The position numbers and the translations under genes are program-made. The notes under the pieces were generated by a model, which was not told the DNA's origin, ran no database searches, and worked only from the letters and a program-made list of their open reading frames with translations. Shown here piece after piece: positions 1 through 64,000 of a stretch of DNA of 64,000 bases. Source of the DNA: Clostridium sp. (GTDB lineage: Bacteria; Bacteroidota; Bacteroidia; Bacteroidales; Bacteroidaceae); assembly GCA_023663705.1 (NCBI GenBank), contig JAMPGY010000014.1:1-64000 (forward strand). The letters are read 5' to 3'. Each line of letters begins with the position of its first letter. The first letter of the stretch is position 1.

Positions 1-1
1 G

Positions 2-67
2 GCGGCCGGGGTGAGGAAGGTGCACACGGCCGAGGGGAACCGGTATCGGGTGGTTTATAATTCATAA
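2..67 (+). CDS. C-terminal end of an unidentified protein (cut by window edge)
   Basis: An open frame enters from the left edge and stops at TAA 65-67, giving a 21-residue tail that ends GNRYRVVYNS. A strong rho-independent terminator follows at 113-149, which fits the end of a real transcription unit. Too little remains to assign a family. The tail (mixed charged and aromatic beta-strand-like residues) would suit the end of a beta-rich surface protein, but that is a guess. Confidence 0.45.
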   Translation, partial: AAGVRKVHTAEGNRYRVVYNS

Positions 68-112
68 TTGGGATAGTGGCGGTGTTTGCCGTATAATCCT
101 GTTCATTATGAG

Positions 113-149
113 TCGGTTTTATTCCTTCAGGGAGAAGGAATAAAACCGA
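113..149 (+). terminator. Rho-independent terminator
   Basis: A perfect 16-bp inverted repeat (TCGGTTTTATTCCTTC and its complement) flanks a 5-base loop. It lies about 45 bases after the stop codon at 65-67 and ahead of the tRNA-Ser promoter. Confidence 0.7.
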
Positions 150-218
150 GCAACTAACTATGCATTGTAAATTATGAATTACCACACTGTGTGTTGAAGA
201 GAAAAAGTTGAAGGAATG

Positions 219-250
219 TTTGGTGATTCAAAAAAGAATCCATACCTTTG
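219..250 (+). promoter_or_regulatory. Bacteroidetes-type promoter for tRNA-Ser
   Basis: TTTG at 219-222, a 20-base spacer and TACCTTTG at 243-250 match the Bacteroidetes consensus TTTG-N19/20-TAnnTTTG. The tRNA begins 40 bases downstream. Confidence 0.7.
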
Positions 251-289
251 CAGCACTTTTAGAAAAGCGACCCCTTGAAAGAGTTGTCA

Positions 290-377
290 GGAGAGATGGT
301 AGAGTGGTCGATTACAGCAGTCTTGAAAACTGCCGTGCTGAGAGGCACCGGGGGTTCGAATCCCTCTCTCTCCGCCA
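290..377 (+). tRNA. tRNA-Ser (anticodon TGA)
   Basis: The acceptor GGAGAGA (290-296) pairs with TCTCTCC (367-373), followed by discriminator G and an encoded CCA. The anticodon stem GCAGT/ACTGC encloses loop CTTGAAA, so the anticodon is TGA, reading UCA. A long variable arm (GTGC...GCAC) and the TTCGAAT T-loop confirm a class II serine tRNA of 88 bases including CCA. Confidence 0.96.
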
Positions 378-386
378 AAAGGCGAA

Positions 387-424
387 CAAAAGTCCTGTAA
401 GTAGTTTACTTATAGGACTTTTGT
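387..424 (+). terminator. Terminator after tRNA-Ser
   Basis: The inverted repeat CAAAAGTCCTGTAAGTA / TACTTATAGGACTTTTG starts 10 bases after the tRNA and runs into a T-rich stretch (TTGTATTTTT). Confidence 0.75.
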
Positions 425-521
425 ATTTTTAGATATTGCCTGAAAATGCCATAAAAACGAGCCAGCGGACAGGAGCGGGTGGTACGCCCCTCTTGAATGA
501 TGTGGTCAACTGTAAAACGAT

Positions 522-529
522 TAACTTTG
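522..529 (+). promoter_or_regulatory. Orphan -7 box in a 290-base gap
   Basis: TAACTTTG followed by CAGC looks like a Bacteroidetes -7 element, but no convincing -33 motif precedes it. The only start downstream (535) opens a six-codon frame. The stretch 425-671 otherwise holds nothing recognisable; the box may be a relic or drive a short unrecognised RNA. Confidence 0.25.
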
Positions 530-671
530 CAGCATGAGCCCCGAACAGTTATAAAGAACGATACTACCTATCGCAATATCCAGGACTACCCGATACGCGG
601 ACGTACCACGTAGCTGCATGTGTGCAAACGCAAACGGTCTACTTGCCCTCAAAAGGTGCCAAGACAACAAA

Positions 672-704
672 AGCCCCGGCCGCTGTTACCAACAAACCGG
701 AGCT
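672..704 (-). terminator. Terminator after tRNA-Arg
   Basis: Read on the minus strand, AGCTCCGG and CCGGGGCT form an 8-bp stem (one mismatch or wobble) followed by TTTTGTTG, starting 12 bases past the tRNA 3' end. Confidence 0.6.
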
Positions 705-716
705 CTCACCCCCTTG

Positions 717-790
717 TGACCCCGCTGGGACTCTAACCCAGGACCTTCAGAACCGGAATCTGACGCTCTATACAACTAAGCTACGGAGCC
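717..790 (-). tRNA. tRNA-Arg (anticodon CCG)
   Basis: On the minus strand the acceptor GGCTCCG pairs with CGGGGTC (two G-U pairs). The D stem is GCTT/GAGC. The anticodon stem TCAGA/TCTGA is perfect around TTCCGGT, giving anticodon CCG (reads CGG). The T stem CTGGG/CCCAG encloses TTAGAGT. The discriminator is A and CCA is not encoded, unlike the neighbouring tRNA-Ser. Length is 74 bases. Confidence 0.95.
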
Positions 791-803
791 TTGTAAACGG
801 ATG

Positions 804-834
804 CAAATTTACTACTTTTTCTTTATTATACAAA
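804..834 (-). promoter_or_regulatory. Promoter for tRNA-Arg
   Basis: Read on the minus strand: TTTG (831-834), a 19-base spacer and TAAATTTG (804-811). This is a textbook Bacteroidetes promoter 13 bases ahead of the tRNA. Confidence 0.7.
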
Positions 835-895
835 GAATGATGGAAATTTATCTCACCAACTTAATATACATTTAGACAAATAAAACCAAACGCAC

Positions 896-927
896 TTTAC
901 ATTTTTCCAAAAAGAATCGTATCTTTG
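896..927 (+). promoter_or_regulatory. Promoter for asnA
   Basis: TTTA (896-899), a 20-base spacer and TATCTTTG (920-927) lie 40 bases ahead of the asnA start codon. Confidence 0.65.
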
Positions 928-967
928 CAGCCAAACAGAAAGCTATTACTAAAAAAAGCACTTCAAA

Positions 968-2005
968 ATGAGTTATCTGATTAAACCGGAAAATTATCAG
1001 GCAAAGCTCGATTTGCAACAGACAGAGCTCGCCATCAAAAAGATAAAGGACTTCTTCCTCAGCAGCATCTCCACCGAATTGAGACTGCGCCGCGTCACTG
1101 CCCCGCTCTTCGTGCTGAAAGGATTGGGTATGAACGACGACCTGAGCGGCGTGGAACGCCCCGTGACATTCCCCATCAAAGACATGGACGACGCCAACGC
1201 CGAAGTGGTGCATTCACTGGCCAAATGGAAACGCGTGACACTGGCCGAATATCGTGTGAAACCCGGCTATGGCATCATCACGGACATGAACGCCATACGC
1301 GCCGACGAGGAGATGGGCAACCTGCACTCGCTCTACGTGGACCAGTGGGACTGGGAACGCGTGATACAGCCCGAACACCGCACCGTGGAGTATCTGAAGA
1401 AAATCGTGAGGCGTATCTATTCGGCCATCCTGCGCACGGAGTTCTACATCTGTGAGACATATCCGCAACTGGAAGCCTTCCTGCCCGAAGACATTTACTT
1501 TATCCATGCCGAAGAACTGCTGCGGAAATATCCGGCCCTGACACCCAAGGAACGCGAGAACGCCGTCTGCAAGGAGCATGGCGCCGTGTTTATCATCGGT
1601 ATCGGAGGTAAACTGAGCGACGGAAAGGAACATGACATGCGGGCACCGGACTACGACGACTATTCCACACCGGACACCAACGGACTGGAGGGACTGAACG
1701 GCGACCTGCTCATCTGGTATCCCATACTGAACCGTGCCGTGGAACTGTCGTCCATGGGTATCCGTGTGGACAAGGAAGCACTGCTGCGCCAACTGCGCCT
1801 GAGCGGCAAGGAAGACCGGAAGAATCTGTATTTCCACAAACGGCTCATCGAAGGCACATTGCCGCTGAGCATCGGCGGCGGTATCGGACAAAGCCGCCTC
1901 TGCACCGTGTTGCTACACAAAGCGCATGTGGGCGAGACCCAATCCAGCATCTGGCCGGACGAGATGCGCAGTGCCTGCAAGGAAGCCGGCATGACGCTGA
2001 TTTAA
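968..2005 (+). CDS. asnA: Aspartate--ammonia ligase (asparagine synthetase A)
   Basis: Makes asparagine from aspartate, ammonia and ATP in the cytoplasm. The 345-residue protein has the normal AsnA length and matches from the N-terminal SYLIKPENY to the C-terminal SIWPDEMRSACKEAG. Known family features are visible: the class II aminoacyl-tRNA-synthetase-like core with VDQWDWE around residue 120 and the glycine-rich GGGIGQSR near residue 302 (motif 3-like ATP site). It is monocistronic, with its own promoter 40 bases upstream and a strong hairpin at 2024-2078. It uses free ammonia rather than glutamine, which fits an ammonia-rich gut habitat (inference). Confidence 0.96.
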   Translation: MSYLIKPENYQAKLDLQQTELAIKKIKDFFLSSISTELRLRRVTAPLFVLKGLGMNDDLSGVERPVTFPIKDMDDANAEVVHSLAKWKRVTLAEYRVKPGYGIITDMNAIRADEEMGNLHSLYVDQWDWERVIQPEHRTVEYLKKIVRRIYSAILRTEFYICETYPQLEAFLPEDIYFIHAEELLRKYPALTPKERENAVCKEHGAVFIIGIGGKLSDGKEHDMRAPDYDDYSTPDTNGLEGLNGDLLIWYPILNRAVELSSMGIRVDKEALLRQLRLSGKEDRKNLYFHKRLIEGTLPLSIGGGIGQSRLCTVLLHKAHVGETQSSIWPDEMRSACKEAGMTLI

Positions 2006-2023
2006 ACCGAACGCGGTATTTAT

Positions 2024-2078
2024 AAAGACAGAGCCGTGACACACACGCTGCAGAAAGCTGTGTCACGGCTCTGTCTTT
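2024..2078. terminator. Bidirectional terminator between asnA and the GH97 gene
   Basis: A near-perfect inverted repeat of about 20 bp (AAAGACAGAGCCGTGACAC and its complement) flanks a short loop, with A and T runs at the two ends. It serves the two convergent genes. Confidence 0.75.
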
Positions 2079-2095
2079 CCGTGTCGTCCGGCCCC

Positions 2096-4126
2096 TTACT
2101 CCGTGCAACGGATGACGGCCCCGCCGTTGGTAGGCACAGTGAGGCGGAAACGTCCGTTACGATTTACTTTCACCGTCTCGCATTGCGGCGTGCGCCCGTC
2201 CTTTCCGTCGTGGTAATAGGTAACGGTCTTCCCGGCCAGCATGGGCAACTGGAGCGTCAGCGTGCGGGACTCAGGTTCGGCATTCAACACAGCCACATAC
2301 CAATCGGCCCCCGACCGTCGGGCCAATGCCACATAACGTCCGGGATAGCCGTCAAGAAAACGTATCTCATCCCAAGCGGTAGGCACGGTCTTCATGAAGT
2401 CTATCTCAAAACCGGGCTGTTCGGTCAGATTGTTCGGGGCAAGCGCAAAGTTCTGCACACTGCTCTGAAACACCACTGCCGTAGCCAGTTCAAACACATC
2501 CGTGGTGCGGCGTACAGTGCCTCCGTCATTGCCCCGGTTGAGCCTGCCGTTGAGCACCGTTCCACCAAAATCCATGCTCCCCACGGCATTGCGGATGAAA
2601 GGATGCAAACAGGCGTTGAAGGCCTCGAAATCACAGAAATGCTGCTGAAACACGAGGTTCTCGCTGGCCAGCACGGCCTCGCTGGCACAGTAGTTGGGAT
2701 ACATGCGCTCCCATCCGCGCGGCAGCGTGCATCCGTGGAAGATGACCTGCAGACCGTAGTCGTTGGCATCGCTGAGGATGGCCTCATAGAGGCGCAGCGT
2801 CTCCTGCTTGTCGCCGGCAAAGAAGTCCACCTTAATGCCTTTTGCGCCGTTGTCTCTCAACCACTTCATCTCCGCCTTGCGGGCAATGGGGTTGCTCATG
2901 CAGTTCTTGGGATCCTGCGGGGCATCGTTCCATCCGCCGTTGGAGTTGTACCACACGAAGAGTTCCACACCGAGTTGCTTGGCCAGGCGGAACAGTTCGC
3001 CCATACGCTCGCGGCCGATGCCTTTCTGCCACAACCCGTCCACCAGACAATACTCCCAGCCCAGGTCGGCGGCCAGACGGATGTAGGTGCACTGGTCTTC
3101 ATAGTTCAGACTGTTGTCCTGCCACAGTATCCACGACCAGGTGGAGCGTCCGGGCTTGTAGGCCTGCGAGGGTTCGTAGAGCGGTTCCACCACATCAAAG
3201 GGCACGGTGGTCTCCACCACCGGAGCCAGCGTGGGCGCCAGGGTTATCGTGCGCCAGGGCGTGGCGCCGGGCAGTCCCACCTGTGCCCCCGTGCTACCGA
3301 ATCCGTTGTTCTCGCCCGGCATGGGATAGGCAACGGTATAGAGCCCGTCGACGGTTCCCTCGCTCAGATGAGATGCGCAATAGTTGCCTCCCACTCCGGT
3401 CTCGCTTACCAACACCCAACCGTCTCCACCCACGCGGAACAGACAAGGGAAAGTGTATCCGCATCCATATTTGGACGGGGTGCCCATGGGTTCGTCCGGG
3501 GTGTATTCCTCTTCGTAACTGGGTTTGGTGCGCTTCCACCCGATCATCTCGGTGGATTGCGGACAGATAAATGTGGTGGTACCGGACGGAAAATCAAAAC
3601 CGCTCACCTCGGAATCCACAACCATACAAGCTGTTTCGCCCTGCATGGGGATGCGATAGCGGAAAGCGATGTTGGCATCGCTCACGCGAAACTCCGTCAT
3701 CATCGACAATCCGTCACGGTTGGTCAGATTAACCGTGAGAACATGAGCCCGATAGTCCACACGACTCACCTTGCTGCGCGAGAGTTCATAAGTGGTGGCA
3801 AGGGTGTCGCGTGCAATGCCTTTCCACTGCAAGCCATCCGCAAAATCACCGATATTGGTGTGCAACCCCAACGGAGAATCCTCCACCAACGTCACTTCCT
3901 CCTGTTGCCCGCCGTAGTAACCGGCCCGATAGAACAACCGGCCGTCTCTCAGAAACACCCGCAAATAAGTGCGTCCGTCCGGACTTGTTGTCACGGCCTC
4001 GTCAAACCGATCCACCGCTACTGTCGTTTCATCCACCGATTCCTCTGCCCTCAAAGCATAAGCCGGCGGGACACAAACAGCTGTCACACAAAAATACAAT
4101 GCTGATTTAAGCCATCCTTGTCTCAT
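2096..4126 (-). CDS. Secreted glycoside hydrolase family 97 protein, retaining clade (alpha-galactosidase-like)
   Basis: A 676-residue secreted enzyme predicted to cleave alpha-linked hexosides. The start is taken at MRQGWLKSALYF (4126) because a -7 box (4175-4182) overlaps the more upstream in-frame ATG at 4177; from 4126 a signal peptide is evident, ending near AYALRAEE. An N-terminal beta-sandwich is followed by a TIM barrel carrying GIKVDFFAGDKQ; Asp434 sits where retaining GH97 enzymes have their nucleophile, whereas inverting SusB-type enzymes lack it. CASEAVLASE would supply the acid/base Glu, and a C-terminal beta domain follows. No SusC/SusD pair is adjacent, so it is not in an obvious polysaccharide locus. 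Family is sure; substrate specificity is inferred from the retaining-clade signature. Confidence 0.88.
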   Translation of the reverse strand: MRQGWLKSALYFCVTAVCVPPAYALRAEESVDETTVAVDRFDEAVTTSPDGRTYLRVFLRDGRLFYRAGYYGGQQEEVTLVEDSPLGLHTNIGDFADGLQWKGIARDTLATTYELSRSKVSRVDYRAHVLTVNLTNRDGLSMMTEFRVSDANIAFRYRIPMQGETACMVVDSEVSGFDFPSGTTTFICPQSTEMIGWKRTKPSYEEEYTPDEPMGTPSKYGCGYTFPCLFRVGGDGWVLVSETGVGGNYCASHLSEGTVDGLYTVAYPMPGENNGFGSTGAQVGLPGATPWRTITLAPTLAPVVETTVPFDVVEPLYEPSQAYKPGRSTWSWILWQDNSLNYEDQCTYIRLAADLGWEYCLVDGLWQKGIGRERMGELFRLAKQLGVELFVWYNSNGGWNDAPQDPKNCMSNPIARKAEMKWLRDNGAKGIKVDFFAGDKQETLRLYEAILSDANDYGLQVIFHGCTLPRGWERMYPNYCASEAVLASENLVFQQHFCDFEAFNACLHPFIRNAVGSMDFGGTVLNGRLNRGNDGGTVRRTTDVFELATAVVFQSSVQNFALAPNNLTEQPGFEIDFMKTVPTAWDEIRFLDGYPGRYVALARRSGADWYVAVLNAEPESRTLTLQLPMLAGKTVTYYHDGKDGRTPQCETVKVNRNGRFRLTVPTNGGAVIRCTE

Positions 4127-4174
4127 GGTATACCTTATATTATAATGATTAAATGTTTGTCGCGTTCGTGTGGG

Positions 4175-4206
4175 CAAATATAGAAAAAATAAACGTCATA
4201 TCCCAA
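4175..4206 (-). promoter_or_regulatory. Promoter for the GH97 gene
   Basis: Read on the minus strand: TTGG (4203-4206), a 20-base spacer and TATATTTG (4175-4182). It places transcription start near 4168, so translation must begin at 4126 rather than 4177. The rest of the gap up to 4440 shows nothing clear. Confidence 0.6.
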
Positions 4207-4440
4207 CAGGCTCCGTTCTTTCGGCACTGAAAGGTGCATTCTTAATATCCTGCATGTACATTAACACCTTCAAACTTAACAGGAGCCTTTTTCAATAACA
4301 AAGCTACCCGGAAGAAGTTTTGAATTATATTTTCGCACAACAGGATACATTTTTCACAGTATGGAGAAATAAGGTCTACTTTTAGTATTTCAACAGCAAG
4401 AAAAGGCCTGCAAAAGAAAGGTGGTTCAGGAAAAAAAGCG

Positions 4441-4448
4441 TATTTTTG
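4441..4448 (+). promoter_or_regulatory. -7 box of the amidase-MCE operon
   Basis: TATTTTTG followed by CACATC lies 16 bases ahead of the amidase ATG. A clear -33 partner is not seen. Confidence 0.5.
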
Positions 4449-4464
4449 CACATCAATCCATCTT

Positions 4465-5742
4465 ATGAGCCACCTGATGCGCTTTTCTATCTGGACTTTG
4501 CTTTTGCTATTGACAACCCTGTGCACAGCAAGCAAAAGCATGGCCGGCACCCCGGCCACCAAGACACGTGCCTTTACCCTTGTCATCGATGCCGGACACG
4601 GCGGAAAAGACCCCGGTGCCATCGGTAAGATTTCAAAAGAGAAACACATAAACCTGGCCATCGCATTGGCTTTCGGCAAACTGGTGGAACAGAACTGTCC
4701 GGATGTGAAGGTTGTCTATACACGCAAAACGGATGTGTTCGTGCCACTGGATCAACGGGCGGATATTGCCAACAAAGCCAAGGCCGACCTGTTCATCTCG
4801 ATACATACCAACTCATTGGCCGGAGGAAAACTGGCACGCGGCGCCGAGACCTACACCTTGGGTATGGCACGTGCGGAAGCCAATCTGGACGTGGCCAAAC
4901 GAGAAAACTCGGTCATTCTGGTGGAAAACAACTACGAAGAGCGCTACCAAGGTTTCAACCCCCGCTCATCAGAGAGCTACATCATGTTTGAATTCATGCA
5001 GGACAAGTATATGGAGCGGAGCGTCAATCTGGCCAAACTCATCCAAAAGGAGTTCCGCTCCACGGCCGGACGCCCCGACAAGGGCGTTCACCAAGCCGGG
5101 TTCCTGGTGTTGCGCGCCACCTCGATGCCCAGCACGCTCATAGAAGTGGGATACATCTCCACCCCCGACGAGGAACGTTTTCTCAACTCGGCGGAAGGAG
5201 TAAGAAAAATGGGACGAAGCATCTATAACGCTTTTGTCAACTACAAGAAGAGCCACGAAGGGAAGAGCGGCAAAACGGTCAGACAAACAGCGTCCTCACC
5301 GGAAAAATCAAACACGGAAGAACCTACGGAAACCCCTGTGCCCGCACCGAAACAAACCCGCCCCACGACTGACAGCCAACAGGCCGGACTACCCACAGAG
5401 AACGAAAATGCAACGGCAGCCGCCACTGCTGTGACGGAGAGCGCGGCTGAGCCTGAGCCCGAATGCACGGAAGGGCAAATCCTGTTCAAAGTGCAGTTCT
5501 ATACCCACGACCGGAAACTTCCCGCAGGAAGCAAACAGTTCAAAGGACTGACCAACGTGGACTGTTACAAAGAAAAAAACACCTATAAGTATACCTACGG
5601 TTCTACCCCGAGCTACCGGGAGATTCTGACCGCCCGAAAGAAAGTGGTGAAACTCTTCCCCGATGCGTTCGTCATAGCCGTGCGCAACGGAGAGCGTATG
5701 AACCTTTCCGAGGCAATCCAACAAAGTAAAAATAACAAATAA
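4465..5742 (+). CDS. N-acetylmuramoyl-L-alanine amidase (Amidase_3, AmiC type)
   Basis: A zinc amidase that cuts the bond between N-acetylmuramic acid and the stem peptide, acting in the periplasm during cell separation. The 425-residue protein begins with a signal peptide (hydrophobic LLLLLTTLCTA, cleavage near SMAG). The catalytic domain spans roughly residues 35-255: VIDAGHGGKDPGAIG gives the first zinc His, SIHTN the second, and TLIEVGYIS the catalytic Glu. Residues 256-340 are a Pro/Thr/Glu-rich linker. A C-terminal domain (from about 345, ILFKVQFYTHDRKLP) resembles a SPOR-like module, which would bind denuded glycan at the septum. It ends 12 bases before the MCE gene, suggesting one operon. 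Confidence 0.9.
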   Translation: MSHLMRFSIWTLLLLLTTLCTASKSMAGTPATKTRAFTLVIDAGHGGKDPGAIGKISKEKHINLAIALAFGKLVEQNCPDVKVVYTRKTDVFVPLDQRADIANKAKADLFISIHTNSLAGGKLARGAETYTLGMARAEANLDVAKRENSVILVENNYEERYQGFNPRSSESYIMFEFMQDKYMERSVNLAKLIQKEFRSTAGRPDKGVHQAGFLVLRATSMPSTLIEVGYISTPDEERFLNSAEGVRKMGRSIYNAFVNYKKSHEGKSGKTVRQTASSPEKSNTEEPTETPVPAPKQTRPTTDSQQAGLPTENENATAAATAVTESAAEPEPECTEGQILFKVQFYTHDRKLPAGSKQFKGLTNVDCYKEKNTYKYTYGSTPSYREILTARKKVVKLFPDAFVIAVRNGERMNLSEAIQQSKNNK

Positions 5743-5754
5743 ACATACACAACT

Positions 5755-6648
5755 ATGAAATTACTGACCCGCGAAGTGAAAATAGGCATGGCTGGCATTG
5801 TCGCATTGGCCTTGCTCTTCATCGGTATCAATTTCCTGAAAGGCATCAATCTGTTCAAAGCCACCAACTATTACTATGTGTCCTTCAAAAACGCCAAGGA
5901 ATTGGCACAGTCCAGTCCCGTTTATGCTGACGGATACAATATAGGTATTGTGCGCAATATCATCTATGACTATACCCGACCCGGAAACGTGCTGGTGGAA
6001 ATCCAGGTGGACAATGGCATGCGCATTCCCAAAGGCAGCAGTGCGGAGCTGTCCACACAGATGTTGGGCGGCTGCACGCTAAACCTGCTACTGGCCAACA
6101 ACCCGCGCGAACGATACTGTCCGGGCGACACCATTCCCGGTAGCGACTCGTCCGGCCTGATGGACAAGGCCGGTGCCATGATTCCGCAAATGGAAGAAAT
6201 CATCAGCAAAGTAGACACACTGCTTACCTCGCTCAACCGACTGGCCGCCGACCCCAATCTGCCCGTAATCCTGAATAATACGCAACAGATTACAAACAAT
6301 CTGAACCAAACCAGCGAACAGTTGAACAAACTGATGAGCAAGGACGTGCCGCAAATGACAGCCAAATTCAATAAAATCGGCGATAACGTGATTGTGCTGA
6401 CCGACAACCTGAACAAACTCGACCTGGCCAACACCCTAAACAAAGTGGATCAGACCTTAAGTGATGTACAGGCCACCACCGCCAAATTGAACAGTAAGGA
6501 TAACAGTCTGGGATTACTGCTAAACGATGACGGACTGTACACGAATCTGAACTTAACGCTGGGCAGTGCAAACAACCTGCTGATAGACCTGAAGGAGCAT
6601 CCCAAACGATATGTACACTTCTCTCTCTTCGGCAAAAAAGATAAATAA
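5755..6648 (+). CDS. MlaD/MCE family lipid transport protein
   Basis: The periplasmic, membrane-anchored substrate-binding subunit of an Mla-type phospholipid transporter. The 297-residue protein has a single N-terminal membrane helix (about residues 11-28, AGIVALALLFIGINFL), an MCE domain at about 38-115 (YYVSFKNAKELAQSSPVYADG, a typical MCE start) and a long helical tail rich in Asn, Thr and Leu with repeated NKL and LNQT motifs, likely a coiled-coil barrel. The MlaE permease and MlaF ATPase are not in the window. Coupling to the upstream amidase gene is a common Bacteroidetes arrangement. Confidence 0.88.
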   Translation: MKLLTREVKIGMAGIVALALLFIGINFLKGINLFKATNYYYVSFKNAKELAQSSPVYADGYNIGIVRNIIYDYTRPGNVLVEIQVDNGMRIPKGSSAELSTQMLGGCTLNLLLANNPRERYCPGDTIPGSDSSGLMDKAGAMIPQMEEIISKVDTLLTSLNRLAADPNLPVILNNTQQITNNLNQTSEQLNKLMSKDVPQMTAKFNKIGDNVIVLTDNLNKLDLANTLNKVDQTLSDVQATTAKLNSKDNSLGLLLNDDGLYTNLNLTLGSANNLLIDLKEHPKRYVHFSLFGKKDK

Positions 6649-6680
6649 GGAGCATAACTCTTATCTATATTTAATCTAAA

Positions 6681-6761
6681 TACCGACGGATATTCCTCCA
6701 CAGGTTTACCTTATAAGATAGTTCACTAAGGTAAAAGAGATTAGCGGAATATCCGTCGGTG
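6681..6761 (+). terminator. Long compound hairpin, terminator of the amidase-MCE operon
   Basis: TACCGACGGATATTCC (6681-6696) pairs with GGAATATCCGTCGGTG (6746-6761), and inside it TTTACCTTA (6705-6713) pairs with TAAGGTAAA (6727-6735). A run of six T follows. The two-tier stem is longer than a minimal terminator. Confidence 0.65.
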
Positions 6762-6938
6762 TTTTTTACAGGAAAGGCTGTGCAGAAACAACCTATCAAA
6801 AGACTTTTTAACAAGCAATTACACTTTTGCAAGGGCGTCAAGTTATCCATCCTAAACAGGAGTGCCAATATTCTCTGTAAATAAGCACATTATACTTTAC
6901 TCTTGCATAGACAAGCATACCGGTTTTCTTGTTTTTCT

Positions 6939-6959
6939 CAAAGATAATTGCGACATTTG
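6939..6959. promoter_or_regulatory. dnaA leader with possible promoter elements on both strands
   Basis: On the + strand CTTG (6928-6931), a 20-base spacer and GACATTTG (6952-6959) form an imperfect promoter about 50 bases ahead of dnaA. On the minus strand CAAAGATA (6939-6946) is a perfect TATCTTTG box pointing away from dnaA. Apart from a single TTATCCATC near 6842 there is no DnaA-box cluster in 6762-7008, so this is not evidently an origin. Confidence 0.35.
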
Positions 6960-7008
6960 CAATGTAGAAGTTTGAAAAACGTAGAATTAACTAAACCGCA
7001 GAGCTTAG

Positions 7009-8412
7009 ATGGAAAGTTCTCCTCAGTTGTTGTGGGAGCGTTGTTTGGAGTTGATCCGCAACAACGTCACGGAGCAACAGTATAAAACCTGGTTTACGCC
7101 TGTTCAATACGCGTCGTACACCGACGGGACACTTACCGTGCAAGTGCCCAGCATGTTTGTGTATGAATATCTGGAGGAACACTATGTAGGTCTCCTGCGC
7201 AAGGTGCTATCCAAAGTTTTTGGCGAAGGCACCAAATTGCAATACAGCGTAGTAGCCGATAAGACCAACAAAATAACAGTTGATCTGGAGTCTACCACAC
7301 GAACCGTGCGCCTCAACCCGGTTCCCGGTGTTGCCGACCCGGCCAAAACCGCCGCAGACCAACAAGTGCCCCGTCCTCAATCATTGGATTCCCAGTTGAA
7401 CCCCAACTACAACTTCGAAAACTTCATCGAAGGGATGAGCAACAAGCTGCCCCGATCGGTGGGACAAGCCATTGCCGAACATCCCAAACAAAGCACTTTC
7501 AACCCGCTGTTCATCTATGGTGCATCCGGTGTGGGAAAGACACATCTGGTGAATGCTATCGGAGCTAAAATCAAAGAGTTGTACCCCAATAAACGGGTTC
7601 TCTATGTGTCGGCTCATCTGTTTAAGGTACAATATACGGACTCTGTGCGTAAGAATACCACAAACGACTTTATTAATTTCTACCAAACCATTGATGTGCT
7701 CATCATCGATGACGTGCAGGAATTTGCGAGCCTGACACAAACCCAAAACACCTTTTTCCACATATTCAACCATCTGCATCAGAACGGTAAGCAACTGATT
7801 CTTACCTCAGACCGGCCGCCGGTGGCTCTGCAAGGCATGGAAGACCGCTTGCTCACCCGATTCAAATGGGGACTGCTGGCAGAACTGGAGAAGCCCAACG
7901 AGGATTTGCGCCGTGCCATCCTGAACAACAAGATACACCACGACGGACTGAAATTCCCAAAGGAGGTTATTGACTACATTTCGGAAAACGTGAACGAGAG
8001 CGTGCGCGACTTGGAAGGGATCGTCAACTCACTGATGGCTTATTCGGTAGTGTATAACAGAGACGTGGATTTGTCTTTAGCCGAACAGATTGTGAAACGT
8101 GCCGTACGCGTGGAGAACAAGCCCATAACGATAGACCTGATTTTGGAGAAGACGTGCGAATACTTCAACGTGAAGCAAGAAGACATATTCACCAGCAGCC
8201 GCAAACAGGCCGTTGTTCAAGTGAGACAAATAGCCATGTATTTGGCTCAGAAACATACCGACCTGTCGTCCGCCCGCATCGGTGCCCTCATCGGCAAGCG
8301 CAACCACGCCACAGTGCTTTATGCCTGCAACGTGGTGGCCAACACCCTGCACGTGGACAAGGCGTTTCGCAACAAGGTGGAAGAAATAGAAGCACTGCTC
8401 AAGAAACGCTGA
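7009..8412 (+). CDS. dnaA: Chromosomal replication initiator protein DnaA
   Basis: AAA+ initiator that binds DnaA boxes and opens the origin. The 467-residue protein has the full domain set: domain I at residues 1-85 ([21 protein letters not shown]), a linker domain II to about 125, the AAA+ domain III (Walker [11 protein letters not shown] near residue 170, Walker [11 protein letters not shown] near 230, sensor DRPP) and the C-terminal helix-turn-helix domain IV with the signature [13 protein letters not shown]. The gene stands alone, with no dnaN neighbour, which is normal in Bacteroidetes. Confidence 0.97.
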
Positions 8413-8440
8413 CTCGCGCACCCACGTTACGCCTCATCAG

Positions 8441-8475
8441 CAAAAGCGGGTCACCTCACGTGCAACCCACTTTTG
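8441..8475. terminator. Bidirectional terminator between dnaA and the nitroreductase gene
   Basis: CAAAAGCGGGT (8441-8451) pairs with ACCCACTTTTG (8465-8475) with one mismatch around a 13-base loop. It sits between two convergent genes. Confidence 0.6.
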
Positions 8476-8486
8476 TCCGAAGACGT

Positions 8487-9224
8487 TTACATAAATCCCT
8501 GCCGGCGAAGCGCAGCCATGAATGTGGCGCTGAGCGCCTCGTTATCCTTGCGGGTATAGCGGATGTCTGCAAATACCTGTGCCAGCGTCTCCTTATGATT
8601 GATTTCCACAAAATGCTTGTTTTCGGGCAAGTTTTCCTTATAACTATAATAGGAGTCAATGTCGGACGCCGTGTAGTCGCCATAATGCTCTTCGTGTACA
8701 TAGGCCGGCAACGGAAGACGATCGCTTTGTGCGGGATCTTCTGCCGGATAGCCTACCGTAAGGGTAGCTATCGGCATCACCAGGCGTGGCAAGCCAAGCA
8801 CATCAATAATGGTTTCAGGCGAATACACCGTTGTGCCTAAATAACAGATTCCCAACCCGGCTTCCTCGGCCAGATTGCAAAACGTCTGCGTGTAGAGCAA
8901 AGCGTCCGAAGCCGCATTGATAAAAGAGAGGAAGTTGGCATATCCCGGAACAGCCTGGCGTTCCTCACACCAGCGGGACGTACGGTGAAAATCAGCACAC
9001 ACCGTGAGCACCACCGGAGCTTGCGTCACCATGGGCTGGTTGAAATGAGCAGGTGCCAGCCTTTGCTTTACGGCCTCATCCCGAGTGACAACAACACTAT
9101 ACAACTGTAAGTTACCCATTGTCTGGGTACGCCCTGCCTGCTCAAGCAGTGCATGCAACAACCCATCTTCCACCGGACGATCGGCATATTTGCGTATGGT
9201 CTTTCTATTTTTCAATGCCTTCAT
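8487..9224 (-). CDS. Nitroreductase family oxidoreductase (NfsA/FRP-like)
   Basis: A flavin (FMN)-dependent NAD(P)H oxidoreductase acting on nitro compounds or quinones. The start at 9224 (MKALKNRKTIRKYADRP) is chosen because the -7 box 9251-9258 lies inside the longer open frame that begins at 9314. The resulting 245-residue protein has the family's N-terminal RKTIRKY phosphate-binding segment, the GLGICYLGT glycine motif near residue 137 and a C-terminal region typical of the longer NfsA/flavin reductase group. The physiological substrate is unknown. Confidence 0.87.
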   Translation of the reverse strand: MKALKNRKTIRKYADRPVEDGLLHALLEQAGRTQTMGNLQLYSVVVTRDEAVKQRLAPAHFNQPMVTQAPVVLTVCADFHRTSRWCEERQAVPGYANFLSFINAASDALLYTQTFCNLAEEAGLGICYLGTTVYSPETIIDVLGLPRLVMPIATLTVGYPAEDPAQSDRLPLPAYVHEEHYGDYTASDIDSYYSYKENLPENKHFVEINHKETLAQVFADIRYTRKDNEALSATFMAALRRQGFM

Positions 9225-9250
9225 ACAACTGATTCTTTTTTTGTGTCTAA

Positions 9251-9258
9251 CAAAGATA
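9251..9258 (-). promoter_or_regulatory. -7 box for the nitroreductase gene
   Basis: CAAAGATA on the + strand reads TATCTTTG on the minus strand, 27 bases ahead of the chosen ATG. The gap to the divergent nrdJ promoter holds no other recognisable element, and no cobalamin riboswitch was seen. Confidence 0.55.
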
Positions 9259-9425
9259 AGCAAAACCTCGCGGTTGCGCAACAAGAAACGGCTGACTTTG
9301 AACACCAATCGCAATTTTGGGAAACTTCCGCCCTTTCACCAAACAAATAACGCAAACGTTTACAACAAGTTATCGAATATTTTTGGAAAACTTTCACTTT
9401 CCCGTGAATTTTATTCTTATTTTAT

Positions 9426-9456
9426 TTTGCAGAATCAAGAAACATCCGTAGCTTTG
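9426..9456 (+). promoter_or_regulatory. Promoter of nrdJ-folB
   Basis: TTTG (9426-9429), a 19-base spacer and TAGCTTTG (9449-9456) match the consensus exactly. The leader to the start codon is about 80 bases. Confidence 0.7.
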
Positions 9457-9544
9457 CCGATGTTTTATAATTCTACATTTCTACTTCTACAACCCGGAAC
9501 ATAAGTATTATAAAACAAAAGACTGTTAGCATATATTCAACATA

Positions 9545-12076
9545 ATGAAAACGTATACCTATAACGAAGCCTTTGAAAGCTCTCTGCAATACTTCAATGG
9601 CGATGAATTGGCCGCCCGCGTGTGGGTGAACAAGTATGCCATGAAAGATTCTTTCGGCAACATCTACGAACAGTCTCCGGCAGATATGCATTGGCGTATC
9701 GCCAATGAGATCAAACGCATCGAAGACAAATATGCCAATCCCCTGAAAGCAGAAGAGATTTTTGAGCTTCTGGACAAGTTCCGCTACATCATCCCAGCCG
9801 GAAGCCCCATGACCGGCATCGGCAATGAGAACCAGGTGGCGTCTCTGTCCAACTGCTTTGTGATCGGACTGGACGGACAGGCCGACTCTTACGGCGGTAT
9901 CATCCGTATCGATGAAGAGCAGGTGCAACTGATGAAACGCCGTGGCGGCGTGGGACACGACCTGTCGCACATCCGTCCCAAAGGTTCTCCGGTGAAAAAC
10001 TCCGCCTTGACCTCAACCGGTCTGGTTCCGTTCATGGAGCGCTACAGCAACTCCACCCGCGAAGTGGCACAAGACGGACGGCGCGGGGCTCTCATGCTGT
10101 CGGTCAGCATCAAGCATCCCGACTCGGAAGCCTTTATCGATGCCAAGATGACAGAAGGGAAAGTGACCGGAGCCAACGTGTCGGTGAAACTGGACGATGA
10201 CTTCATGCAAGCCGCCATCAACAATCATCCCTACACACAGCAATACCCCATCGACAGTGCAGAACCGTTCACTTCCAAAACCATCAACGCCGGCGAATTG
10301 TGGCGCAAAATAGTGCACAATGCCTGGAAGTCGGCCGAACCGGGCGTATTGTTCTGGGACACTATCCTGCGCGAATCCATCCCCGACTGCTATGCCGACC
10401 TGGGCTTCCGCACCGTGAGCACCAACCCTTGCGGTGAGATTCCCTTGTGCCCTTATGACAGCTGCCGACTGCTGGCCATCAATCTCTATTCGTATGTAGT
10501 GGATCCCTTCACTCCCCAGGCTCGTTTCGATTTCGATCTCTTCCGCCGCCATGTACGTCTGGCCCAGCGCATGATGGACGACATCATCGACCTGGAGCTG
10601 GAGAAAATCGAACTCATCATGGAGAAGATTGGCACCGATCCCGAAACCGCCGAGGTGAAGGAAGCCGAGAAGCACTTGTGGGAGAAGATTTATAGGAAGA
10701 GCGGACAAGGCCGTCGCACCGGCGTGGGTATCACAGCCGAAGGCGATATGCTTGCAGCCCTGGGGCTGCGCTACGGCACTCAAGAAGCCACCGATTTCTC
10801 GGTGAAGGTGCACAAGACTGTGGCCATCGAAGCCTACCGTTCATCCGTCACCATGGCAAAAGAGCGCGGCGCCTTTGAAATCTACGACAGCGAGCGCGAA
10901 AAGAACAACCCGTTCATCAACCGCCTCAAGGAAGCCGATCCGGACCTATACGAGGAAATGAAACAATACGGCCGACGCAACATCGCCTGCCTGACCATCG
11001 CCCCGACAGGCACCACCAGTCTGATGACGCAAACCACATCTGGCATAGAGCCGGTGTTCCTGCCCGTGTACAAGCGCCGTCGCAAGGTGAACCCCAACGA
11101 TCCGGAAGCCCACGTGGACTTCACGGACGAAACCGGAGACGCCTTTGAGGAATACATCGTATACCACCACAAGTTCCTCACGTGGATGGAAGCCAACGGC
11201 TACGACACCACCAAGCGATACACACAAGAGGAGATTGACGATCTGGTGGCCAAGTCACCTTATTACAAAGCCACGGCCAACGATGTGGACTGGCTGATGA
11301 AGGTGAAGATGCAGGGTGCCATACAGAAATGGGTGGATCACAGCATCAGCGTCACCGTAAACCTGCCCAACAACGTGGACGAGGAACTGGTCAACCAACT
11401 GTATATCGAGGCTTGGCGATCGGGCTGCAAGGGCTGCACCATCTACCGCGACGGCTCGCGTTCCGGCGTGATGATTTCCGTGAAGAAAGACAAGAAGCCG
11501 GCCGAATTGCCCTGCAAGCATCCCGAAGTGACAGAGACACGTCCGCAGTCGCTGGAGTGTGATGTGGTGCGTTTCCAGAACAACAAGGAGAAATGGGTGG
11601 CTTTCGTGGGACTGCTGGACGGACAGCCCTATGAGATATTCACCGGTCTGCAAGACGATGACGAAGGCATCGTCTTGCCGAAAAGCGTCACCAAAGGACG
11701 CATCATCAAGAGCGTCAACGAAGACGGCACCAAGCGCTACGACTTCCAGTTTGAAAACAAAAAGGGATACAAGACCACCGTGGAAGGCCTGTCGGAAAAG
11801 TTCAACAAGGAGTATTGGAACTACGCCAAACTGATTTCGGGCGTGCTCCGCTACCGCATGCCGCTGGATCACGTCATCCGCCTGGTGGGTTCGCTCCAAC
11901 TGGAGAGCGAGAGCATCAACACATGGAAGAACGGCGTGGAGCGCGCGCTGAAGAAGTACATCACCGACGGCACAGAGGCCAAAGGACAGAAATGTCCCAA
12001 CTGCGGCCACGAGACCCTGATTTATCAGGAAGGCTGCCTGATATGCAAGCACTGCGGTGCCTCCAGATGCGGATAA
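9545..12076 (+). CDS. nrdJ: Adenosylcobalamin-dependent (class II) ribonucleoside-diphosphate reductase
   Basis: Reduces ribonucleotides to deoxyribonucleotides using B12 to form the thiyl radical, with no oxygen requirement. The 843-residue chain shows the catalytic core: VASLSNCFVIG (first redox Cys, about residue 100), RRGGVGHDLS, STNPCGEIPLCP (the radical Cys loop, about 297) and APTGTTSLM (about 491). The C-terminus ends in a four-cysteine zinc-ribbon-like segment (CPNCGHE then CKHCGASRCG) carrying the cysteines expected to re-reduce the active site. The folB start codon follows 3 bases after its stop, so the two are almost surely co-transcribed. Confidence 0.94.
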   Translation: MKTYTYNEAFESSLQYFNGDELAARVWVNKYAMKDSFGNIYEQSPADMHWRIANEIKRIEDKYANPLKAEEIFELLDKFRYIIPAGSPMTGIGNENQVASLSNCFVIGLDGQADSYGGIIRIDEEQVQLMKRRGGVGHDLSHIRPKGSPVKNSALTSTGLVPFMERYSNSTREVAQDGRRGALMLSVSIKHPDSEAFIDAKMTEGKVTGANVSVKLDDDFMQAAINNHPYTQQYPIDSAEPFTSKTINAGELWRKIVHNAWKSAEPGVLFWDTILRESIPDCYADLGFRTVSTNPCGEIPLCPYDSCRLLAINLYSYVVDPFTPQARFDFDLFRRHVRLAQRMMDDIIDLELEKIELIMEKIGTDPETAEVKEAEKHLWEKIYRKSGQGRRTGVGITAEGDMLAALGLRYGTQEATDFSVKVHKTVAIEAYRSSVTMAKERGAFEIYDSEREKNNPFINRLKEADPDLYEEMKQYGRRNIACLTIAPTGTTSLMTQTTSGIEPVFLPVYKRRRKVNPNDPEAHVDFTDETGDAFEEYIVYHHKFLTWMEANGYDTTKRYTQEEIDDLVAKSPYYKATANDVDWLMKVKMQGAIQKWVDHSISVTVNLPNNVDEELVNQLYIEAWRSGCKGCTIYRDGSRSGVMISVKKDKKPAELPCKHPEVTETRPQSLECDVVRFQNNKEKWVAFVGLLDGQPYEIFTGLQDDDEGIVLPKSVTKGRIIKSVNEDGTKRYDFQFENKKGYKTTVEGLSEKFNKEYWNYAKLISGVLRYRMPLDHVIRLVGSLQLESESINTWKNGVERALKKYITDGTEAKGQKCPNCGHETLIYQEGCLICKHCGASRCG

Positions 12077-12079
12077 ACG

Positions 12080-12448
12080 ATGAAGATAACATCAAGCCGC
12101 ATACTACTTGACAACGTAAAGTTATACGCCTGTCACGGAGTGGATCCTCAGGAACGCCTGACAGGCGCCTACTTCTACGTCACGCTGGAAGCCGATGTAG
12201 ATTTCAGTCAGGCCATGCAGACCGACAGCCTGACAGGTACAGTGAGCTATGCCGAGCTTTTTCACTGCATACGCGAGGAAATGTCCACACCCTCCCAATT
12301 GCTGGAGCACGTGGCCGGAAAAATCCTCAACCGTATCTTTAGCGACTTCCCCGCCGTCGGCCACCTGCGCCTGCGCCTGACGAAAGAAAACCCGCCCATG
12401 GGGGCGGATTGCCGTGAGGCCGGCGTGGAAGTGGAAGCCGACCGATAA
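12080..12448 (+). CDS. folB: Dihydroneopterin aldolase
   Basis: Cleaves 7,8-dihydroneopterin to 6-hydroxymethyl-dihydropterin in folate synthesis. The 122-residue protein has normal length with the family's opening (ILLDNVKLYACHGVDPQE), a middle DSLTGTVSYAELFHCIRE and the closing LRLTKENPPMGADCREAGVEVEADR region, in which the KxxPP motif is clear. It is the last gene of the nrdJ unit, followed by a terminator at 12469-12506. Confidence 0.93.
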   Translation: MKITSSRILLDNVKLYACHGVDPQERLTGAYFYVTLEADVDFSQAMQTDSLTGTVSYAELFHCIREEMSTPSQLLEHVAGKILNRIFSDFPAVGHLRLRLTKENPPMGADCREAGVEVEADR

Positions 12449-12468
12449 CAAGAGAACCTATCACAATC

Positions 12469-12506
12469 CATGCAACCCTGCCCGTTTCAGCGAGCAGGGC
12501 TGCATG
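12469..12506 (+). terminator. Terminator after folB
   Basis: CATGCAACCCTGC pairs with GCAGGGCTGCATG (one bulge) and is followed by TTTTTCTG. Confidence 0.65.
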
Positions 12507-12524
12507 TTTTTCTGAAAGAAACAG

Positions 12525-12532
12525 TACCTTTG
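12525..12532 (+). promoter_or_regulatory. -7 box of the beta-lactamase gene
   Basis: TACCTTTG followed by CAACAAAGG lies 36 bases ahead of the chosen ATG at 12569. It excludes the more upstream in-frame ATG at 12470. No clear -33 motif is seen. Confidence 0.5.
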
Positions 12533-12568
12533 CAACAAAGGTCAAATACGAATCAGAACATACCACAC

Positions 12569-13462
12569 ATGCACAAAATACTCATCCTCCTGTTCACGGC
12601 TCTGACCGTCCTCTCCTGCTCCACAAAACAAAACTACGAAGCTTTGGAGGCAAGACTGAATGAATTTGTAGCGGACAAAGACGCCAACATCGGCATTGCT
12701 GTCATCATAGACGGCCGGGACACGGTAGTCATCAACGGTCTGCGTCCGTTCCCCATGCTCAGTGTCTACAAGCTGCCTATCGCACTGGCTTTTGGGGAAT
12801 ACTGCCGCAACCACAACATATCGCTTAACGACTCCGTCCTCGTTACGCCCGCCTACCTGCACACCGACACCTACAGTCCAATGCTCGACAAATACCCTCC
12901 CACCGATTCCGCCCGAATCAGTCTGCACGAGTTACTCGTCTACTCGCTCCAGCAAAGCGATAACAACGCGTCCGACATCCTGTTGCAGCAGATGGGTGGC
13001 ATCAAATACGTGCAAGATTATCTGAACCGGACAAACATGCAGGACATCCATATCCGCCACTCGGAATGCGAGATGCACGAGGAGCCTCAGCGTTGTTACG
13101 TCAATTCGTCCACCCCCTTGGCCATGGCATGCCTGCTGGATGCACTCGCCACAACTCCACACGATTCCATCCTGACTGATATCAGGCACATCATAGAGTC
13201 GTGCCAAACAGGGAAAGACAGAATCCCCGCCCCCTTCCACTCAACGGATATCATCATCGGACACAAAACCGGCACAGGATTCACCCTGCCCGATAGCCGG
13301 CTCATGGCCGTCAACGATGCCGCCTACCTGCTTCTGTCCAACGGACAAAGATACAGCATAACCGTGTTTATAGAAAACTCCGGCTATGACATGGACAAAA
13401 CCTCCGCCCTCATCGCCCAAATTGCGAAAATAGTGGGGCGATACATCGGTGCACTGCCCTGA
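12569..13462 (+). CDS. Class A (A2 subclass) beta-lactamase, putative lipoprotein
   Basis: A serine beta-lactamase of the group found in Bacteroidetes (CfxA, CepA, CblA relatives). From ATG 12569 the 297-residue protein starts with a lipoprotein signal (LTALTVLSC, Cys17), so it is probably membrane-anchored in the periplasm. The catalytic set is complete: Ser65-Val-Tyr-Lys68, Ser130-Asp-Asn132, a Glu166 region (SECEM) typical of the A2 subclass omega loop, and HKTGTG near residue 230. It has its own promoter, and base composition does not differ from its neighbours, so it looks resident rather than recently acquired. Spectrum cannot be read from sequence; cephalosporinase activity is common in relatives. 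Confidence 0.9.
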   Translation: MHKILILLFTALTVLSCSTKQNYEALEARLNEFVADKDANIGIAVIIDGRDTVVINGLRPFPMLSVYKLPIALAFGEYCRNHNISLNDSVLVTPAYLHTDTYSPMLDKYPPTDSARISLHELLVYSLQQSDNNASDILLQQMGGIKYVQDYLNRTNMQDIHIRHSECEMHEEPQRCYVNSSTPLAMACLLDALATTPHDSILTDIRHIIESCQTGKDRIPAPFHSTDIIIGHKTGTGFTLPDSRLMAVNDAAYLLLSNGQRYSITVFIENSGYDMDKTSALIAQIAKIVGRYIGALP

Positions 13463-13528
13463 ACACATTAAATATACACTACAGTACAACAAGACGAACG
13501 ATTTATCCTTTCTGAATACATAAACCAG

Positions 13529-13536
13529 TAACTTTG
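13529..13536 (+). promoter_or_regulatory. Possible -7 box of the oad operon
   Basis: TAACTTTG lies about 158 bases ahead of oadG. A second near match (TAACTTAG, 13626-13633) is closer. Neither has a perfect -33 element. Confidence 0.4.
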
Positions 13537-13693
13537 ACAAAGCGCATGGATTCTAAGCTTATTATTTTATTCTTAATTTTAAAAGAGTTTTAGCCACTTA
13601 TCTTTTTCAAAAAAATAAAAATGCGTAACTTAGCGCACGAAATTCATCCTGTACACTTTAAGGTAAAAACAACTTTTAAATAATCACTGAAGA

Positions 13694-13957
13694 ATGGAAA
13701 ATATAGGAACCGCACTGCAACTCATGGTCGTAGGCATGGTCACCGTCTTCATCATCCTGATGATTGTGATCCAATTGGGCAAACTGCTCATCAACATTGT
13801 CAACAAGGTGGCACCCGAAGAGGTGCAGGCACCGGCCCGACAGGTAAAAGCCGCAGCACCGGCTGCCGTCGACGCCCACACGATGGCTGTTATTCAAGCC
13901 GCAGTCGCACAACTCACCGGCGGAAAGGGTTGCGTGAAGAAAGTGGAGAGTATGTAG
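13694..13957 (+). CDS. oadG: Oxaloacetate decarboxylase gamma-like subunit (OadG family)
   Basis: Small membrane subunit that holds the alpha and beta subunits of the biotin-dependent Na+-pumping decarboxylase together. Its 87 residues contain one membrane helix (about 9-32, LMVVGMVTVFIILMIVIQLG) and a cytosolic tail with alternating Ala/Pro (APARQVKAAAPAA), typical of OadG. It leads the oadG-oadA-oadB cluster with a 44-base gap to oadA. Confidence 0.85.
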   Translation: MENIGTALQLMVVGMVTVFIILMIVIQLGKLLINIVNKVAPEEVQAPARQVKAAAPAAVDAHTMAVIQAAVAQLTGGKGCVKKVESM

Positions 13958-14001
13958 AAACATGAACACACACTAATTGAAATTTAAAGTAAAAAGATAC
14001 A

Positions 14002-15861
14002 ATGGAAAAAAGAGAAGTAAAATTCAGTCTTGTATTTCGTGACATGTGGCAAAGCGCCGGCAAGTATGTGCCCCGCGTTGACCAGCTGGTAAAGGTTGCC
14101 CCCGCCATCATCCGCATGGGATGTTTCGACCGCGTGGAAACCAACGGCGGAGGTTTTGAACAGGTAAACCTGCTGTTTGGCGAGAATCCCAACAACGCCG
14201 TCCGCCAGTGGACCAAACCGTTTCACGAGGCCGGCATACAGACACACATGCTCGACCGCGCGCTCAACGGACTGCGCATGAGTCCCGTCCCCGCCGATGT
14301 GCGCCGCTTGTTCTATAAAGTAAAGAAAGCTCAGGGAACAGACATCACCCGCACCTTCTGCGGATTGAACGACATCCGCAACATCGCCCCGAGCATACAA
14401 TACGCCAAGGAGGCCGGAATGATTTCCCAGTGCAGCCTCTGCATCACCCACTCTCCCGTCCACACGGTGGAGTACTATGTGAACATGGCCAAGCAGCTCA
14501 TCGACTTGGGCTGCGATGAAATCTGTCTTAAGGACATGGCCGGCATCGGACGCCCCGAAACATTGGGCAAGATTTGCGCAGGCATCAAGGCCTACAAGCA
14601 GGACATCGTCATCCAGTATCACTCCCACGCCGGACCGGGCTTCAACATGGCCTCTATTCTGGAAGTCTGCAAGAACGGATGCGACTATGTGGACACGGGT
14701 ATGGCTCCGCTTTCCTGGGGAACGGGACACGCAGACATTCTGGCCGTACAGGCTATGTTGAAAGATGCCGGTTTCAAGGTGAAGGAAATCAATATGGCCG
14801 CCTACATGGAGGTACGCACACAGATACAGGAGATGCTGGACGACTTCCTCGGTCTCTACTGCAACCCGCTGAACCGCATCAACAATTCGTTGCTCATCGC
14901 ACCGGGATTGCCCGGCGGTATGATGGGTTCGCTCATGGCCGACCTTGAGAGCAATCTGGAATCACTCAACAAGTGGAAGAAGAAACACGGACAGCAGGAA
15001 CTGTCGGAAGACGACCTGCTGGTGAAGCTGTTTGACGAGGTAGCCTACATCTGGCCCAAGGTAGGATATCCCTGTCTGGTGACTCCCTTCAGCCAATATG
15101 TGAAGAACCTGGCGCTGATGAACGTGATGCAGATGGAGAAAGGAAAGGAACGCTGGAGCATGATTGCCGACGACATCTGGGACATGATCTTAGGCAAGGC
15201 CGGACGTCTGCCGGGCGAGGTGGCTCCGGAACTGAAGAAACTGGCCGAGGAACAGGGACGCGTGTTCTCCGACACCGACCCGCAGAGCAACTATCCCGAT
15301 GAACTGGACAAATACCGCAAGCTGATGGCCGAAAAGGGATGGGAAACCGGACAGGACGATGAAGAGCTGTTCGAGTATGCCATGCACCCGTCTCAGTATG
15401 AAGCTTACAAGAGCGGAAAGGCCAAGAGCGACTTCCTGGCCGATGTGGAGAAACGCCGTGCCGAGGCAGCCGCACCGAACTGTGCAGCTGGTGCCGCACA
15501 ACCATCCACTGTGACCGTAACCGTAGACGGCAAGCAGTACAAAGTGGACATCGCCTATGGCGAAGCCGCAACTGCAGTCGCACCGGCCGCACAAAACGCT
15601 GCCGCCCCCGCAGTTCCCGCCGGCGAAGGCGTGGACATCCCCGCCCCGCTGGAAGGCAAGTTCTACCGCGTGAAGAATGCACAGGAAACCCCGAAAAACG
15701 TGGGCGATGCCGTGAAAGCCGGCGACATTCTGGGCTACATCGAGGCCATGAAGACCTACAACGCCATCCGCGCCGAATTTGACGGTACCATCACGGCCAT
15801 ACTGGCTAACTCGGGCGATGCGGTGGAAGAAGATGACGTAATCATGAAAATAGCCAAGTAA
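14002..15861 (+). CDS. oadA: Oxaloacetate decarboxylase alpha subunit (carboxyltransferase plus biotin carrier)
   Basis: Transfers the carboxyl group of oxaloacetate (or a related acid) to biotin. The 619-residue protein has an N-terminal DRE-TIM carboxyltransferase barrel (about 1-290) with FRDMWQSAG at the start, the carboxylated-lysine motif EICLKDMAGI and metal ligands in QYHSHAGPG. A conserved central domain follows, then an Ala/Pro linker (about 490-540) and a biotinyl domain with Lys584 in EAMKTYN (AMKT instead of the more usual AMKM). It works with OadB, which couples decarboxylation to Na+ export. A methylmalonyl-CoA or glutaconyl-CoA substrate is less likely because of the carboxyltransferase type. 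Confidence 0.92.
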   Translation: MEKREVKFSLVFRDMWQSAGKYVPRVDQLVKVAPAIIRMGCFDRVETNGGGFEQVNLLFGENPNNAVRQWTKPFHEAGIQTHMLDRALNGLRMSPVPADVRRLFYKVKKAQGTDITRTFCGLNDIRNIAPSIQYAKEAGMISQCSLCITHSPVHTVEYYVNMAKQLIDLGCDEICLKDMAGIGRPETLGKICAGIKAYKQDIVIQYHSHAGPGFNMASILEVCKNGCDYVDTGMAPLSWGTGHADILAVQAMLKDAGFKVKEINMAAYMEVRTQIQEMLDDFLGLYCNPLNRINNSLLIAPGLPGGMMGSLMADLESNLESLNKWKKKHGQQELSEDDLLVKLFDEVAYIWPKVGYPCLVTPFSQYVKNLALMNVMQMEKGKERWSMIADDIWDMILGKAGRLPGEVAPELKKLAEEQGRVFSDTDPQSNYPDELDKYRKLMAEKGWETGQDDEELFEYAMHPSQYEAYKSGKAKSDFLADVEKRRAEAAAPNCAAGAAQPSTVTVTVDGKQYKVDIAYGEAATAVAPAAQNAAAPAVPAGEGVDIPAPLEGKFYRVKNAQETPKNVGDAVKAGDILGYIEAMKTYNAIRAEFDGTITAILANSGDAVEEDDVIMKIAK

Positions 15862-15873
15862 ACGACAGACGCC

Positions 15874-17121
15874 ATGGAACAATTAATGGATATATTGAAC
15901 AAACTGTATCAGATGACGGCCTTCAGCAACATCATTGCCGACCCGTCGTTCCTGATTATGTATGCCCTGGCCTTCGTGTTACTCTATCTTGGCATCGTGA
16001 AGAAGTATGAACCCCTGTTGCTCATTCCCATCGCCTTCGGCGTGTTGCTGGCCAACTTCCCCGGCGGCGAAATGGGCGTGATACAGGCCGACTCCGAAGG
16101 CTACGTCACTCTGGCCGACGGAAGCCGGAAGATTATCTGGGACATGCCCCTGCACGACATCGCGCATGAACTGGGCTTGATGAACTTCCTCTACTACATG
16201 CTCATCAAGACGGGCTTCCTGCCCCCTGTAATCTTCATGGGTGTGGGTGCGCTCACCGACTTCGGTCCGATGCTGCGCAACCTGCGTCTCTCCATCTTCG
16301 GCGCTGCCGCCCAGTTCGGTATCTTTGCCGTGCTCACCGTAGCCATTCTGATGGGCTTCACACCCAAGGAAGCGGCTTCGCTGGGCATCATCGGTGGTGC
16401 CGACGGCCCGACGGCCATCTTCACCACCATCAAGCTGGCTCCCCACCTGTTGGGTCCCATCGCCATCGCGGCTTATTCCTACATGGCACTCGTGCCGGTT
16501 ATCATCCCGCTGGTGGTAAAACTCACCTGCACACGGAAGGAGCTGATGATTAACATGAAGGAGCAGGAGAAACTTTATCCGTCGCACACAGAAATCAAGA
16601 ACCTGCGTGTGCTGAAGATTGTCTTCCCCATTGCCGTGACTACTATCGTGGCCTTGTTTGTACCCACAGCAGTGCCCTTGGTGGGCATGCTCATGTTCGG
16701 CAACCTGATTAAGGAAATCGGTTCGGACACGTCCCGTCTGTTCGACGCTGCATCCAATTCCATCATGAATGCAGCCACCATTTTCCTGGGTCTTTGCGTG
16801 GGTGGCACCATGACGGCCGAAGCCTTTCTCAACCTCACCACCATCGGCATCGTCATCGGCGGTTTCCTGGCCTTCGCGCTGTCCATCGCCTCGGGCGTAT
16901 TCATGGTGAAGATTTTCAACCTATTCACCAAGAAGAAGATTAACCCACTGATTGGTGCCACCGGTTTGAGCGCCGTGCCCATGGCCAGCCGTGTGTGCAA
17001 CGAGATTGCCACCAAGTATGATGTGAAGAACCATGTGCTCAACTACTGCATGGCTTCCAACATCTCGGGCGTCATCGGTTCGGCCGTAGCAGCCGGTGTG
17101 CTGATTTCATTCTTAGGCTAA
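15874..17121 (+). CDS. oadB: Oxaloacetate decarboxylase beta subunit, Na+ pump
   Basis: Integral membrane subunit that decarboxylates carboxybiotin and exports Na+. The 415-residue protein has about nine to eleven hydrophobic helices and the family's diagnostic GIIGGADGPTAIFTT segment (about residue 168) with the essential Asp. The second conserved region NAATIFLGLCVGGTM (about 302) and the closing SNISGVIGSAVAAGVL are also present. It follows oadA by 12 bases and ends the operon at the hairpin 17145-17186. The resulting Na+ gradient could feed NhaC and other Na+-coupled transporters in the window (inference). Confidence 0.94.
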   Translation: MEQLMDILNKLYQMTAFSNIIADPSFLIMYALAFVLLYLGIVKKYEPLLLIPIAFGVLLANFPGGEMGVIQADSEGYVTLADGSRKIIWDMPLHDIAHELGLMNFLYYMLIKTGFLPPVIFMGVGALTDFGPMLRNLRLSIFGAAAQFGIFAVLTVAILMGFTPKEAASLGIIGGADGPTAIFTTIKLAPHLLGPIAIAAYSYMALVPVIIPLVVKLTCTRKELMINMKEQEKLYPSHTEIKNLRVLKIVFPIAVTTIVALFVPTAVPLVGMLMFGNLIKEIGSDTSRLFDAASNSIMNAATIFLGLCVGGTMTAEAFLNLTTIGIVIGGFLAFALSIASGVFMVKIFNLFTKKKINPLIGATGLSAVPMASRVCNEIATKYDVKNHVLNYCMASNISGVIGSAVAAGVLISFLG

Positions 17122-17144
17122 GCACTGCAATTACAGTATACATA

Positions 17145-17186
17145 AAAATCGCCACGACGGACATTGCGTTCCGCCGTGGCGATTTT
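17145..17186. terminator. Bidirectional terminator between oadB and the MFS gene
   Basis: AAAATCGCCACG pairs with CGTGGCGATTTT around a loop, flanked by A and T runs, between convergent genes. Confidence 0.75.
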
Positions 17187-17228
17187 CTTTGTGCCTTCCT
17201 TCCGGTGCTTATACAGCCCCCGGAAGCA

Positions 17229-18434
17229 CTATGCCGCAGGCTTGTTCTTGATGTTGGGCAAGAAGCAGGCCACGATGCCCAATAGAGGCAACAGCGTGCT
17301 GATGTGGAATATAAACTCAATACTCGTGCGGTCGGCCAGCCAACCGAAAAAGGCGGAACCCACACCGCCCAGACCGAACATCAGACCGAAAAATATGCCG
17401 GCAATCATGCCCACTTTATCAGGCATCAGGTCGGTGGCATAGACCAAAATGGCCGAGAAGGCCGAAGCTATCACCAGTCCGATGATGACGGACAACAATA
17501 TGGTAAGCGCCAGTCCCGTATAGGGCAACAGCAAAGCGAAGGGAGCCGCCCCGAAAATAGAGCCTAATATAACGTACTTACGACCGTAACGGTCGCCAAG
17601 CACACCACCCACCAGCGTGCCCACAGCCAAAGCCGCCAGAAAAGCAAAGAGGCAGAACTGCGATTGCTGCACCGACACTCCGAACTTCTCGATGAGGAAG
17701 AACGTGAAGTAGCTGGTCATCGAGGAGATATAAAAGTATTTGGAAAAGATAAGCACGATGAGAATGACCATGGACCACCGAACCTTACTCCGTGACAAAG
17801 ACACAACGGTCTGTCGAAGAGCGGCCGCCTCTGTCTGCATAGAGCGCAACACGCGGCTATACCATCGCCCGATGCGTGCCAACACCCCGATAGCCGCCAA
17901 AGCCACCAAGGCAAACCACCCGATGGCGCCTTGTCCATAGGGGATGACGAGCAAAGCCGCCACAAGCGGTCCCAACGCACTACCGCCGTTTCCACCCACC
18001 TGAAAGATGGACTGCGCCATGCTCTTCTTGCCCCCCGATGCCAACTGCGCCACACGCGAGGCACCCGGATGGAACACCGAGGAACCACAACCGATGAGAC
18101 TCACCGCCAACAGAATGGTCACGAAACTACCCGCCACGGCCAACAGGCACAATCCTAACAGCGTAAAGCACATCCCCACAGCCAAAGCATAGGGATAAGG
18201 CCGGCGGTCGGCATACCATCCCGTGAGCGGTTGCAGGATGGACGAGGTGAGCTGGAAGAACAGCGTGATGAGTCCAATCTCGGCAAAAGTGAACGCAAAC
18301 TTGTCCTTCAGCACCGGATAGATGGCCGGTATGACAGACTGAATCATATCGTTGAGCAAGTGGGCAAAACCTATTGCCGCCAGCATCCCATATAACGTGC
18401 CACGGGCGTGACTGTTATTCCCAGCTGTATTCAT
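17229..18434 (-). CDS. MFS efflux transporter, fosmidomycin-resistance (Fsr) type
   Basis: A 12-helix major facilitator. The start at 18434 (MNTAGNNSHARG) is preferred because a -7 box (18512-18519) begins at the edge of the longer open frame, giving a 401-residue protein of family-typical length. Family marks include HLLNDMIQSVIPAIYP in helix 1, GSSVFHPGASRVA in helix 4 (the Fsr signature), and GVLGDRYGRKY between helices 8 and 9. The known activity is export of fosmidomycin-like phosphonates. The isoprenoid gene dxs lies 6.6 kb away but is not linked in an operon. Actual substrate is unproven. Confidence 0.86.
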   Translation of the reverse strand: MNTAGNNSHARGTLYGMLAAIGFAHLLNDMIQSVIPAIYPVLKDKFAFTFAEIGLITLFFQLTSSILQPLTGWYADRRPYPYALAVGMCFTLLGLCLLAVAGSFVTILLAVSLIGCGSSVFHPGASRVAQLASGGKKSMAQSIFQVGGNGGSALGPLVAALLVIPYGQGAIGWFALVALAAIGVLARIGRWYSRVLRSMQTEAAALRQTVVSLSRSKVRWSMVILIVLIFSKYFYISSMTSYFTFFLIEKFGVSVQQSQFCLFAFLAALAVGTLVGGVLGDRYGRKYVILGSIFGAAPFALLLPYTGLALTILLSVIIGLVIASAFSAILVYATDLMPDKVGMIAGIFFGLMFGLGGVGSAFFGWLADRTSIEFIFHISTLLPLLGIVACFLPNIKNKPAA

Positions 18435-18511
18435 ACTTCTCTTATTACCTTTATTGAAGGCATCCGGACCACACCTACAAGAGTTTCCCAGCGCCTTCTC
18501 TTTTCCCAATA

Positions 18512-18519
18512 CAAAGGTA
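18512..18519 (-). promoter_or_regulatory. -7 box for the MFS gene
   Basis: CAAAGGTA reads TACCTTTG on the minus strand, about 78 bases ahead of the chosen start. The gap 18520-18682 shows no other feature. Confidence 0.5.
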
Positions 18520-18682
18520 ACACAATAAATTATACTTAGAGATATTCGTACGAAATTTGGGGATTGCTCATTGGCATCTTGATACCTTCAACCATACACC
18601 CTCATCATATCATTTACTATTTGTCATATCTCACCGTAGCCTCAAATTCCCAAACAGTTCTGTTTTCCAATACTATCGGATA

Positions 18683-21306
18683 TTATTTTTTTGCAGATGA
18701 GAACCTATATTTCAGGGTCAGCATTCCATATCGTCCAAGCGTTTTTTGGTAGGTATGTGTCAGCACCGTCGCGCTGTATTGGCGGAGGAAACCGTCATTC
18801 TGATTAAAAAGGTCGTTGCCTGAGATACGTACAAACAGATTCTCTTTCTTAAAGAACGCACGCTCAATGCCCAAGTCCAGCATGACCCAGTTTTCGCGTT
18901 TTCCAGAGATATAGCCGGCATAGTTGTGATAATTGAGCGTGGCATTGAAGTCCAAATGCCATGGCAGCTGAAAGTCCAGTTTTCCAGTCAACAGGTGTTG
19001 CCACTGCGTCCCACCGTTAGCGGATGCATAAGTTCCGTGATTGTCCTCGGCTGTCAGCTCGTACGCCACGGAAAAATCTACGGGATTGAGTTTCAAGCGA
19101 GGCTTTATGCTGGCTGTATAGGTGTGGAGGCGGTTGTCGTTGAACTGCTGCTCTGTGTTGTCTGCTGTCACAACTCCTAAGTAGGTTTGTGTGCGCAGCA
19201 CGGAAGCTTCGGCAAAAGTTTCAAGCCAAAAACGTTGAACCACGTCCAAAGGAGTGGTAAAACCAATGTTGACCTTCCCATCCCTGTTGCCTGATACATT
19301 GACCGGCTTGATGGTAATGACGCCAGTGTTTCGGTCGTAGGTTGTGAAGTTAGTTATATCGTTATTGGAATGGTTGAAGAACATACTTGCATTCAGCGTG
19401 CGTGTAATCTTGCCATTTTCCGTTTCTTTCGTGAAGTTCTTGGTATACCATGATGCCAATCCTTGTGTCGTACCCTTACGCAGATTCTCGTTGCCCAGGA
19501 TTATGTATTGAGGATCTGCCATGTCGGGATAAGTTACCAATTGGTTAATATCCGGTATCTTTGGGCTGATGTAATACCGTACAATAAGATTGCCGGTTGA
19601 CGACTTTCTTCGAAATTGTGTGTTGCCACTGATATAACTGTAATCCTTGTGAATGTTGAGAACGGACAAATTCCGTTTCAAATACGTCAATTCATCACTT
19701 CTATAATGGTAAACAGGCTTAAATTCAAAAGAGTATCTGACATTTGCCGCACTCACTTTTGTTGCGCTCAGACTCACTTCAACAGAATGCCGATTAATCC
19801 ATGTCCTCAAATGACGCGTGGTTTCATCGTCTATGAGACTTTGTCCTTTTGCCTCATCTGCATCAAGCAAATAGCCTCGTTCGTCATTTGTGGATGTGTT
19901 CCTTTTATAATTGTATTCTGTATAAAGGCAAAAACGACTGAGGCCTTTTACGTTAAAGTACTTCATTGCCCGCGCCATTACTCCCTGGCTCATACTGTTG
20001 CTGTTTTTATCAAGAAGACGATTCAACTGTGTGGAATTTGCGGCTTCGTTATTGAAATACTTATAATAAGTGCTGTTATATTCCTCATTGTCGTTGCATC
20101 CCAGATTCATCCTATGCGCAAAAATCAGATAGGCATTAGCATTCTGCGGAATCTTGTATGTCATTTTTAGTTCATGACTATAGTTGGCACCACTATCATC
20201 AATGTCATTCTTCTTCTGCTGCAGGTCAATGACGTTAGGCTGATTACTGTCGGCTGATAACAGGTATTTCAGCGTATCCGCAATGCTTCCGCCATCGAAT
20301 ATGGGATTCTCATTCCAATTGGCCTGCAAGGCGGTACTATTCCTTCTGCTCCAATGTGTATCAAATGAGCCAAAATAATTCAAAGTCATAAGCTTGGAGA
20401 TATTCCAGTCGACCTTCAGATGTCCAGCAAGACGGTCCCTGTCGGTTTCGCTGTGAGTATCCGAAGCCGAGAACATACTGCCATCGGAAAGGAACAACTC
20501 GGAACTCCGCTTATCCTCCTTGTCGTATATTTCCTTGTTATAATCAATACCTCCTTCCAAAAAGAAATACCCTTTGTCTCTCATGCCCTTTTTGTTCTTC
20601 CAGAAGAACGTTGCCCCGGGAGTATAGAACGAGTTGTCGCCTGCCTGCGTCTCTCCGGCACGCTCCTTGCCGTCACCGTTATACCACATCTGCTCATTGA
20701 TATTATTGGCATTGCCAAAAAGAGAGATACGGAGCTGGTCTGTAAAGGTATTTCCAAAAATCTTACCCATGAAACGCCCGTCGGTACCGCCTCCGGCAGT
20801 CACCTCGCCAGTCCACGTTCCCATGTACTTGCGACGCACGGTTACGTCAGCCACCAGTTCCTCCTTGCCATCGTCTACGTCATACCTCATGGCAAAGTCG
20901 CTCTTGCGCTCATATACCTTGACATGTTTCATGATATATGACGGCAATGCCTGCAAAGCCAGCAGAGGATCCTTGCTGGAGAAATCCATGCCGTTAATCA
21001 GCACCCGTTTAACCTCACGTCCGTTATGATAGAGCACACCATTGCGGAAACTCATGCCCGGCAGTTTCTCAAATGCCTCCCGTAACAGGGCACTACTTTT
21101 GAGATTAAGCGCATCCAGGTCGTAAATAGTCGTATCATTTCGGGTGACAATCAAAAAACGGGTTGCCTTCACCGTTACTTCCTGTAGCACCTTATCCTTA
21201 ACGCTATCCTCTGCAAATGTTTTTACTGATTCATCGTACTGCCGACAGGGGGGGGGGGGGGAGAAACTGCATAGCAGATAGAAAATAATGCTATCTTAAA
21301 AATCAT
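18683..21306 (-). CDS. TonB-dependent receptor-type outer membrane barrel, frame interrupted by a C14 tract (phase-variable candidate)
   Basis: An outer-membrane beta-barrel of the TonB-linked type (OMP_b-brl_3-like). The long frame (21190 downward, 835 residues) opens with LQEVTVKATR and a plug-like region (KLPGMSFRNGVLYHNGREV, RVLINGMDF), then a barrel ending in LTLKYRFSSAKK. It lacks its own signal peptide. An ATG at 21306 starts a plausible signal peptide, MIFKIALFSICYAVS, which runs into 14 C (21248-21261). With 14 C that frame ends at TAA 21225-21223. With 15 or 12 C it would read prolines, then CRQYDESVKTFAEDSVKDKV, and join the receptor. As given the gene is therefore OFF. Unlike many relatives it has no CarboxypepD_reg domain before the plug. 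Ligand unknown. Confidence 0.8.
21248..21261 (-). repeat. Homopolymer of 14 C (coding strand) in the receptor's signal-peptide region
   Basis: Fourteen consecutive G on the + strand, the longest homopolymer noticed in the window. It lies 15 codons after the putative start codon, exactly where slipped-strand mispairing would switch the reading frame of the receptor. Confidence 0.9.
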
Positions 21307-21507
21307 GATAGCGATCAAGTTAGTTAAACGATAATACATAAATACTTTTATTTAATACATGAATAATTAAATCATTATAGTTTTAGTTGCCCATACGTTT
21401 TCGTGTATACAAAAGTTTGAAACTGTCTAAAATCAAATCCTACAAGTTTTATTTTCCTTTGCTAATTACCAGGTTTATTTTTCGTACAAAAAACTTTACC
21501 TAATATA

Positions 21508-23973
21508 TCAATCCTGATAATACACACGTTTGACACGGTTGCTGACACTGGTCAGAATCTCGTAGGGAATGGTGCCTACGGCATCGCTCAGCACGGTGAC
21601 GGGAAGTTCCGGACCGAAGATGATGGCAGTATCCCCCTCCTTACAGTCTATGTCCGTCACGTCTATCATGCACACGTCCATGCAGATGTTGCCCACGTAG
21701 GGAGCCTTGCAGCCGTTCACCAGACAGTAGGCGTTGCCGTTGCCGAGTTTGCGATTCAGCCCGTCGGCATAGCCGATAGGGAGAGCAGCTATGCGGCTGT
21801 CGCGCGTCAGACGGCCCTTGCGGCTGTAGCCCACCGTGTCGGTGGCCGGCACATCATGAATCTGCAGGATGGTAGTTTTCAGCGTGCTCACATGATGAAT
21901 CACCTCGTTGTTGCGTGAATTGATGCCGTAGAGTCCCAACCCCAGCCGCACCATATCAAGATGACGCTCGGGGAAGTGCTCGATGCCCGCACTGTTGCAG
22001 ATGTGGCGCAGTATCTTGTGGGGGAAGGCGGCCTGCAAGCGCCTGCTGCCCTGCAGGAACAGTACGTATTGATGGGCAGAGAAGGCATCGAAATCATCGC
22101 TGTCGCTACCCACGAAATGGGAGAACACGGAACGGGGAATTACGGCTGTCTGGCTCTGCAGACGGGCAATCAGCCGTTCCATATCGTGCTGCGGATCGAA
22201 GCCCAGACGGTGCATGCCGGTGTCGAGCTTGATGTGCACGGGGAAGTGCGTGATACCCTCTTTCTCGGCCGCGTGTATCAAAGCATCCAGCAGGCGGAAA
22301 CTGTAGACCTCCGGTTCCAGCTCGTATTCGAAGAGGGTCTTGAATGTCGTCATTTCCGGGTTCATAATCAAGATGCTGCCCGTGATACCCGCCTTGCGCA
22401 AATCCACGCCTTCGTCGGCCACGGCCACAGCCAGATAGTCCACACGGTGGTCTTGAAGGGTCTTGGCCACCTCCACCGAACCGGCGCCATAGGCCGAGGC
22501 CTTGACCATGCACACCATCTTGGTGTCGGGTCGCATAAACGAGCGGTAGTAGTTCAGGTTGTCCACCACGGCATTGAGGTTGACCTCCAGAATGGTCTCG
22601 TGCACCTTCAGCTCCAATTGCTCCGTCAGTTCGTCAAAGCGGAAGGCACGGGCACCCTTTATCAGAATAAGTTCGTTGCGGAGCGAAGCGGACTCGCTGC
22701 TACGCAACAGTTCGTCGCAGGAGGCGAAGAAGTGAGCCTCCATCTGCAGGTGCGGACGCATGCGCACCACTTCCGTACCCACACCGATAAACTTCTCTAC
22801 GCCACGGCTGTTGACCAACTGCGCCACACGGGCATAGAAGACATCCGGCTGTTCACCATACTGATAGATGTCGCTCAGAATAAGCGTGCGGCGCTTGCCG
22901 GCACAATCGGGACGGCGGTTCATAAAGTCGAGGGCAATATCGAGCGAGTTGAAGTCGGAGTTGTAGCTGTCGTTGATGAGCGTACATCCGTTGCGACCCT
23001 CCTTCACCTCCAGTCGCATGGCCACTGGTTCGAGTTGCGCCATGCGCGAGGCAATGACCTCTCGCTCCACGCCCAACCACAGCGCCACAGCCAGGCAGTG
23101 GACAGAGTCCTCCACGGAAGCCTCATCCACGAAGGGCAACGTATAGTTACCTTCCTCTCCCTGCCAGCGGTAAATCACCTGGGTATGACCGTCAGCCTTA
23201 TCAGTGGAACGTATGAAGATCGCCGCATCCTCACGTTTTCGGCTCCAGTCCACCCGCCTTCCGGCAAAAGCACTCTTAGGCAGACAGGCTGTCACACAGG
23301 CATCATCGGCACAATAAACCAGCACCTCACTCTCGCGAAAAAGCTTCAGTTTTTCCAGACACTTATCCTCGGGCGAGGCGAAATTCTCCTGATGAGCAGC
23401 TCCGATGTTGGTTATCACACCGATGGTGGGCTGGATGATGGCCTGCAGGGCATCCATCTCGCCCTCCATCGATATGCCGGCCTCGAAAAGCGCCACATCG
23501 GCACGCTCCGTGAGCGACCATACCGACAGAGGCACGCCTATCTGCGAATTGTAGCTGCGCGGAGAGCGCGCCACGGTGTAGGTACCGGTGAGCAATTGGT
23601 AGAGCCACTCCTTGACCACCGTCTTGCCGTTGCTGCCTGTGATGCCCACCACGGGCAGGGAGAAACTCTCGCGGTGGCGTTCGGCCAAGCGCTGCAGAGC
23701 TTTCAACGGGTCGGACACAGACAGAAACACGGCCTCGGGACAATCGGGCGGACAGGACGTTCCCTCCTCCACCACAAAAGCTCTGACACCACGCCGATAG
23801 AGGTCGGACAGATAGTTTCGCCCGTCGTTGCGACGGCTTTTCAGTGCAAAGAATAATGTTTCCTCGGGGAAGCACAACGAACGGCTGTCGGTGAGCAGCC
23901 AGTTCACCTTCACATCACCCTCACCTGTCTTCCGCGCTCCGGTGAGAGCTGCAATCTGCTCCAATGTATACAT
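21508..23973 (-). CDS. Bifunctional MurF ligase / alanine racemase
   Basis: Combines two steps of peptidoglycan precursor synthesis: alanine racemase supplies D-Ala, and MurF adds D-Ala-D-Ala to UDP-MurNAc-tripeptide. The 821-residue chain has a MurF half (about 1-450) with the ATP loop Gly110-Thr118 (GITGSNGKT) and NDSYNSD, and a racemase half (about 455-821) with the PLP lysine Lys491 in MVKASAYGAGS and the opposite-face segment VGYSRKG carrying the expected Tyr. This fusion is characteristic of Bacteroidetes. The gene lies 18 bases after GSCFA on the same strand, so they form an operon. Confidence 0.95.
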   Translation of the reverse strand: MYTLEQIAALTGARKTGEGDVKVNWLLTDSRSLCFPEETLFFALKSRRNDGRNYLSDLYRRGVRAFVVEEGTSCPPDCPEAVFLSVSDPLKALQRLAERHRESFSLPVVGITGSNGKTVVKEWLYQLLTGTYTVARSPRSYNSQIGVPLSVWSLTERADVALFEAGISMEGEMDALQAIIQPTIGVITNIGAAHQENFASPEDKCLEKLKLFRESEVLVYCADDACVTACLPKSAFAGRRVDWSRKREDAAIFIRSTDKADGHTQVIYRWQGEEGNYTLPFVDEASVEDSVHCLAVALWLGVEREVIASRMAQLEPVAMRLEVKEGRNGCTLINDSYNSDFNSLDIALDFMNRRPDCAGKRRTLILSDIYQYGEQPDVFYARVAQLVNSRGVEKFIGVGTEVVRMRPHLQMEAHFFASCDELLRSSESASLRNELILIKGARAFRFDELTEQLELKVHETILEVNLNAVVDNLNYYRSFMRPDTKMVCMVKASAYGAGSVEVAKTLQDHRVDYLAVAVADEGVDLRKAGITGSILIMNPEMTTFKTLFEYELEPEVYSFRLLDALIHAAEKEGITHFPVHIKLDTGMHRLGFDPQHDMERLIARLQSQTAVIPRSVFSHFVGSDSDDFDAFSAHQYVLFLQGSRRLQAAFPHKILRHICNSAGIEHFPERHLDMVRLGLGLYGINSRNNEVIHHVSTLKTTILQIHDVPATDTVGYSRKGRLTRDSRIAALPIGYADGLNRKLGNGNAYCLVNGCKAPYVGNICMDVCMIDVTDIDCKEGDTAIIFGPELPVTVLSDAVGTIPYEILTSVSNRVKRVYYQD

Positions 23974-23991
23974 GTGTATATACTCCTTATA

Positions 23992-24975
23992 TTATAGCAT
24001 CCCGAGGAGGCGGCTTCGGGCTTCATCCACAGTCGCTCCGGGATATTTTTGTTCCATTTGTTCCAGTTTATCAAGGGTTTTGCGCACGAACTGCCGATGG
24101 GCATCCGACCCGGGATGCAGCGGGCGGTGGGCCAACGCACGATTCATGGCCTCCCATTCCCGCTGATAGGCAAGGGATTCGTCGGTAAGGAACACACGGG
24201 CGAAGCACTCGCGGATATATCGAACGGCAGTGGCCGAGGGATGAAGCATATCATCGGCATAAAAGCGGTAGTCCCGCAGTTCGTCCAACAGAATCTCGTA
24301 GGCCGGGAAATACATGCAACGGTCGGGATAGCGGCCACACAAGGCATCCACGGCCAACAGCAGGACGGACTTGCCGAGCCGGCTCTCGTGAAACCCATAT
24401 TTGGCATAGCGGTAAGGGCTCACCGTGAACACAACCTTCAAACCGACCGCCCTGCTCCACACGTCACACAATGCCTCCTCCAACACACCGACGGTCTCCT
24501 CCACCGTGAGCGCCCGTTCCCGAAACATACGGGTCGGCTGCCTGTGGCAGTTGCCCACGGGGTATCCGCAATCCGCCAACTCATATAAACGATTGGTTCC
24601 CAAAGTGAGGAACAGAGCCTTGCAATCCGTCCACTCCCGGCTCACATCAGCCACGACCTCCTCCAGCCGGATGCGGCACTCGCGGTATCCGTCGGCATCA
24701 AACGAACTGTCGTTAAGCCAACTGTGCCATCGTCCTCCCTCGCAGAAGAAATCCGCCTCGTCCAGCATCCGGGTCCCCACCGAGAGGCGCAGCACCGCAG
24801 CGATGCTCACAGGATTGTAGAGCACTCCGAACGGATTGACCCTACAACGGAAACGGCTGTCCGAAAGCAGTCGTCCCACATTTTCGGCAAAACAGGATCC
24901 GACAAACAGCATTTCGTCTGTCGGCGACAGACGGAACAAAGGCTCGGGCAAAGCCACACACGTTCTAAAGTCCAT
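23992..24975 (-). CDS. GSCFA domain-containing protein
   Basis: A 327-residue member of the GSCFA family, named from the motif seen here as VGSCFAENVG (about residue 26). The GDSL-hydrolase-like layout (Gly-Ser-Cys near the start, LTLGTNRLYE in the middle and DMLHPSATAVRYI near residue 246 supplying Asp and His) suggests an esterase or acyltransferase, but the biochemical role is not established. It is first gene of the GSCFA-murF/alr operon with its own promoter (25012-25019), which hints at a cell-envelope role. Confidence 0.9.
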   Translation of the reverse strand: MDFRTCVALPEPLFRLSPTDEMLFVGSCFAENVGRLLSDSRFRCRVNPFGVLYNPVSIAAVLRLSVGTRMLDEADFFCEGGRWHSWLNDSSFDADGYRECRIRLEEVVADVSREWTDCKALFLTLGTNRLYELADCGYPVGNCHRQPTRMFRERALTVEETVGVLEEALCDVWSRAVGLKVVFTVSPYRYAKYGFHESRLGKSVLLLAVDALCGRYPDRCMYFPAYEILLDELRDYRFYADDMLHPSATAVRYIRECFARVFLTDESLAYQREWEAMNRALAHRPLHPGSDAHRQFVRKTLDKLEQMEQKYPGATVDEARSRLLGML

Positions 24976-25011
24976 ATTCTATCCTTTCGGTTCAGTGCGC
25001 AAAATTCCCTG

Positions 25012-25019
25012 CAAATTTA
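25012..25019 (-). promoter_or_regulatory. -7 box of the GSCFA-murF/alr operon
   Basis: CAAATTTA reads TAAATTTG on the minus strand, 36 bases ahead of the GSCFA start. Confidence 0.5.
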
Positions 25020-25041
25020 AAGAACTTATACGATTTTATAG

Positions 25042-25049
25042 TACTTTTG
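25042..25049 (+). promoter_or_regulatory. -7 box of dxs-trkA
   Basis: TACTTTTG followed by CAGTAA lies 18 bases ahead of the dxs ATG and diverges from the GSCFA promoter. Confidence 0.5.
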
Positions 25050-25067
25050 CAGTAATATCTCAGAAGA

Positions 25068-27002
25068 ATGAACAAGAAATGTACCTACCGTCTGCTGCAC
25101 AGTCTGGAATATCCTGCGGATTTGCGAAAACTGAGCGTAGACCAATTGCCGGAGGTGTGTGACGAACTCCGGCAGGACATCATCGACGAACTGGCGGACA
25201 ACCCCGGCCACTTCGCATCCAGTCTGGGCGTAGTGGAACTGACCGTGGCACTCCACTACGTATACGACACGCCATACGACCGCATCGTATGGGATGTGGG
25301 GCATCAGGCCTACGGCCACAAAATTCTGACCGGCAGACGCAAGGTGTTCTCCACCAACCGAAAGTTGCACGGCATACGTCCCTTCCCCTCACCTGTGGAA
25401 AGCGAATACGACACATTCACCTGCGGGCACGCATCCAACTCCATTTCAGCCGCTTTAGGCATGGCCGTGGCCACACGCAAACACGATCCGAAGCAACGAC
25501 ATATAATTGCCGTAATCGGAGACGGATCCATGAGTGGCGGATTAGCTTTTGAGGGTCTCAACAATGCAGCCTCCACCCCCAACGACATCCTCATCATACT
25601 CAACGACAACAATATGAGCATTGACCACAGCGTGGGGGGCATGAAGCACTATCTGCATCAGTTGCACACCAGCCGATGGTACAACCGCTGGAGGTTCAAG
25701 ACCTCGCAGAAATTGTTCGACTGGGGTATCCTGAACGAAGAACGCCGCAAAAGCATCATCCGTTTCAACAACTCGCTGAAGTCGCTCATCGGCAATCAGC
25801 AGAATATTTTTGAAGGCATGGACATCCGCTACTTCGGCCCCAGCGACGGACACAACGTCATCGAATTGGTGCATACCCTGCAACGAATCAAAGACATGAA
25901 GGGGCCGAAATTGCTCCACATCAACACAGTGAAAGGCAAAGGCTTTGAACCTGCCGAAGAAGAAGCCACACTGTGGCATGCTCCCGGCAAGTTTGACAAG
26001 GAAACCGGACGCAGGCTGCAGAACGACACCACCGGACTGCCACCGCTCTATCAGGAAGTGTTCGGCCAAACATTGGTGGAACTAGCCCGACAAAACTCCG
26101 ACATCATAGGCGTCACGCCGGCCATGGCCTCAGGATGTTCCATGAATATCTTGATGAAGGAGATGCCCGACCGCGCTTTCGACGTGGGCATCGCCGAAGG
26201 GCATGCCGTGACGTTCTCAGGCGGCATGGCTCAGGACGGTTTGCTACCTTTCTGCAACATTTATTCGTCGTTTGCCCAACGGGCCTACGACAACCTGATA
26301 CACGACGTAGCCATACAGCGCCTGAACATGGTGCTTTGTCTGGATCGTGCCGGACTGGTGGGCGAGGATGGCCCCACCCACCACGGGGCGTTCGACCTGG
26401 CTTTCCTGCGCCCCATCCCCCACCTCACCATCTCATCGCCCATGGACGAGGGCGAACTGCGGCGGCTGATGTATACCGCCCAACTGCCCAACAAGGGCCC
26501 CTTCGTCATCCGTTATCCGCGCGGACGGGGTGTCACCACCGACTGGCGCTGCCCCCTCACCGCAGTGGAAGTAGGCACGGGACGCCGTCTGAAAGACGGG
26601 CACGAGGTGGCCGTGCTGAGCATAGGCCCTATCGGCCACACGGTCCGGCAAGCCATCCGGCAGGCCGAGGAACAGGCCGCCCAGCAAGGCGTGGAACTGC
26701 ACGTGGCCCACTACGACATGCGTTTCCTCAAACCTATCGATGAAACGATACTACACGAGGCCGGCCGCTCCTTCCGCCATATCATCACTGTAGAGGACGG
26801 CGTCAGAAACGGTGGATTGGGATCTGCCGTACTGGAATTCATGGCCGACCACGGCTACACACCCCACGTAATCCGGATCGGACTACCCGACGAATTTGTG
26901 GAGCACGGCCCCGTGAATGAACTGCACAAACTCACCGGAACCGATGCCGACAGCATCACCCGCACCCTACTTCAAACCGTCACTACAACCGATCGCTCAT
27001 GA
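25068..27002 (+). CDS. dxs: 1-deoxy-D-xylulose-5-phosphate synthase
   Basis: First enzyme of the MEP isoprenoid pathway: condenses pyruvate and glyceraldehyde 3-phosphate with thiamine diphosphate. The 644-residue protein has the family's usual length. Visible are [36 protein letters not shown] (catalytic His), the ThDP/Mg motif [17 protein letters not shown] (about 144-160) with NDNNMSID, and the transketolase pyrimidine domain [17 protein letters not shown]. The C-terminal domain has [16 protein letters not shown]. Its stop overlaps the trkA start (ATGA), implying translational coupling. Confidence 0.97.
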
Positions 27003-28342
27003 AAATCATCATAGCCGGCGCAGGCGCCGTGGGTACACATGTGGCCGAACTGCTATCCAAAGAAGATCAAGACATAGTTCTGATCGATGCCAACGAAGAC
27101 AAACTGATGAAGATGGCCGGAAACTTCGACCTGATGACACTCAACGTCTCCCCCACCTCCATCAGCGGACTGAAAGAGGCCGGAACCTCCAAAGCCGACC
27201 TATTTATAGCCGTCACACCTTACGAGGCCACCAACATGACATGTTGCATGCTGGCCAGCGCCATGGGAGCTAAGAAGACCGTGGCCCGCATCGACAATTC
27301 GGAATATCTGAATCCACAGAACAAAGAGTTTCTCAAAAGTATGGGAGTCAACTCGCTGGTTTATCCGGAGATGCTGGCCGCCGAAGACATTGCCGAGGGC
27401 ATCAAACGCAGTTGGGTGAGACAGTGGTGGGAAGTACACAACGGAGCACTGGTGATGCTGGGCATCAAACTGCGCGAGACGACGCAGATTCTGGACATTC
27501 CCCTGAAGGATTTGTGCGGACCGGACTCCACCTATCATATCGTGGCCATCAAGCGCGGCGACGAAACCATCATCCCTAACGGCAACGATAGCTTGAAACT
27601 GGGCGACATCGCCTACTTCATGTCCATCAAGAAATACATCCCTTACATCCGCGAGATTGTAGGCAAGGAGCACTACCCCGACGTGAAAAACGTAATGGTG
27701 ATGGGAGGTGGACGCACTGCCGCGCAAGCCGTGCTGAAGCTACCGTCCTACATGGGTGTGAAAATCATCGAACAGGACGAGAAGCGCTGCCTGCGCCTCA
27801 ATGAAATACTGGCCGAGAAAGATGTGATGATCATCCACGGCGACGGGCGCGACACCAACCTGCTCATCGATGAGGGCATACACCACACGGAGGCCTTTGC
27901 CGCACTGACCGGACACACCGAGACGAACATCCTGGCCTGTCTGGCCGCCAAACGAATGGGCGTGCGCAAAACGGTGGCCCTGGTGGACAACTTTGAATAC
28001 GTGTCGATGGCCGAGCGACTGGACATCGGCACCATCATCAACAAAAAAGCGATTGCCGCCAGCCACATCTATCAGATGATGCTGAAAGCCGACGTCACCA
28101 ATGTGAAATGCCTGACGCTAGCCAATGCCGACGTGGCCGAATTTGTGGTGAAGCCTAATGCACGCGTCACGCGCAAAGCCGTGAAAGACCTGGGACTTCC
28201 GTCCGGTGTCACCATCGGCGGACTGGTGCGCAACGGTGAAGGACAGCGCGTGAACGGCATGACCCGCATTCAGGCGGGCGACAGCGTGGTGGTGTTCAGC
28301 AAGGGAATGCTTATCAAGCGTCTGGACAAGTATTTCAACTGA
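26999..28342 (+). CDS. trkA: Trk system K+ transport regulatory protein TrkA
   Basis: Peripheral NAD(H)-binding subunit that gates a TrkH-type K+ channel. The 447-residue protein is a tandem duplication: Rossmann fold 1 ([19 protein letters not shown], with a GxGxxG loop) plus a TrkA_C domain to about 225, then Rossmann fold 2 ([13 protein letters not shown], about 229) plus a second TrkA_C domain. The second nucleotide loop is less canonical (GGGRTA). It overlaps dxs by 4 bases. The expected partner trkH is not downstream here, because the next gene is convergent. Confidence 0.94.
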
Positions 28343-29405
28343 TGCCGGAACGCTCCGGCGCATCGTCGGCCGGTTTCGTTTCCCCTTCCGCAGCGGGCGG
28401 CTCGCTTTGTCGCACACGTTCCAGCAGCCTCAGCAGGTCTGCCCGCATTTGCTGATAGGGCGGTGCCGACTTGAAGTTGGTGTTCTTCCTCAGCATGCAG
28501 TCCACGGGGTTCTGACTGTGCTGATAACCGGCCAGTTCGTTTTGGCGCTGTGTCTCGTGCCCGGCCAACCGGCGGATATCCTTTTCACGTTCCTTGCGCA
28601 AATGAGTGCACACGGGGGTCACCAAGGGGAGCACCACGTTGTCGAACAGCGTGTGGCCCTGTATATATAGATAGGTGGTTTGCGGAGTCAGTCCCAGCGC
28701 CAGCATCTCCTTTTTCAGCGCGTCATAGTCCGCCTTGGCCTGCGGAAAGCGGTGCTGCAGCCAGGCCACCTTGCGGTTCACGCGGCGGCGCAGGGCGGTC
28801 AGCGTGTCGCCCGGATGAAAGATGTTCACCTCATCAAGGCTCACCACCTGTCCGAAGTCGGTCAGGGTGAACTCGCGGTAACGCTCGTGACGATACACCC
28901 AAATGGACCACACAAACAGGGGCCACACGATGAGAGAGAATTCACTCAAGAAACCCTCCATATCCACCAGACGGTGGTCGTTGAGCGTGGCCATTACGCA
29001 GACACCGTGCAGTCCGGGAGCATAACACTGATAGTTCTCGATGGCATACGCATACGTGTGGAGCACATAGGGACTGTGGTTGAGCAGGCGCGAGGTAGAT
29101 GTGGTGTCCTGCAACAAGTAGTCGTAGTCGGCATCCACACAGGCCACCATATTGCCGCCCAACTGATGCCCCAACCGGTTGGACATGGCAGTTTTCTTGC
29201 CCTTTCCCAGATTGGTGCGCGAAGGCAGCATCACCTCGAAATAGAAACGTTCGTCCTCAAACTCATCGAAGAAGGTGCGCCAGAAAAAGATGTCGTCGTA
29301 GCTCTCCACGTAGGCCACGATGCGGTGGCGTGCCTTCCGGGGCTTCATCCGGTTGGCCGCTCCTATATAATAAGAGGAGATATTCTCTGTCAGACGTTTG
29401 GCCAT
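28335..29405 (-). CDS. DUF4435 (TOPRIM-like) protein, AriB-like partner of the upstream ATPase
   Basis: A 356-residue DUF4435 protein. The family has a TOPRIM-type nuclease fold, and its expected metal residues are all visible: Glu34 in AYVESYDD, the Asp91-x-Asp93-x-Asp95 cluster in CVDADYD, and the family signature AIENYQCY at residues 121-128. The C-terminal part (about 200-356) is charged and helical, with no recognised domain. It is the second gene after an ABC-like ATPase, 36 bases apart on the same strand, and its 3' end overlaps trkA by 8 bases (convergent). In the PARIS anti-phage system the AriA ATPase and AriB DUF4435 toxin are organised in this same order. A defence role is inference. 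Confidence 0.82.
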   Translation of the reverse strand: MAKRLTENISSYYIGAANRMKPRKARHRIVAYVESYDDIFFWRTFFDEFEDERFYFEVMLPSRTNLGKGKKTAMSNRLGHQLGGNMVACVDADYDYLLQDTTSTSRLLNHSPYVLHTYAYAIENYQCYAPGLHGVCVMATLNDHRLVDMEGFLSEFSLIVWPLFVWSIWVYRHERYREFTLTDFGQVVSLDEVNIFHPGDTLTALRRRVNRKVAWLQHRFPQAKADYDALKKEMLALGLTPQTTYLYIQGHTLFDNVVLPLVTPVCTHLRKEREKDIRRLAGHETQRQNELAGYQHSQNPVDCMLRKNTNFKSAPPYQQMRADLLRLLERVRQSEPPAAEGETKPADDAPERSGIS

Positions 29406-29441
29406 AAGCTTACCCTCCGGCTAATTATCCGTTGCGACGGT

Positions 29442-30260
29442 CTATTCGGTGATATCCGTCACCTCGGTCACCACGTCCATCCATCCGTCCATGATGACGG
29501 CGGGCGAATGGGTGGTGAGGATAATCTGCACATTGGGGTTCAGTTCGCGTATCAGTCCTATGAGCCGCTGCTGCCACTCGATGTGCAGACTGATTTCCGG
29601 CTCGTCCATGAAGAGCACGTAGGGCTGACGGTCCTCCACCAGCACGGTGAGCAGGATGACGAGCATCTGCTTCTCGCCGGCCGACAACTGATAGGGCGAC
29701 AGCGTCTCGCCCGTCTGGGTGAAGAAGATTTCGTTGCTGCCCCGCACGATTTTCTTGCCGGTCTCGCTGAACAGTTCGTCTATGCGGTCCTGAAACAAGG
29801 CCTTGGCCTGCGCTTCGGTCTGGGCACGCTGCTGGGCATCGGGCGCACCGCTGGTAAGTAGTTCAATCATCCGGTTGCCGATGTTCACCTGATAGTCGAG
29901 ATAGCGGCGCTGCAACTGATAGAGCTGCCAGTCCAGTTCGGTGGCCACCCGTGCATCAGCCAGTTTCTCCAGCAGGCCGCCGTGAATCAGCGGGCGGTCT
30001 ATGCTGCGTATCACGTCGTAGCGCACTGATGTGGCCTCCTCGGGATAGAACGTCAGCTTCACGCCAGGCAGCGAGCGTTCCAGTTCCGACGACCATTGCA
30101 CCAGCCTGTGTATCACTTTATTGAGTATCGTGCTTTTACCCACTCCGTTCACTCCGCTCAGCACGTTCACATCGCGCCGCAGGTTCCACACGATATGCTT
30201 GCGCCCGCTCCACAGCGAGGCTATCTCTATGCGTTGGATATATTCACCTTGTTTTCCCAT
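29442..30260 (-). CDS. Compact AAA/ABC-type ATPase paired with DUF4435
   Basis: A 272-residue ATPase of the OLD/RecF/SMC-like ABC class. Walker A is Gly36-Thr44 (GVNGVGKST), the signature motif LSAGEKQ follows at about 192, Walker B is YVLFMDEPEISLH (about 213-225), and the switch His is in TTHSPAVIMDGW near 250. Between Walker A and the signature there is only about 145 residues of insertion (helical, Gln/Leu/Arg-rich), far shorter than the coiled-coil arm of SMC proteins, and the whole protein is much shorter than typical AriA. It leads the two-gene unit with DUF4435. A role as a sensor that restrains or delivers the TOPRIM partner is inference. Confidence 0.82.
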   Translation of the reverse strand: MGKQGEYIQRIEIASLWSGRKHIVWNLRRDVNVLSGVNGVGKSTILNKVIHRLVQWSSELERSLPGVKLTFYPEEATSVRYDVIRSIDRPLIHGGLLEKLADARVATELDWQLYQLQRRYLDYQVNIGNRMIELLTSGAPDAQQRAQTEAQAKALFQDRIDELFSETGKKIVRGSNEIFFTQTGETLSPYQLSAGEKQMLVILLTVLVEDRQPYVLFMDEPEISLHIEWQQRLIGLIRELNPNVQIILTTHSPAVIMDGWMDVVTEVTDITE

Positions 30261-30288
30261 GACGATCGTTTTAAGGTTTGCCTGTCAA

Positions 30289-30296
30289 CAAAGATA
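30289..30296 (-). promoter_or_regulatory. -7 box of the ATPase-DUF4435 pair
   Basis: CAAAGATA reads TATCTTTG on the minus strand, 28 bases ahead of the ATPase start. It is separated by only 55 bases from the divergent promoter of the DMT transporter. Confidence 0.55.
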
Positions 30297-30351
30297 AACG
30301 TTCCGCGCCAACAAAGCAACCCGCCACGCAGTTTCTTTTCGCAAAAAGGCG

Positions 30352-30359
30352 TAACTTTG
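30352..30359 (+). promoter_or_regulatory. -7 box of the DMT transporter-helicase pair
   Basis: TAACTTTG followed by CAATCC lies 21 bases ahead of the ATG at 30381, and fixes that start against longer in-frame extensions. Confidence 0.55.
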
Positions 30360-30380
30360 CAATCCTTAACAGCCTGTGTT

Positions 30381-31337
30381 ATGAATATACCCATAAAGAA
30401 TACGGACAAGAATCTGAAGGCACATGCCGCCGTCCTGTCCGCCTGTGCCATCTGGGGACTGATGTCGCCCGTGGGCAAGAGCGCCATGGAGAGCGGCATA
30501 AGCGGCATGGCCATGGTGACGTTCCGTGCCGTGGGCGGTGCCCTGTGCTTCTGGCTGGCCTCGCTGTGGACACGCTCCGGCCATCGGGTGTCCCGCCGCG
30601 ACCGTTGCCTGCTGTTTGCGGCCGCCATGCTGGCCATCGTGTTCAACCAGTGTTGCTTCACCGTCGGCTTGTCTCTCACCTCGCCGGTGGACGCCAGCAT
30701 TGTCACCACCCTGCTGCCCATCGTCACCCTCATCCTGGCGGCCGTCATCCTGAAGGAGCCTGTGTCGTCCCTCAAGATTGGCGGCATCCTGTCCGGCGCC
30801 ACGGGTGCCCTGCTGCTCATCACGGCCGCACAGTCCGGTGCGTCCGGCGAGGGAAGCCTGACGGGCAATCTGCTCTGCCTCACGGCGCAATGCAGTTTCG
30901 CGCTCTACCTCACGCTGTTCAAGCAGCTCATCCAGCGCCACAGCGTGGTCACGTGCATGAAGTGGATGTTCCTCTTTGCCGCTCTGGCCATTCTGCCTTT
31001 CAGCTACCGCGAAATGCAGACGTTACCCTGGGCCGGCCTGCCCGCACGGGTGTGGCTGGAGACGGCCTTCGTGGTGGTGGGAGCCACCTTTGTGGCCTAC
31101 CTGCTGATGATGTACGGCCAGCAGCGCCTGCGCCCCACGCTGGTAAGCATGTACAATTATGTGCAGCCCATCGTAGCCTGCCTGGTGAGCGTGGCCGTGG
31201 GACTGGGCACTTTCGGCAGCCGGCAGGCACTGGCCGTAGTGCTCATCTTCGGCGGCGTGTGGATTGTGACACAGAGCAAGAGCCGCGCCCAACAACTCAA
31301 CGAGAAGCACAACCCGACAAAGCCGCACACGCCATGA
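30381..31337 (+). CDS. EamA/DMT family transporter
   Basis: A 318-residue inner-membrane exporter-type protein with ten predicted helices in two EamA repeats (about 12-140 and 155-290). Marks include AACAIWGLMSPVGK-like helix 1 (here SACAIWGLMSPVGKSAM), the conserved VDASIVTTLLPIVTLILA segment and PIVACLVSVAVGLGTF near the end. The longer open frame starting at 30096 is rejected because the promoter sits at 30352-30359. Its stop overlaps the helicase start (ATGA). Substrate unknown; relatives export amino acids and metabolites. Confidence 0.9.
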   Translation: MNIPIKNTDKNLKAHAAVLSACAIWGLMSPVGKSAMESGISGMAMVTFRAVGGALCFWLASLWTRSGHRVSRRDRCLLFAAAMLAIVFNQCCFTVGLSLTSPVDASIVTTLLPIVTLILAAVILKEPVSSLKIGGILSGATGALLLITAAQSGASGEGSLTGNLLCLTAQCSFALYLTLFKQLIQRHSVVTCMKWMFLFAALAILPFSYREMQTLPWAGLPARVWLETAFVVVGATFVAYLLMMYGQQRLRPTLVSMYNYVQPIVACLVSVAVGLGTFGSRQALAVVLIFGGVWIVTQSKSRAQQLNEKHNPTKPHTP

Positions 31338-33286
31338 CCCAATCGCCCATACTCATCCTGCAGAAGCAGAAGGAACTGCTGAAGCTGGAATACGACTACG
31401 AGAAGGAGCAGTTCCGCCGTCAGACAGAGAATGCCGGGGTGAAGCGCAAGGTGAAACGCGGTGTGTGCTGGTGGCCGCTACGCACGGGGCGCAGTTACTA
31501 CAACTCGCTCAACCAGTTGGTGGTGGAGGTGGAGCGCACGGAGGACCTGGACACGGAGCATTCGTTCGAACCGGGCAAGCCCGTGTGTTTCTTCACCCAG
31601 GATGCCTCGGGCGACAGCCGCAAGGGCGTCGGAGGATTCCTGCACTACATGCCGTTCACAGCCACGGTGAGCTACGTGGACGACAACCGCATGGTGGTGG
31701 CTCTGCCCTCGCCCGCAGCGCTCCAGCAAGTGCAGGCTGCCGAACGCATGGGCGTGCAACTGTATCTGGACGAAACCACCTACCGCCTGATGTTCGAGGC
31801 ACTGGACCGCGTGATACAGGCCCGGACGGGAAGGCTGGCCGAGCTGCGGAACATCTTCCACGGCAGCCGTCCGACGGAGAAGTTCGCCTTCGCGCCCACC
31901 CGCTTTCCGTGGCTGAACACTACGCAACAGGCCGCCGTCAACGAGGTGCTGTGGGCCAAGGACGTGGCGGTGGTGCACGGACCTCCGGGCACCGGGAAGA
32001 CCACCACCTTGGTGGAGGCCATCTACGAGACCCTGCGGCGCGAGAATCAGGTGATGGTGTGTGCGCAGAGCAATATGGCCGTGGACTGGATTGCGGAGAA
32101 ACTTACCGACCGCGGAGTGGCCGTGCTGCGCATAGGCAACCCCACGCGCATCACCGACAAGATGCTGTCGTTCACCTACGAGCGCCGCTTTGAAAATCAT
32201 CCGCACTACACCCAGCTGTGGGCCATACGTAGGGCCATACGCGACTTGTATGCCTCCCGTCCGGGGCATTCCGGACGGGAAGCTTTCCACCAGAAGGTGG
32301 CACGCCTGCGCGACCGGGCCACCGAGCTTGAGATAGCCATCCGGCAGGACTTGTTTGCCGAAGCCCGCGTGATAGCCTGCACGCTCACAGGGTCGGCCCA
32401 CCGCGTGCTCACGGGCATGAAGTTCTCCACCTTGTTTATCGACGAGGCGGCACAGGCACTGGAAGCGGCCTGCTGGATAGCCCTGCAGAAAGCCGACCGC
32501 GTGGTACTGGCCGGCGACCACCAGCAGTTGCCGCCCACACTGAAATGTCCCGAGGCACAGCACGGCGGACTGGATCGCACACTGATGCAGAGCATCGTTG
32601 AAAACAAACCGCGCTGCGTAAGCCTGCTGGAGGTGCAGTACCGCATGAACGAGCGCATCATGCAGTTTTCCAGCGAGTGGTTCTACGAGGGACGGCTGAA
32701 AAGCGCTCCGGAGATACGCTACCGAGGCATACTAGACTGGGACAACCCGATGGAGTGGATAGACACAGCCGACGAGGAGAGCGTCCTGCCTCTGCTTCCC
32801 GAGGACGAACAGCCCTGCACCGAAGCCGCTCTGAACTTCGAGGAGGAAACCCACGAGGACGGCACCAGCCGCTTCAACCGGCGGGAAGCACGCCTCACCC
32901 TCAACGCGCTGAAACGCTACCTCACCAAAATTGGCAAGGAGCGCATACTGGCCGAGCGCATCGACACGGGCATCATATCGCCCTACAAGGGACAGGTGCA
33001 GCTGTTACGCCACCTGCTCCGACAGGATCCGTTCTTCAAAACCTTCCGCCCGTTCATCACCGTCAACACCGTGGACGGCTTCCAGGGACAGGAACGCGAC
33101 ATCATCCTCATCAGCATGGTGCGCAACAACCGCGAGGGGCGCATCGGCTTCCTCACCGACCTGCGCCGCATGAATGTGGCCATCACGCGGGCGCGCATGA
33201 AACTTATCATCTTGGGCGACAGCCACACACTGGGACACCTACCATTTTACCGCAGGTTGCTGGAGTATGTGAGGCAGGAGAATTGA
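31334..33286 (+). CDS. SF1 (UPF1/IGHMBP2-like) DNA/RNA helicase
   Basis: A 650-residue superfamily 1B-type helicase. After an N-terminal beta-barrel-like domain (about 1-180, with CWWPLRTGRSYYN), motif I is HGPPGTGKTTTL (Lys222), motif Ia CAQSNMAVDWI, motif II FIDEAAQAL, motif III LAGDHQQLPPT, motif V VNTVDGFQGQERDII and motif VI NVAITRARMKLII. The domain order matches bacterial AAA_11/AAA_12 helicases related to eukaryotic SMBP2 and UPF1. The start at 31334 overlaps the transporter stop by 4 bases. The cellular role (RNA or DNA repair) is not known. Confidence 0.92.
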   Translation: MTQSPILILQKQKELLKLEYDYEKEQFRRQTENAGVKRKVKRGVCWWPLRTGRSYYNSLNQLVVEVERTEDLDTEHSFEPGKPVCFFTQDASGDSRKGVGGFLHYMPFTATVSYVDDNRMVVALPSPAALQQVQAAERMGVQLYLDETTYRLMFEALDRVIQARTGRLAELRNIFHGSRPTEKFAFAPTRFPWLNTTQQAAVNEVLWAKDVAVVHGPPGTGKTTTLVEAIYETLRRENQVMVCAQSNMAVDWIAEKLTDRGVAVLRIGNPTRITDKMLSFTYERRFENHPHYTQLWAIRRAIRDLYASRPGHSGREAFHQKVARLRDRATELEIAIRQDLFAEARVIACTLTGSAHRVLTGMKFSTLFIDEAAQALEAACWIALQKADRVVLAGDHQQLPPTLKCPEAQHGGLDRTLMQSIVENKPRCVSLLEVQYRMNERIMQFSSEWFYEGRLKSAPEIRYRGILDWDNPMEWIDTADEESVLPLLPEDEQPCTEAALNFEEETHEDGTSRFNRREARLTLNALKRYLTKIGKERILAERIDTGIISPYKGQVQLLRHLLRQDPFFKTFRPFITVNTVDGFQGQERDIILISMVRNNREGRIGFLTDLRRMNVAITRARMKLIILGDSHTLGHLPFYRRLLEYVRQEN

Positions 33287-33336
33287 GTCAGAAAAGCGAG
33301 AGGCTGCTCAGGGTCAGATAGCCTTCTGATCTTTTT

Positions 33337-33424
33337 CGATAGGGGGCAAACAACTTTTCGATAGGGGGTTGACAGACTTTCGATAGGGAGTTGACCGTTT
33401 TTCGACAGGGGGTGGACGATGGAC
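33337..33424. repeat. Four tandem 22-bp repeats (CGATAGGGGG units)
   Basis: CGATAGGGGG-like cores begin at 33337, 33359, 33381 and 33403, exactly 22 bases apart (the fourth is CGACAGGGGG). The second half of each unit is more variable (TTGACAGACTTT, TTGACCGTTTTT). They lie in the 356-base gap between the convergent helicase and SOD genes. The rest of that gap up to the terminator at 33587 shows nothing recognisable. Confidence 0.8.
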
Positions 33425-33586
33425 CCAACCGAAGAAAAGACCTGAAAGAAACCGTCTACGAAGAGATTCACCGTAGCTGTTTTTGCCACCATACCTGTCA
33501 TTTCCCACACGATGTTCAGCCGCCGGCCTGTCCACCGTTCCGCCGGTCATCCGGACAGTGCCGACACAGCAATCCACACAGGAAAA

Positions 33587-33613
33587 AGGCCGCCTAAACG
33601 TGTTAGACAGCCT
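33587..33613 (-). terminator. Terminator after the SOD gene
   Basis: Read on the minus strand, AGGCTGTCTAA pairs with TTAGGCGGCCT (including G-U pairs) around a short loop and is followed by TTTTTCC. Confidence 0.6.
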
Positions 33614-33642
33614 CTCCGTTTATGAGGATTACAAGGCTACAA

Positions 33643-34272
33643 TTACTTTTCGAGTCGCGAGGCCACCACACTCCAGTCGATGATATTCCACAAGGCATTC
33701 ACGTGGTCGGCACGGCGGTTCTGGTAGTCTACATAGTAGGCATGCTCCCACACGTCGAAACCCAGCAACGGGGTCTGTCCGTGGCGCACGGGATTGTCGC
33801 CGTTCGTACACTTCAGGATGACTAACGTGCCGTCCTTCTGCTGAGCCAACCAAGCCCAACCGGCTCCAAACAGCGTAGTGGCCGCAGCGTTCATCTGCTG
33901 CTTGAACTCACCGAAACTGCCGAACGACTCATCTATGGCCGCGGCTAAACGACCTTCGGGCTCCTGCGCAGCGCTCAGTCCGGACGGACGAAACTGGTGG
34001 AAATACAGCGTGTGATTCAACACCTGTCCCGCATTGTTGAAAATCGGTCCTTCGGGCACCGTCTTCACCAGTTCCACCAACGGTTTACCCTCATATTCGG
34101 TGCCTTGTATCAGAGCATTCAGTTGAGTGACATATGTCTGCAAGTGTTTGCCGTAATGAAGTTCCACCGTTTCCCGGCTGATGACCGGAGCAAGGGCATC
34201 GGTGGCATAGGGCAGATTGGGCATGGAAAACAAGCCGGTCATCGTCGTCACAATCAAAGGAGTCAATGTCAT
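33643..34272 (-). CDS. sodB: Superoxide dismutase, Fe/Mn type
   Basis: Converts superoxide to oxygen and hydrogen peroxide. Metal ligands are visible in HYGKH (first His), NHTLYFHQF (second His) and DVWEHAYYVDYQ (Asp and third His). From 34272 the protein is 209 residues with an unusual 16-residue hydrophobic extension (MTLTPLIVTTMTGLFS) before MPNLPYATDAL, where most family members begin; starting at 34224 would give 193 residues. The upstream start is kept because the -7 box at 34316-34323 puts the transcription start just ahead of it, but a shorter start is possible. Confidence 0.93.
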   Translation of the reverse strand: MTLTPLIVTTMTGLFSMPNLPYATDALAPVISRETVELHYGKHLQTYVTQLNALIQGTEYEGKPLVELVKTVPEGPIFNNAGQVLNHTLYFHQFRPSGLSAAQEPEGRLAAAIDESFGSFGEFKQQMNAAATTLFGAGWAWLAQQKDGTLVILKCTNGDNPVRHGQTPLLGFDVWEHAYYVDYQNRRADHVNALWNIIDWSVVASRLEK

Positions 34273-34315
34273 AATCGTTAAAGTTTAGAGTGTTAATAAT
34301 TGGGTTTCTACACTG

Positions 34316-34323
34316 CAAATATA
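34316..34323 (-). promoter_or_regulatory. -7 box of sodB
   Basis: CAAATATA reads TATATTTG on the minus strand, 43 bases ahead of the 34272 start codon. Confidence 0.5.
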
Positions 34324-34439
34324 GCGGCGGAATGACACTACGGCAAACCGTGCGACGTTTTTTTTCGAGCTGTTTCCATTATTTAGGATTCCTGTTTGTT
34401 TTTTACATTAAACTTAATCAAATCCAACCGAATAATCGT

Positions 34440-34447
34440 TAACTTTG
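34440..34447 (+). promoter_or_regulatory. -7 box of the small nitroreductase gene
   Basis: TAACTTTG followed by TGATTC lies 38 bases ahead of the ATG at 34486. The region between it and the sodB promoter shows no other feature. Confidence 0.5.
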
Positions 34448-34485
34448 TGATTCATTAACGAATAGACATTATCATTTCAAGAGCT

Positions 34486-34995
34486 ATGAATTTCAAGGAA
34501 CTGTGCGAGGCACGCTACTCCGTGCGTGCCTACAGGCCGGACAGCATCCCGGTCGAGAAGTTGGATTATATCAAGGAATGTGTGCGCAATGCACCGTCGG
34601 CTGTCAACCGTCAGCCCTGGCTGTTCCGTCTCATCACATCGACCGAAGGACGGAAGAAACTACAAGCCTGTTACGATCGGGAATGGTTTGCAGAGGCACC
34701 GGCTTACATTCTGGTGTGCAAAAACGAGGCCGAAGCCTGGACACGCCGCTACGACAACCACAACCACGCTGATATTGACATCGCCATCGCTGTGGAGCAT
34801 CTCTGTCTGGCCGCCACCGAGCTGGGACTGGGCACCTGCTGGGTGTGCAACTTCCGCGTCCAGTTGTGCAAGGAACTGATGGAACTGCCCGAGGGCTTCG
34901 AGCCTGCCGTGATCATCCCAATCGGGTTTCCGGCTACAGCAGAGCCGGCTCCCAAAAGCCGAAAACCGATAGAGGATATCTGGAGCGAGGAATAA
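34486..34995 (+). CDS. Small nitroreductase family protein
   Basis: A 169-residue FMN-dependent oxidoreductase of the compact nitroreductase group. The N-terminal ARYSVRAYRPDSIP carries the phosphate-binding Arg/Ser, NAPSAVNRQPW is the usual flavin-contact segment, and LGLGTCWVCNF lies near residue 119. C-terminal PIGFPATAEPAPKSRKPIEDI matches the family ending. It is divergent from sodB and convergent with nhaC. It may act in redox or xenobiotic reduction; the natural substrate is unknown. Confidence 0.88.
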   Translation: MNFKELCEARYSVRAYRPDSIPVEKLDYIKECVRNAPSAVNRQPWLFRLITSTEGRKKLQACYDREWFAEAPAYILVCKNEAEAWTRRYDNHNHADIDIAIAVEHLCLAATELGLGTCWVCNFRVQLCKELMELPEGFEPAVIIPIGFPATAEPAPKSRKPIEDIWSEE

Positions 34996-35016
34996 AGGGC
35001 ACCGTGATTGCCGCGG

Positions 35017-36474
35017 CTACATGGCTTGCGGCTCCGTCTTCCCCATCGTCCGACGGATCTTGTAGCCCACTGCTGCAACCACCAGTGTCATCACTGGACT
35101 CAGATAATTGAAAAAGCAGAACGGCAGATACGTCAGCGTGGACACACCGAGCACCATCGACTGCGTCATGCCGCACGAGTTCCACGGGATGAGCACGGAG
35201 GTTACCGTGACGGCATCTTCCGTGGTGCGGCTCAGCAGACGGCTCTCATAGCCCATGCGGCGGTACACATCGCGAAACATGTTGCCGGTGAGTATCAGCG
35301 ACAGATACTGGTCGGCACAGACGATGTTCATAAACAAGCCCACCCCCACGGTGGAACCCACCAGCGAGAAGGTGCCGCGCGCACGGCGGATGAACATGCG
35401 CATGATGCTCTCTATCATACCCGATGCACTCATGGATGCGCCGAAAATCATGGCACAGAAAATCAGCCATACGGTACTCATCATGCCGGCCATGCCCCGT
35501 GTGGCCACCAACTCGTTAAGCTCCGGCACACCTGTCTCCAAACCGGTACTGCCATACACCAATATCATCACTCCCCGGAAGCGATTCAGCCACAATCCGT
35601 AGTCACCGCCCGAAATATGATCTATCAGACGGGTCTGCATCACCACAGCCGCCACACAGGCCAACAACGTGGCACTGAACAGAATGACAACGGCCGGCAA
35701 ACGGTGCGCTATCATGACGCCCGTGACGAGGGGCACCACCATCAGCCAAGGGGAGAGCACAAACACGCGGCTCAGCCCCGAGGCAAACGTAGCAGCCGTC
35801 TCAGCCGATGAGGCGGGGGCTGTCAGCCCCGCTACAGTGAAAATCACCAGCCCGACGGCAAAGGCGGGTATGGTGGTGTAGGTCATGTAACGGATATGGG
35901 TGAAGAGCGGCGTACCGGTGGTGGACGATGCCAGTACCGTTGTCTCGCTCATTGGCGATATTTTGTCGCCGAAGTAAGCTCCGGAGACGATGGCTCCGGC
36001 GATCCAGCCCTCACCAAACCCTTGTGCCTTACCTATGCCCAGCAGTGCGATGCCAATGGTGGCAATCGTGGTCCACGAACTGCCCGTGATGACCGAAACA
36101 GCGGCACAGATGAGACAGGAAGAAACCAAAAACCACTGGGGATGGATGATTTGCATACCATAGTATATCATCGTGGGCACAATGCCGCTCACCATCCACG
36201 ATCCGCCCACGGCTCCGATGAGCAACAGGATGAGTATGGCCTGCGACACACCGCTCACGTTGCGATTGACAGCTACCTCAAAGTCTTCCCAACGCATGGT
36301 TTTCAACACCAGCCCCAGCAGAATGCAACAGGCCGAAGTGGTCAACAATGCTATCTGGCTGGCACCCGACAGCGCATCGCTCCCGAACGCGGAAATCACG
36401 CAAGCGAGCAAACCCACAAGAATCAACAAAGGTACGAAGGCCAATGCCACAGACGGTAGTTTCTTTTCTTCCAT
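35017..36474 (-). CDS. nhaC: Na+/H+ antiporter NhaC family
   Basis: Inner-membrane antiporter or amino-acid/Na+ exchanger. The 485-residue protein has about twelve helices with the family's conserved GSSWTTIATIGIALLGIG (about residue 130) and GAYFGDKISPMSETTVLA (about 165-182) segments. The gene is monocistronic, with a strong hairpin upstream at 36508-36547 separating it from the POT gene. It could use the Na+ gradient made by OadB in this window (inference). Some NhaC proteins are malate-lactate or tyrosine-type exchangers, so the exact solute is open. Confidence 0.9.
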   Translation of the reverse strand: MEEKKLPSVALAFVPLLILVGLLACVISAFGSDALSGASQIALLTTSACCILLGLVLKTMRWEDFEVAVNRNVSGVSQAILILLLIGAVGGSWMVSGIVPTMIYYGMQIIHPQWFLVSSCLICAAVSVITGSSWTTIATIGIALLGIGKAQGFGEGWIAGAIVSGAYFGDKISPMSETTVLASSTTGTPLFTHIRYMTYTTIPAFAVGLVIFTVAGLTAPASSAETAATFASGLSRVFVLSPWLMVVPLVTGVMIAHRLPAVVILFSATLLACVAAVVMQTRLIDHISGGDYGLWLNRFRGVMILVYGSTGLETGVPELNELVATRGMAGMMSTVWLIFCAMIFGASMSASGMIESIMRMFIRRARGTFSLVGSTVGVGLFMNIVCADQYLSLILTGNMFRDVYRRMGYESRLLSRTTEDAVTVTSVLIPWNSCGMTQSMVLGVSTLTYLPFCFFNYLSPVMTLVVAAVGYKIRRTMGKTEPQAM

Positions 36475-36507
36475 AATGTATTATAAGGTGGAGAGACTTT
36501 TTTGTGG

Positions 36508-36547
36508 AAAAGCGCCGTTCCCCCACAAGTGGGGATAACGGCGCTTT
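36508..36547 (-). terminator. Terminator after the POT transporter gene
   Basis: AAAGCGCCGTT pairs with AACGGCGCTTT, with an inner CCCCAC/GTGGGG stem. Read on the minus strand it is followed by a T-rich stretch. Confidence 0.65.
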
Positions 36548-36572
36548 CTTTATCTCGGGACGAAGAAGAGCA

Positions 36573-38093
36573 TCAAGCCACCTTCTCCAGACGCTTCATC
36601 ATCACAATCATGAAAAGAGCTGACAGCAGGCAAAGCACGATGAAGATGCTCCACACAGCCACCAAAGGCAAATCGCCCCAAAAAGCCGATCCGACCTCAG
36701 TGAGCTTATTACCGGCAGCTGTGGCCACAAACCATCCGCCCATCATCATACCTCTCATCTTGGGAGGAGCCACTTTAGACACGAAGCTGATACCCATCGG
36801 ACTGAGCAGCAGTTCACCGAATGTGAGTACCAGATAAGTGGAGATCAACCATTCAGGCGATACGAACGTGGCCGTACCGGCCTTGATGGCAGCCTGCTGC
36901 TCCACGGGCGTAGGCAACCCCATTGATCCAAAAGCCATCACGGCAAAGCCCACAGCAGCAATAATCATACCGTAGCAAATCTTGCGCGGTGTGGAGGGTT
37001 CCTTGCCCGTGCGAGCCAACCAACCGAACACAGCCATCGACACCGGAGTCAAAGCCACCACATAGAACGGATTGAATTGCTGAAAGATGGGGGCATCCAC
37101 CTTCGTGCTCTCTGGCAATGTAAAGTATTGATAACCCAAGAAAGCCAGACCGGCTATCACAACTACCAGCGATGCAACTTTCTTTCCACCTTGGAAGTAA
37201 GAGAACAATGCATACACGATGAAGATAATGGCTACAAGATTCCACACATCAAATGCCATGCTCTCCAACCCGACTGATGACTTGGCCGTGTATTCGTTGG
37301 CAAAAAATGTCAGTGTCAATCCGTTCTGATGGAAGGCCATCCAGAAGAAAATAACCACAGCAAACACCAGTCCCAAAGCCACCACACGGGCACGCGTTTC
37401 TGCCGGTGTCAGCTGTTCTTCAGCCACAGACTGCGTCTTGTCATCCGCAGCGGCCTTGGGCGTGCATCCTTCCACATGCTTGAACGTACTCCGGAAACCG
37501 TAATAAATGAGAATGGAAAGTATCAAAGAGACGCAGGCCACGCCGAAAGCGAAATGATAGGAATCAGCCTCGCTGTAGCCCAACGAAGTCTGCGCATAAT
37601 CCATGATTTTTACCGCTGCTGTGGGAGCGAAAAGCGCACCCACATTGATGGCCATATAGAAAAGAGAGAAAGCGCTGTCGCGCTTACCGGCCAACTGCGG
37701 ACTATTGTAGAGATTGCCCACCATCACCTGCAGGTTGCCCTTGAACAAACCTGTTCCGGTGGCAATCAACCCCAAGGCACCGACCACGGCATACAGAGCC
37801 GTATCACCATTGCCAAGCGGAGCCGCCAACAACAAATAGCCCAAAAACATAACAAATATGCCTATGGTTACCATGCGACCATAACCGAACCTGTCAGCCA
37901 GCACACCACCTACAAACGGCAGAAAATAAGTAAACATCAAAAAATTGGAATAAAACTCTCCGGCCTCCGATCCCATTCCGAAATTGGCTTGCATAAACAG
38001 CACAAACACCGCCAGCATGGTATAGTAGCCGAAACGCTCACCCGTGTTGGCCAAGGCCAAGGCAAAAAGCCCTTTAGGTTGTCCTTCAAACAT
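36573..38093 (-). CDS. Proton-dependent oligopeptide (POT/PTR2) transporter
   Basis: Imports di- and tripeptides with protons. The 506-residue protein has about fourteen helices, GGVLADRFGYGRMV after helix 2 and KGNLQVMVGNLY and FSLFYMAINVGALFAP in the PTR2 signature regions. The helix-1 motif usually written ExxERFxYY is NTGERFGYY here: the ER pair and aromatic pair are kept, but the first Glu is replaced by Asn, as in some Bacteroidetes paralogues. The hydrophilic loop at about 211-235 (AAADDKTQSVAEEQLTP) is the central linker. It has its own promoter at 38127-38134. Confidence 0.92.
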   Translation of the reverse strand: MFEGQPKGLFALALANTGERFGYYTMLAVFVLFMQANFGMGSEAGEFYSNFLMFTYFLPFVGGVLADRFGYGRMVTIGIFVMFLGYLLLAAPLGNGDTALYAVVGALGLIATGTGLFKGNLQVMVGNLYNSPQLAGKRDSAFSLFYMAINVGALFAPTAAVKIMDYAQTSLGYSEADSYHFAFGVACVSLILSILIYYGFRSTFKHVEGCTPKAAADDKTQSVAEEQLTPAETRARVVALGLVFAVVIFFWMAFHQNGLTLTFFANEYTAKSSVGLESMAFDVWNLVAIIFIVYALFSYFQGGKKVASLVVVIAGLAFLGYQYFTLPESTKVDAPIFQQFNPFYVVALTPVSMAVFGWLARTGKEPSTPRKICYGMIIAAVGFAVMAFGSMGLPTPVEQQAAIKAGTATFVSPEWLISTYLVLTFGELLLSPMGISFVSKVAPPKMRGMMMGGWFVATAAGNKLTEVGSAFWGDLPLVAVWSIFIVLCLLSALFMIVMMKRLEKVA

Positions 38094-38126
38094 AGATTAA
38101 AGTTTTTAAAATTATTAATTTGCCTG

Positions 38127-38134
38127 CAAAGATA
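38127..38134 (-). promoter_or_regulatory. -7 box of the POT gene
   Basis: CAAAGATA reads TATCTTTG on the minus strand, 33 bases ahead of the start codon. Confidence 0.5.
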
Positions 38135-38292
38135 ACAATTAATGTACTAATATCGCGCTTTTTGAAGCAAAAGACAGCGAAAAGCATCCGTTCAACCCGC
38201 ACAAACGAGCATTTTTCATCGCTCCTTCCGCCAGATCAGGCAAAAAGAAAGAACAGACATACCTACAGTCATTTCATTCTTTTTAATATTCG

Positions 38293-38324
38293 TTAGGCTT
38301 TTATACGGCTTTTTCATAACTTTG
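38293..38324 (+). promoter_or_regulatory. Promoter of the SulP gene
   Basis: TTAG (38293-38296), a 20-base spacer and TAACTTTG (38317-38324) followed by CAGG, 42 bases ahead of the ATG. Confidence 0.5.
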
Positions 38325-38366
38325 CAGGCTCTTACGGGATAACATTTCAAACAATATATCAACCAA

Positions 38367-40049
38367 ATGAATCAGTTTACATTCAAGCCCAAGCTTTTCA
38401 GCGATTTAAAGGGCTATTCCAAGCAGACATTCGCCGCCGATGTCATGGCCGGCATCATTGTGGGCATCGTGGCCCTACCGCTGGCCATCGCCTTCGGTAT
38501 CGCCTCCGGAGTGACACCGGAAAAAGGTATCATCACGGCCATCGTGGCCGGACTGGCCATCTCGCTCTTCGGCGGTAGCCGCGTGCAGATAGGCGGCCCC
38601 ACGGGAGCCTTCATCGTCATTATCTACGGCATCATCCAGCAGTATGGCGAGACGGGACTGCTCATCGCCACCATCCTGGCCGGTATCTTCCTGGTATTGC
38701 TGGGCGTCTTCCATCTGGGCACCATCATTAAATATATCCCCTATCCCATCGTGGTGGGATTCACCAGCGGTATCGCCGTCACCATCTTCACCACACAGGT
38801 GAAGGATCTCTTCGGCCTGACCATCGAGCAGGTGCCGGCCGACTTCATCGAAAAGTGGATTGTCTACATCCAGCACTTTGGCACCATCGATCCGTGGTCG
38901 GCCGCCGTGGGTGTGCTGAGCGTGGCCATCATCGCCGTGTCGCCGCGCTTCTCGCGCGTGATTCCCGGCTCGCTCATCGCCATCATCGTGATGACCGTGG
39001 CCGCCTGGCTGCTGAAGCAGTATGCCGGAGTGACCACCATCGAGACCATCGGCGACCGCTTCAGCATCAACTCCCATCTGCCGGACATGACCGTGCCCAC
39101 CATCACGTGGGAATCGGTGAAGAGCCTCATCTCGCCCGCCATCACCATTGCCGTGCTGGGCGCCATTGAATCCCTGCTTTCGGCCACCGTGGCCGACGGC
39201 GTGATCGGCGACCATCACGACTCCAATCAGGAACTGGTGGGCCAAGGCATAGCCAACATCCTGTCGCCGCTCTTCGGCGGCATACCCGCCACGGGAGCCA
39301 TCGCCCGCACGATGACCAACATCAACAACGGCGGACGCACGGCCGTGGCCGGCATCATCCACGCCGTGGTGTTGCTGCTCATCTTCCTGTTCCTCATGCC
39401 GCTGGCACAGTACATCCCCATGGCCTGTCTGGCCGGCGTGCTGGTGATTGTGAGCTACAACATGAGTGGCTGGCGCACGTTCCGCGAACTGATGAAGAAC
39501 CCGAAGTCGGACGTCAGCGTGCTGCTCATCACCTTCGCCCTCACCGTCATCTTCGATCTGACCATCGCCATCGAGTTCGGCCTTGTGCTGGCCTGCCTGC
39601 TCTTCATGCGCCGCATGATGGAGACCACCCAAGTGAGCATCATCACGGACGAGATTGACCCGAACAAGGAGAGCGACATCGCGCTCCACGAGGAGCATCT
39701 CGTGATTCCCGAGGGTGTGGAGGTATACGAAATCAACGGTCCCTACTTCTTCGGCATCGCCAACAAGTTTGAGGAAGTGATGATCACCACGGAAAAGCAA
39801 CCCGTCGTGCGCGTCATCCGCATGAGAAAGGTGCCGTTCATCGACTCCACGGGCATCCACAACCTGACCAGCCTGTGCAACATGAGCCAGAAGGAAGGCA
39901 TCCACATCATCTTGTCCGGTGTGCAGCCCAAGGTGCACGCCGCCCTCGAGAAGAGCGGATTCAACGAGATACTGGGCAAGGAGAACATCTGCAGCAACAT
40001 CAACGAGGCGCTGGACACCGCACGCCGCTTCCTGCAGACAAAGGAATAA
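38367..40049 (+). CDS. SulP family anion transporter with STAS domain
   Basis: Inner-membrane transporter for an inorganic or small organic anion (sulfate, bicarbonate or similar). The 560-residue protein has a hydrophobic SLC26/SulP core (about 1-420) with GIVALPLAIAFGIASGVTPE, GGSRVQIGGPTGAF and GIANILSPLFGGIPATGAIA, then a cytosolic STAS domain (about 440-555) centred on VPFIDSTGIHNL. Length and order are normal. The gene is monocistronic between its promoter and the hairpin 40068-40114. Substrate cannot be deduced; bicarbonate uptake would suit carboxylation reactions but this is speculation. Confidence 0.92.
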   Translation: MNQFTFKPKLFSDLKGYSKQTFAADVMAGIIVGIVALPLAIAFGIASGVTPEKGIITAIVAGLAISLFGGSRVQIGGPTGAFIVIIYGIIQQYGETGLLIATILAGIFLVLLGVFHLGTIIKYIPYPIVVGFTSGIAVTIFTTQVKDLFGLTIEQVPADFIEKWIVYIQHFGTIDPWSAAVGVLSVAIIAVSPRFSRVIPGSLIAIIVMTVAAWLLKQYAGVTTIETIGDRFSINSHLPDMTVPTITWESVKSLISPAITIAVLGAIESLLSATVADGVIGDHHDSNQELVGQGIANILSPLFGGIPATGAIARTMTNINNGGRTAVAGIIHAVVLLLIFLFLMPLAQYIPMACLAGVLVIVSYNMSGWRTFRELMKNPKSDVSVLLITFALTVIFDLTIAIEFGLVLACLLFMRRMMETTQVSIITDEIDPNKESDIALHEEHLVIPEGVEVYEINGPYFFGIANKFEEVMITTEKQPVVRVIRMRKVPFIDSTGIHNLTSLCNMSQKEGIHIILSGVQPKVHAALEKSGFNEILGKENICSNINEALDTARRFLQTKE

Positions 40050-40067
40050 GCGAGGGAACACCAACCT

Positions 40068-40114
40068 GACAAACCGCCGTGGCAACTGGAATCCGTTTGC
40101 CGCGGCGGTTTGTC
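40068..40114 (+). terminator. Terminator after the SulP gene
   Basis: GACAAACCGCCGTGGCAA pairs with TTTGCCGCGGCGGTTTGTC with small mismatches around a short loop, followed by TTTGG. Confidence 0.7.
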
Positions 40115-40160
40115 TTTGGATAGTATCCGGCTCTTTATTATATAATAATCAGACAAATAT

Positions 40161-40191
40161 TTTGTCCATTGCAAAAAACTAAGTAATTTTG
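40161..40191 (+). promoter_or_regulatory. Consensus promoter ahead of the structured RNA
   Basis: TTTG (40161-40164), a 19-base spacer and TAATTTTG (40184-40191): one of the best promoter matches in the window. It predicts transcription start near 40198. Confidence 0.7.
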
Positions 40192-40198
40192 CGATGCC

Positions 40199-40382
40199 TT
40201 AAGTTGAAGGCAGACATAGTATATGCTCGAATTCTCACTCGAATTGCGACCTCGGAAACAGAACAATGAGCATGCAAATCCATACACATTCAGAGTGTGC
40301 GCCCTAAAGCGCAAACTCGTCATTGTGTATGGAAGGTTGTCGCAAACCTGAGTGAGGAATGATTGGTTTGCGCTTTCTTTAT
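40199..40382 (+). ncRNA. Structured RNA candidate, 6S-like rod with central bubble
   Basis: About 184 bases from the predicted start fold into one long interrupted hairpin: CTCACTC (40234-40240) with GAGTGAG (40350-40356), TTGCGAC (40244-40250) with GTCGCAA (40339-40345), a large bubble open mainly on the 5' side (40251-40279), CCATACACA (40280-40288) with TGTGTATGG (40324-40332), and apical GAGTGTGCGC (40293-40302) with GCGCAAACTC (40309-40318). GAAGGC near the 5' end can close with GCTTTC near 40376. A rod of about 180 nt with a central bubble is the hallmark of 6S RNA. No coding frame explains the pairing. Identity as 6S is inferred from architecture only; a long leader for the gene at 40451 is the alternative. 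Confidence 0.55.
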
Positions 40383-40450
40383 ACCCATAAGTTAGTGCTA
40401 TCCGACCAAGGGAGGAACTTATTAGTATTAACTTATAAATAATTCGAGCT

Positions 40451-41233
40451 ATGAGTAAAAGCAAATTCCTAATCGGCGCAATGTCATCATTGCTGTTCAC
40501 GTCTTGTGCTTCCATCTTCTGTGGATCAAAGGCAAAAGTAACGGTGAAAAACGATTATGTCACCACACCGGTCAATCTCTCCTACGACGGCCGGACCGAG
40601 ACTTCCGTCTTTCTCCCCTACACGATTAAAATCAAGAGGGGATTCAAACCGACAACCATCACCGCTTCCGCCAAAGGGTACGAGGATACCAGTGTGAACG
40701 TCAAGAAGAGCTTCAACAAGACGACTCTTTGGAATATTCTCTTAGGCGGTATCCCCGGTTTTGCCATAGATGCCGCGACCGGCTCCATCATGAAGCCTTC
40801 AACCAAAGAGGTTGTCATCCCCCTCAGAGAGGACAAGAGCCAGAGATTTCAAGAAGTTATCCTGCCGGAGATACAAAACAGCAAACCGGAACGGGTGTCA
40901 CGGGACAATGCCGGCGACACCTCGCTGGAACGGACCATCATCCGCTGGTATTTTGAGTCGGACCCGCAAGGGGCACGTATCTTCTGGCGCGTAATATCCA
41001 GTGTGCCCGATGAGGTGAGAAACACCAACGAGCTGTATCTCGGCACAACACCTTATGAAGACACACGTTCGTTCAACATCATCGGACTGACTGAGGAAAA
41101 TGCCCGCGACGTACAGATTGAAATCAAAATAAAGCGCAAGGGATTCATGGACCAGACCAAACGCTTCAACGTGCGCCAGGCCATCGACCAGCAGGAAATC
41201 AGTAGTTTCTTTGAACTCGTAAAAGAAGAATAA
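40451..41233 (+). CDS. Putative lipoprotein, paralogue A (shared C-terminal domain)
   Basis: Not recognised as a named family. The 260-residue protein has a lipoprotein signal (LLFTSC, Cys19), so it is likely anchored in an envelope membrane. Residues about 28-75 look like a PEGA-type beta-sandwich (VKNDYVTTPVNLSYDG, ITASAKGYED), followed by a small-residue stretch WNILLGGIPGFAIDAATG seen in other Bacteroidetes envelope lipoproteins. From residue 149 on, 112 residues are 84% identical to the end of the next gene. A gap of 15 bases separates the two genes. Upstream, the leader between the RNA candidate and the ATG is about 70 bases. Confidence 0.78.
   Translation: MSKSKFLIGAMSSLLFTSCASIFCGSKAKVTVKNDYVTTPVNLSYDGRTETSVFLPYTIKIKRGFKPTTITASAKGYEDTSVNVKKSFNKTTLWNILLGGIPGFAIDAATGSIMKPSTKEVVIPLREDKSQRFQEVILPEIQNSKPERVSRDNAGDTSLERTIIRWYFESDPQGARIFWRVISSVPDEVRNTNELYLGTTPYEDTRSFNIIGLTEENARDVQIEIKIKRKGFMDQTKRFNVRQAIDQQEISSFFELVKEE
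40895..41230 (+). repeat. Direct repeat copy 1 (C-terminal domain of paralogue A)
   Basis: This 336-base segment matches 41708-42043 codon by codon without gaps: 94 of 112 encoded residues are identical, and the stretch encoding RFNVRQAIDQQEISSFF is almost identical in DNA as well. Confidence 0.85.
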
Positions 41234-41248
41234 AAAAGACAAAGCATC

Positions 41249-42058
41249 ATGAAAACAATATCATTCAGAGTACTCATTTCCGCAGCTATCGTCACGTTGC
41301 TTCCGTTGCAAAAAACGGTTGCACAGAAGGCCATCGTGCTACCCGTAGACAATGCGAAAATCACTCTTCAGAGTTATCCGGACGGAGCAAGAGTCTACCA
41401 CAACGGCAAACTGATATGTGCATCCACACCGGCCACCGTGGAGATTCCCTACCAAGGTCTGATAGTTCCCGGTTCCAAAAAACTGGCGGAACAACGGATG
41501 AAGCGATCTGCCGAAGCCAATACCATTGAACTTACGTTCGTCAAGGACGGCTACATCACGGCCATGGAAACCATAAAGCCAACCATCACCCAGTCCGGAA
41601 AAAACAATTATCTTTTCGACTGGCCCAAAAGCGTCCTGTGCGAACTGCGTGAATCCCCCAACAACGGCAAAGACCGTTCCGTACCCAAAGGTGAGGCCAA
41701 GAAACAGGTTTCGAGGGAGAGGGCCGGCGAAACGTCTTTGGAGCGAACCATCATCCGGTGGTATTTTGAATCGGCCCCGCAAGGTGCACGTGTGTTCTGG
41801 CGCGTTGTGTCCAGTGTACCCGACGAAGTGAAGAACACCAACGAGACCTATCTGGGCACTACGCCCTACGAAGACACCCGCTCATTCAATATCGTGGGAT
41901 TGTCTTACGACAACTCGCGCGATGTGCAGATTGAAATCAAAGTGAAGCGCAAAGGATATATCGACCAGACCAAACGCTTCAACGTGCGCCAGGCCATCGA
42001 CCAGCAGGAAATCAGCAGTTTCTTTGATTTGATAAAGGAAGAGACCGAAACAGAGTAA
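41249..42058 (+). CDS. Putative secreted protein, paralogue B (shared C-terminal domain)
   Basis: Function unknown. The 269-residue protein starts with a Sec signal (AIVTLLPLQKTVAQKA) rather than a lipobox. A PEGA-like segment follows (ITLQSYPDGARVYHNGKL, TPATVEIPYQG), then a charged linker and, from residue 154, the 112-residue domain shared with paralogue A (conserved core IIRWYFES-PQGAR and TTPYEDTRSFNI). N-terminal halves of A and B do not align, so only the end has been duplicated or kept alike. It is the second gene of a two-gene unit closed by the hairpin at 42088-42120. Confidence 0.78.
   Translation: MKTISFRVLISAAIVTLLPLQKTVAQKAIVLPVDNAKITLQSYPDGARVYHNGKLICASTPATVEIPYQGLIVPGSKKLAEQRMKRSAEANTIELTFVKDGYITAMETIKPTITQSGKNNYLFDWPKSVLCELRESPNNGKDRSVPKGEAKKQVSRERAGETSLERTIIRWYFESAPQGARVFWRVVSSVPDEVKNTNETYLGTTPYEDTRSFNIVGLSYDNSRDVQIEIKVKRKGYIDQTKRFNVRQAIDQQEISSFFDLIKEETETE
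41708..42043 (+). repeat. Direct repeat copy 2 (C-terminal domain of paralogue B)
   Basis: Partner of 40895-41230, offset by 813 bases. Confidence 0.85.
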
Positions 42059-42087
42059 TCATTTACTAAGATTGTATACTAACGCAC

Positions 42088-42120
42088 AAGGGGCGGCTCT
42101 GATGCACAAAGCCGCCCCTT
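42088..42120. terminator. Bidirectional terminator between paralogue B and bcp
   Basis: A perfect 11-bp inverted repeat, AAGGGGCGGCT / AGCCGCCCCTT, around an 11-base loop between convergent genes. Confidence 0.75.
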
Positions 42121-42140
42121 GACTGTTATCGCATATACCC

Positions 42141-42593
42141 CTACAGCGCCAGCACCTGCTCCCCGTGGGTCTTGGTCTTCACTTCTTTCGGTCCGAGGAT
42201 GCGCTCCACCACACCCTCTTCGTTGAGGATAAACGTGGTGCGGAACGTGCCCATATACTTGCGGCCGCACATACTCTTCTCGCCCCATACGCCCATAGCC
42301 TCCACCAGCTGCTTGTCGGTGTCGGCAATCAGCGTGAAGGGCAGTTCGTACTTGGCGATGAACTTCTGATGGGAGGCTGCGCTGTCCACACTCACACCCA
42401 CCACTTCGTAGCCCTTCGCACGCAACGCCTCGTAGTTGTCGCGCAGACTGCAGGCCTCGGCCGTGCAGCCGGGCGTGTTGTCCTTCGGATAGAAATACAA
42501 CACCACTTTCTTTCCCTTGTAGGCACTCAGTGTCACCAGTTCGCCTTTCTCGTTCATCCCCAACACCTCGGGGGCTTTATCTCCAATGTTCAT
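42141..42593 (-). CDS. bcp: Thiol peroxidase, Bcp/PrxQ type
   Basis: Thioredoxin-dependent peroxidase that reduces hydrogen peroxide and organic peroxides. The 150-residue protein has the usual length. The peroxidatic Cys43 lies in DNTPGCTAEAC and the resolving Cys48 follows five residues later, as in the Bcp subgroup; VVGVSVDSAASHQKF and MCGRKYMGTFRTTFI are also family marks. It is last gene of the antitoxin-toxin-DUF2461-bcp run, 25 bases after DUF2461. Confidence 0.94.
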   Translation of the reverse strand: MNIGDKAPEVLGMNEKGELVTLSAYKGKKVVLYFYPKDNTPGCTAEACSLRDNYEALRAKGYEVVGVSVDSAASHQKFIAKYELPFTLIADTDKQLVEAMGVWGEKSMCGRKYMGTFRTTFILNEEGVVERILGPKEVKTKTHGEQVLAL

Positions 42594-42618
42594 TGTTCTT
42601 CTGTTTTATATCGTTAGT

Positions 42619-43287
42619 TTATTCAAAATCATCTATGGGTTCGTTCACAAAGTCGAGGAAGGGTTTCAACAGGCGGAACACACGCTCCGTCTCGTCCAGC
42701 CACCCCTCGCTGCGGAACAGGTCGTCCGGTACGCAGAAAGCCACACTGTAGTCCTTGGGGCGCAGGTACTCCGGACAGGGAAAGTCCTTGGGAAATCCCT
42801 TGGGCAACGTCTTCAGCCGCTCCATACCTATCACGGGGAAGCAGGCCCGGAAGTCCGGCTGCTCCACGATGGAGCGGAACTCGTCCAAGCGTTCCTCCAC
42901 CGTCTCGCGCACAGCCTTGAGCTGCGGCGAGGGCAGACAGTAGGAACCACCGGCCAGCATGCAGGCACCCGGCTCCAGATGGAAGTAATAGCCGCCGTGG
43001 AACGACTTCTTGCCGCGTGCGTTGATGTAAGCGCCCAGATGACGTTTGTAGGGCGACTTGTCCGGCGAGAAACGCGTGTCGCGATAGAAGCGATAGGTGC
43101 TGTCTTTCACCGTCACGTGCGCCACCGAAGGGTCGAACAGCGCAATGCGGTTGATTATCTGCTGCACGCGCGCCTCAAACTCCGCCCGTGCCTCCTCATA
43201 GCGGTCGCGGTTGTCGGCAAACCATTCGCGACTGTTGTGCACAGCCACGTCTCTTAAAAAGTCGAATATCTTGTCTACTGAATTCAT
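42619..43287 (-). CDS. DUF2461 family protein
   Basis: A 222-residue member of DUF2461 (TIGR02453-type), biochemical function unknown. Family marks are the N-terminal NSREWFADNRDRYEEAR, the central RFYRDTRFSPDKSPYK with its conserved RDxRFSxDKSPYK core, and GGYYFHLEPG near residue 108. Its start overlaps the toxin gene's stop by 4 bases, so it is probably translated in one operon with the toxin-antitoxin pair. Confidence 0.9.
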   Translation of the reverse strand: MNSVDKIFDFLRDVAVHNSREWFADNRDRYEEARAEFEARVQQIINRIALFDPSVAHVTVKDSTYRFYRDTRFSPDKSPYKRHLGAYINARGKKSFHGGYYFHLEPGACMLAGGSYCLPSPQLKAVRETVEERLDEFRSIVEQPDFRACFPVIGMERLKTLPKGFPKDFPCPEYLRPKDYSVAFCVPDDLFRSEGWLDETERVFRLLKPFLDFVNEPIDDFE

Positions 43288-43631
43288 ATTTCCTCCTCTT
43301 TCAGTTCGCCCAACAGGGCTTCTATCTCCTGCCGTCCGATGGACTCGCGCTCCGCCTTGTCATACACCGTCAGCAACGAGAGTACACCGTTCTCCTCGTC
43401 CACCTCGTAGAGGTAGGTGATGACACGCGCACCGTGACTCTTGCCCCGATGCTTGTCGGCAATGGCCATCCTCACCTTGCGCACCCCGCCGCCCAAGTCT
43501 ACGCCGGTACGGGGATTAGCCGTGAGTTCATCCAGCAGTGCTGCATAATCTCTCTTGATGGAATGATACCTCTTTCCAAGCCACTTGAGTTCACGGGCAA
43601 ATTTTTGCCCGACCTGAATTCTACAGTTCAT
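43284..43631 (-). CDS. RelE/ParE-superfamily toxin
   Basis: A 115-residue basic protein with the RelE/ParE-like layout: N-terminal helices rich in Lys and Arg (FARELKWLGKRYHSIKRDY), a middle beta strand with GGGVRKVRMAIADKHRGKSHGARVI (here the KxRxxxxxKxxGKSxGxR pattern) and closing VLSLLTVYDKAERESI. HigB/RelE-type toxins cleave ribosome-bound mRNA, but catalytic residues are variable and not certain here. It overlaps the upstream antitoxin gene by 11 bases, the classic type II arrangement. Confidence 0.82.
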   Translation of the reverse strand: MNCRIQVGQKFARELKWLGKRYHSIKRDYAALLDELTANPRTGVDLGGGVRKVRMAIADKHRGKSHGARVITYLYEVDEENGVLSLLTVYDKAERESIGRQEIEALLGELKEEEI

Positions 43632-43884
43632 TCAGCAATTCTGTTGCTGACATTAAACACCTACCCGTCCTGCGGGCCTCTCTCACCTCTGTCAGTCCCT
43701 GCCGTATGCTGTCGAGCAACTCTTCTTTTTCGATATATTCCACCTCATCTTCCTCGGCCGGAGCACAGGTTTTCACCTGCCGACTCACGTAGCGCGAGAT
43801 ACGCTTCAACACATCCACGTCTTCAATGGCAAACAGCGTGTGTACCAATTCGCCACGCAACTCATTGATTCCAATCGTATTCAT
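43621..43884 (-). CDS. Type II antitoxin partner
   Basis: An 87-residue protein directly ahead of and overlapping the toxin gene. It is acidic in the middle (CAPAEEDEVEYIEKEEL) with a helical C-terminus (TEVREARRTGRCLMSATELL) that would be expected to cover the toxin. No DNA-binding fold is obvious by eye; residues 1-30 are helical. A strong ribosome-binding site (GGAGG) lies 8 bases before the start, and a good promoter is at 43914-43943. Identification rests on position and size. Confidence 0.75.
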   Translation of the reverse strand: MNTIGINELRGELVHTLFAIEDVDVLKRISRYVSRQVKTCAPAEEDEVEYIEKEELLDSIRQGLTEVREARRTGRCLMSATELLNEL

Positions 43885-43913
43885 TATTCGTCCTCCTTGT
43901 TACTCTCTGTTTG

Positions 43914-43943
43914 CAAAGATACGTTTTTTTGATTTACCACAAA
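43914..43943 (-). promoter_or_regulatory. Promoter of the toxin-antitoxin operon
   Basis: Read on the minus strand: TTTG (43940-43943), an 18-base spacer and TATCTTTG (43914-43921), 30 bases ahead of the antitoxin start. Confidence 0.6.
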
Positions 43944-44027
43944 ACAAATCTCCCATGACAGTGATGACCGAGAAGTAATAAGGTGAACGAATACCCAATA
44001 AACAAGCCAAGTCCCGCCATAAAAAAA

Positions 44028-44081
44028 GATTGCGGAACGCGCCGCCGCAAGCCATTGGCCTGCCCTTCGCGTTCCGCAATC
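44028..44081. terminator. Strong hairpin in the 329-base gap upstream of the toxin-antitoxin operon
   Basis: A perfect 14-bp stem, GATTGCGGAACGCG / CGCGTTCCGCAATC, around a GC-rich 26-base loop. On the minus strand it is followed by T7 (44021-44027), so it can end transcription coming from the 44.2-46.9 kb unit. No gene was seen in the remainder of 43944-44213. Confidence 0.65.
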
Positions 44082-44213
44082 CCATGTTTGAAAGAAAAGG
44101 GGCGGAAAACGGGGTGAACGAACCTCACGGTCCATTCCGTCCCCCCCGACTATTATGAGGATTGTCTTTTACCCGCCACCTTTACTATTTCAATTCCACT
44201 TCAGAGAGAGGAT

Positions 44214-44390
44214 CTATTCCTCGTCGTCCCATATGGAGGAGTTCCAGCCGATGGAGCCGTCACCGTCACCGGATACCGACCATGGTTCTGCCGGTATCTC
44301 CGGATGAATATCAAACGACCCTTCCATAAATACGGTTTCCATCTCCACCTCACACATTACACAATCCGGACTTATATATTTTCTTTTCAT
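44214..44390 (-). CDS. Small 58-residue peptide gene
   Basis: A short frame from ATG 44390 to TAG 44214 beginning MKRKYISPDCVMCEVEME and ending IWDDEE. The opening K(K/R)YISP followed by an alternating hydrophobic strand and a short M-x-GS turn resembles a class of small, poorly characterised Bacteroidales peptides often found next to surface-protein genes. There is no signal peptide. It begins 20 bases after the stop of the 815-residue secreted protein on the same strand, so it is probably its operon partner. Function unknown. Confidence 0.6.
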   Translation of the reverse strand: MKRKYISPDCVMCEVEMETVFMEGSFDIHPEIPAEPWSVSGDGDGSIGWNSSIWDDEE

Positions 44391-44410
44391 GTTCTTTTTT
44401 TACCTAAATA

Positions 44411-46858
44411 TTACTGAATGCAGATTTTCTTTCCATTACGGATATAGATACCCTTGGCAGGGTTCGTCACACGACGTCCACTCAAATCATAGAGCGTCTG
44501 TTCTGTTCCCCCTGTCATTGTCTTTACTTCCTCAATGCCTGTGGCGTCCTCGAATACGAGGCTCAACGTCCCCATTTCATTGCCGGGATTGGCGATAAAG
44601 GCTATGTTGTTTTTCAAATAGTCTGTGCTGGGACGATAGAAGCCCACACCATACTGAGCCGTATAACCGAACGTCAACATCTCATCTTGGTTTATGTCGT
44701 TACGACGCACAGTGACTCCGCTCAGTATATTACCTTCAATGGCAGTCTTGCCGGTAGATGATACGACAAACACAGCCTCAGCAGCCGCATTCCCGTTCTT
44801 AAGCAGCACGCCCTCGTTGGCCGGAATGATGCCGTCCGTAATCTCCGCCATCTTTACGTAGTTTGCATCTTCGGGCCGGAATACCGTATAGGCCTTGGTG
44901 GCATCGCCATCCTTTATTCTCACCTCAAAAGGCAAACACATCGTGGCGTAGGATGCCCCCTCGGCGGTATTTAAAGAAATCGTAATTTCTTCCACCTTTC
45001 TTATCTTGACGATATTGCCGGGATCTGACAAACCATTCCTCCAATAACCGACATTTCTGTTGGTTTGACTGGCCCCATTGTTTACATAATAAGTATTCAG
45101 ATAGTTGTCTCCGGAAGCAGATTCATCTTGCATCGTCCACTGTCCGTTTGCTCCTCCATCTATCGTATATGCGCGTCCCCAGTTTTTCTGTATTGTTGTC
45201 ACCAAATCACCGTTGTCCACACTACCCAAATAGAAGTCTGAATTAACATTCTGTATTTTCACCTTGTTATGATTATCCTCCTTGCTGAATCTCCATAAAG
45301 CGGACAGAAAATAAGCATTGGTCATTTCTGTATCATTAAGTTTGGTAAGAACCTGGCGAGATGAGGCATCCTGACTGACAGTTCCGGCTTCATCAGCAAA
45401 AGCCGCATAGTTCCCCATTACTCCAGTTCCACGCTCAAAAACAATTTGATACATGGCTCCTTCTTCTATGTAATCCACAAAACCAGCCTCCACCAACACG
45501 TATGCCGATATATTATCTATTGTAGGATTCGATATCGCAGAGGCTAATGCCATACGCAATCCATCAGAAGCTACAGCTACAATCCACCCATCAGCGGTTG
45601 TGCTACCATCATCTGCAATACTGTTCGCATAATCCTGCAGAGCTGCCGTCACCTCCCCATCTACATAAATACGGCTTTCGGGAGCGCCTGCACTTGCCCC
45701 TGTATTGATGTTCCAAGTACCTAAGTTTCCACTGACATGATTTCCCATGTTGGCATTAGCGTCACCCGGATGCTGAAGATTGAATCCATCCCCATTCTGC
45801 GTGATACGGAAATAGGAAGTAGCCCCGGTTCCAGAAGTCCACTCTGTGGCCTCGTCCACATATGTAGGTTGTGTCTGGTTGACAGCATTCGCCAATGTCA
45901 GATATTTTTTTGTTCCCGCATGCCGGAATGTGAACAAATTGGTACCCGTCACATGTTCAGGCACGTAGAAACTACCCGAACGAGCCACATCCATCAACGT
46001 GGCTCCCGTGGTTGTCGCTGCGTCCGTTTGGCGATTAAAATAACTATTATTGTTTACTCGCAACGCATACATTTTTCCAGATTCAAATGGAAATGCAGGA
46101 TCGCAAGTTACCGTAACCGGATTCATCCCATCTGATACCGTTATGTCTGCATCTATGTTATAATTGGAATAGAAATCTATTGCAGGCACATCGTTTACGG
46201 TCAGGGTGGTTCCCGGCAGGAATACCGCTGTAGTTGTCGCTACCGTCACATCCTCATCGCCCCAACTTTTATAATTAAATGTCACATCTGTCATAGACAC
46301 CACGGTCACAGGATAAAATGCAAATTTTACACTTGAGCCGGTTTCCCCCAAAGCAGCACTGTGATAATTCAAGTTCGGATCTATAGCCGAATCATGATTG
46401 GCATGTACATACGTTGATGCAGACACCTGATACAAGCCAAACCATTGCTCTCCGTCTACCGTTATTGACATGGGTTGAAGCCATGCAGCCACAGTTGCAT
46501 CGTCCTGCATATTGCCGCCATTTCCCGTATGAGCAGGCATATATTTATCAGTCTTTACGTTACGGAAAGAGAAATTTCCATTCTCATTCACCTCAACCTG
46601 CCAAACATATTCGTCAGAAATAATCTTACCGTCTTCAAGTGTTTGTCCATAGCCGATACGAATAGGTCTGTTGGTCAAATTACTATGGTATACTAAACCG
46701 GACGCTCCATTGTTCTTATCACAAAAAGCCTGCAACACATATGTTCCAGCGGATAATGATTCCGCTTTAGTTGCAGACACTTTGTAACAGTCCGCAGCCC
46801 ATCCCTTTGCCCCTACGAGCAAAAGCATACTCAATAATAGAAAAGTAATTTCCCTCAT
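44411..46858 (-). CDS. Large secreted surface protein with T9SS-type C-terminal tail
   Basis: An 815-residue exported protein of unknown function. It starts with a signal peptide (ITFLLLSMLLLVGAKGWAA). The body is rich in Thr, Asn, Gly and aromatic residues and looks all-beta; two stretches (about 75-150 and 275-360, each with WxxxxxGxxFxxRN/xxH-type patterns such as NGNFSFRNVKTDKYM) resemble ricin-like lectin folds. The end, TLYDLSGRRVTNPAKGIYIRNGKKI, is the type IX secretion sorting tail common in Prevotella-like species. The T9SS translocon gene sprA lies 6 kb away. Carbohydrate binding is possible but unproven. Confidence 0.8.
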   Translation of the reverse strand: MREITFLLLSMLLLVGAKGWAADCYKVSATKAESLSAGTYVLQAFCDKNNGASGLVYHSNLTNRPIRIGYGQTLEDGKIISDEYVWQVEVNENGNFSFRNVKTDKYMPAHTGNGGNMQDDATVAAWLQPMSITVDGEQWFGLYQVSASTYVHANHDSAIDPNLNYHSAALGETGSSVKFAFYPVTVVSMTDVTFNYKSWGDEDVTVATTTAVFLPGTTLTVNDVPAIDFYSNYNIDADITVSDGMNPVTVTCDPAFPFESGKMYALRVNNNSYFNRQTDAATTTGATLMDVARSGSFYVPEHVTGTNLFTFRHAGTKKYLTLANAVNQTQPTYVDEATEWTSGTGATSYFRITQNGDGFNLQHPGDANANMGNHVSGNLGTWNINTGASAGAPESRIYVDGEVTAALQDYANSIADDGSTTADGWIVAVASDGLRMALASAISNPTIDNISAYVLVEAGFVDYIEEGAMYQIVFERGTGVMGNYAAFADEAGTVSQDASSRQVLTKLNDTEMTNAYFLSALWRFSKEDNHNKVKIQNVNSDFYLGSVDNGDLVTTIQKNWGRAYTIDGGANGQWTMQDESASGDNYLNTYYVNNGASQTNRNVGYWRNGLSDPGNIVKIRKVEEITISLNTAEGASYATMCLPFEVRIKDGDATKAYTVFRPEDANYVKMAEITDGIIPANEGVLLKNGNAAAEAVFVVSSTGKTAIEGNILSGVTVRRNDINQDEMLTFGYTAQYGVGFYRPSTDYLKNNIAFIANPGNEMGTLSLVFEDATGIEEVKTMTGGTEQTLYDLSGRRVTNPAKGIYIRNGKKICIQ

Positions 46859-47004
46859 AAATATTTAAGTTTAAAAGATTAATTGATCCTCTTGATTTAA
46901 GGTATTCCTTTTGGCAGGGATTCCTTGGTTTTTCATTCACACAATGCCCACTGCAATGCGATGAAGGCAGTGAGTATTCTCATCCTCATGTCTTAAACTG
47001 AGTG

Positions 47005-47012
47005 CAAAAGTA
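47005..47012 (-). promoter_or_regulatory. -7 box of the large surface protein gene, next to a C8 tract
   Basis: CAAAAGTA reads TACTTTTG on the minus strand. At the expected -33 position lies a run of eight C on the + strand (47032-47039), separated by a 19-base spacer. The leader to the start codon is about 140 bases, and the rest of 46859-47093 shows nothing else. Confidence 0.4.
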
Positions 47013-47093
47013 ATAACAAAAGCTAATTTTACCCCCCCCGAAAGCTAAAGTATGTTAACACGAGAAAAATAGGGGTTTTATATATACAAAAAA

Positions 47094-47120
47094 GCCGCCC
47101 CTTGCCGAACGGTTGGCGGC
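47094..47120 (-). terminator. Terminator after the small barrel gene
   Basis: GCCGCC and GGCGGC pair around a 15-base loop. On the minus strand the stem is followed by TTTTTTGTATAT. Confidence 0.65.
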
Positions 47121-47163
47121 AAAGACCGGCTTATTATCCATGCCCCTAAAGGGCTATGTCTGT

Positions 47164-47730
47164 TTAGAAATGGTAGAATACGCCCAGAGACAACGTGTTG
47201 GTCAGGCTTACACCGAATCCCGGCCTGAATCCTCCGGCCACCCTGCTGTCGTTGGCCGAAAAACCGAGGAAGCCAAGCGATGCCTGCATGCCCCAATGGT
47301 CATTGATGCGGTAGGCTGCACCGGGGCGCAAACCGATGGCAAAGGCCACCTCGCTGTTGTCGGCACCGGTGCCCGTCTGCAAGTCGGACTCCGTGGCATT
47401 GCCGGCGGCGATATTCATCAGCCCATCGCAATAGAGTGAGAGTTTACCCGTGCGGTAAAACGTGTATCGACCGTAAGGAGTGACGGAGAACGCCAATGCA
47501 TTATCCTTCCCGTCCACATTGGCTCCGGCCACGGATATGCCCAACTGGCCACCCACTTCCCACTTCTTATTCAGTTCGTAGGCAAACTCCGGTGCCAGCG
47601 TAAAGGAGGTCACAGCCGGCCCGTCGCCGTTCTCATACCAAAAACTAAAGTTATCACCCACACGAAACTGTGCCTTTGCGGCCGTACTCATGGCCAAAAT
47701 GGCCAACAATGTCATCACAATCTTTTTCAT
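47164..47730 (-). CDS. Small outer membrane beta-barrel protein
   Basis: A 188-residue protein beginning at MKKIVMTLLAILAMS (47730; an ATG three codons upstream is less likely). A signal peptide ends at AKAQ. The mature part consists of alternating strands (GDNFSFWYENGDGP, SFTLAPEFAYELNKKWEVG, AFSVTPYGRYTFYRTGKLSLYCDG) and ends with a terminal aromatic, SLGVFYHF, as outer-membrane barrels do. Probably an eight-stranded porin-like or OmpW/OmpA-like barrel. Monocistronic, with promoter 47777-47784. Role unknown. Confidence 0.85.
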   Translation of the reverse strand: MKKIVMTLLAILAMSTAAKAQFRVGDNFSFWYENGDGPAVTSFTLAPEFAYELNKKWEVGGQLGISVAGANVDGKDNALAFSVTPYGRYTFYRTGKLSLYCDGLMNIAAGNATESDLQTGTGADNSEVAFAIGLRPGAAYRINDHWGMQASLGFLGFSANDSRVAGGFRPGFGVSLTNTLSLGVFYHF

Positions 47731-47776
47731 ACACTTCAAACATTAGATTAAACAATCGGTTTTAGTTTCACTGCCG

Positions 47777-47784
47777 CAAAGATA
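47777..47784 (-). promoter_or_regulatory. -7 box of the small barrel gene
   Basis: CAAAGATA reads TATCTTTG on the minus strand, about 47 bases ahead of the start codon; a TTGG is found 18 bases further upstream. Confidence 0.5.
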
Positions 47785-47884
47785 GGCAAAAGAAGAAAAC
47801 ACCAATCACGATGCAACCATCTTTAGAATTTAACTATAAAGATTGAATTAAATAGCGAAAAATTATATAAACAAGGACGAAAAA

Positions 47885-47914
47885 GCGGGTGCACCGCTTT
47901 CGCGATGCACCCGC
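47885..47914 (-). terminator. Terminator of the etfB-etfA-acd operon
   Basis: A perfect 9-bp stem, GCGGGTGCA / TGCACCCGC, around a 12-base loop, 30 bases after the acd stop codon and followed on the minus strand by a T-rich run (TTTTTCG). Confidence 0.7.
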
Positions 47915-47944
47915 ACTATAAAAGGTGTGCCCGAAGGCAAGGGA

Positions 47945-49654
47945 TTACTGCTGACGGTAGCTGTCGAGCTGGCCGGCATCGAATTTGCGGATGAAATTGA
48001 AATGCTTCTCCACCTCGCTCTCAGCGTAATTGACAAACACATTCAGGCTCTTGGCAAAGAGGTCGGGACGGTTGGTGGCGTCCTGAATCAGCAGGTGAGC
48101 CATAATGGTGTAGGCAGCCATCTCCATGAGCCGACGGGCCACAATGTCGAGCACCTCCTGGTCGGCAGCCTCCTTCACGGCATTGGTGCAGGCATCAAAC
48201 TTGTTGGCCATCTCCTTGATGCGGTTCATGTAGCCCTCATACTCGGGCAATACCGGTGCGGCTTCAAACTCGCGGATGGTGGCGATGTAGGCGCCGTTGG
48301 TCACGTAGCGGATGGCAGCCACAGTCTGCAACTGAGTGGTTCCCTCGTAGATAGACGTGATACGGGCATCACGGTAGAGGCGCTGGCAGGCATACTCGAG
48401 CATGAAGCCCGAACCACCGTGCACCTGGATGCAATCGTAGGCGTTCTGGTTGGCAAACTCGGAATTCATACCCTTGGCCAAAGGCGTGAAAGCATCGGCC
48501 AGTTTGGCATACTTCTTCTGCTCGGCACGCTCCTCGGGAGTGAGTTTCCGCTCACGGGCAATGTCATCAAGAGCCTTGTAGATGTCCACGTAGCGGGCAG
48601 TCTGATAGAGCAGGGCGCGTCCGGCATCCAGCTTGGCCTTGATGGTGGCCAACATGTCGTATACCGCGGGGAAGCTGATGATTTCCTTGCCGAATTGCTG
48701 ACGGTCCTTCGCATAGGCCAGAGCCTCTGTGTAGGTAGCCTGACTGATACCCACCGACTGGGCGGCGATGCCCAGACGGGCACCGTTCATCAGCGCCATC
48801 ACATATTTGATAAGTCCCATCTTGCGGCTTCCGCACAGCTCGGCGCGGGCGTTCTTGTAAACGAGTTCGCAGGTGGGCGAACCGTGGATACCCATCTTGT
48901 TCTCGATGCGACGCACGTCCACACCGCCATCGCGCTTGTCGTAGATGAACATAGACAATCCGCGGCCATCCTTCGTGCCCTCCTCAGAGCGGGCCAGCAC
49001 GAGGTGGATGTCGGAATCACCGTTGGTTATGAAACGCTTCACGCCGTTCAGGCGCCAGCAGTTGTTCTCCTCGTCAAAGGTGGCCTTGAGCATCACGCTC
49101 TGAAGGTCGGAACCGGCATCCGGCTCGGTGAGGTCCATAGACATGGTCTCGCCGGCACACACACGGGGAATGAAGCGACGGTGCTGATCCTCGTCGCCAA
49201 ACTCATAGAGCGTCTCTATGCAGTCCTGCAACGACCAAATGTTCTCGAATCCCGCATCAGCGGCCGACACCATTTCATTGGCAATCGTATAGACCACATT
49301 GGGCAGGTTCAGTCCGTTGTATTTGCGGGGCATGGTCATGCCGTTCAATCCGGCCTTGATCATGGTGTCCAGATTCTCATTAGTACCCGAGGCATAGCTC
49401 ACGCGTCCGTCGGCACAATGGGGGCCTTCGGCATCCACACCCTCGGCATTGGGAGCTATGACATTGGCCGTGATATCACCCACGATGTCAAGCACCTTGT
49501 CGTAAGAGTCCATTGCATCGGCATGATCGGCCGGTGCATAGTCATAGTCGTCCTTGTCTCTGAAATCGCGCTCCTTCAGTTCGACGATGCGCTTCATCAT
49601 GGGATTGTTCAAGTGATACTTGAGTTCCTCTATATCTGAATAAAAATTAGCCAT
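47945..49654 (-). CDS. Acyl-CoA dehydrogenase
   Basis: FAD enzyme that oxidises acyl-CoA thioesters (or works in reverse in fermentation) and passes electrons to EtfAB. The 569-residue protein is in the long acyl-CoA dehydrogenase subgroup. Marks are AGAGMTMPRKYNGL-like N-terminal region (here LNGMTMPRKYNGLNLP), SMDLTEPDAGSDLQ (flavin-binding), DRQQFGKEIISFPAVYDML (helix) and QVHGGSGFMLEYACQRLYRDARITSIYEGTTQLQ spread over residues 400-440, of which YEGTTQLQ is the family's closing motif. It is last of the operon etfB-etfA-acd, 3 bases after etfA. Confidence 0.93.
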   Translation of the reverse strand: MANFYSDIEELKYHLNNPMMKRIVELKERDFRDKDDYDYAPADHADAMDSYDKVLDIVGDITANVIAPNAEGVDAEGPHCADGRVSYASGTNENLDTMIKAGLNGMTMPRKYNGLNLPNVVYTIANEMVSAADAGFENIWSLQDCIETLYEFGDEDQHRRFIPRVCAGETMSMDLTEPDAGSDLQSVMLKATFDEENNCWRLNGVKRFITNGDSDIHLVLARSEEGTKDGRGLSMFIYDKRDGGVDVRRIENKMGIHGSPTCELVYKNARAELCGSRKMGLIKYVMALMNGARLGIAAQSVGISQATYTEALAYAKDRQQFGKEIISFPAVYDMLATIKAKLDAGRALLYQTARYVDIYKALDDIARERKLTPEERAEQKKYAKLADAFTPLAKGMNSEFANQNAYDCIQVHGGSGFMLEYACQRLYRDARITSIYEGTTQLQTVAAIRYVTNGAYIATIREFEAAPVLPEYEGYMNRIKEMANKFDACTNAVKEAADQEVLDIVARRLMEMAAYTIMAHLLIQDATNRPDLFAKSLNVFVNYAESEVEKHFNFIRKFDAGQLDSYRQQ

Positions 49655-49657
49655 GGC

Positions 49658-50680
49658 TTACTTGCTGTTTTGTTTGTAATACTTGATAAGCTTCGGCACC
49701 ACTTCCTCCACCGTACCGTTGATCACATAGTCGGCGATGGCGTTGATGGGCGCGTTGGGATCGCTGTTGATAGAGATGATGATGCCGCTCTCCTTCATGC
49801 CGGCAATGTGCTGGATGGCACCGGAAATACCGCAGGCAATATACACCTTGGGGCGTACCGTCACACCGGTCTGACCGATCTGCAGATCGTGATCGCAGAA
49901 TCCGGCATCCACAGCCGCACGGCTGGCTCCCACCTCGCCATGAAGTTCCTTAGCCAGATCGAAGAGCATATCGAATCCCTCGCGGCTGCCCATACCATAG
50001 CCTCCGGCAATCACGATGGGCGCTCCCTTGAGGTTGTTTTTGGCCTTCTCCACATGACGGTCGATCACACGCACCACATAGTCCGTGTCGGGCACATACT
50101 TGGCCACATCGTGCACAATCACCTCACCACGGTAGTTCACATCAATCACCTCCGCCTTCATCACGCCGCTGCGCACCGTGGCCATCTGCGGGCGATTCTC
50201 GGGGTTCACGATGGTAGCCACGATGTTACCGCCAAAGGCCGGACGGATCTGATAGAGCAGGTTCTCATACGTCTTTCCCGCCTTCTTGTCCTCATGGGGA
50301 CCGATCTCGAGCGCCGTGCAGTCGGCCGTCAGTCCGGAATGGAGGGCAGACGACACACGCGGTCCCAGGTCGCGACCCACCACATCGGCTCCCATCAAGC
50401 AAATCTGCGGTTGCTCCTCCTTGAAGAGGTTCACCATCACTGACGTATGGGGAAGCGACGTGTAGGGAGCCAGTCCCGGTGCGTCGAAGATATGAAGTTT
50501 GTCCACCCCATAGGGCAGAATCTGGTTTTCAATGTTTCCCGTGATGCCGCTACCAGCAGCCACGGCCTCGAGCTGTACGCCCAACGTGTTGGCTAACTTA
50601 CGGCCCTTTGTCAACAATTCCTGGCTTACTTCGGCCACGGTGGTGCCTTCAAGCTCGCAATATACAAATACGTTATTCAT
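49658..50680 (-). CDS. etfA: Electron transfer flavoprotein alpha subunit
   Basis: Carries the FAD that accepts electrons from acyl-CoA dehydrogenase. The 340-residue protein has an N-terminal alpha/beta domain and the C-terminal FAD domain with GASRAAVDAGFC, QIGQTGVTVRPKVYIACGI (the segment GQTG...P..Y.A.GISGA, normally QVGQTG) and ISINSDPNAPI. It lies 6 bases downstream of etfB. In anaerobes such EtfAB-Acd sets can also bifurcate electrons; the sequence alone does not decide this. Confidence 0.95.
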   Translation of the reverse strand: MNNVFVYCELEGTTVAEVSQELLTKGRKLANTLGVQLEAVAAGSGITGNIENQILPYGVDKLHIFDAPGLAPYTSLPHTSVMVNLFKEEQPQICLMGADVVGRDLGPRVSSALHSGLTADCTALEIGPHEDKKAGKTYENLLYQIRPAFGGNIVATIVNPENRPQMATVRSGVMKAEVIDVNYRGEVIVHDVAKYVPDTDYVVRVIDRHVEKAKNNLKGAPIVIAGGYGMGSREGFDMLFDLAKELHGEVGASRAAVDAGFCDHDLQIGQTGVTVRPKVYIACGISGAIQHIAGMKESGIIISINSDPNAPINAIADYVINGTVEEVVPKLIKYYKQNSK

Positions 50681-50686
50681 AAAACA

Positions 50687-51559
50687 CTATCCGATTGTAT
50701 GGTTAGCCAATAATTCCTGAATTAATCCCTCCACGTCGGCATCCGATGAAGTGAGCACCTTGTTCTCCTTAGCCTTGAACACGATGTTCTGCACGGCCTT
50801 CACCTTGGTGGGCGAACCGCTCAGTCCACATTGCTTCAAGTCGGCTTCCACATCTGCGGTATTGAGCTGTCCCAAGGTCAGATAGGACTTCTTCTCATAG
50901 TCACCGGCATAGGGAAGTCCTTCGGCCGGTTTCTCCATAGGCACCATGGCACGTTTGTACTTCATCACCAACTTGGCATTGCGCGGACGGCAGGGTGCCG
51001 CACTACCGTTCACGGTGAGCACCACGGGCAACGGCGCCTCTACGGTCTCCACTCCACCATCAATGTGGCGTTTCAGTGTGATCTTCCCCTCGGCACAAGC
51101 CAAGATTTCTTCCACATAGGTCACCTGAGGCAATCCCAACTTCTGAGCCACCTGCGGACCCACCTGAGCAGTGTCGCCGTCAATAGCCTGACGGCCACCC
51201 AAAATCACATCGGGCACACCTATCTTCTTTATCGTGGCAGCCAAGGCGTAACTCGTGGCCAAAGTATCGGCACCGGCAAAAGCACGGTCGGTGAGCAAAT
51301 AGCCGTTGTCGGCTCCGCGATAAAGACTCTCACGCAAAACATCTGCTGCACGCGGCGGCCCCATCGTCACCACCGTAACCGTGGAACCGGGATTCTGGTC
51401 TTTCAGTCGAAGTGCCTGCTCCAGCGCATTCAAATCTTCGGGATTGAATATCGCAGGCAAGGCGGAACGGTTGACGGTGCCTTCGGGTGTCATAGCATCC
51501 GGTCCCACGTTTCGCGTGTCGGGAACTTGCTTGGCAAGTACAATAATTTTTAAACTCAT
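50687..51559 (-). CDS. etfB: Electron transfer flavoprotein beta subunit
   Basis: AMP/FAD-binding partner of EtfA. The 290-residue protein opens with MSLKIIVLAKQVPDTR, and shows LNALEQALRLKDQ, VVTMGPPRAADVLRESL and the family's DVILGGRQAIDGDTAQVGPQVA (the motif GrqaiDgDtaQvgP, about 125-145). First gene of the operon, with promoter 51618-51649. Confidence 0.95.
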   Translation of the reverse strand: MSLKIIVLAKQVPDTRNVGPDAMTPEGTVNRSALPAIFNPEDLNALEQALRLKDQNPGSTVTVVTMGPPRAADVLRESLYRGADNGYLLTDRAFAGADTLATSYALAATIKKIGVPDVILGGRQAIDGDTAQVGPQVAQKLGLPQVTYVEEILACAEGKITLKRHIDGGVETVEAPLPVVLTVNGSAAPCRPRNAKLVMKYKRAMVPMEKPAEGLPYAGDYEKKSYLTLGQLNTADVEADLKQCGLSGSPTKVKAVQNIVFKAKENKVLTSSDADVEGLIQELLANHTIG

Positions 51560-51617
51560 AATTTTAATTGTCTTATGATTTAAGATTGTTTTTCATGTTT
51601 TACTTTTCAGCAACGAA

Positions 51618-51649
51618 CAAATATAAGGCTTTTTCGAATAACCACCCAA
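51618..51649 (-). promoter_or_regulatory. Promoter of the etfB-etfA-acd operon
   Basis: Read on the minus strand: TTGG (51646-51649), a 20-base spacer and TATATTTG (51618-51625), about 60 bases ahead of etfB. Confidence 0.6.
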
Positions 51650-51745
51650 GAAATACAAAAGAAAATGCACATAAGAGGGACAAACGGACAAGAACCACAT
51701 TCCAACTTAACACCCGTTTTATTCGCACGTTACAGGCTTTTTACA

Positions 51746-51753
51746 TACATTTG
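51746..51753 (+). promoter_or_regulatory. -7 box of the esterase gene
   Basis: TACATTTG followed by CAGAAGG lies 23 bases ahead of the ATG at 51776 and rules out a start at 51665. Confidence 0.5.
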
Positions 51754-51775
51754 CAGAAGGATAATAAAAAGTACT

Positions 51776-52651
51776 ATGGATACATCACGATATACCATCG
51801 GTCGTCTGCCGATTCTGAAAATCACCGTACGCTTGCTCATTGCATTATATATAATAGGTGTAGCCGCCACCGGACTGCATGCTCAGGAAGGGCAACTGGC
51901 CGCTATGCGCGGAACCGTGAAAGACAGCTACAACTTTTGGCTGTACGCACCGAGAGAGTATGTAGCCGAACACCAACGGGTGCCGGTCATCGTCTTTCTC
52001 CACGGAGCCAGTCTCTGCGGAAAAAATCTGCAGCGCGTGCGCCGCTACGGCCTGCTTCATGCCATTGAGAAGGGACGTTACTACCCCGCCATGGTGGTGG
52101 CTCCGCAGAATCCCGGCGGGGCATGGAACCCGCACAAGATTGCCCGCATACTGGATTGGGTCGAGCAGCATCACAAGGTGGACACTTCGCGGGTGTATGT
52201 CATCGGCATGAGTCTGGGCGGATACGGCACACTGGATTTTGCCGGCACATATCCCGATCGCTGTGCCGCAGCCATGGCACTTTGTGGCGGATCGACTCTG
52301 AAAGATGTGTCGGGACTGGGACAGGTGCCGCTGTGGATTATGCATGGCACTGCCGATCGTGCCGTACCGGTGTCGGCCTCGCAGAAGGTGGTGAGGGCCA
52401 TGCAACAGAGCGGCAACGACAAGTTGCTGCGCTACGATTGGTTGAAAGGTGCCTCCCACGGCGATCTGGCTCGTATTCTTTATCTGAAACAGACTTATGA
52501 CTGGCTGTTCTCTCACTCTCTCAACGACACCCCACGCACATTGGACAGCGACATCCCCATCACCCTTCAGGACATGAAGGAAGCCTACGAATATCTGTCG
52601 CCCGAGGAAACCAGGTTCAGGGAAGTCAGAGAGATTCAAACCGTTGACTGA
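51776..52651 (+). CDS. Alpha/beta-hydrolase, secreted esterase or dienelactone hydrolase-like
   Basis: A 291-residue serine hydrolase with an N-terminal hydrophobic segment (LLIALYIIGVAATGLHAQ), so exported. The catalytic core has VIVFLHGASLCG (oxyanion region), MVVAPQNPGG, the nucleophile elbow GMSLGGYGTLDF (Ser about 141), an Asp in MHGTADRAVP and His in ASHGDLAR. The layout is that of phospholipase/carboxylesterase and feruloyl-esterase-like proteins (Abhydrolase_2). Not in an operon; substrate unknown. It lies convergent with sprA (93 bases apart). Confidence 0.85.
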   Translation: MDTSRYTIGRLPILKITVRLLIALYIIGVAATGLHAQEGQLAAMRGTVKDSYNFWLYAPREYVAEHQRVPVIVFLHGASLCGKNLQRVRRYGLLHAIEKGRYYPAMVVAPQNPGGAWNPHKIARILDWVEQHHKVDTSRVYVIGMSLGGYGTLDFAGTYPDRCAAAMALCGGSTLKDVSGLGQVPLWIMHGTADRAVPVSASQKVVRAMQQSGNDKLLRYDWLKGASHGDLARILYLKQTYDWLFSHSLNDTPRTLDSDIPITLQDMKEAYEYLSPEETRFREVREIQTVD

Positions 52652-52743
52652 ATCTCTTATTGAAGAGTAAGTCTGTGCCGTAACTCCGTATCCTCTTCAT
52701 CCTTTGCATCACACCTATGTATTCCGTCGGGGGTCGCCTCGCC

Positions 52744-55700
52744 TCATCGTGTCAGCGAGAACCGCAGGCTGAAACCGAAATCCTGGGTAATGGTGGGATA
52801 GGCATTGGCCGAGAGGAGAGGTTGATTGCGCTGGCGGTCATAATAGAGACTGAGCGTCATATAGCGGCTCATGGTGTAATCCATACTGAAAGAGGTCTTG
52901 ACAGCCTTGTTACCGCTCGTAGCCTCGGACAGGTCGGTCTGGATGTTGCGGCTGATTGCATCCTGATTGCGGAAAGACAGGTCGAAGCGCATGTTCAGAT
53001 CATGACTGAACGTGGAACGGTTGCTCTTTTTATCATTCTTCGTGTTGTTCTGACCGGCCTTCGACGATTGTTTCTGGCGCTCCTTGCGCTTGCGACCGCC
53101 AAAGAGATTGGAGAACTTGAAATCGTTGATCTTGTATCCCCATCCCACCACAAAATCGTTGCTGCTGGCTTCGTTGAGCTGCACGGAAGTCATGCTCAGC
53201 GTCAACACGCGTGTACGTTTGTATTCCGCCTTCACGGTCATGTTGTTGTTGAGCGTCACGTTCAGTCCCATGAGGGGAGAGAAAGCCTCGTTGATAGATA
53301 CGGTGCTGACATCATACATCGAGCCCGGAACAAGATTGCCGGACACGGTGTTCTCCACAAAACCCAAATCCCCCATATATTGCATCCAACTGCTGAACGT
53401 GTTGTAAGCTCCCACGGAATAAACACTCTTGTAGGCATGGGTGAGCGTGACACTCTTGAAATGGTCGCGCAACCAAGGCAGTTGTCCCAATCCTTTGTAG
53501 GACACCGACCAGTTGGGCAGCATCTTGGCCAATGTAGGAAATATGTTGAGCGGTGACTTGCGTTCGTTGCCTCCCGTGTAGGCTGCCAGAAAAGCCGGTA
53601 CCATCACATCTGCCGAATATTTGTCCACCGTACCGTTTTCAGGATTGAACGCACCCGTCAGTCCGGAACCAGCCGGATAGGGCACACCGGCATACTGTGC
53701 CTCCACCCGATTGCGGAACACGTCGAGATAGTTGCGGAAACGCTCGAAGGTCTTGCTGCTGTAACCGTTGTCTGCATTGCCCCGACTCTCGAAAGCCGAA
53801 CCTACGGAGATGGTGGTCATGTTGAAGCTACCGGTCTGTGTAGTAGGCGATCCTACATACATGTATTGTATGCTTTTACTTTTGTTCACCGTACGGCTGG
53901 CACTCAGATCTATCTTTAAGTCGGGAATAGGCTCCAACGTGGCCTTAATCTGCAGATCTTCCACCGCATTGGACGTAGCGGGACTGCTGATGCTATCGGT
54001 CTGCAACAACCATCCCCGGTCGGCCGCCTTGTCGATATAGTCGTCGTTGACGAATCCGAAAGCAAAATCAAGCCCCGGTTTCAACCCGTCCCCCGTCCGC
54101 TGTCCCAGCATATCACCCACATTGGGCAGGAACCCAGGCAGGTTCATACTGTATGTGTTGCGGTAGCTCACACTGATGTTGCGCACCATCATCAGAAAGC
54201 GAGCCGCTCCCTGTGCGTAAGGATACCATTTCTTCTCCGATGCCTTAGGAAGCGCCACTACATTCAGCCGCAGTTTGGTGGTGTCCATATTGAGGATACG
54301 GATGTGGTTGGCGTCTATCTTCTTATATTTTATCGGATAGTGCTTACCCTCAGAGGTGAGAGCAGTGACACGTATCTTTTTGCTCTTCTGGCCGTGTGTG
54401 ACGGTCAGTGTGGTGTCCGGTTTGAGTGTGATTTCCTGGGCAAAGCCCTTGAACTTGGAAGCCGGTTGTTTGGCATTGGCCACTCCACGGTCATTTGTCA
54501 GCGCGGCCAGTTCCTTTTCATCCAGTTGCGGATTTCCGTCCTTGTCCACCCGTCCCTCGGCAATAGCTTTCTCGCGGGCAGCCTTCAACTTGGCTTCCTG
54601 CTCCTGTTTGGCCTTATCCTTTTTGGTTTTCTCGGCTTTTTTCTTGTCAGCCTGCTTCTTGCGTCCGCTGGCCGAGAAACGACGATTGGCCTCTTTCAGG
54701 AAGGGAGAGTGGTTGTAGAGTGTCTCCATGTTCAAGCGTCCCGTCAGATTCACCGTGCGCTGCGTGTTGATGGTATTGCCCATTGTGGTGCCGTCCTCCA
54801 TCGTGGTGCCGCGCAACCAAGAGTAGTTTCCCGTGTAGGTTCCGTTGGCCGTAACCCAGTCGAAACACGGAATCTTGTCGATAGGAAGTTTGTAGGAGGC
54901 GTTGAATGTCTGCTGATAGTCCAGCGGGGTACCCCACCCCTTGATGCTCTGCCAGACGGAGTCCTTCCAGGCATGATAACTGTCGGGATACAGATCTTTA
55001 TTGATGGGAGTATAAGGTTCCACAATCTCGGCATGGGTAGCCGATGTGAACGTCAGGTGGAGTGCTTTGGTAAGATCCCAGCGCAACGTGAAATCACGGT
55101 TCCACAGAAACTCCTGCGAGAAGGACAACGGCAGCGAGTTGGGATTGTCCAGATTGTCCATGTCGCGTTCCTGCAACTCGTAATAAGTACGAGAAATATC
55201 GGTGTTGAATGCAAGGTTCTGAGGCAGGTAGTTAAGATTAAGATCCTTGATGATCGTAAACCATTTACTCTTGCTCTTAATTTTCTTTTTGAAGGGTTCG
55301 TAGGGCTTGTAGGAGGGGGCGTAATTGTAGTTCATGCCGCCGCGCCACACGTCTTCCGATTCCCATGCCGTGGTCTCCCCCGATTTGTAGGAGTGGCTGT
55401 GGGAGTAGTTGAACGAGAAGTTGGCCGGATCATAGGGCATCGGATGCTTAGGTGTGGCGATGTTCACCTTCACGTTGCTCAGACTGAAGTTTTTGTTGAT
55501 GCTCCGTGTGGTGGTAAGGCTCTCCAACGAATCACGTTCATGCTCAGTGACACAAGCGTCCAACGCATCCTTCAGCAACATGTCGGTGTCCAGCGGATTG
55601 TACTTAGGCTTGATCACTTCCTTGCTATAGGAGTAGTAGAGAGGCATGGACAATTTGGCTTTCTCAGGCAGCAGTTTGCCCAACTCCAGATTGGTGGTGA

Positions 55701-58700
55701 TGTTGTAGTCGTAGGTATCCTCGTTGTTGCGGTCCATCACACTCTGTTCGATACCGCCAAAACCAGCCGTCTCGATATGACCTTGCAGATTGACACTACC
55801 CAGATCGGACAACTGCACGTTGAGCGTTCCCTGTGCCGCCCATCCACCATCGTTGGTGTATTCCTGCAGTCGCAGTTCGTTCACCCACACCTCGGCCGAC
55901 TTGACGGCGCGGGAATTGTTGCGCACACCGATCATGATCGTCTTCACTTCGCCCAACGTGGGATTGCCCATCACACTGATCTTATTGTTGGGACGTCGGG
56001 AATCGTATTCGGAAAAGAGTGTGTTGAAATTCACCTTACCCAGACTCTTGGCCTGATTACGGTGTTTCTTCAGGTCGGTGAGTACAGACAGGTCGATGTC
56101 GAGCATGTTTTCCTCGGGCCATACGGCGCGACAACCGGCTGCCGAATAAGTGTCATAGAATCCCTCCGGTGTCAGTTTCAAGGGAATCTCGTATTCGTAA
56201 AAGTTGTTCTTGTAGTCGGATCCCAAGCGGATAAACACGCTCATCTCGTTATCTTCCAGTTCGGTGACATTCTCCGACAAGGCATTGGCGTGAATGAACA
56301 TCTGCAAATGTTTGTACTGTCGCATATCCATGTTGCAGTTCTTGTAGACGGCACGTGCATCTCCCGTTGCCAGATTCTTGGCCACCATGCACAGTGCCTG
56401 TTCATTGGCTTCGCTCAACTGGGTCTGCGAAGGATCTACCACGCGGCTGATGCCCGGGGGCAGCACATAGTTGACCGGAGTCTTGTCATTGTTTTCCTCA
56501 ATGTTGACAGCCGACACTTCCAATGTTCCGCTCGAAGGCGAGTCGCCCACATAGAGAGCTTGCTTATAAGGACGCCACTCGCCCTTCACGAGGTCGAGCG
56601 TGGCAAAGCGGAGAACCACCGGTTGTTCAAAACCAGTGAGGAACATGCGCATGAAACGTACACTGGTAAAGTCGCTGATGCTGCCCACTTTCTTCTGGTA
56701 GCTTTCCAAAGGGATGCGGAACTGATACCAGTTAACCTCTTCGGTGGCTCCGTTGCGCAACTGCACGCTGGCCGTACGTTTGTCCACAATGTAGTTTTCG
56801 CCCACTTTCAGATCTTCGGGACGGATGCTCACCCGATACTGGAAATATTTCTCGTATTCGTTGAGCGTAAAGTCCTGGTTGATATCTTCCACATCGGGCG
56901 TGGTCTTGTAGGAGGTGTCGTAGGCCTCGGGCGAATTGTCGGACGAACGCGAGTTGCCCTCGGGCATATTGATGCGCTTGTAACGATCCAGGATGCTCAG
57001 TTGGGCCGCATCGTAGTCCGAACCGCGGTAGTAGTGATAATCATCGCCGGCCGGATCAGCCCAAATGGAATCGAACACGGCAGGATTCACCTTACCTTGT
57101 ATCTCAGTCAAGTATTTCTGATAGGCTCCGTAAGTACGTTCATCCGTGCTGCTGAGTCCGTTCAATCCCACATCCTGACGGTCGCGCGCACCGCTCTGGT
57201 TGTTGAAGGCATAGGTGACGCTGGTGGTATTGGGCACACGTCCCCAGGCCGTCTCGGTGTAGTAAGCCGGATTTCCGTCGATGGGCAGACCGCTTTCGTA
57301 GAATTTCTTGCCGTCGCGCAGGATATCCTCGCTCACTTCTCCCAGATTAATGTAAAAGTCGCCACCGTAGTTACCGGTCTTATCGCGGGTGTAGATGAAA
57401 GGGTCGAGCATCCAGAACTCAATGTATTCGATATTGGCCGTCTCGAAGTCGTTGGTATCCAGACGGCGCATCATACCTCCCCAGTTGGAGGCCGGCTGCA
57501 TCAGACGCCCGTCCACCGTGACATTCGTGTTGAGGTTGTAGGCACCACGTTCGGTGGGATAATAGGCCAGATTGAGTACCGACAGGGCCGCCGTGGCATT
57601 GTAGCTGTTCTGCGCTTTGTTGGGATAAAGTTCCACCTCATACACCTCACGCACGTAATGATTGGAAAGCTGGTTGAGGTCACTTTTGATATGGGAAGGG
57701 GTCAGGGTGGAACTGCGGCGGGTGAATATCGGATCCACATAATACCAACTGAGCAAAGCACGGTGGTAACCTCCGCTGACGTCGTTGATACGCTTGCTGT
57801 CTTCAAAATCGGACGGCACACTGGACATCATCCAGCTCACCGGTTGCATCACACTGATGCCGTTCTTGGTGTTCTCGAAGTCGTCCAGATAAGACGCGCC
57901 ACCCTGCACTTTCTTGTTTTGTCCGGCCAGCAATTGGGCAAACTCTCCGGTGAAACTGATGTGAGAGGGCGCCGTGCAGTTGACGAAAGGTATCTTGTCC
58001 AGCATTTTGGTGAGCCACTGGCTCTCGCGCTTCCACGACATGTTGAGTCCCCACAAGGTGTTGCGCAGCGGTTCCTCACCCATGTTCACCTTACTGGTGA
58101 GCGGTTGCTCGTTGAGAAACATGAAGGTACCGCCCAAAGTAAAGTCTTTGGAAAAGTCGTATTGCAGATTCAGCCCCACCATGGTCTTACGCTGCATACC
58201 ATAGTTTTCATTACTCTCCAGACTGACATTTACCTTGGTTCCGGCATCCAGTATACTTTGGTTGATGATGGTGACACGTCCCATGGAATAGTCCACGGTG
58301 TAGTCGGTGTTTTCCACCAGCGTAACACCTCCGGCCGTCACCACCACAGATCCCTGCGGGATATTCATGGCTCCCAAGTCTATTTCCGAACCGTTGTTGC
58401 CCTTGTATTCTCCACTGAGCACAAACTTGTCTTTCTCGGCGATCTGACGGGCCACGGTCTTGGTAGAGTCGTAGAGTTCATCGAAACAGTATTGATCGGC
58501 CAATGCGTCGTTGCCGATGGCTTTGCGCAAATGGTTGCCGAATGGTTCCACCACGGGAAAGATGATGCGTCCCTTGCTGATGGTATACCCCTCGATATAA
58601 TCAAACTGTCCGTTGGGATTGGGACGGTTTTTCGCATCCAGGCGATCCAGATTCATCACGCGAAGCAAGGGTTTATCCTTCAGGTTGGCTATGGGCAGAT

Positions 58701-60405
58701 AAGTGAGCGCCACACCGGTTGAATCGCTTTGGTAGGAGATAACCAGTTTGAACTTGTCGCTCTGTGTACTGCTGGCTCCCAGGCTATAGACGTTCTTCAT
58801 CATCAAGTCCCAAGTGCCAGACTGCGGGGAGTTTGACGTGCTCTTCAAAGTTTTCAGAAAGAGGGCCTGCTGATTGTCGGTGATGTCTGATGAGAATTCT
58901 CCCACCTGATAGGTCACGCCGTTATACGTGTATTCATAAGCCGCTGCCAACACCTCGTCGGTCTGCAACGTGAAGTTGAGCGACACGTAACCCAAGGCGT
59001 TGTTTACATTGTATTCGCTGGACGACAACTTACGGGCACTTTGCAGTTTCTCGTAGTCCGTGCCTCCTTCGAAATTAGGTATCTGATCCAGCACAGAGGT
59101 GGTCTGACTGATGTCACGTGCCGAGGCATAGTTGGTTTGCAGGGTGGTGTAGAGCGAGTTGGAGCGGTTGCTGGGTACTCTCACTCCGGTGGACGTCCAC
59201 AATCCGGGACGACTGATGTGCTCATTTTCTCCCAAATCGGTAAAACCCACTATGTTACGGTTGTTCTCGTTGCTTGCATTCTTGTTGGTCACCCACAGTT
59301 CAATGCGCTTGATGGTGATGCCGGAAGCCACGGTGGGCAGGTTGCGCAGGTTGTTGTCATAGGATTCGCGGAAGTAATAGGCCAGAAAAAAGTGACGGTT
59401 TTCCTCATAGTTAGTGGCCGAAAACTCGTAATTATTGAGCTGGGTCCCCCCCTTGGAAGACACACTTTTGGAGGAAGATTTCTTTTGCGACACAACGGTT
59501 TGCAGACTCAGTTTGCCGAACTGCAGATCGGTGCGGAAACCAAACAGAGAAGATGCTCCCTTGATGAGCGAGGAATTGGTGGGCAGGGACACATTACCGG
59601 CCTCCACCAATTTGACAATTTCATCTTCCTTACCCTCGTACTTTAGCTTCAGTTGCTGGGTGTCGAAGTCGAAAGTTGCATCAGTGTTGTAGTTGAGGTT
59701 CATATTCACCTTATCACCCACCTGACCGGTCATGTTGAGGTTGATCTTCTCGTCGAAATCGAAGCCGAAAGTCTTGCGCTTGCTCTCGGCCAAACTCGGG
59801 TTGTCTATCTTCTTGGTGTTTCCGCCTATTTTCAGTTCTGCCGTTCCTTGGGTCTTGATACGCACGCCGCCGGGGCCGAATATCTTTTCGGCCGGTCCCA
59901 GGTCGAATTTCATATCGGTGAAGTCGAATTTGTTTTTTCCGGAGTTGGCGAAAGCCTCCTCGTTCTTCTGGCGATAATAATTCTGCAGGGATTTGCGGAG
60001 CGTCCATTGCTGATACTCATCGGGCGTCATCAGGATGGGGGTGTTCAGATAGCTGTCACCGAACTTCGTCCCCACGGTGTAAGTATTGGTCTTTTCGTCA
60101 TACACGGCCTCCGTCTGCAGGTTATCGGGATCTTTTAGATCCGCCGCATGCGGTTCCAGATCTTTTTCGGTCTGAGGAGCAGTCCGCTTCACCGTATAGC
60201 GGGGCTTACGTACGGTGTCCGGCGGCAAAACCGTCGTTGCAACAGCATCACACACAACCGGTCGGTAGGGAGAAAATGCCTCGGTGCTCGCCATCGTCTC
60301 TGACGACATCCCCACACGACTGTCTCCACCGCTCAATGCGGCCCATGTGTTCACACTGAGCAGTGCGAACAGGATGAAGATGATTTTCTGTATGGGATGT
60401 TTCAT
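52744..60405 (-). CDS. sprA: SprA, outer membrane translocon of the type IX secretion system
   Basis: Giant 2553-residue outer-membrane protein that forms the T9SS channel through which C-terminally tagged proteins leave the cell (in gliding species, also needed for motility). It begins with a signal peptide (IIFILFALLSVNTWA). The N-terminal SprA domains include KFDFTDMKFDLGPAEKIFGPG and a plug-like segment GVRIKTQGTAELKIGGNTK. The remainder is a very large beta-rich barrel with many YxxN, WxxxxE and FxFxxS strands, ending LRFSLTR. At about residues 1908-1975 there is a highly charged Lys/Glu/Ala segment (KKKAEKTKKDKAKQEQEA), unlike the surrounding barrel sequence. It sits 27 bases downstream of ruvA in the same direction, as in other Bacteroidetes. 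Confidence 0.95.
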   Translation of the reverse strand: MKHPIQKIIFILFALLSVNTWAALSGGDSRVGMSSETMASTEAFSPYRPVVCDAVATTVLPPDTVRKPRYTVKRTAPQTEKDLEPHAADLKDPDNLQTEAVYDEKTNTYTVGTKFGDSYLNTPILMTPDEYQQWTLRKSLQNYYRQKNEEAFANSGKNKFDFTDMKFDLGPAEKIFGPGGVRIKTQGTAELKIGGNTKKIDNPSLAESKRKTFGFDFDEKINLNMTGQVGDKVNMNLNYNTDATFDFDTQQLKLKYEGKEDEIVKLVEAGNVSLPTNSSLIKGASSLFGFRTDLQFGKLSLQTVVSQKKSSSKSVSSKGGTQLNNYEFSATNYEENRHFFLAYYFRESYDNNLRNLPTVASGITIKRIELWVTNKNASNENNRNIVGFTDLGENEHISRPGLWTSTGVRVPSNRSNSLYTTLQTNYASARDISQTTSVLDQIPNFEGGTDYEKLQSARKLSSSEYNVNNALGYVSLNFTLQTDEVLAAAYEYTYNGVTYQVGEFSSDITDNQQALFLKTLKSTSNSPQSGTWDLMMKNVYSLGASSTQSDKFKLVISYQSDSTGVALTYLPIANLKDKPLLRVMNLDRLDAKNRPNPNGQFDYIEGYTISKGRIIFPVVEPFGNHLRKAIGNDALADQYCFDELYDSTKTVARQIAEKDKFVLSGEYKGNNGSEIDLGAMNIPQGSVVVTAGGVTLVENTDYTVDYSMGRVTIINQSILDAGTKVNVSLESNENYGMQRKTMVGLNLQYDFSKDFTLGGTFMFLNEQPLTSKVNMGEEPLRNTLWGLNMSWKRESQWLTKMLDKIPFVNCTAPSHISFTGEFAQLLAGQNKKVQGGASYLDDFENTKNGISVMQPVSWMMSSVPSDFEDSKRINDVSGGYHRALLSWYYVDPIFTRRSSTLTPSHIKSDLNQLSNHYVREVYEVELYPNKAQNSYNATAALSVLNLAYYPTERGAYNLNTNVTVDGRLMQPASNWGGMMRRLDTNDFETANIEYIEFWMLDPFIYTRDKTGNYGGDFYINLGEVSEDILRDGKKFYESGLPIDGNPAYYTETAWGRVPNTTSVTYAFNNQSGARDRQDVGLNGLSSTDERTYGAYQKYLTEIQGKVNPAVFDSIWADPAGDDYHYYRGSDYDAAQLSILDRYKRINMPEGNSRSSDNSPEAYDTSYKTTPDVEDINQDFTLNEYEKYFQYRVSIRPEDLKVGENYIVDKRTASVQLRNGATEEVNWYQFRIPLESYQKKVGSISDFTSVRFMRMFLTGFEQPVVLRFATLDLVKGEWRPYKQALYVGDSPSSGTLEVSAVNIEENNDKTPVNYVLPPGISRVVDPSQTQLSEANEQALCMVAKNLATGDARAVYKNCNMDMRQYKHLQMFIHANALSENVTELEDNEMSVFIRLGSDYKNNFYEYEIPLKLTPEGFYDTYSAAGCRAVWPEENMLDIDLSVLTDLKKHRNQAKSLGKVNFNTLFSEYDSRRPNNKISVMGNPTLGEVKTIMIGVRNNSRAVKSAEVWVNELRLQEYTNDGGWAAQGTLNVQLSDLGSVNLQGHIETAGFGGIEQSVMDRNNEDTYDYNITTNLELGKLLPEKAKLSMPLYYSYSKEVIKPKYNPLDTDMLLKDALDACVTEHERDSLESLTTTRSINKNFSLSNVKVNIATPKHPMPYDPANFSFNYSHSHSYKSGETTAWESEDVWRGGMNYNYAPSYKPYEPFKKKIKSKSKWFTIIKDLNLNYLPQNLAFNTDISRTYYELQERDMDNLDNPNSLPLSFSQEFLWNRDFTLRWDLTKALHLTFTSATHAEIVEPYTPINKDLYPDSYHAWKDSVWQSIKGWGTPLDYQQTFNASYKLPIDKIPCFDWVTANGTYTGNYSWLRGTTMEDGTTMGNTINTQRTVNLTGRLNMETLYNHSPFLKEANRRFSASGRKKQADKKKAEKTKKDKAKQEQEAKLKAAREKAIAEGRVDKDGNPQLDEKELAALTNDRGVANAKQPASKFKGFAQEITLKPDTTLTVTHGQKSKKIRVTALTSEGKHYPIKYKKIDANHIRILNMDTTKLRLNVVALPKASEKKWYPYAQGAARFLMMVRNISVSYRNTYSMNLPGFLPNVGDMLGQRTGDGLKPGLDFAFGFVNDDYIDKAADRGWLLQTDSISSPATSNAVEDLQIKATLEPIPDLKIDLSASRTVNKSKSIQYMYVGSPTTQTGSFNMTTISVGSAFESRGNADNGYSSKTFERFRNYLDVFRNRVEAQYAGVPYPAGSGLTGAFNPENGTVDKYSADVMVPAFLAAYTGGNERKSPLNIFPTLAKMLPNWSVSYKGLGQLPWLRDHFKSVTLTHAYKSVYSVGAYNTFSSWMQYMGDLGFVENTVSGNLVPGSMYDVSTVSINEAFSPLMGLNVTLNNNMTVKAEYKRTRVLTLSMTSVQLNEASSNDFVVGWGYKINDFKFSNLFGGRKRKERQKQSSKAGQNNTKNDKKSNRSTFSHDLNMRFDLSFRNQDAISRNIQTDLSEATSGNKAVKTSFSMDYTMSRYMTLSLYYDRQRNQPLLSANAYPTITQDFGFSLRFSLTR

Positions 60406-60432
60406 GCCTCTGCAGTGGGAATGAAGTAGGGG

Positions 60433-61029
60433 TTACAACCGTTTTAAAGCCAACTTGATGATTCGTTCCACGGGAGCCTCGGGTTCTTCCTTGAGCAAAG
60501 CCACCACAACCTTATGCGAAGGAGCCGGCGGGAAGCCCAGCATGGTGAGTGCGGCCACCGCTTCATCCAGCACTTCCTGATTGGCCGGCACTGCAGTCTT
60601 GACGGTAGTCGGTTCGTCGCCATCCGCCAGCACCCCGATTTTATCTTTCAATTCCACTATGATACGCTGTGCAGTCTTCAGTCCGATGCCTTTCACCGTT
60701 TTCAAGGTCTGTTCCTTGCCTGTGCCTATCACATCGCACAATTCATAAGGAGTCAGTGCCGAAAGAATCATGCGAGCCGTGTTTCCCCCCACACCGGACA
60801 CACTGATCAGCAACAGAAACAATTCGCGCTCACGCTTCGTGGCAAAGCCCCAGAGCACGTGTGCATCCTCCCGTATACTCTCATACACAAAAAGTTTCAC
60901 TTCCTTCTGTCCTTGCAAAGCCGAATAGGTATTCAGGGATATATTCAGTCCGTAGCCCACACCCGCACACTCCACAACGGCCAAAGCCGGAGTCAGTTCC
61001 GCAAGCACACCTTTCACATATTCTATCAT
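60433..61029 (-). CDS. ruvA: Holliday junction branch migration protein RuvA
   Basis: Binds Holliday junctions and loads the RuvB helicase. The 198-residue protein starts at [14 protein letters not shown] (61029); upstream codons in the same frame lack a conserved match. It has the N-terminal OB domain ([15 protein letters not shown]), two helix-hairpin-helix motifs ([14 protein letters not shown] and [16 protein letters not shown]) and a C-terminal three-helix domain ([19 protein letters not shown]) that contacts RuvB. The ruvB gene is elsewhere. It is second in the row cca-ruvA-sprA. Confidence 0.96.
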
Positions 61030-61113
61030 AGTTGTTTTTTCCGCAGTTCGATACGTAAAGAAAAACGCCTCCTTGTCCTTTTTTATTGCCTTGAGGCACG
61101 ACAAAATACGACC

Positions 61114-62550
61114 TTACTTCACTGGCGTGAGTCCCATCTTTCTGCCCCGCTCCAAAATGAACCGATAAGCCGGTTCGTACTCGTTCGGTATGGCTCCGTC
61201 CAGAATGGCATCTTTCAGCGCCGATTTCAGACTGCCCACCTCACGGCAGGGGGTAAGTCCGAAGAGTTCCATAATCTCTTCGCCACGCACAGGCGGCTGA
61301 AAATTGCGCACATGATCACGCTGCTCCAGATCCACCAATTTCCGGCGCACCAGTTTGAAGTTGTCCAGAAAACGTTGCTTGCGCTGGGCATTCTTGGAGG
61401 TGATGTCCGCCTCACACAATGTCATCAGGTCATCGATGTCGTCACCGGCCTCAAACAGCAGGCGCCGCACGGCGGAATCCGTCACCTCCTCGTCGGCTAT
61501 CACGATAGGGCGCATGTGTAGGCCCACCAATTTCTGCACATACTTCATCTTTTCGTTCATGGGCAACTTCATCCGCCGGAAGATCTCCGGCACCATTTTC
61601 TCACCCAGATAGTTGTGGTTGTGGAACGTCCACCCCACCTTGGGCTCAAATCGCTTGCTGCGAGGCTTGCCGATGTCGTGCAGAAGAGCCGCCCAGCGCA
61701 GCCACAGGTTGTCGCTCACCCGACAGATGTTATCGAGCACTTCCAACGTGTGGTAGAAATTATCCTTATGGGCACGGCCTCCCACCGTCTCCACACCTTC
61801 CATCGCCGCCAGTTCGGGGAAGATGAGCGGGAGCAGCCCGCAACGGGACAACTCCACAAAGCCCTTGGAGGGTGTAGGTGTCATCATGATCTTGTTCAGT
61901 TCGTCGGCTATCCGCTCCTTCGAGATGATGTGTATCCGCTCCTTGTTGCGTTCCAGCGCCGCAAAGGTTTCGTCTTCGATAAAGAAATTCAGCTGTGTGG
62001 CGAAACGGATGCAACGCATCATGCGCAGGGGGTCGTCGCTGAACGTGATGTCCGGATCGAGCGGTGTGCGGATGATACGGTCTTCCATGTCCCACACGCC
62101 GTCAAACGGATCCACCAGTTCACCGAAACGGTCTTTGTTCAGACAGACGGCAAGCGCATTGATCGTGAAATCCCTACGGTTCTGATCGTCTTCCAGCGTT
62201 CCGTCCTCCACCACAGGCTTGCGCGAGTCGTGGCTGTAGCTTTCACGTCTGGCACCCACAATCTCCACTTCCGTATGCTGATAGCGGAGTTGTGCTGTCC
62301 CGAAGTTGCGATACACGCTCAGATGTGCCTTGCCCCGCCCCAAGCGCTTGCCCAAGGCTTCGGCCAAAGCAATGCCACTGCCCACCACGACCACGTCGAT
62401 GTCTTTGGACGGTCGTTCGAGAAACAGGTCGCGCACGTAACCGCCCACAACGTAGCATTCCATCCCCAGTTCATCGGCCGTCTCTCCTATCTGATGAAAG
62501 ACCGGCTTATCCAGCAGTGCCTCAAAATCCGCACGTGAAAGTTGTTTCAT
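61114..62550 (-). CDS. CCA tRNA nucleotidyltransferase with HD domain
   Basis: Adds or repairs the 3' CCA end of tRNAs; relevant because the nearby tRNA-Arg does not encode CCA. The 478-residue protein begins at MKQLSRADFEALLDKP (62550). The polymerase-beta-type head has VVGGYVRDLFLERPSKDIDVVV (Gly-Gly loop and catalytic Asp-x-Asp), QNRRDFTINALAVCL and DPDITFSDDPLRMMRCIRFA. The C-terminal HD domain carries HTLEVLDNI and LRWAALLHDIGKP. The upstream ATG at 62580 overlaps the -7 box (62578-62585) and is therefore rejected. Confidence 0.92.
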   Translation of the reverse strand: MKQLSRADFEALLDKPVFHQIGETADELGMECYVVGGYVRDLFLERPSKDIDVVVVGSGIALAEALGKRLGRGKAHLSVYRNFGTAQLRYQHTEVEIVGARRESYSHDSRKPVVEDGTLEDDQNRRDFTINALAVCLNKDRFGELVDPFDGVWDMEDRIIRTPLDPDITFSDDPLRMMRCIRFATQLNFFIEDETFAALERNKERIHIISKERIADELNKIMMTPTPSKGFVELSRCGLLPLIFPELAAMEGVETVGGRAHKDNFYHTLEVLDNICRVSDNLWLRWAALLHDIGKPRSKRFEPKVGWTFHNHNYLGEKMVPEIFRRMKLPMNEKMKYVQKLVGLHMRPIVIADEEVTDSAVRRLLFEAGDDIDDLMTLCEADITSKNAQRKQRFLDNFKLVRRKLVDLEQRDHVRNFQPPVRGEEIMELFGLTPCREVGSLKSALKDAILDGAIPNEYEPAYRFILERGRKMGLTPVK

Positions 62551-62577
62551 AAAACAAGACTTTAACAGTAATTGATG

Positions 62578-62585
62578 CAAAATTA
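62578..62585 (-). promoter_or_regulatory. -7 box of the cca-ruvA-sprA row
   Basis: CAAAATTA reads TAATTTTG on the minus strand, 28 bases ahead of the cca start. It is divergent from the lipoprotein promoter at 62631. Confidence 0.5.
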
Positions 62586-62630
62586 CTATTTTTTAGCCGC
62601 GCAACGTGTCTGTGAAAGCATAAAAAAACG

Positions 62631-62638
62631 TATTTTTG
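62631..62638 (+). promoter_or_regulatory. -7 box of the small lipoprotein gene
   Basis: TATTTTTG followed by CTCATAG; it overlaps an in-frame ATG at 62636, so translation must start at 62660 or 62666. Confidence 0.5.
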
Positions 62639-62659
62639 CTCATAGTAAATCATATACGA

Positions 62660-63124
62660 ATGCAGATGAAAAACATAGTTACCCTCCTCATCCTTGCCTT
62701 GTGCGCCTCGTCCTGTCGGCAGGACAAGGATTCGGCAGATAAGGCAGCAAGCCCTCTCTTGCAAGCCGCACGTACGGAATTGGCACAAAAAAACTATCAG
62801 GCCGCACGCGACAGCATACTGCAGTTGCGCAAGAATCACCCCACTGCATTCCAAACCCGTCGGGCTGCCATTCTGCTGATGGACAGCATCGAACTGGCCG
62901 AATCCCGCGACTCGCTCACCCTGCTGGATGCCTTGGTGCAGACGGAACGCGAAAAACTGGACACCATCAAGAATCAGGAAGGCGCACTCAAGAAGGATGA
63001 GTACTACGAACAGAAAAACAAGGTCTACCACATGGAGCAACATTTGGATGAACTTGCCGCCAAAGTGAAGTTCTACATCCGCAAGATCGACATAGACAAA
63101 AACAAGACCGCTCCGGAAAAGTAG
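62660..63124 (+). CDS. Small putative lipoprotein, helical
   Basis: A 154-residue protein with a lipoprotein signal (LALCASSC). The mature part is almost wholly helical and highly charged: a TPR-like pair (LLQAARTELAQKNYQAARDSILQLRKN) followed by long Lys/Glu/Gln-rich helices that look like a coiled coil (NQEGALKKDEYYEQKNKVYHMEQ). Start is uncertain between ATG 62660 and 62666. Own promoter and terminator. Function unknown; it may be an envelope assembly or tethering protein. Confidence 0.8.
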   Translation: MQMKNIVTLLILALCASSCRQDKDSADKAASPLLQAARTELAQKNYQAARDSILQLRKNHPTAFQTRRAAILLMDSIELAESRDSLTLLDALVQTEREKLDTIKNQEGALKKDEYYEQKNKVYHMEQHLDELAAKVKFYIRKIDIDKNKTAPEK

Positions 63125-63137
63125 GACATAACGAAGT

Positions 63138-63188
63138 AAAAAGTCAGGCCCGTATGCTTCAGCAAGAGACATACGGGCCTGACTTTTT
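63138..63188 (+). terminator. Terminator after the small lipoprotein gene
   Basis: A near-perfect 19-bp inverted repeat, AAAAAGTCAGGCCCGTATG / CATACGGGCCTGACTTTTT, with a 13-base loop. It is symmetrical and may also serve the convergent DUF4250 gene. Confidence 0.8.
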
Positions 63189-63215
63189 GTCTGCGGTGCG
63201 AAGACCGGACCAAAG

Positions 63216-63404
63216 TCACCAGAATTTGTTGGCTTCGGGATTGTATTCAAATCCTGCCGCCGACAATCGTTCTTCCAATTCCATACGACAGACGTTCAGG
63301 TCATCGCACAAACTGTCCAACGAGGGATAATAGTCGCGCAGTTTCTGATTGACTACACTCATCAGCATAAACGGATCTTGGGGCAAAGAGGCATTCCATT
63401 CCAT
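63216..63404 (-). CDS. DUF4250 family small protein
   Basis: A 62-residue protein starting at MEWNASLPQDPFML (63404; an upstream ATG at 63431 overlaps the intergenic region). It matches the DUF4250 pattern: LPQDPFMLMSVVNQKLRD, LDSLCDDL and closing AAGFEYNPEANKFW. Members are widespread in Bacteroidetes and Firmicutes and unstudied. It starts 29 bases downstream of the CotH-like gene on the same strand, so the two may be co-transcribed. Confidence 0.85.
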   Translation of the reverse strand: MEWNASLPQDPFMLMSVVNQKLRDYYPSLDSLCDDLNVCRMELEERLSAAGFEYNPEANKFW

Positions 63405-63433
63405 GATTCTTTCTCGTTTTTGATTCCACACAA

Positions 63434-64000
63434 TTACTTAATCGCTATCTTTTGTTTCCCTACAATATACATGCCACGGGCCAATCCCGGCAGCACCGTA
63501 GTTCCACCGCCCACAAATTCCCTGCGCACCATGCGACCGCCGGCATCATACACGGTCACCTCTTGCGGTCGTTCCGTTTCAACCACCAGTTCACCGGACG
63601 CTCCGGCATACACCCGCAAGAGCGATGCCGTGTCCTCCGGCCTGTCGATGCCGGTGGAAGGCAAGTCGGGCAAAGAGGCTATGCTCCACTGGGTGTCCAC
63701 ATAATCCAGCCTGCGGGTAAACCAATCGGTCAGATAATTCATCTCGATGTCCAGGTCTATGCTTCCCACGTCCGTATTCGTCCAGCGCATCTTCTCGCGC
63801 TCGGTCACACCGCAACGGTCAAACCATTCCTTATACGCCCTGAATCGGTTCAGTATGCTGTCTGTGTGCAAAGCACCGTTGCGCAATTCCTTGTAACGAT
63901 AGCGTATCGAATCATTAAAGTTATCCACATTGCAGGCCTTCAGGCGACGGAACAGATTGAAATCTCCGTGCTCATAGTTGGTGATATACATCGTATAGTT
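63434..64000 (-). CDS. CotH-like protein with T9SS sorting tail (C-terminal part only)
   Basis: The frame is open to the right edge, so the N-terminal part is missing. The visible 185+ residues read ELRNGALHTDSILNRFRAYK, then WFTRRLDYVDTQWSI, the pattern of the last helices of CotH-type kinases. The end is a type IX sorting domain: VTVYDAGGRMVRREF, GLARGMYIVGKQKIAIK. CotH proteins phosphorylate spore-coat or surface proteins in other bacteria; here a secreted, surface-attached protein is likely. Together with 44411-46858 it is a second T9SS client in this window. Confidence 0.75.
   Translation of the reverse strand, partial: NYTMYITNYEHGDFNLFRRLKACNVDNFNDSIRYRYKELRNGALHTDSILNRFRAYKEWFDRCGVTEREKMRWTNTDVGSIDLDIEMNYLTDWFTRRLDYVDTQWSIASLPDLPSTGIDRPEDTASLLRVYAGASGELVVETERPQEVTVYDAGGRMVRREFVGGGTTVLPGLARGMYIVGKQKIAIK

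Follow-up and report, generated by a model that had tools for sequence, protein, structure and literature searches.

A C14 tract between the signal peptide and the body of a Paraprevotella outer-membrane protein gene as a candidate slipped-strand switch

Switching of outer-membrane receptors by poly-G tracts is described for the meningococcal haemoglobin receptors (hmbR type; PMC3786947), the nearest described case to the gene analysed here. The poly-G phasome of Campylobacter has been catalogued with PhasomeIt (PMC6321876), and Type I and Type III methyltransferase genes are described as switching by repeat length, with phase-variation repeats also present in methyltransferase genes from commensals and from environmental organisms, and phase-variable restriction systems cited in periodontal species including Prevotella intermedia (PMC7394358). 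The textbook example of phase variation by inversion of DNA is that of gut Bacteroidales, through invertible promoters and other inversions, SusC/SusD loci included (PMC12632263); the words "slipped" and "homopolymer" occur 0 times in this 2025 review of the order, whose passages on the subject treat inversions. No report of a homopolymer or slipped-strand phase-variation set in Bacteroidales was found among the matches listed from the open-access literature without preprints. The locus described below would thus bring a known mechanism into a lineage for which those matches held no report, and it is a switch candidate with good support from its genus and family.

The window, that is the whole stretch of 64,000 nucleotides that was analysed, carries on its minus strand a receptor gene that occupies positions 18683-21339, tract included. 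The parts of the locus, in the direction of transcription, are:

21340..21507, minus strand: intergenic region 5' of the receptor gene, presumed promoter and leader
21262..21339, minus strand: start and signal-peptide frame, 26 codons, MYYRLTNLIAIMIFKIALFSICYAVS; signal peptide assigned by eye against the orthologue L007
21270..21272, minus strand: ATG in the third frame (MQFL...), just 5' of the tract
21248-21261, minus strand (the coding strand): C14 homopolymer, directly 3' of the presumed signal-peptide cleavage region
21223..21225, minus strand: TAA that ends the signal-peptide frame at the assembled tract length
18683..21247, minus strand: receptor body frame including its stop, outer-membrane beta-barrel protein, out of frame with the signal peptide

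From the ATG at 21339 the first frame passes through MYYRLTNLIAIMIFKIALFSICYAVS and the prolines of the tract and then through seven codons to the TAA at 21225-21223, and the receptor frame, 854 codons from the tract to the stop at 18683-18685, differs from it at 14 C. The first-pass annotation had described a receptor frame without a signal peptide and an upstream one put out of frame by the 14 C, and reading of the frames confirmed this. Its frame arithmetic also proved right: one C gained or two lost would rejoin the halves, and at 14 C translation ends early, at a stop seven codons past the tract. The start codon was moved from the ATG at 21306 to that at 21339, 11 codons farther 5', because the N-terminus of the orthologue L007, MPFRLITFIFLLILKVASLPICHAG, matches there by eye. 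At other tract lengths, translation might begin at the ATG at 21272 and give a leaderless product. The region scanned 5' of the receptor gene has no more sigma-70-like sites than chance would give.

Analysis of the protein disclosed a sole Pfam match, to OMP_b-brl_3 (PF14905, E = 7e-14); when E values up to 1 were admitted, the family was found in 16 of the 18 aligned members, among them the focal protein, and full-length L007 matched it at 1.8e-8, while the orthologues L005 and L006 matched no Pfam family at 0.01. Neither NCBIfam nor, at 0.01, a search of PDB sequences gave a match for the receptor. The succession of CarboxypepD_reg and Plug that marks a SusC-type N-terminus was absent by Pfam, and a SusC-type receptor was rejected after profile comparison with two such receptors gave no real match (probability 1). 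The earlier assignment to the TonB-type receptors was borne out for the C-terminal outer-membrane beta-barrel. As to the plug, Plug (PF07715) had no match in the focal protein and a weak one, at E = 0.048, in one of the 18 aligned members, and the protein may or may not be of the TonB type. The predicted product is here called an outer-membrane beta-barrel receptor-like protein. The gene upstream of it encodes Mur_ligase_M and Ala_racemase domains, and the gene downstream an MFS transporter.

As in the meningococcal genes, whose products are switched nutrient receptors, a C/G homopolymer is located inside the frame of an outer-membrane receptor gene, and lengths three apart would all be ON. 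The present gene differs in belonging to another phylum, in having no Pfam match that would place it in the same receptor family, in having its tract directly after the signal peptide, and in being a candidate from sequence only. With the inversions reviewed for Bacteroidales it shares the order, similar classes of surface target and the same presumed purpose, but those are driven by recombinases, whereas the focal locus implies neither a recombinase nor an inverted repeat.

A scan of genome contigs, which detects close relatives only, found three orthologous loci: L005 in an uncultured Prevotellaceae MAG (67%), L006 in Alloprevotella sp. oral taxon 473 (55%) and L007 in an uncultured Paraprevotella MAG (67%). 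Genome G003, from the same genus as the window, was the one close match among 100 other genomes and does not differ from L007 in the 5.5 kb that were compared, and the genus is labelled Paraprevotella for this reason. Members of Paraprevotella are gut commensals. L005, L006 and L007 all carry signal peptide and body in one frame, and the homopolymer is absent at that place. As the three orthologues hold both halves in one frame, the halves of the focal locus were taken to be one gene, and as none of them has the tract, it probably arose on the lineage of the window. An antisense or intergenic run was ruled out by the intact gene on either side and by the in-frame orthologues. Comparison of tract length in related genomes, suggested in the first-pass annotation, gave no length series for the receptor gene, because the orthologues found lack the tract, and this counts against a switch.

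Orthologues without the tract, and an assembled state that is OFF, would also be expected if the tract had expanded once and left the gene off and decaying. Against such a frozen pseudogene stand 854 codons free of stops and of a second frameshift, and amino-acid change that is not accelerated with respect to two relatives, the relative-rate counts for the focal body being 57 against 61 for L007 and 56 against 72 for L005. Differences between the body and L007 at codon positions 1, 2 and 3 were 0.25, 0.18 and 0.56, respectively, an excess at the third position. On account of this excess and of a rate no faster than that of the relatives, the receptor body does not look like an old pseudogene. 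We regard a frozen pseudogene as very unlikely; a recent loss of the receptor gene is possible.

Chance was modelled for the 2.74 Mb genome with Markov chains of orders 0-3 trained on the window only. The models predict 0.0006 to 0.03 C runs of at least 14 per genome, against three observed (two C14, one C16). Five C/G runs of at least 10 were present, which is no clear excess over orders 0 and 1 (6.6 and 4.9 expected) and an excess over orders 2-3 (0.5-0.6), and A runs of at least 10 numbered two, against 2 to 15 expected. A mere chance run was ruled out for length by these models, and also for the pattern of placement. Besides the focal C14, the five runs comprise a C14 in L001, a C16 in L002 and runs of 10 in the genes L003 and L004. 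In L003 the run separates an upstream, signal-peptide-like frame of 53 codons from a downstream one of 424 codons, the two being out of frame with each other, and OmpA matches below cut-off; in L004 it separates 34 codons from 290, again out of frame, and Pfam gave no match. The same genome contains a G9 in frame within the signal peptide of L041, a gene of 612 codons, and, on one contig, four G8 tracts in frame in genes (L052, L053) that look, by reading of their sequence, like polysaccharide enzymes.

The remaining two long runs have particular surroundings. The C14 at positions 53-66 of L001, a contig end, shares flanks with positions 2518-2526 of L042, also a contig end, but the tracts themselves are unlike in length and sequence, C14 in the one and CCA plus C9 in the other, which would suit two copies of one repeat. 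The C16 at positions 874-889 of L002 adjoins what seems to be an incomplete duplicate of the 3' end of a 6,7-dimethyl-8-ribityllumazine synthase (ribH-like) gene, and the full gene is located 2.7 kb from it, at 3550-4089.

All C/G tracts of at least 10 in the genus were then collected, on both strands and in all frames, with one genome per species, and amounted to 45 tracts from 14 of 18 genomes (0-6 per genome). A crude fixed rule took the best pair of a start frame and a downstream frame, with at least 150 codons, at least 20 on each side and 60 more than any in-frame reading. This rule scored a gene as out of frame at 14 of the 45 tracts, or at 13 of 44 if the focal tract is set aside; the corresponding figures were one of 38 for A tracts (Fisher p = 0.001) and 4.3% for 4140 random positions (p = 5e-9). 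A looser rule gave a weaker contrast, namely 15/45 for C/G, 4/38 for A and 5.2% of 2760 random positions; at least three of its four poly-A cases are, by our reading, tracts before the real start. The poly-A control covered 38 of 101 listed places from 11 genomes and omitted six genomes with A tracts, three of which belong to the C/G set. Under the fixed rule the other C/G tracts were in frame well inside a gene (5/45), in frame near an edge (1), in no long frame (20), in none (1) or elsewhere (4). Density of tracts of at least 11 in the genus is not clearly above that in the rest of the family.

These counts bear on an error in length, by which the true tract would keep the frame open and the gene would be ON in all cells. 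Long homopolymers are hard to assemble, and it is a point against the switch that assembled lengths of 14-base homopolymers may be off by a base. Contig ends occur within 200 bp of seven of the 45 tracts of the genus, where 0.54 would be expected, either because tracts are hard to sequence or because mixed lengths break the assembly; the undecayed receptor body would likewise agree with a gene that is always ON. However, C/G tracts break genes in many separate assemblies (14/45 in the genus and 7/41 in the family, against 1/38 for A tracts), and a coding C tract of about 14 would be expected to slip even if its length were wrong. An error in length is considered unlikely.

The 14 tracts are those of the window, L003, L004, L059, L077, L078, L079, L082, L088, L092, L094, L095, L096 and L097. 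Pfam was applied to the genes concerned as separate pieces, or to an orthologue in place of the gene. Matches were Glycos_transf_2 (L078, L082), Glycos_transf_1 (L096), Acyl_transf_3 (L077), MBOAT (L095), hexapeptide transferases (L079, and L097 via L060), Wzy_C below cut-off (L059), Methylase_S on both sides of the tract (L088, hsdS-like) and hybrid two-component sensors (L094, and L092 via L058). In raw counts the 14 broken genes thus mostly encode sugar-polymer enzymes, hybrid two-component sensors or outer-membrane proteins, with one hsdS. The Pfam profile runs on across the tract in L077 (Acyl_transf_3 4-59, then 76-261) and in L078 (Glycos_transf_2 1-48, then 55-131). L082 may be two neighbouring genes, and the membership of L097 among the 14 is doubtful because its likeness to L060, the other transferase of the pair, is confined to the downstream side. 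The five tracts in frame inside genes were found in two sensors (L058, L065), a type 9 secretion plug protein (L093), an acyltransferase at a contig end (L090) and L089; this last gene, with C10, was read as a probable tryptophan synthase beta and counts against the switch reading.

This set resembles the Campylobacter phasome in that coding repeat tracts occur across a genus and are catalogued as putative phase-variable genes. It differs in the 0-6 C/G runs of at least 10 per genome and in the hybrid two-component sensors and SusC-type receptors among its genes, and it is known from sequence alone.

Tract length could be followed between species in a hybrid sensor, whose orthologues have at the same place and with like flanks G11 in frame (G013), G12 out of frame (G015) and G6 in frame (G002). 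A weaker sensor relative (L159, 67%) spans the tract position with no run of six or more, and the match to another (L160) stops before it. The hexapeptide transferase pair L060/L097 has C10 in G013 and C11 in G015, with likeness on the downstream side only, and the intergenic pairs L068/L084 and L073/L074 have equal lengths, G10 in two species.

Slippage at the RNA level, by polymerase or ribosome, would give every cell a constant small share of full-length product and no heritable switch. Transcription may slip on any 14-base homopolymer, but the absence of the tract from the orthologues and the sensor tract lengths that differ between species point to change at the DNA level, and RNA-level slippage was rated the least probable of the explanations considered.

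Outside the genus, 41 of 68 listed tracts of at least 11 in the family were examined; of the 27 omitted, 15 begin in the first 500 bases of a contig, and the other 12 were dropped by no rule, before any sequence was seen. The fixed rule found a broken gene at 7 of the 41. In four loci from three other genera (L146, L148, L172, L174) tracts of G11-G14 follow 18, 41, 19 and 53 codons, respectively, of a SusC-type gene and put its body, which matches CarbopepD_reg_2 and Plug, out of frame with the signal-peptide start. In L146 and L172 the body shares its frame with an ATG directly 5' of the tract, from which a protein without a leader would be made, and for this reason the fixed rule filed them as ambiguous. 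Four such N-terminal placements in SusC-type genes compare with about 0.1 expected of 41 (Poisson 4e-6), an estimate made by hand from the number of Plug matches, 41-62, in each of the four genomes with these tracts. Acyl_transf_3 genes with tracts occur in the family out of frame (L150, L154, L179) and in frame (L155, L171), and in L147 the likely start lies just after the tract. For other families of the order, where 20 of 48 tracts from a listing counted by hand were sampled, 2/20 break a gene by the fixed rule.

L139, in the family, has two Methylase_S tracts, one of them out of frame. Of the G10-G12 tracts in the hsdS-like L088 and L139, two are out of frame and one is in frame, which hints at a restriction specificity that can be switched. 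These tracts would work like the repeats of Type I and Type III methyltransferase genes, and part of the restriction-gene pattern may already be known from that literature; unlike those restriction genes, the focal gene encodes an outer-membrane protein.

The ON/OFF switch by slippage put forward in the first-pass annotation is supported by a tract located in an intact gene without decay, by similar gene-breaking tracts in the genus and by the same layout in the four SusC-type receptors of the family; the three orthologues without the tract speak against it, as do the weaker contrast under the looser rule, the tract density in the genus, the sensor relative L159 and the two intergenic pairs of equal length. 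We consider it likely that the C14 serves slipped-strand phase variation of a surface receptor, as one locus of a wider poly-G/C set. It would be a contingency tract between the signal peptide and the mature domain of the outer-membrane beta-barrel protein, changing by single bases through replication slippage at a rate expected to be high. One length class in three would join the signal peptide to the receptor, which would then be exported; other lengths would yield a short peptide or, in the third frame from the ATG at 21272, possibly a leaderless protein. A population would consist of a mix of cells that export the receptor and cells that do not, and the assembly shows the OFF state. Slippage at the focal tract, the ON state, export and benefit are what we infer. 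Gains or losses that preserve the frame should be tolerated, since the prolines encoded by the tract would stand right at the start of the mature protein, next to the cleavage region. The wider set of the genus would extend such variation to polysaccharide synthesis, hybrid two-component sensors and restriction-modification. If a second layer based on slippage is real, surveys restricted to inversions miss part of the surface variation of Bacteroidales, and genes broken by tracts are easily mistaken for pseudogenes or for proteins without a signal peptide.

A broader proposal, put at somewhat less than an even chance, is that Paraprevotella and other genera of the family have a second, genome-wide poly-G/C switching system beside invertible DNA, with coding tracts (capsule-type enzymes, hybrid two-component sensors, hsdS, SusC-type receptors) and promoter tracts 19-21 bases 5' of TAnnTTTG. 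At the loci L001-L004 and L038-L135, from the window's own genome and the genus, TAA directly follows 34 of 74 G runs of at least 8, coding and intergenic, against 36 of 2460 runs of G4-6 (p = 6e-37). If such a system exists, this association would point to a common origin or upkeep of the tracts. Outside the genus it is weaker (10/21 by hand count, then 3/20 in a second family batch and 6/20 in other families), and the genome-wide system was judged less probable for this reason.

TAnnTTTG, which we take to be the Bacteroidales -7 box, was found within 80 bp of 15/40 non-genic tracts, against 9/188 control windows and 3/50 genic tracts. Intergenic G8-G11 tracts are located upstream of a box on the same strand by 19 bases in the window, L047 and L056 and by 21 bases in L049 and L152; the distances vary in the other ten of the 15. 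The tract in the window is a G8 at 47032-47039 on the minus strand, intergenic and 173 bp 5' of a gene of 815 codons whose product matches a ricin-type lectin domain.
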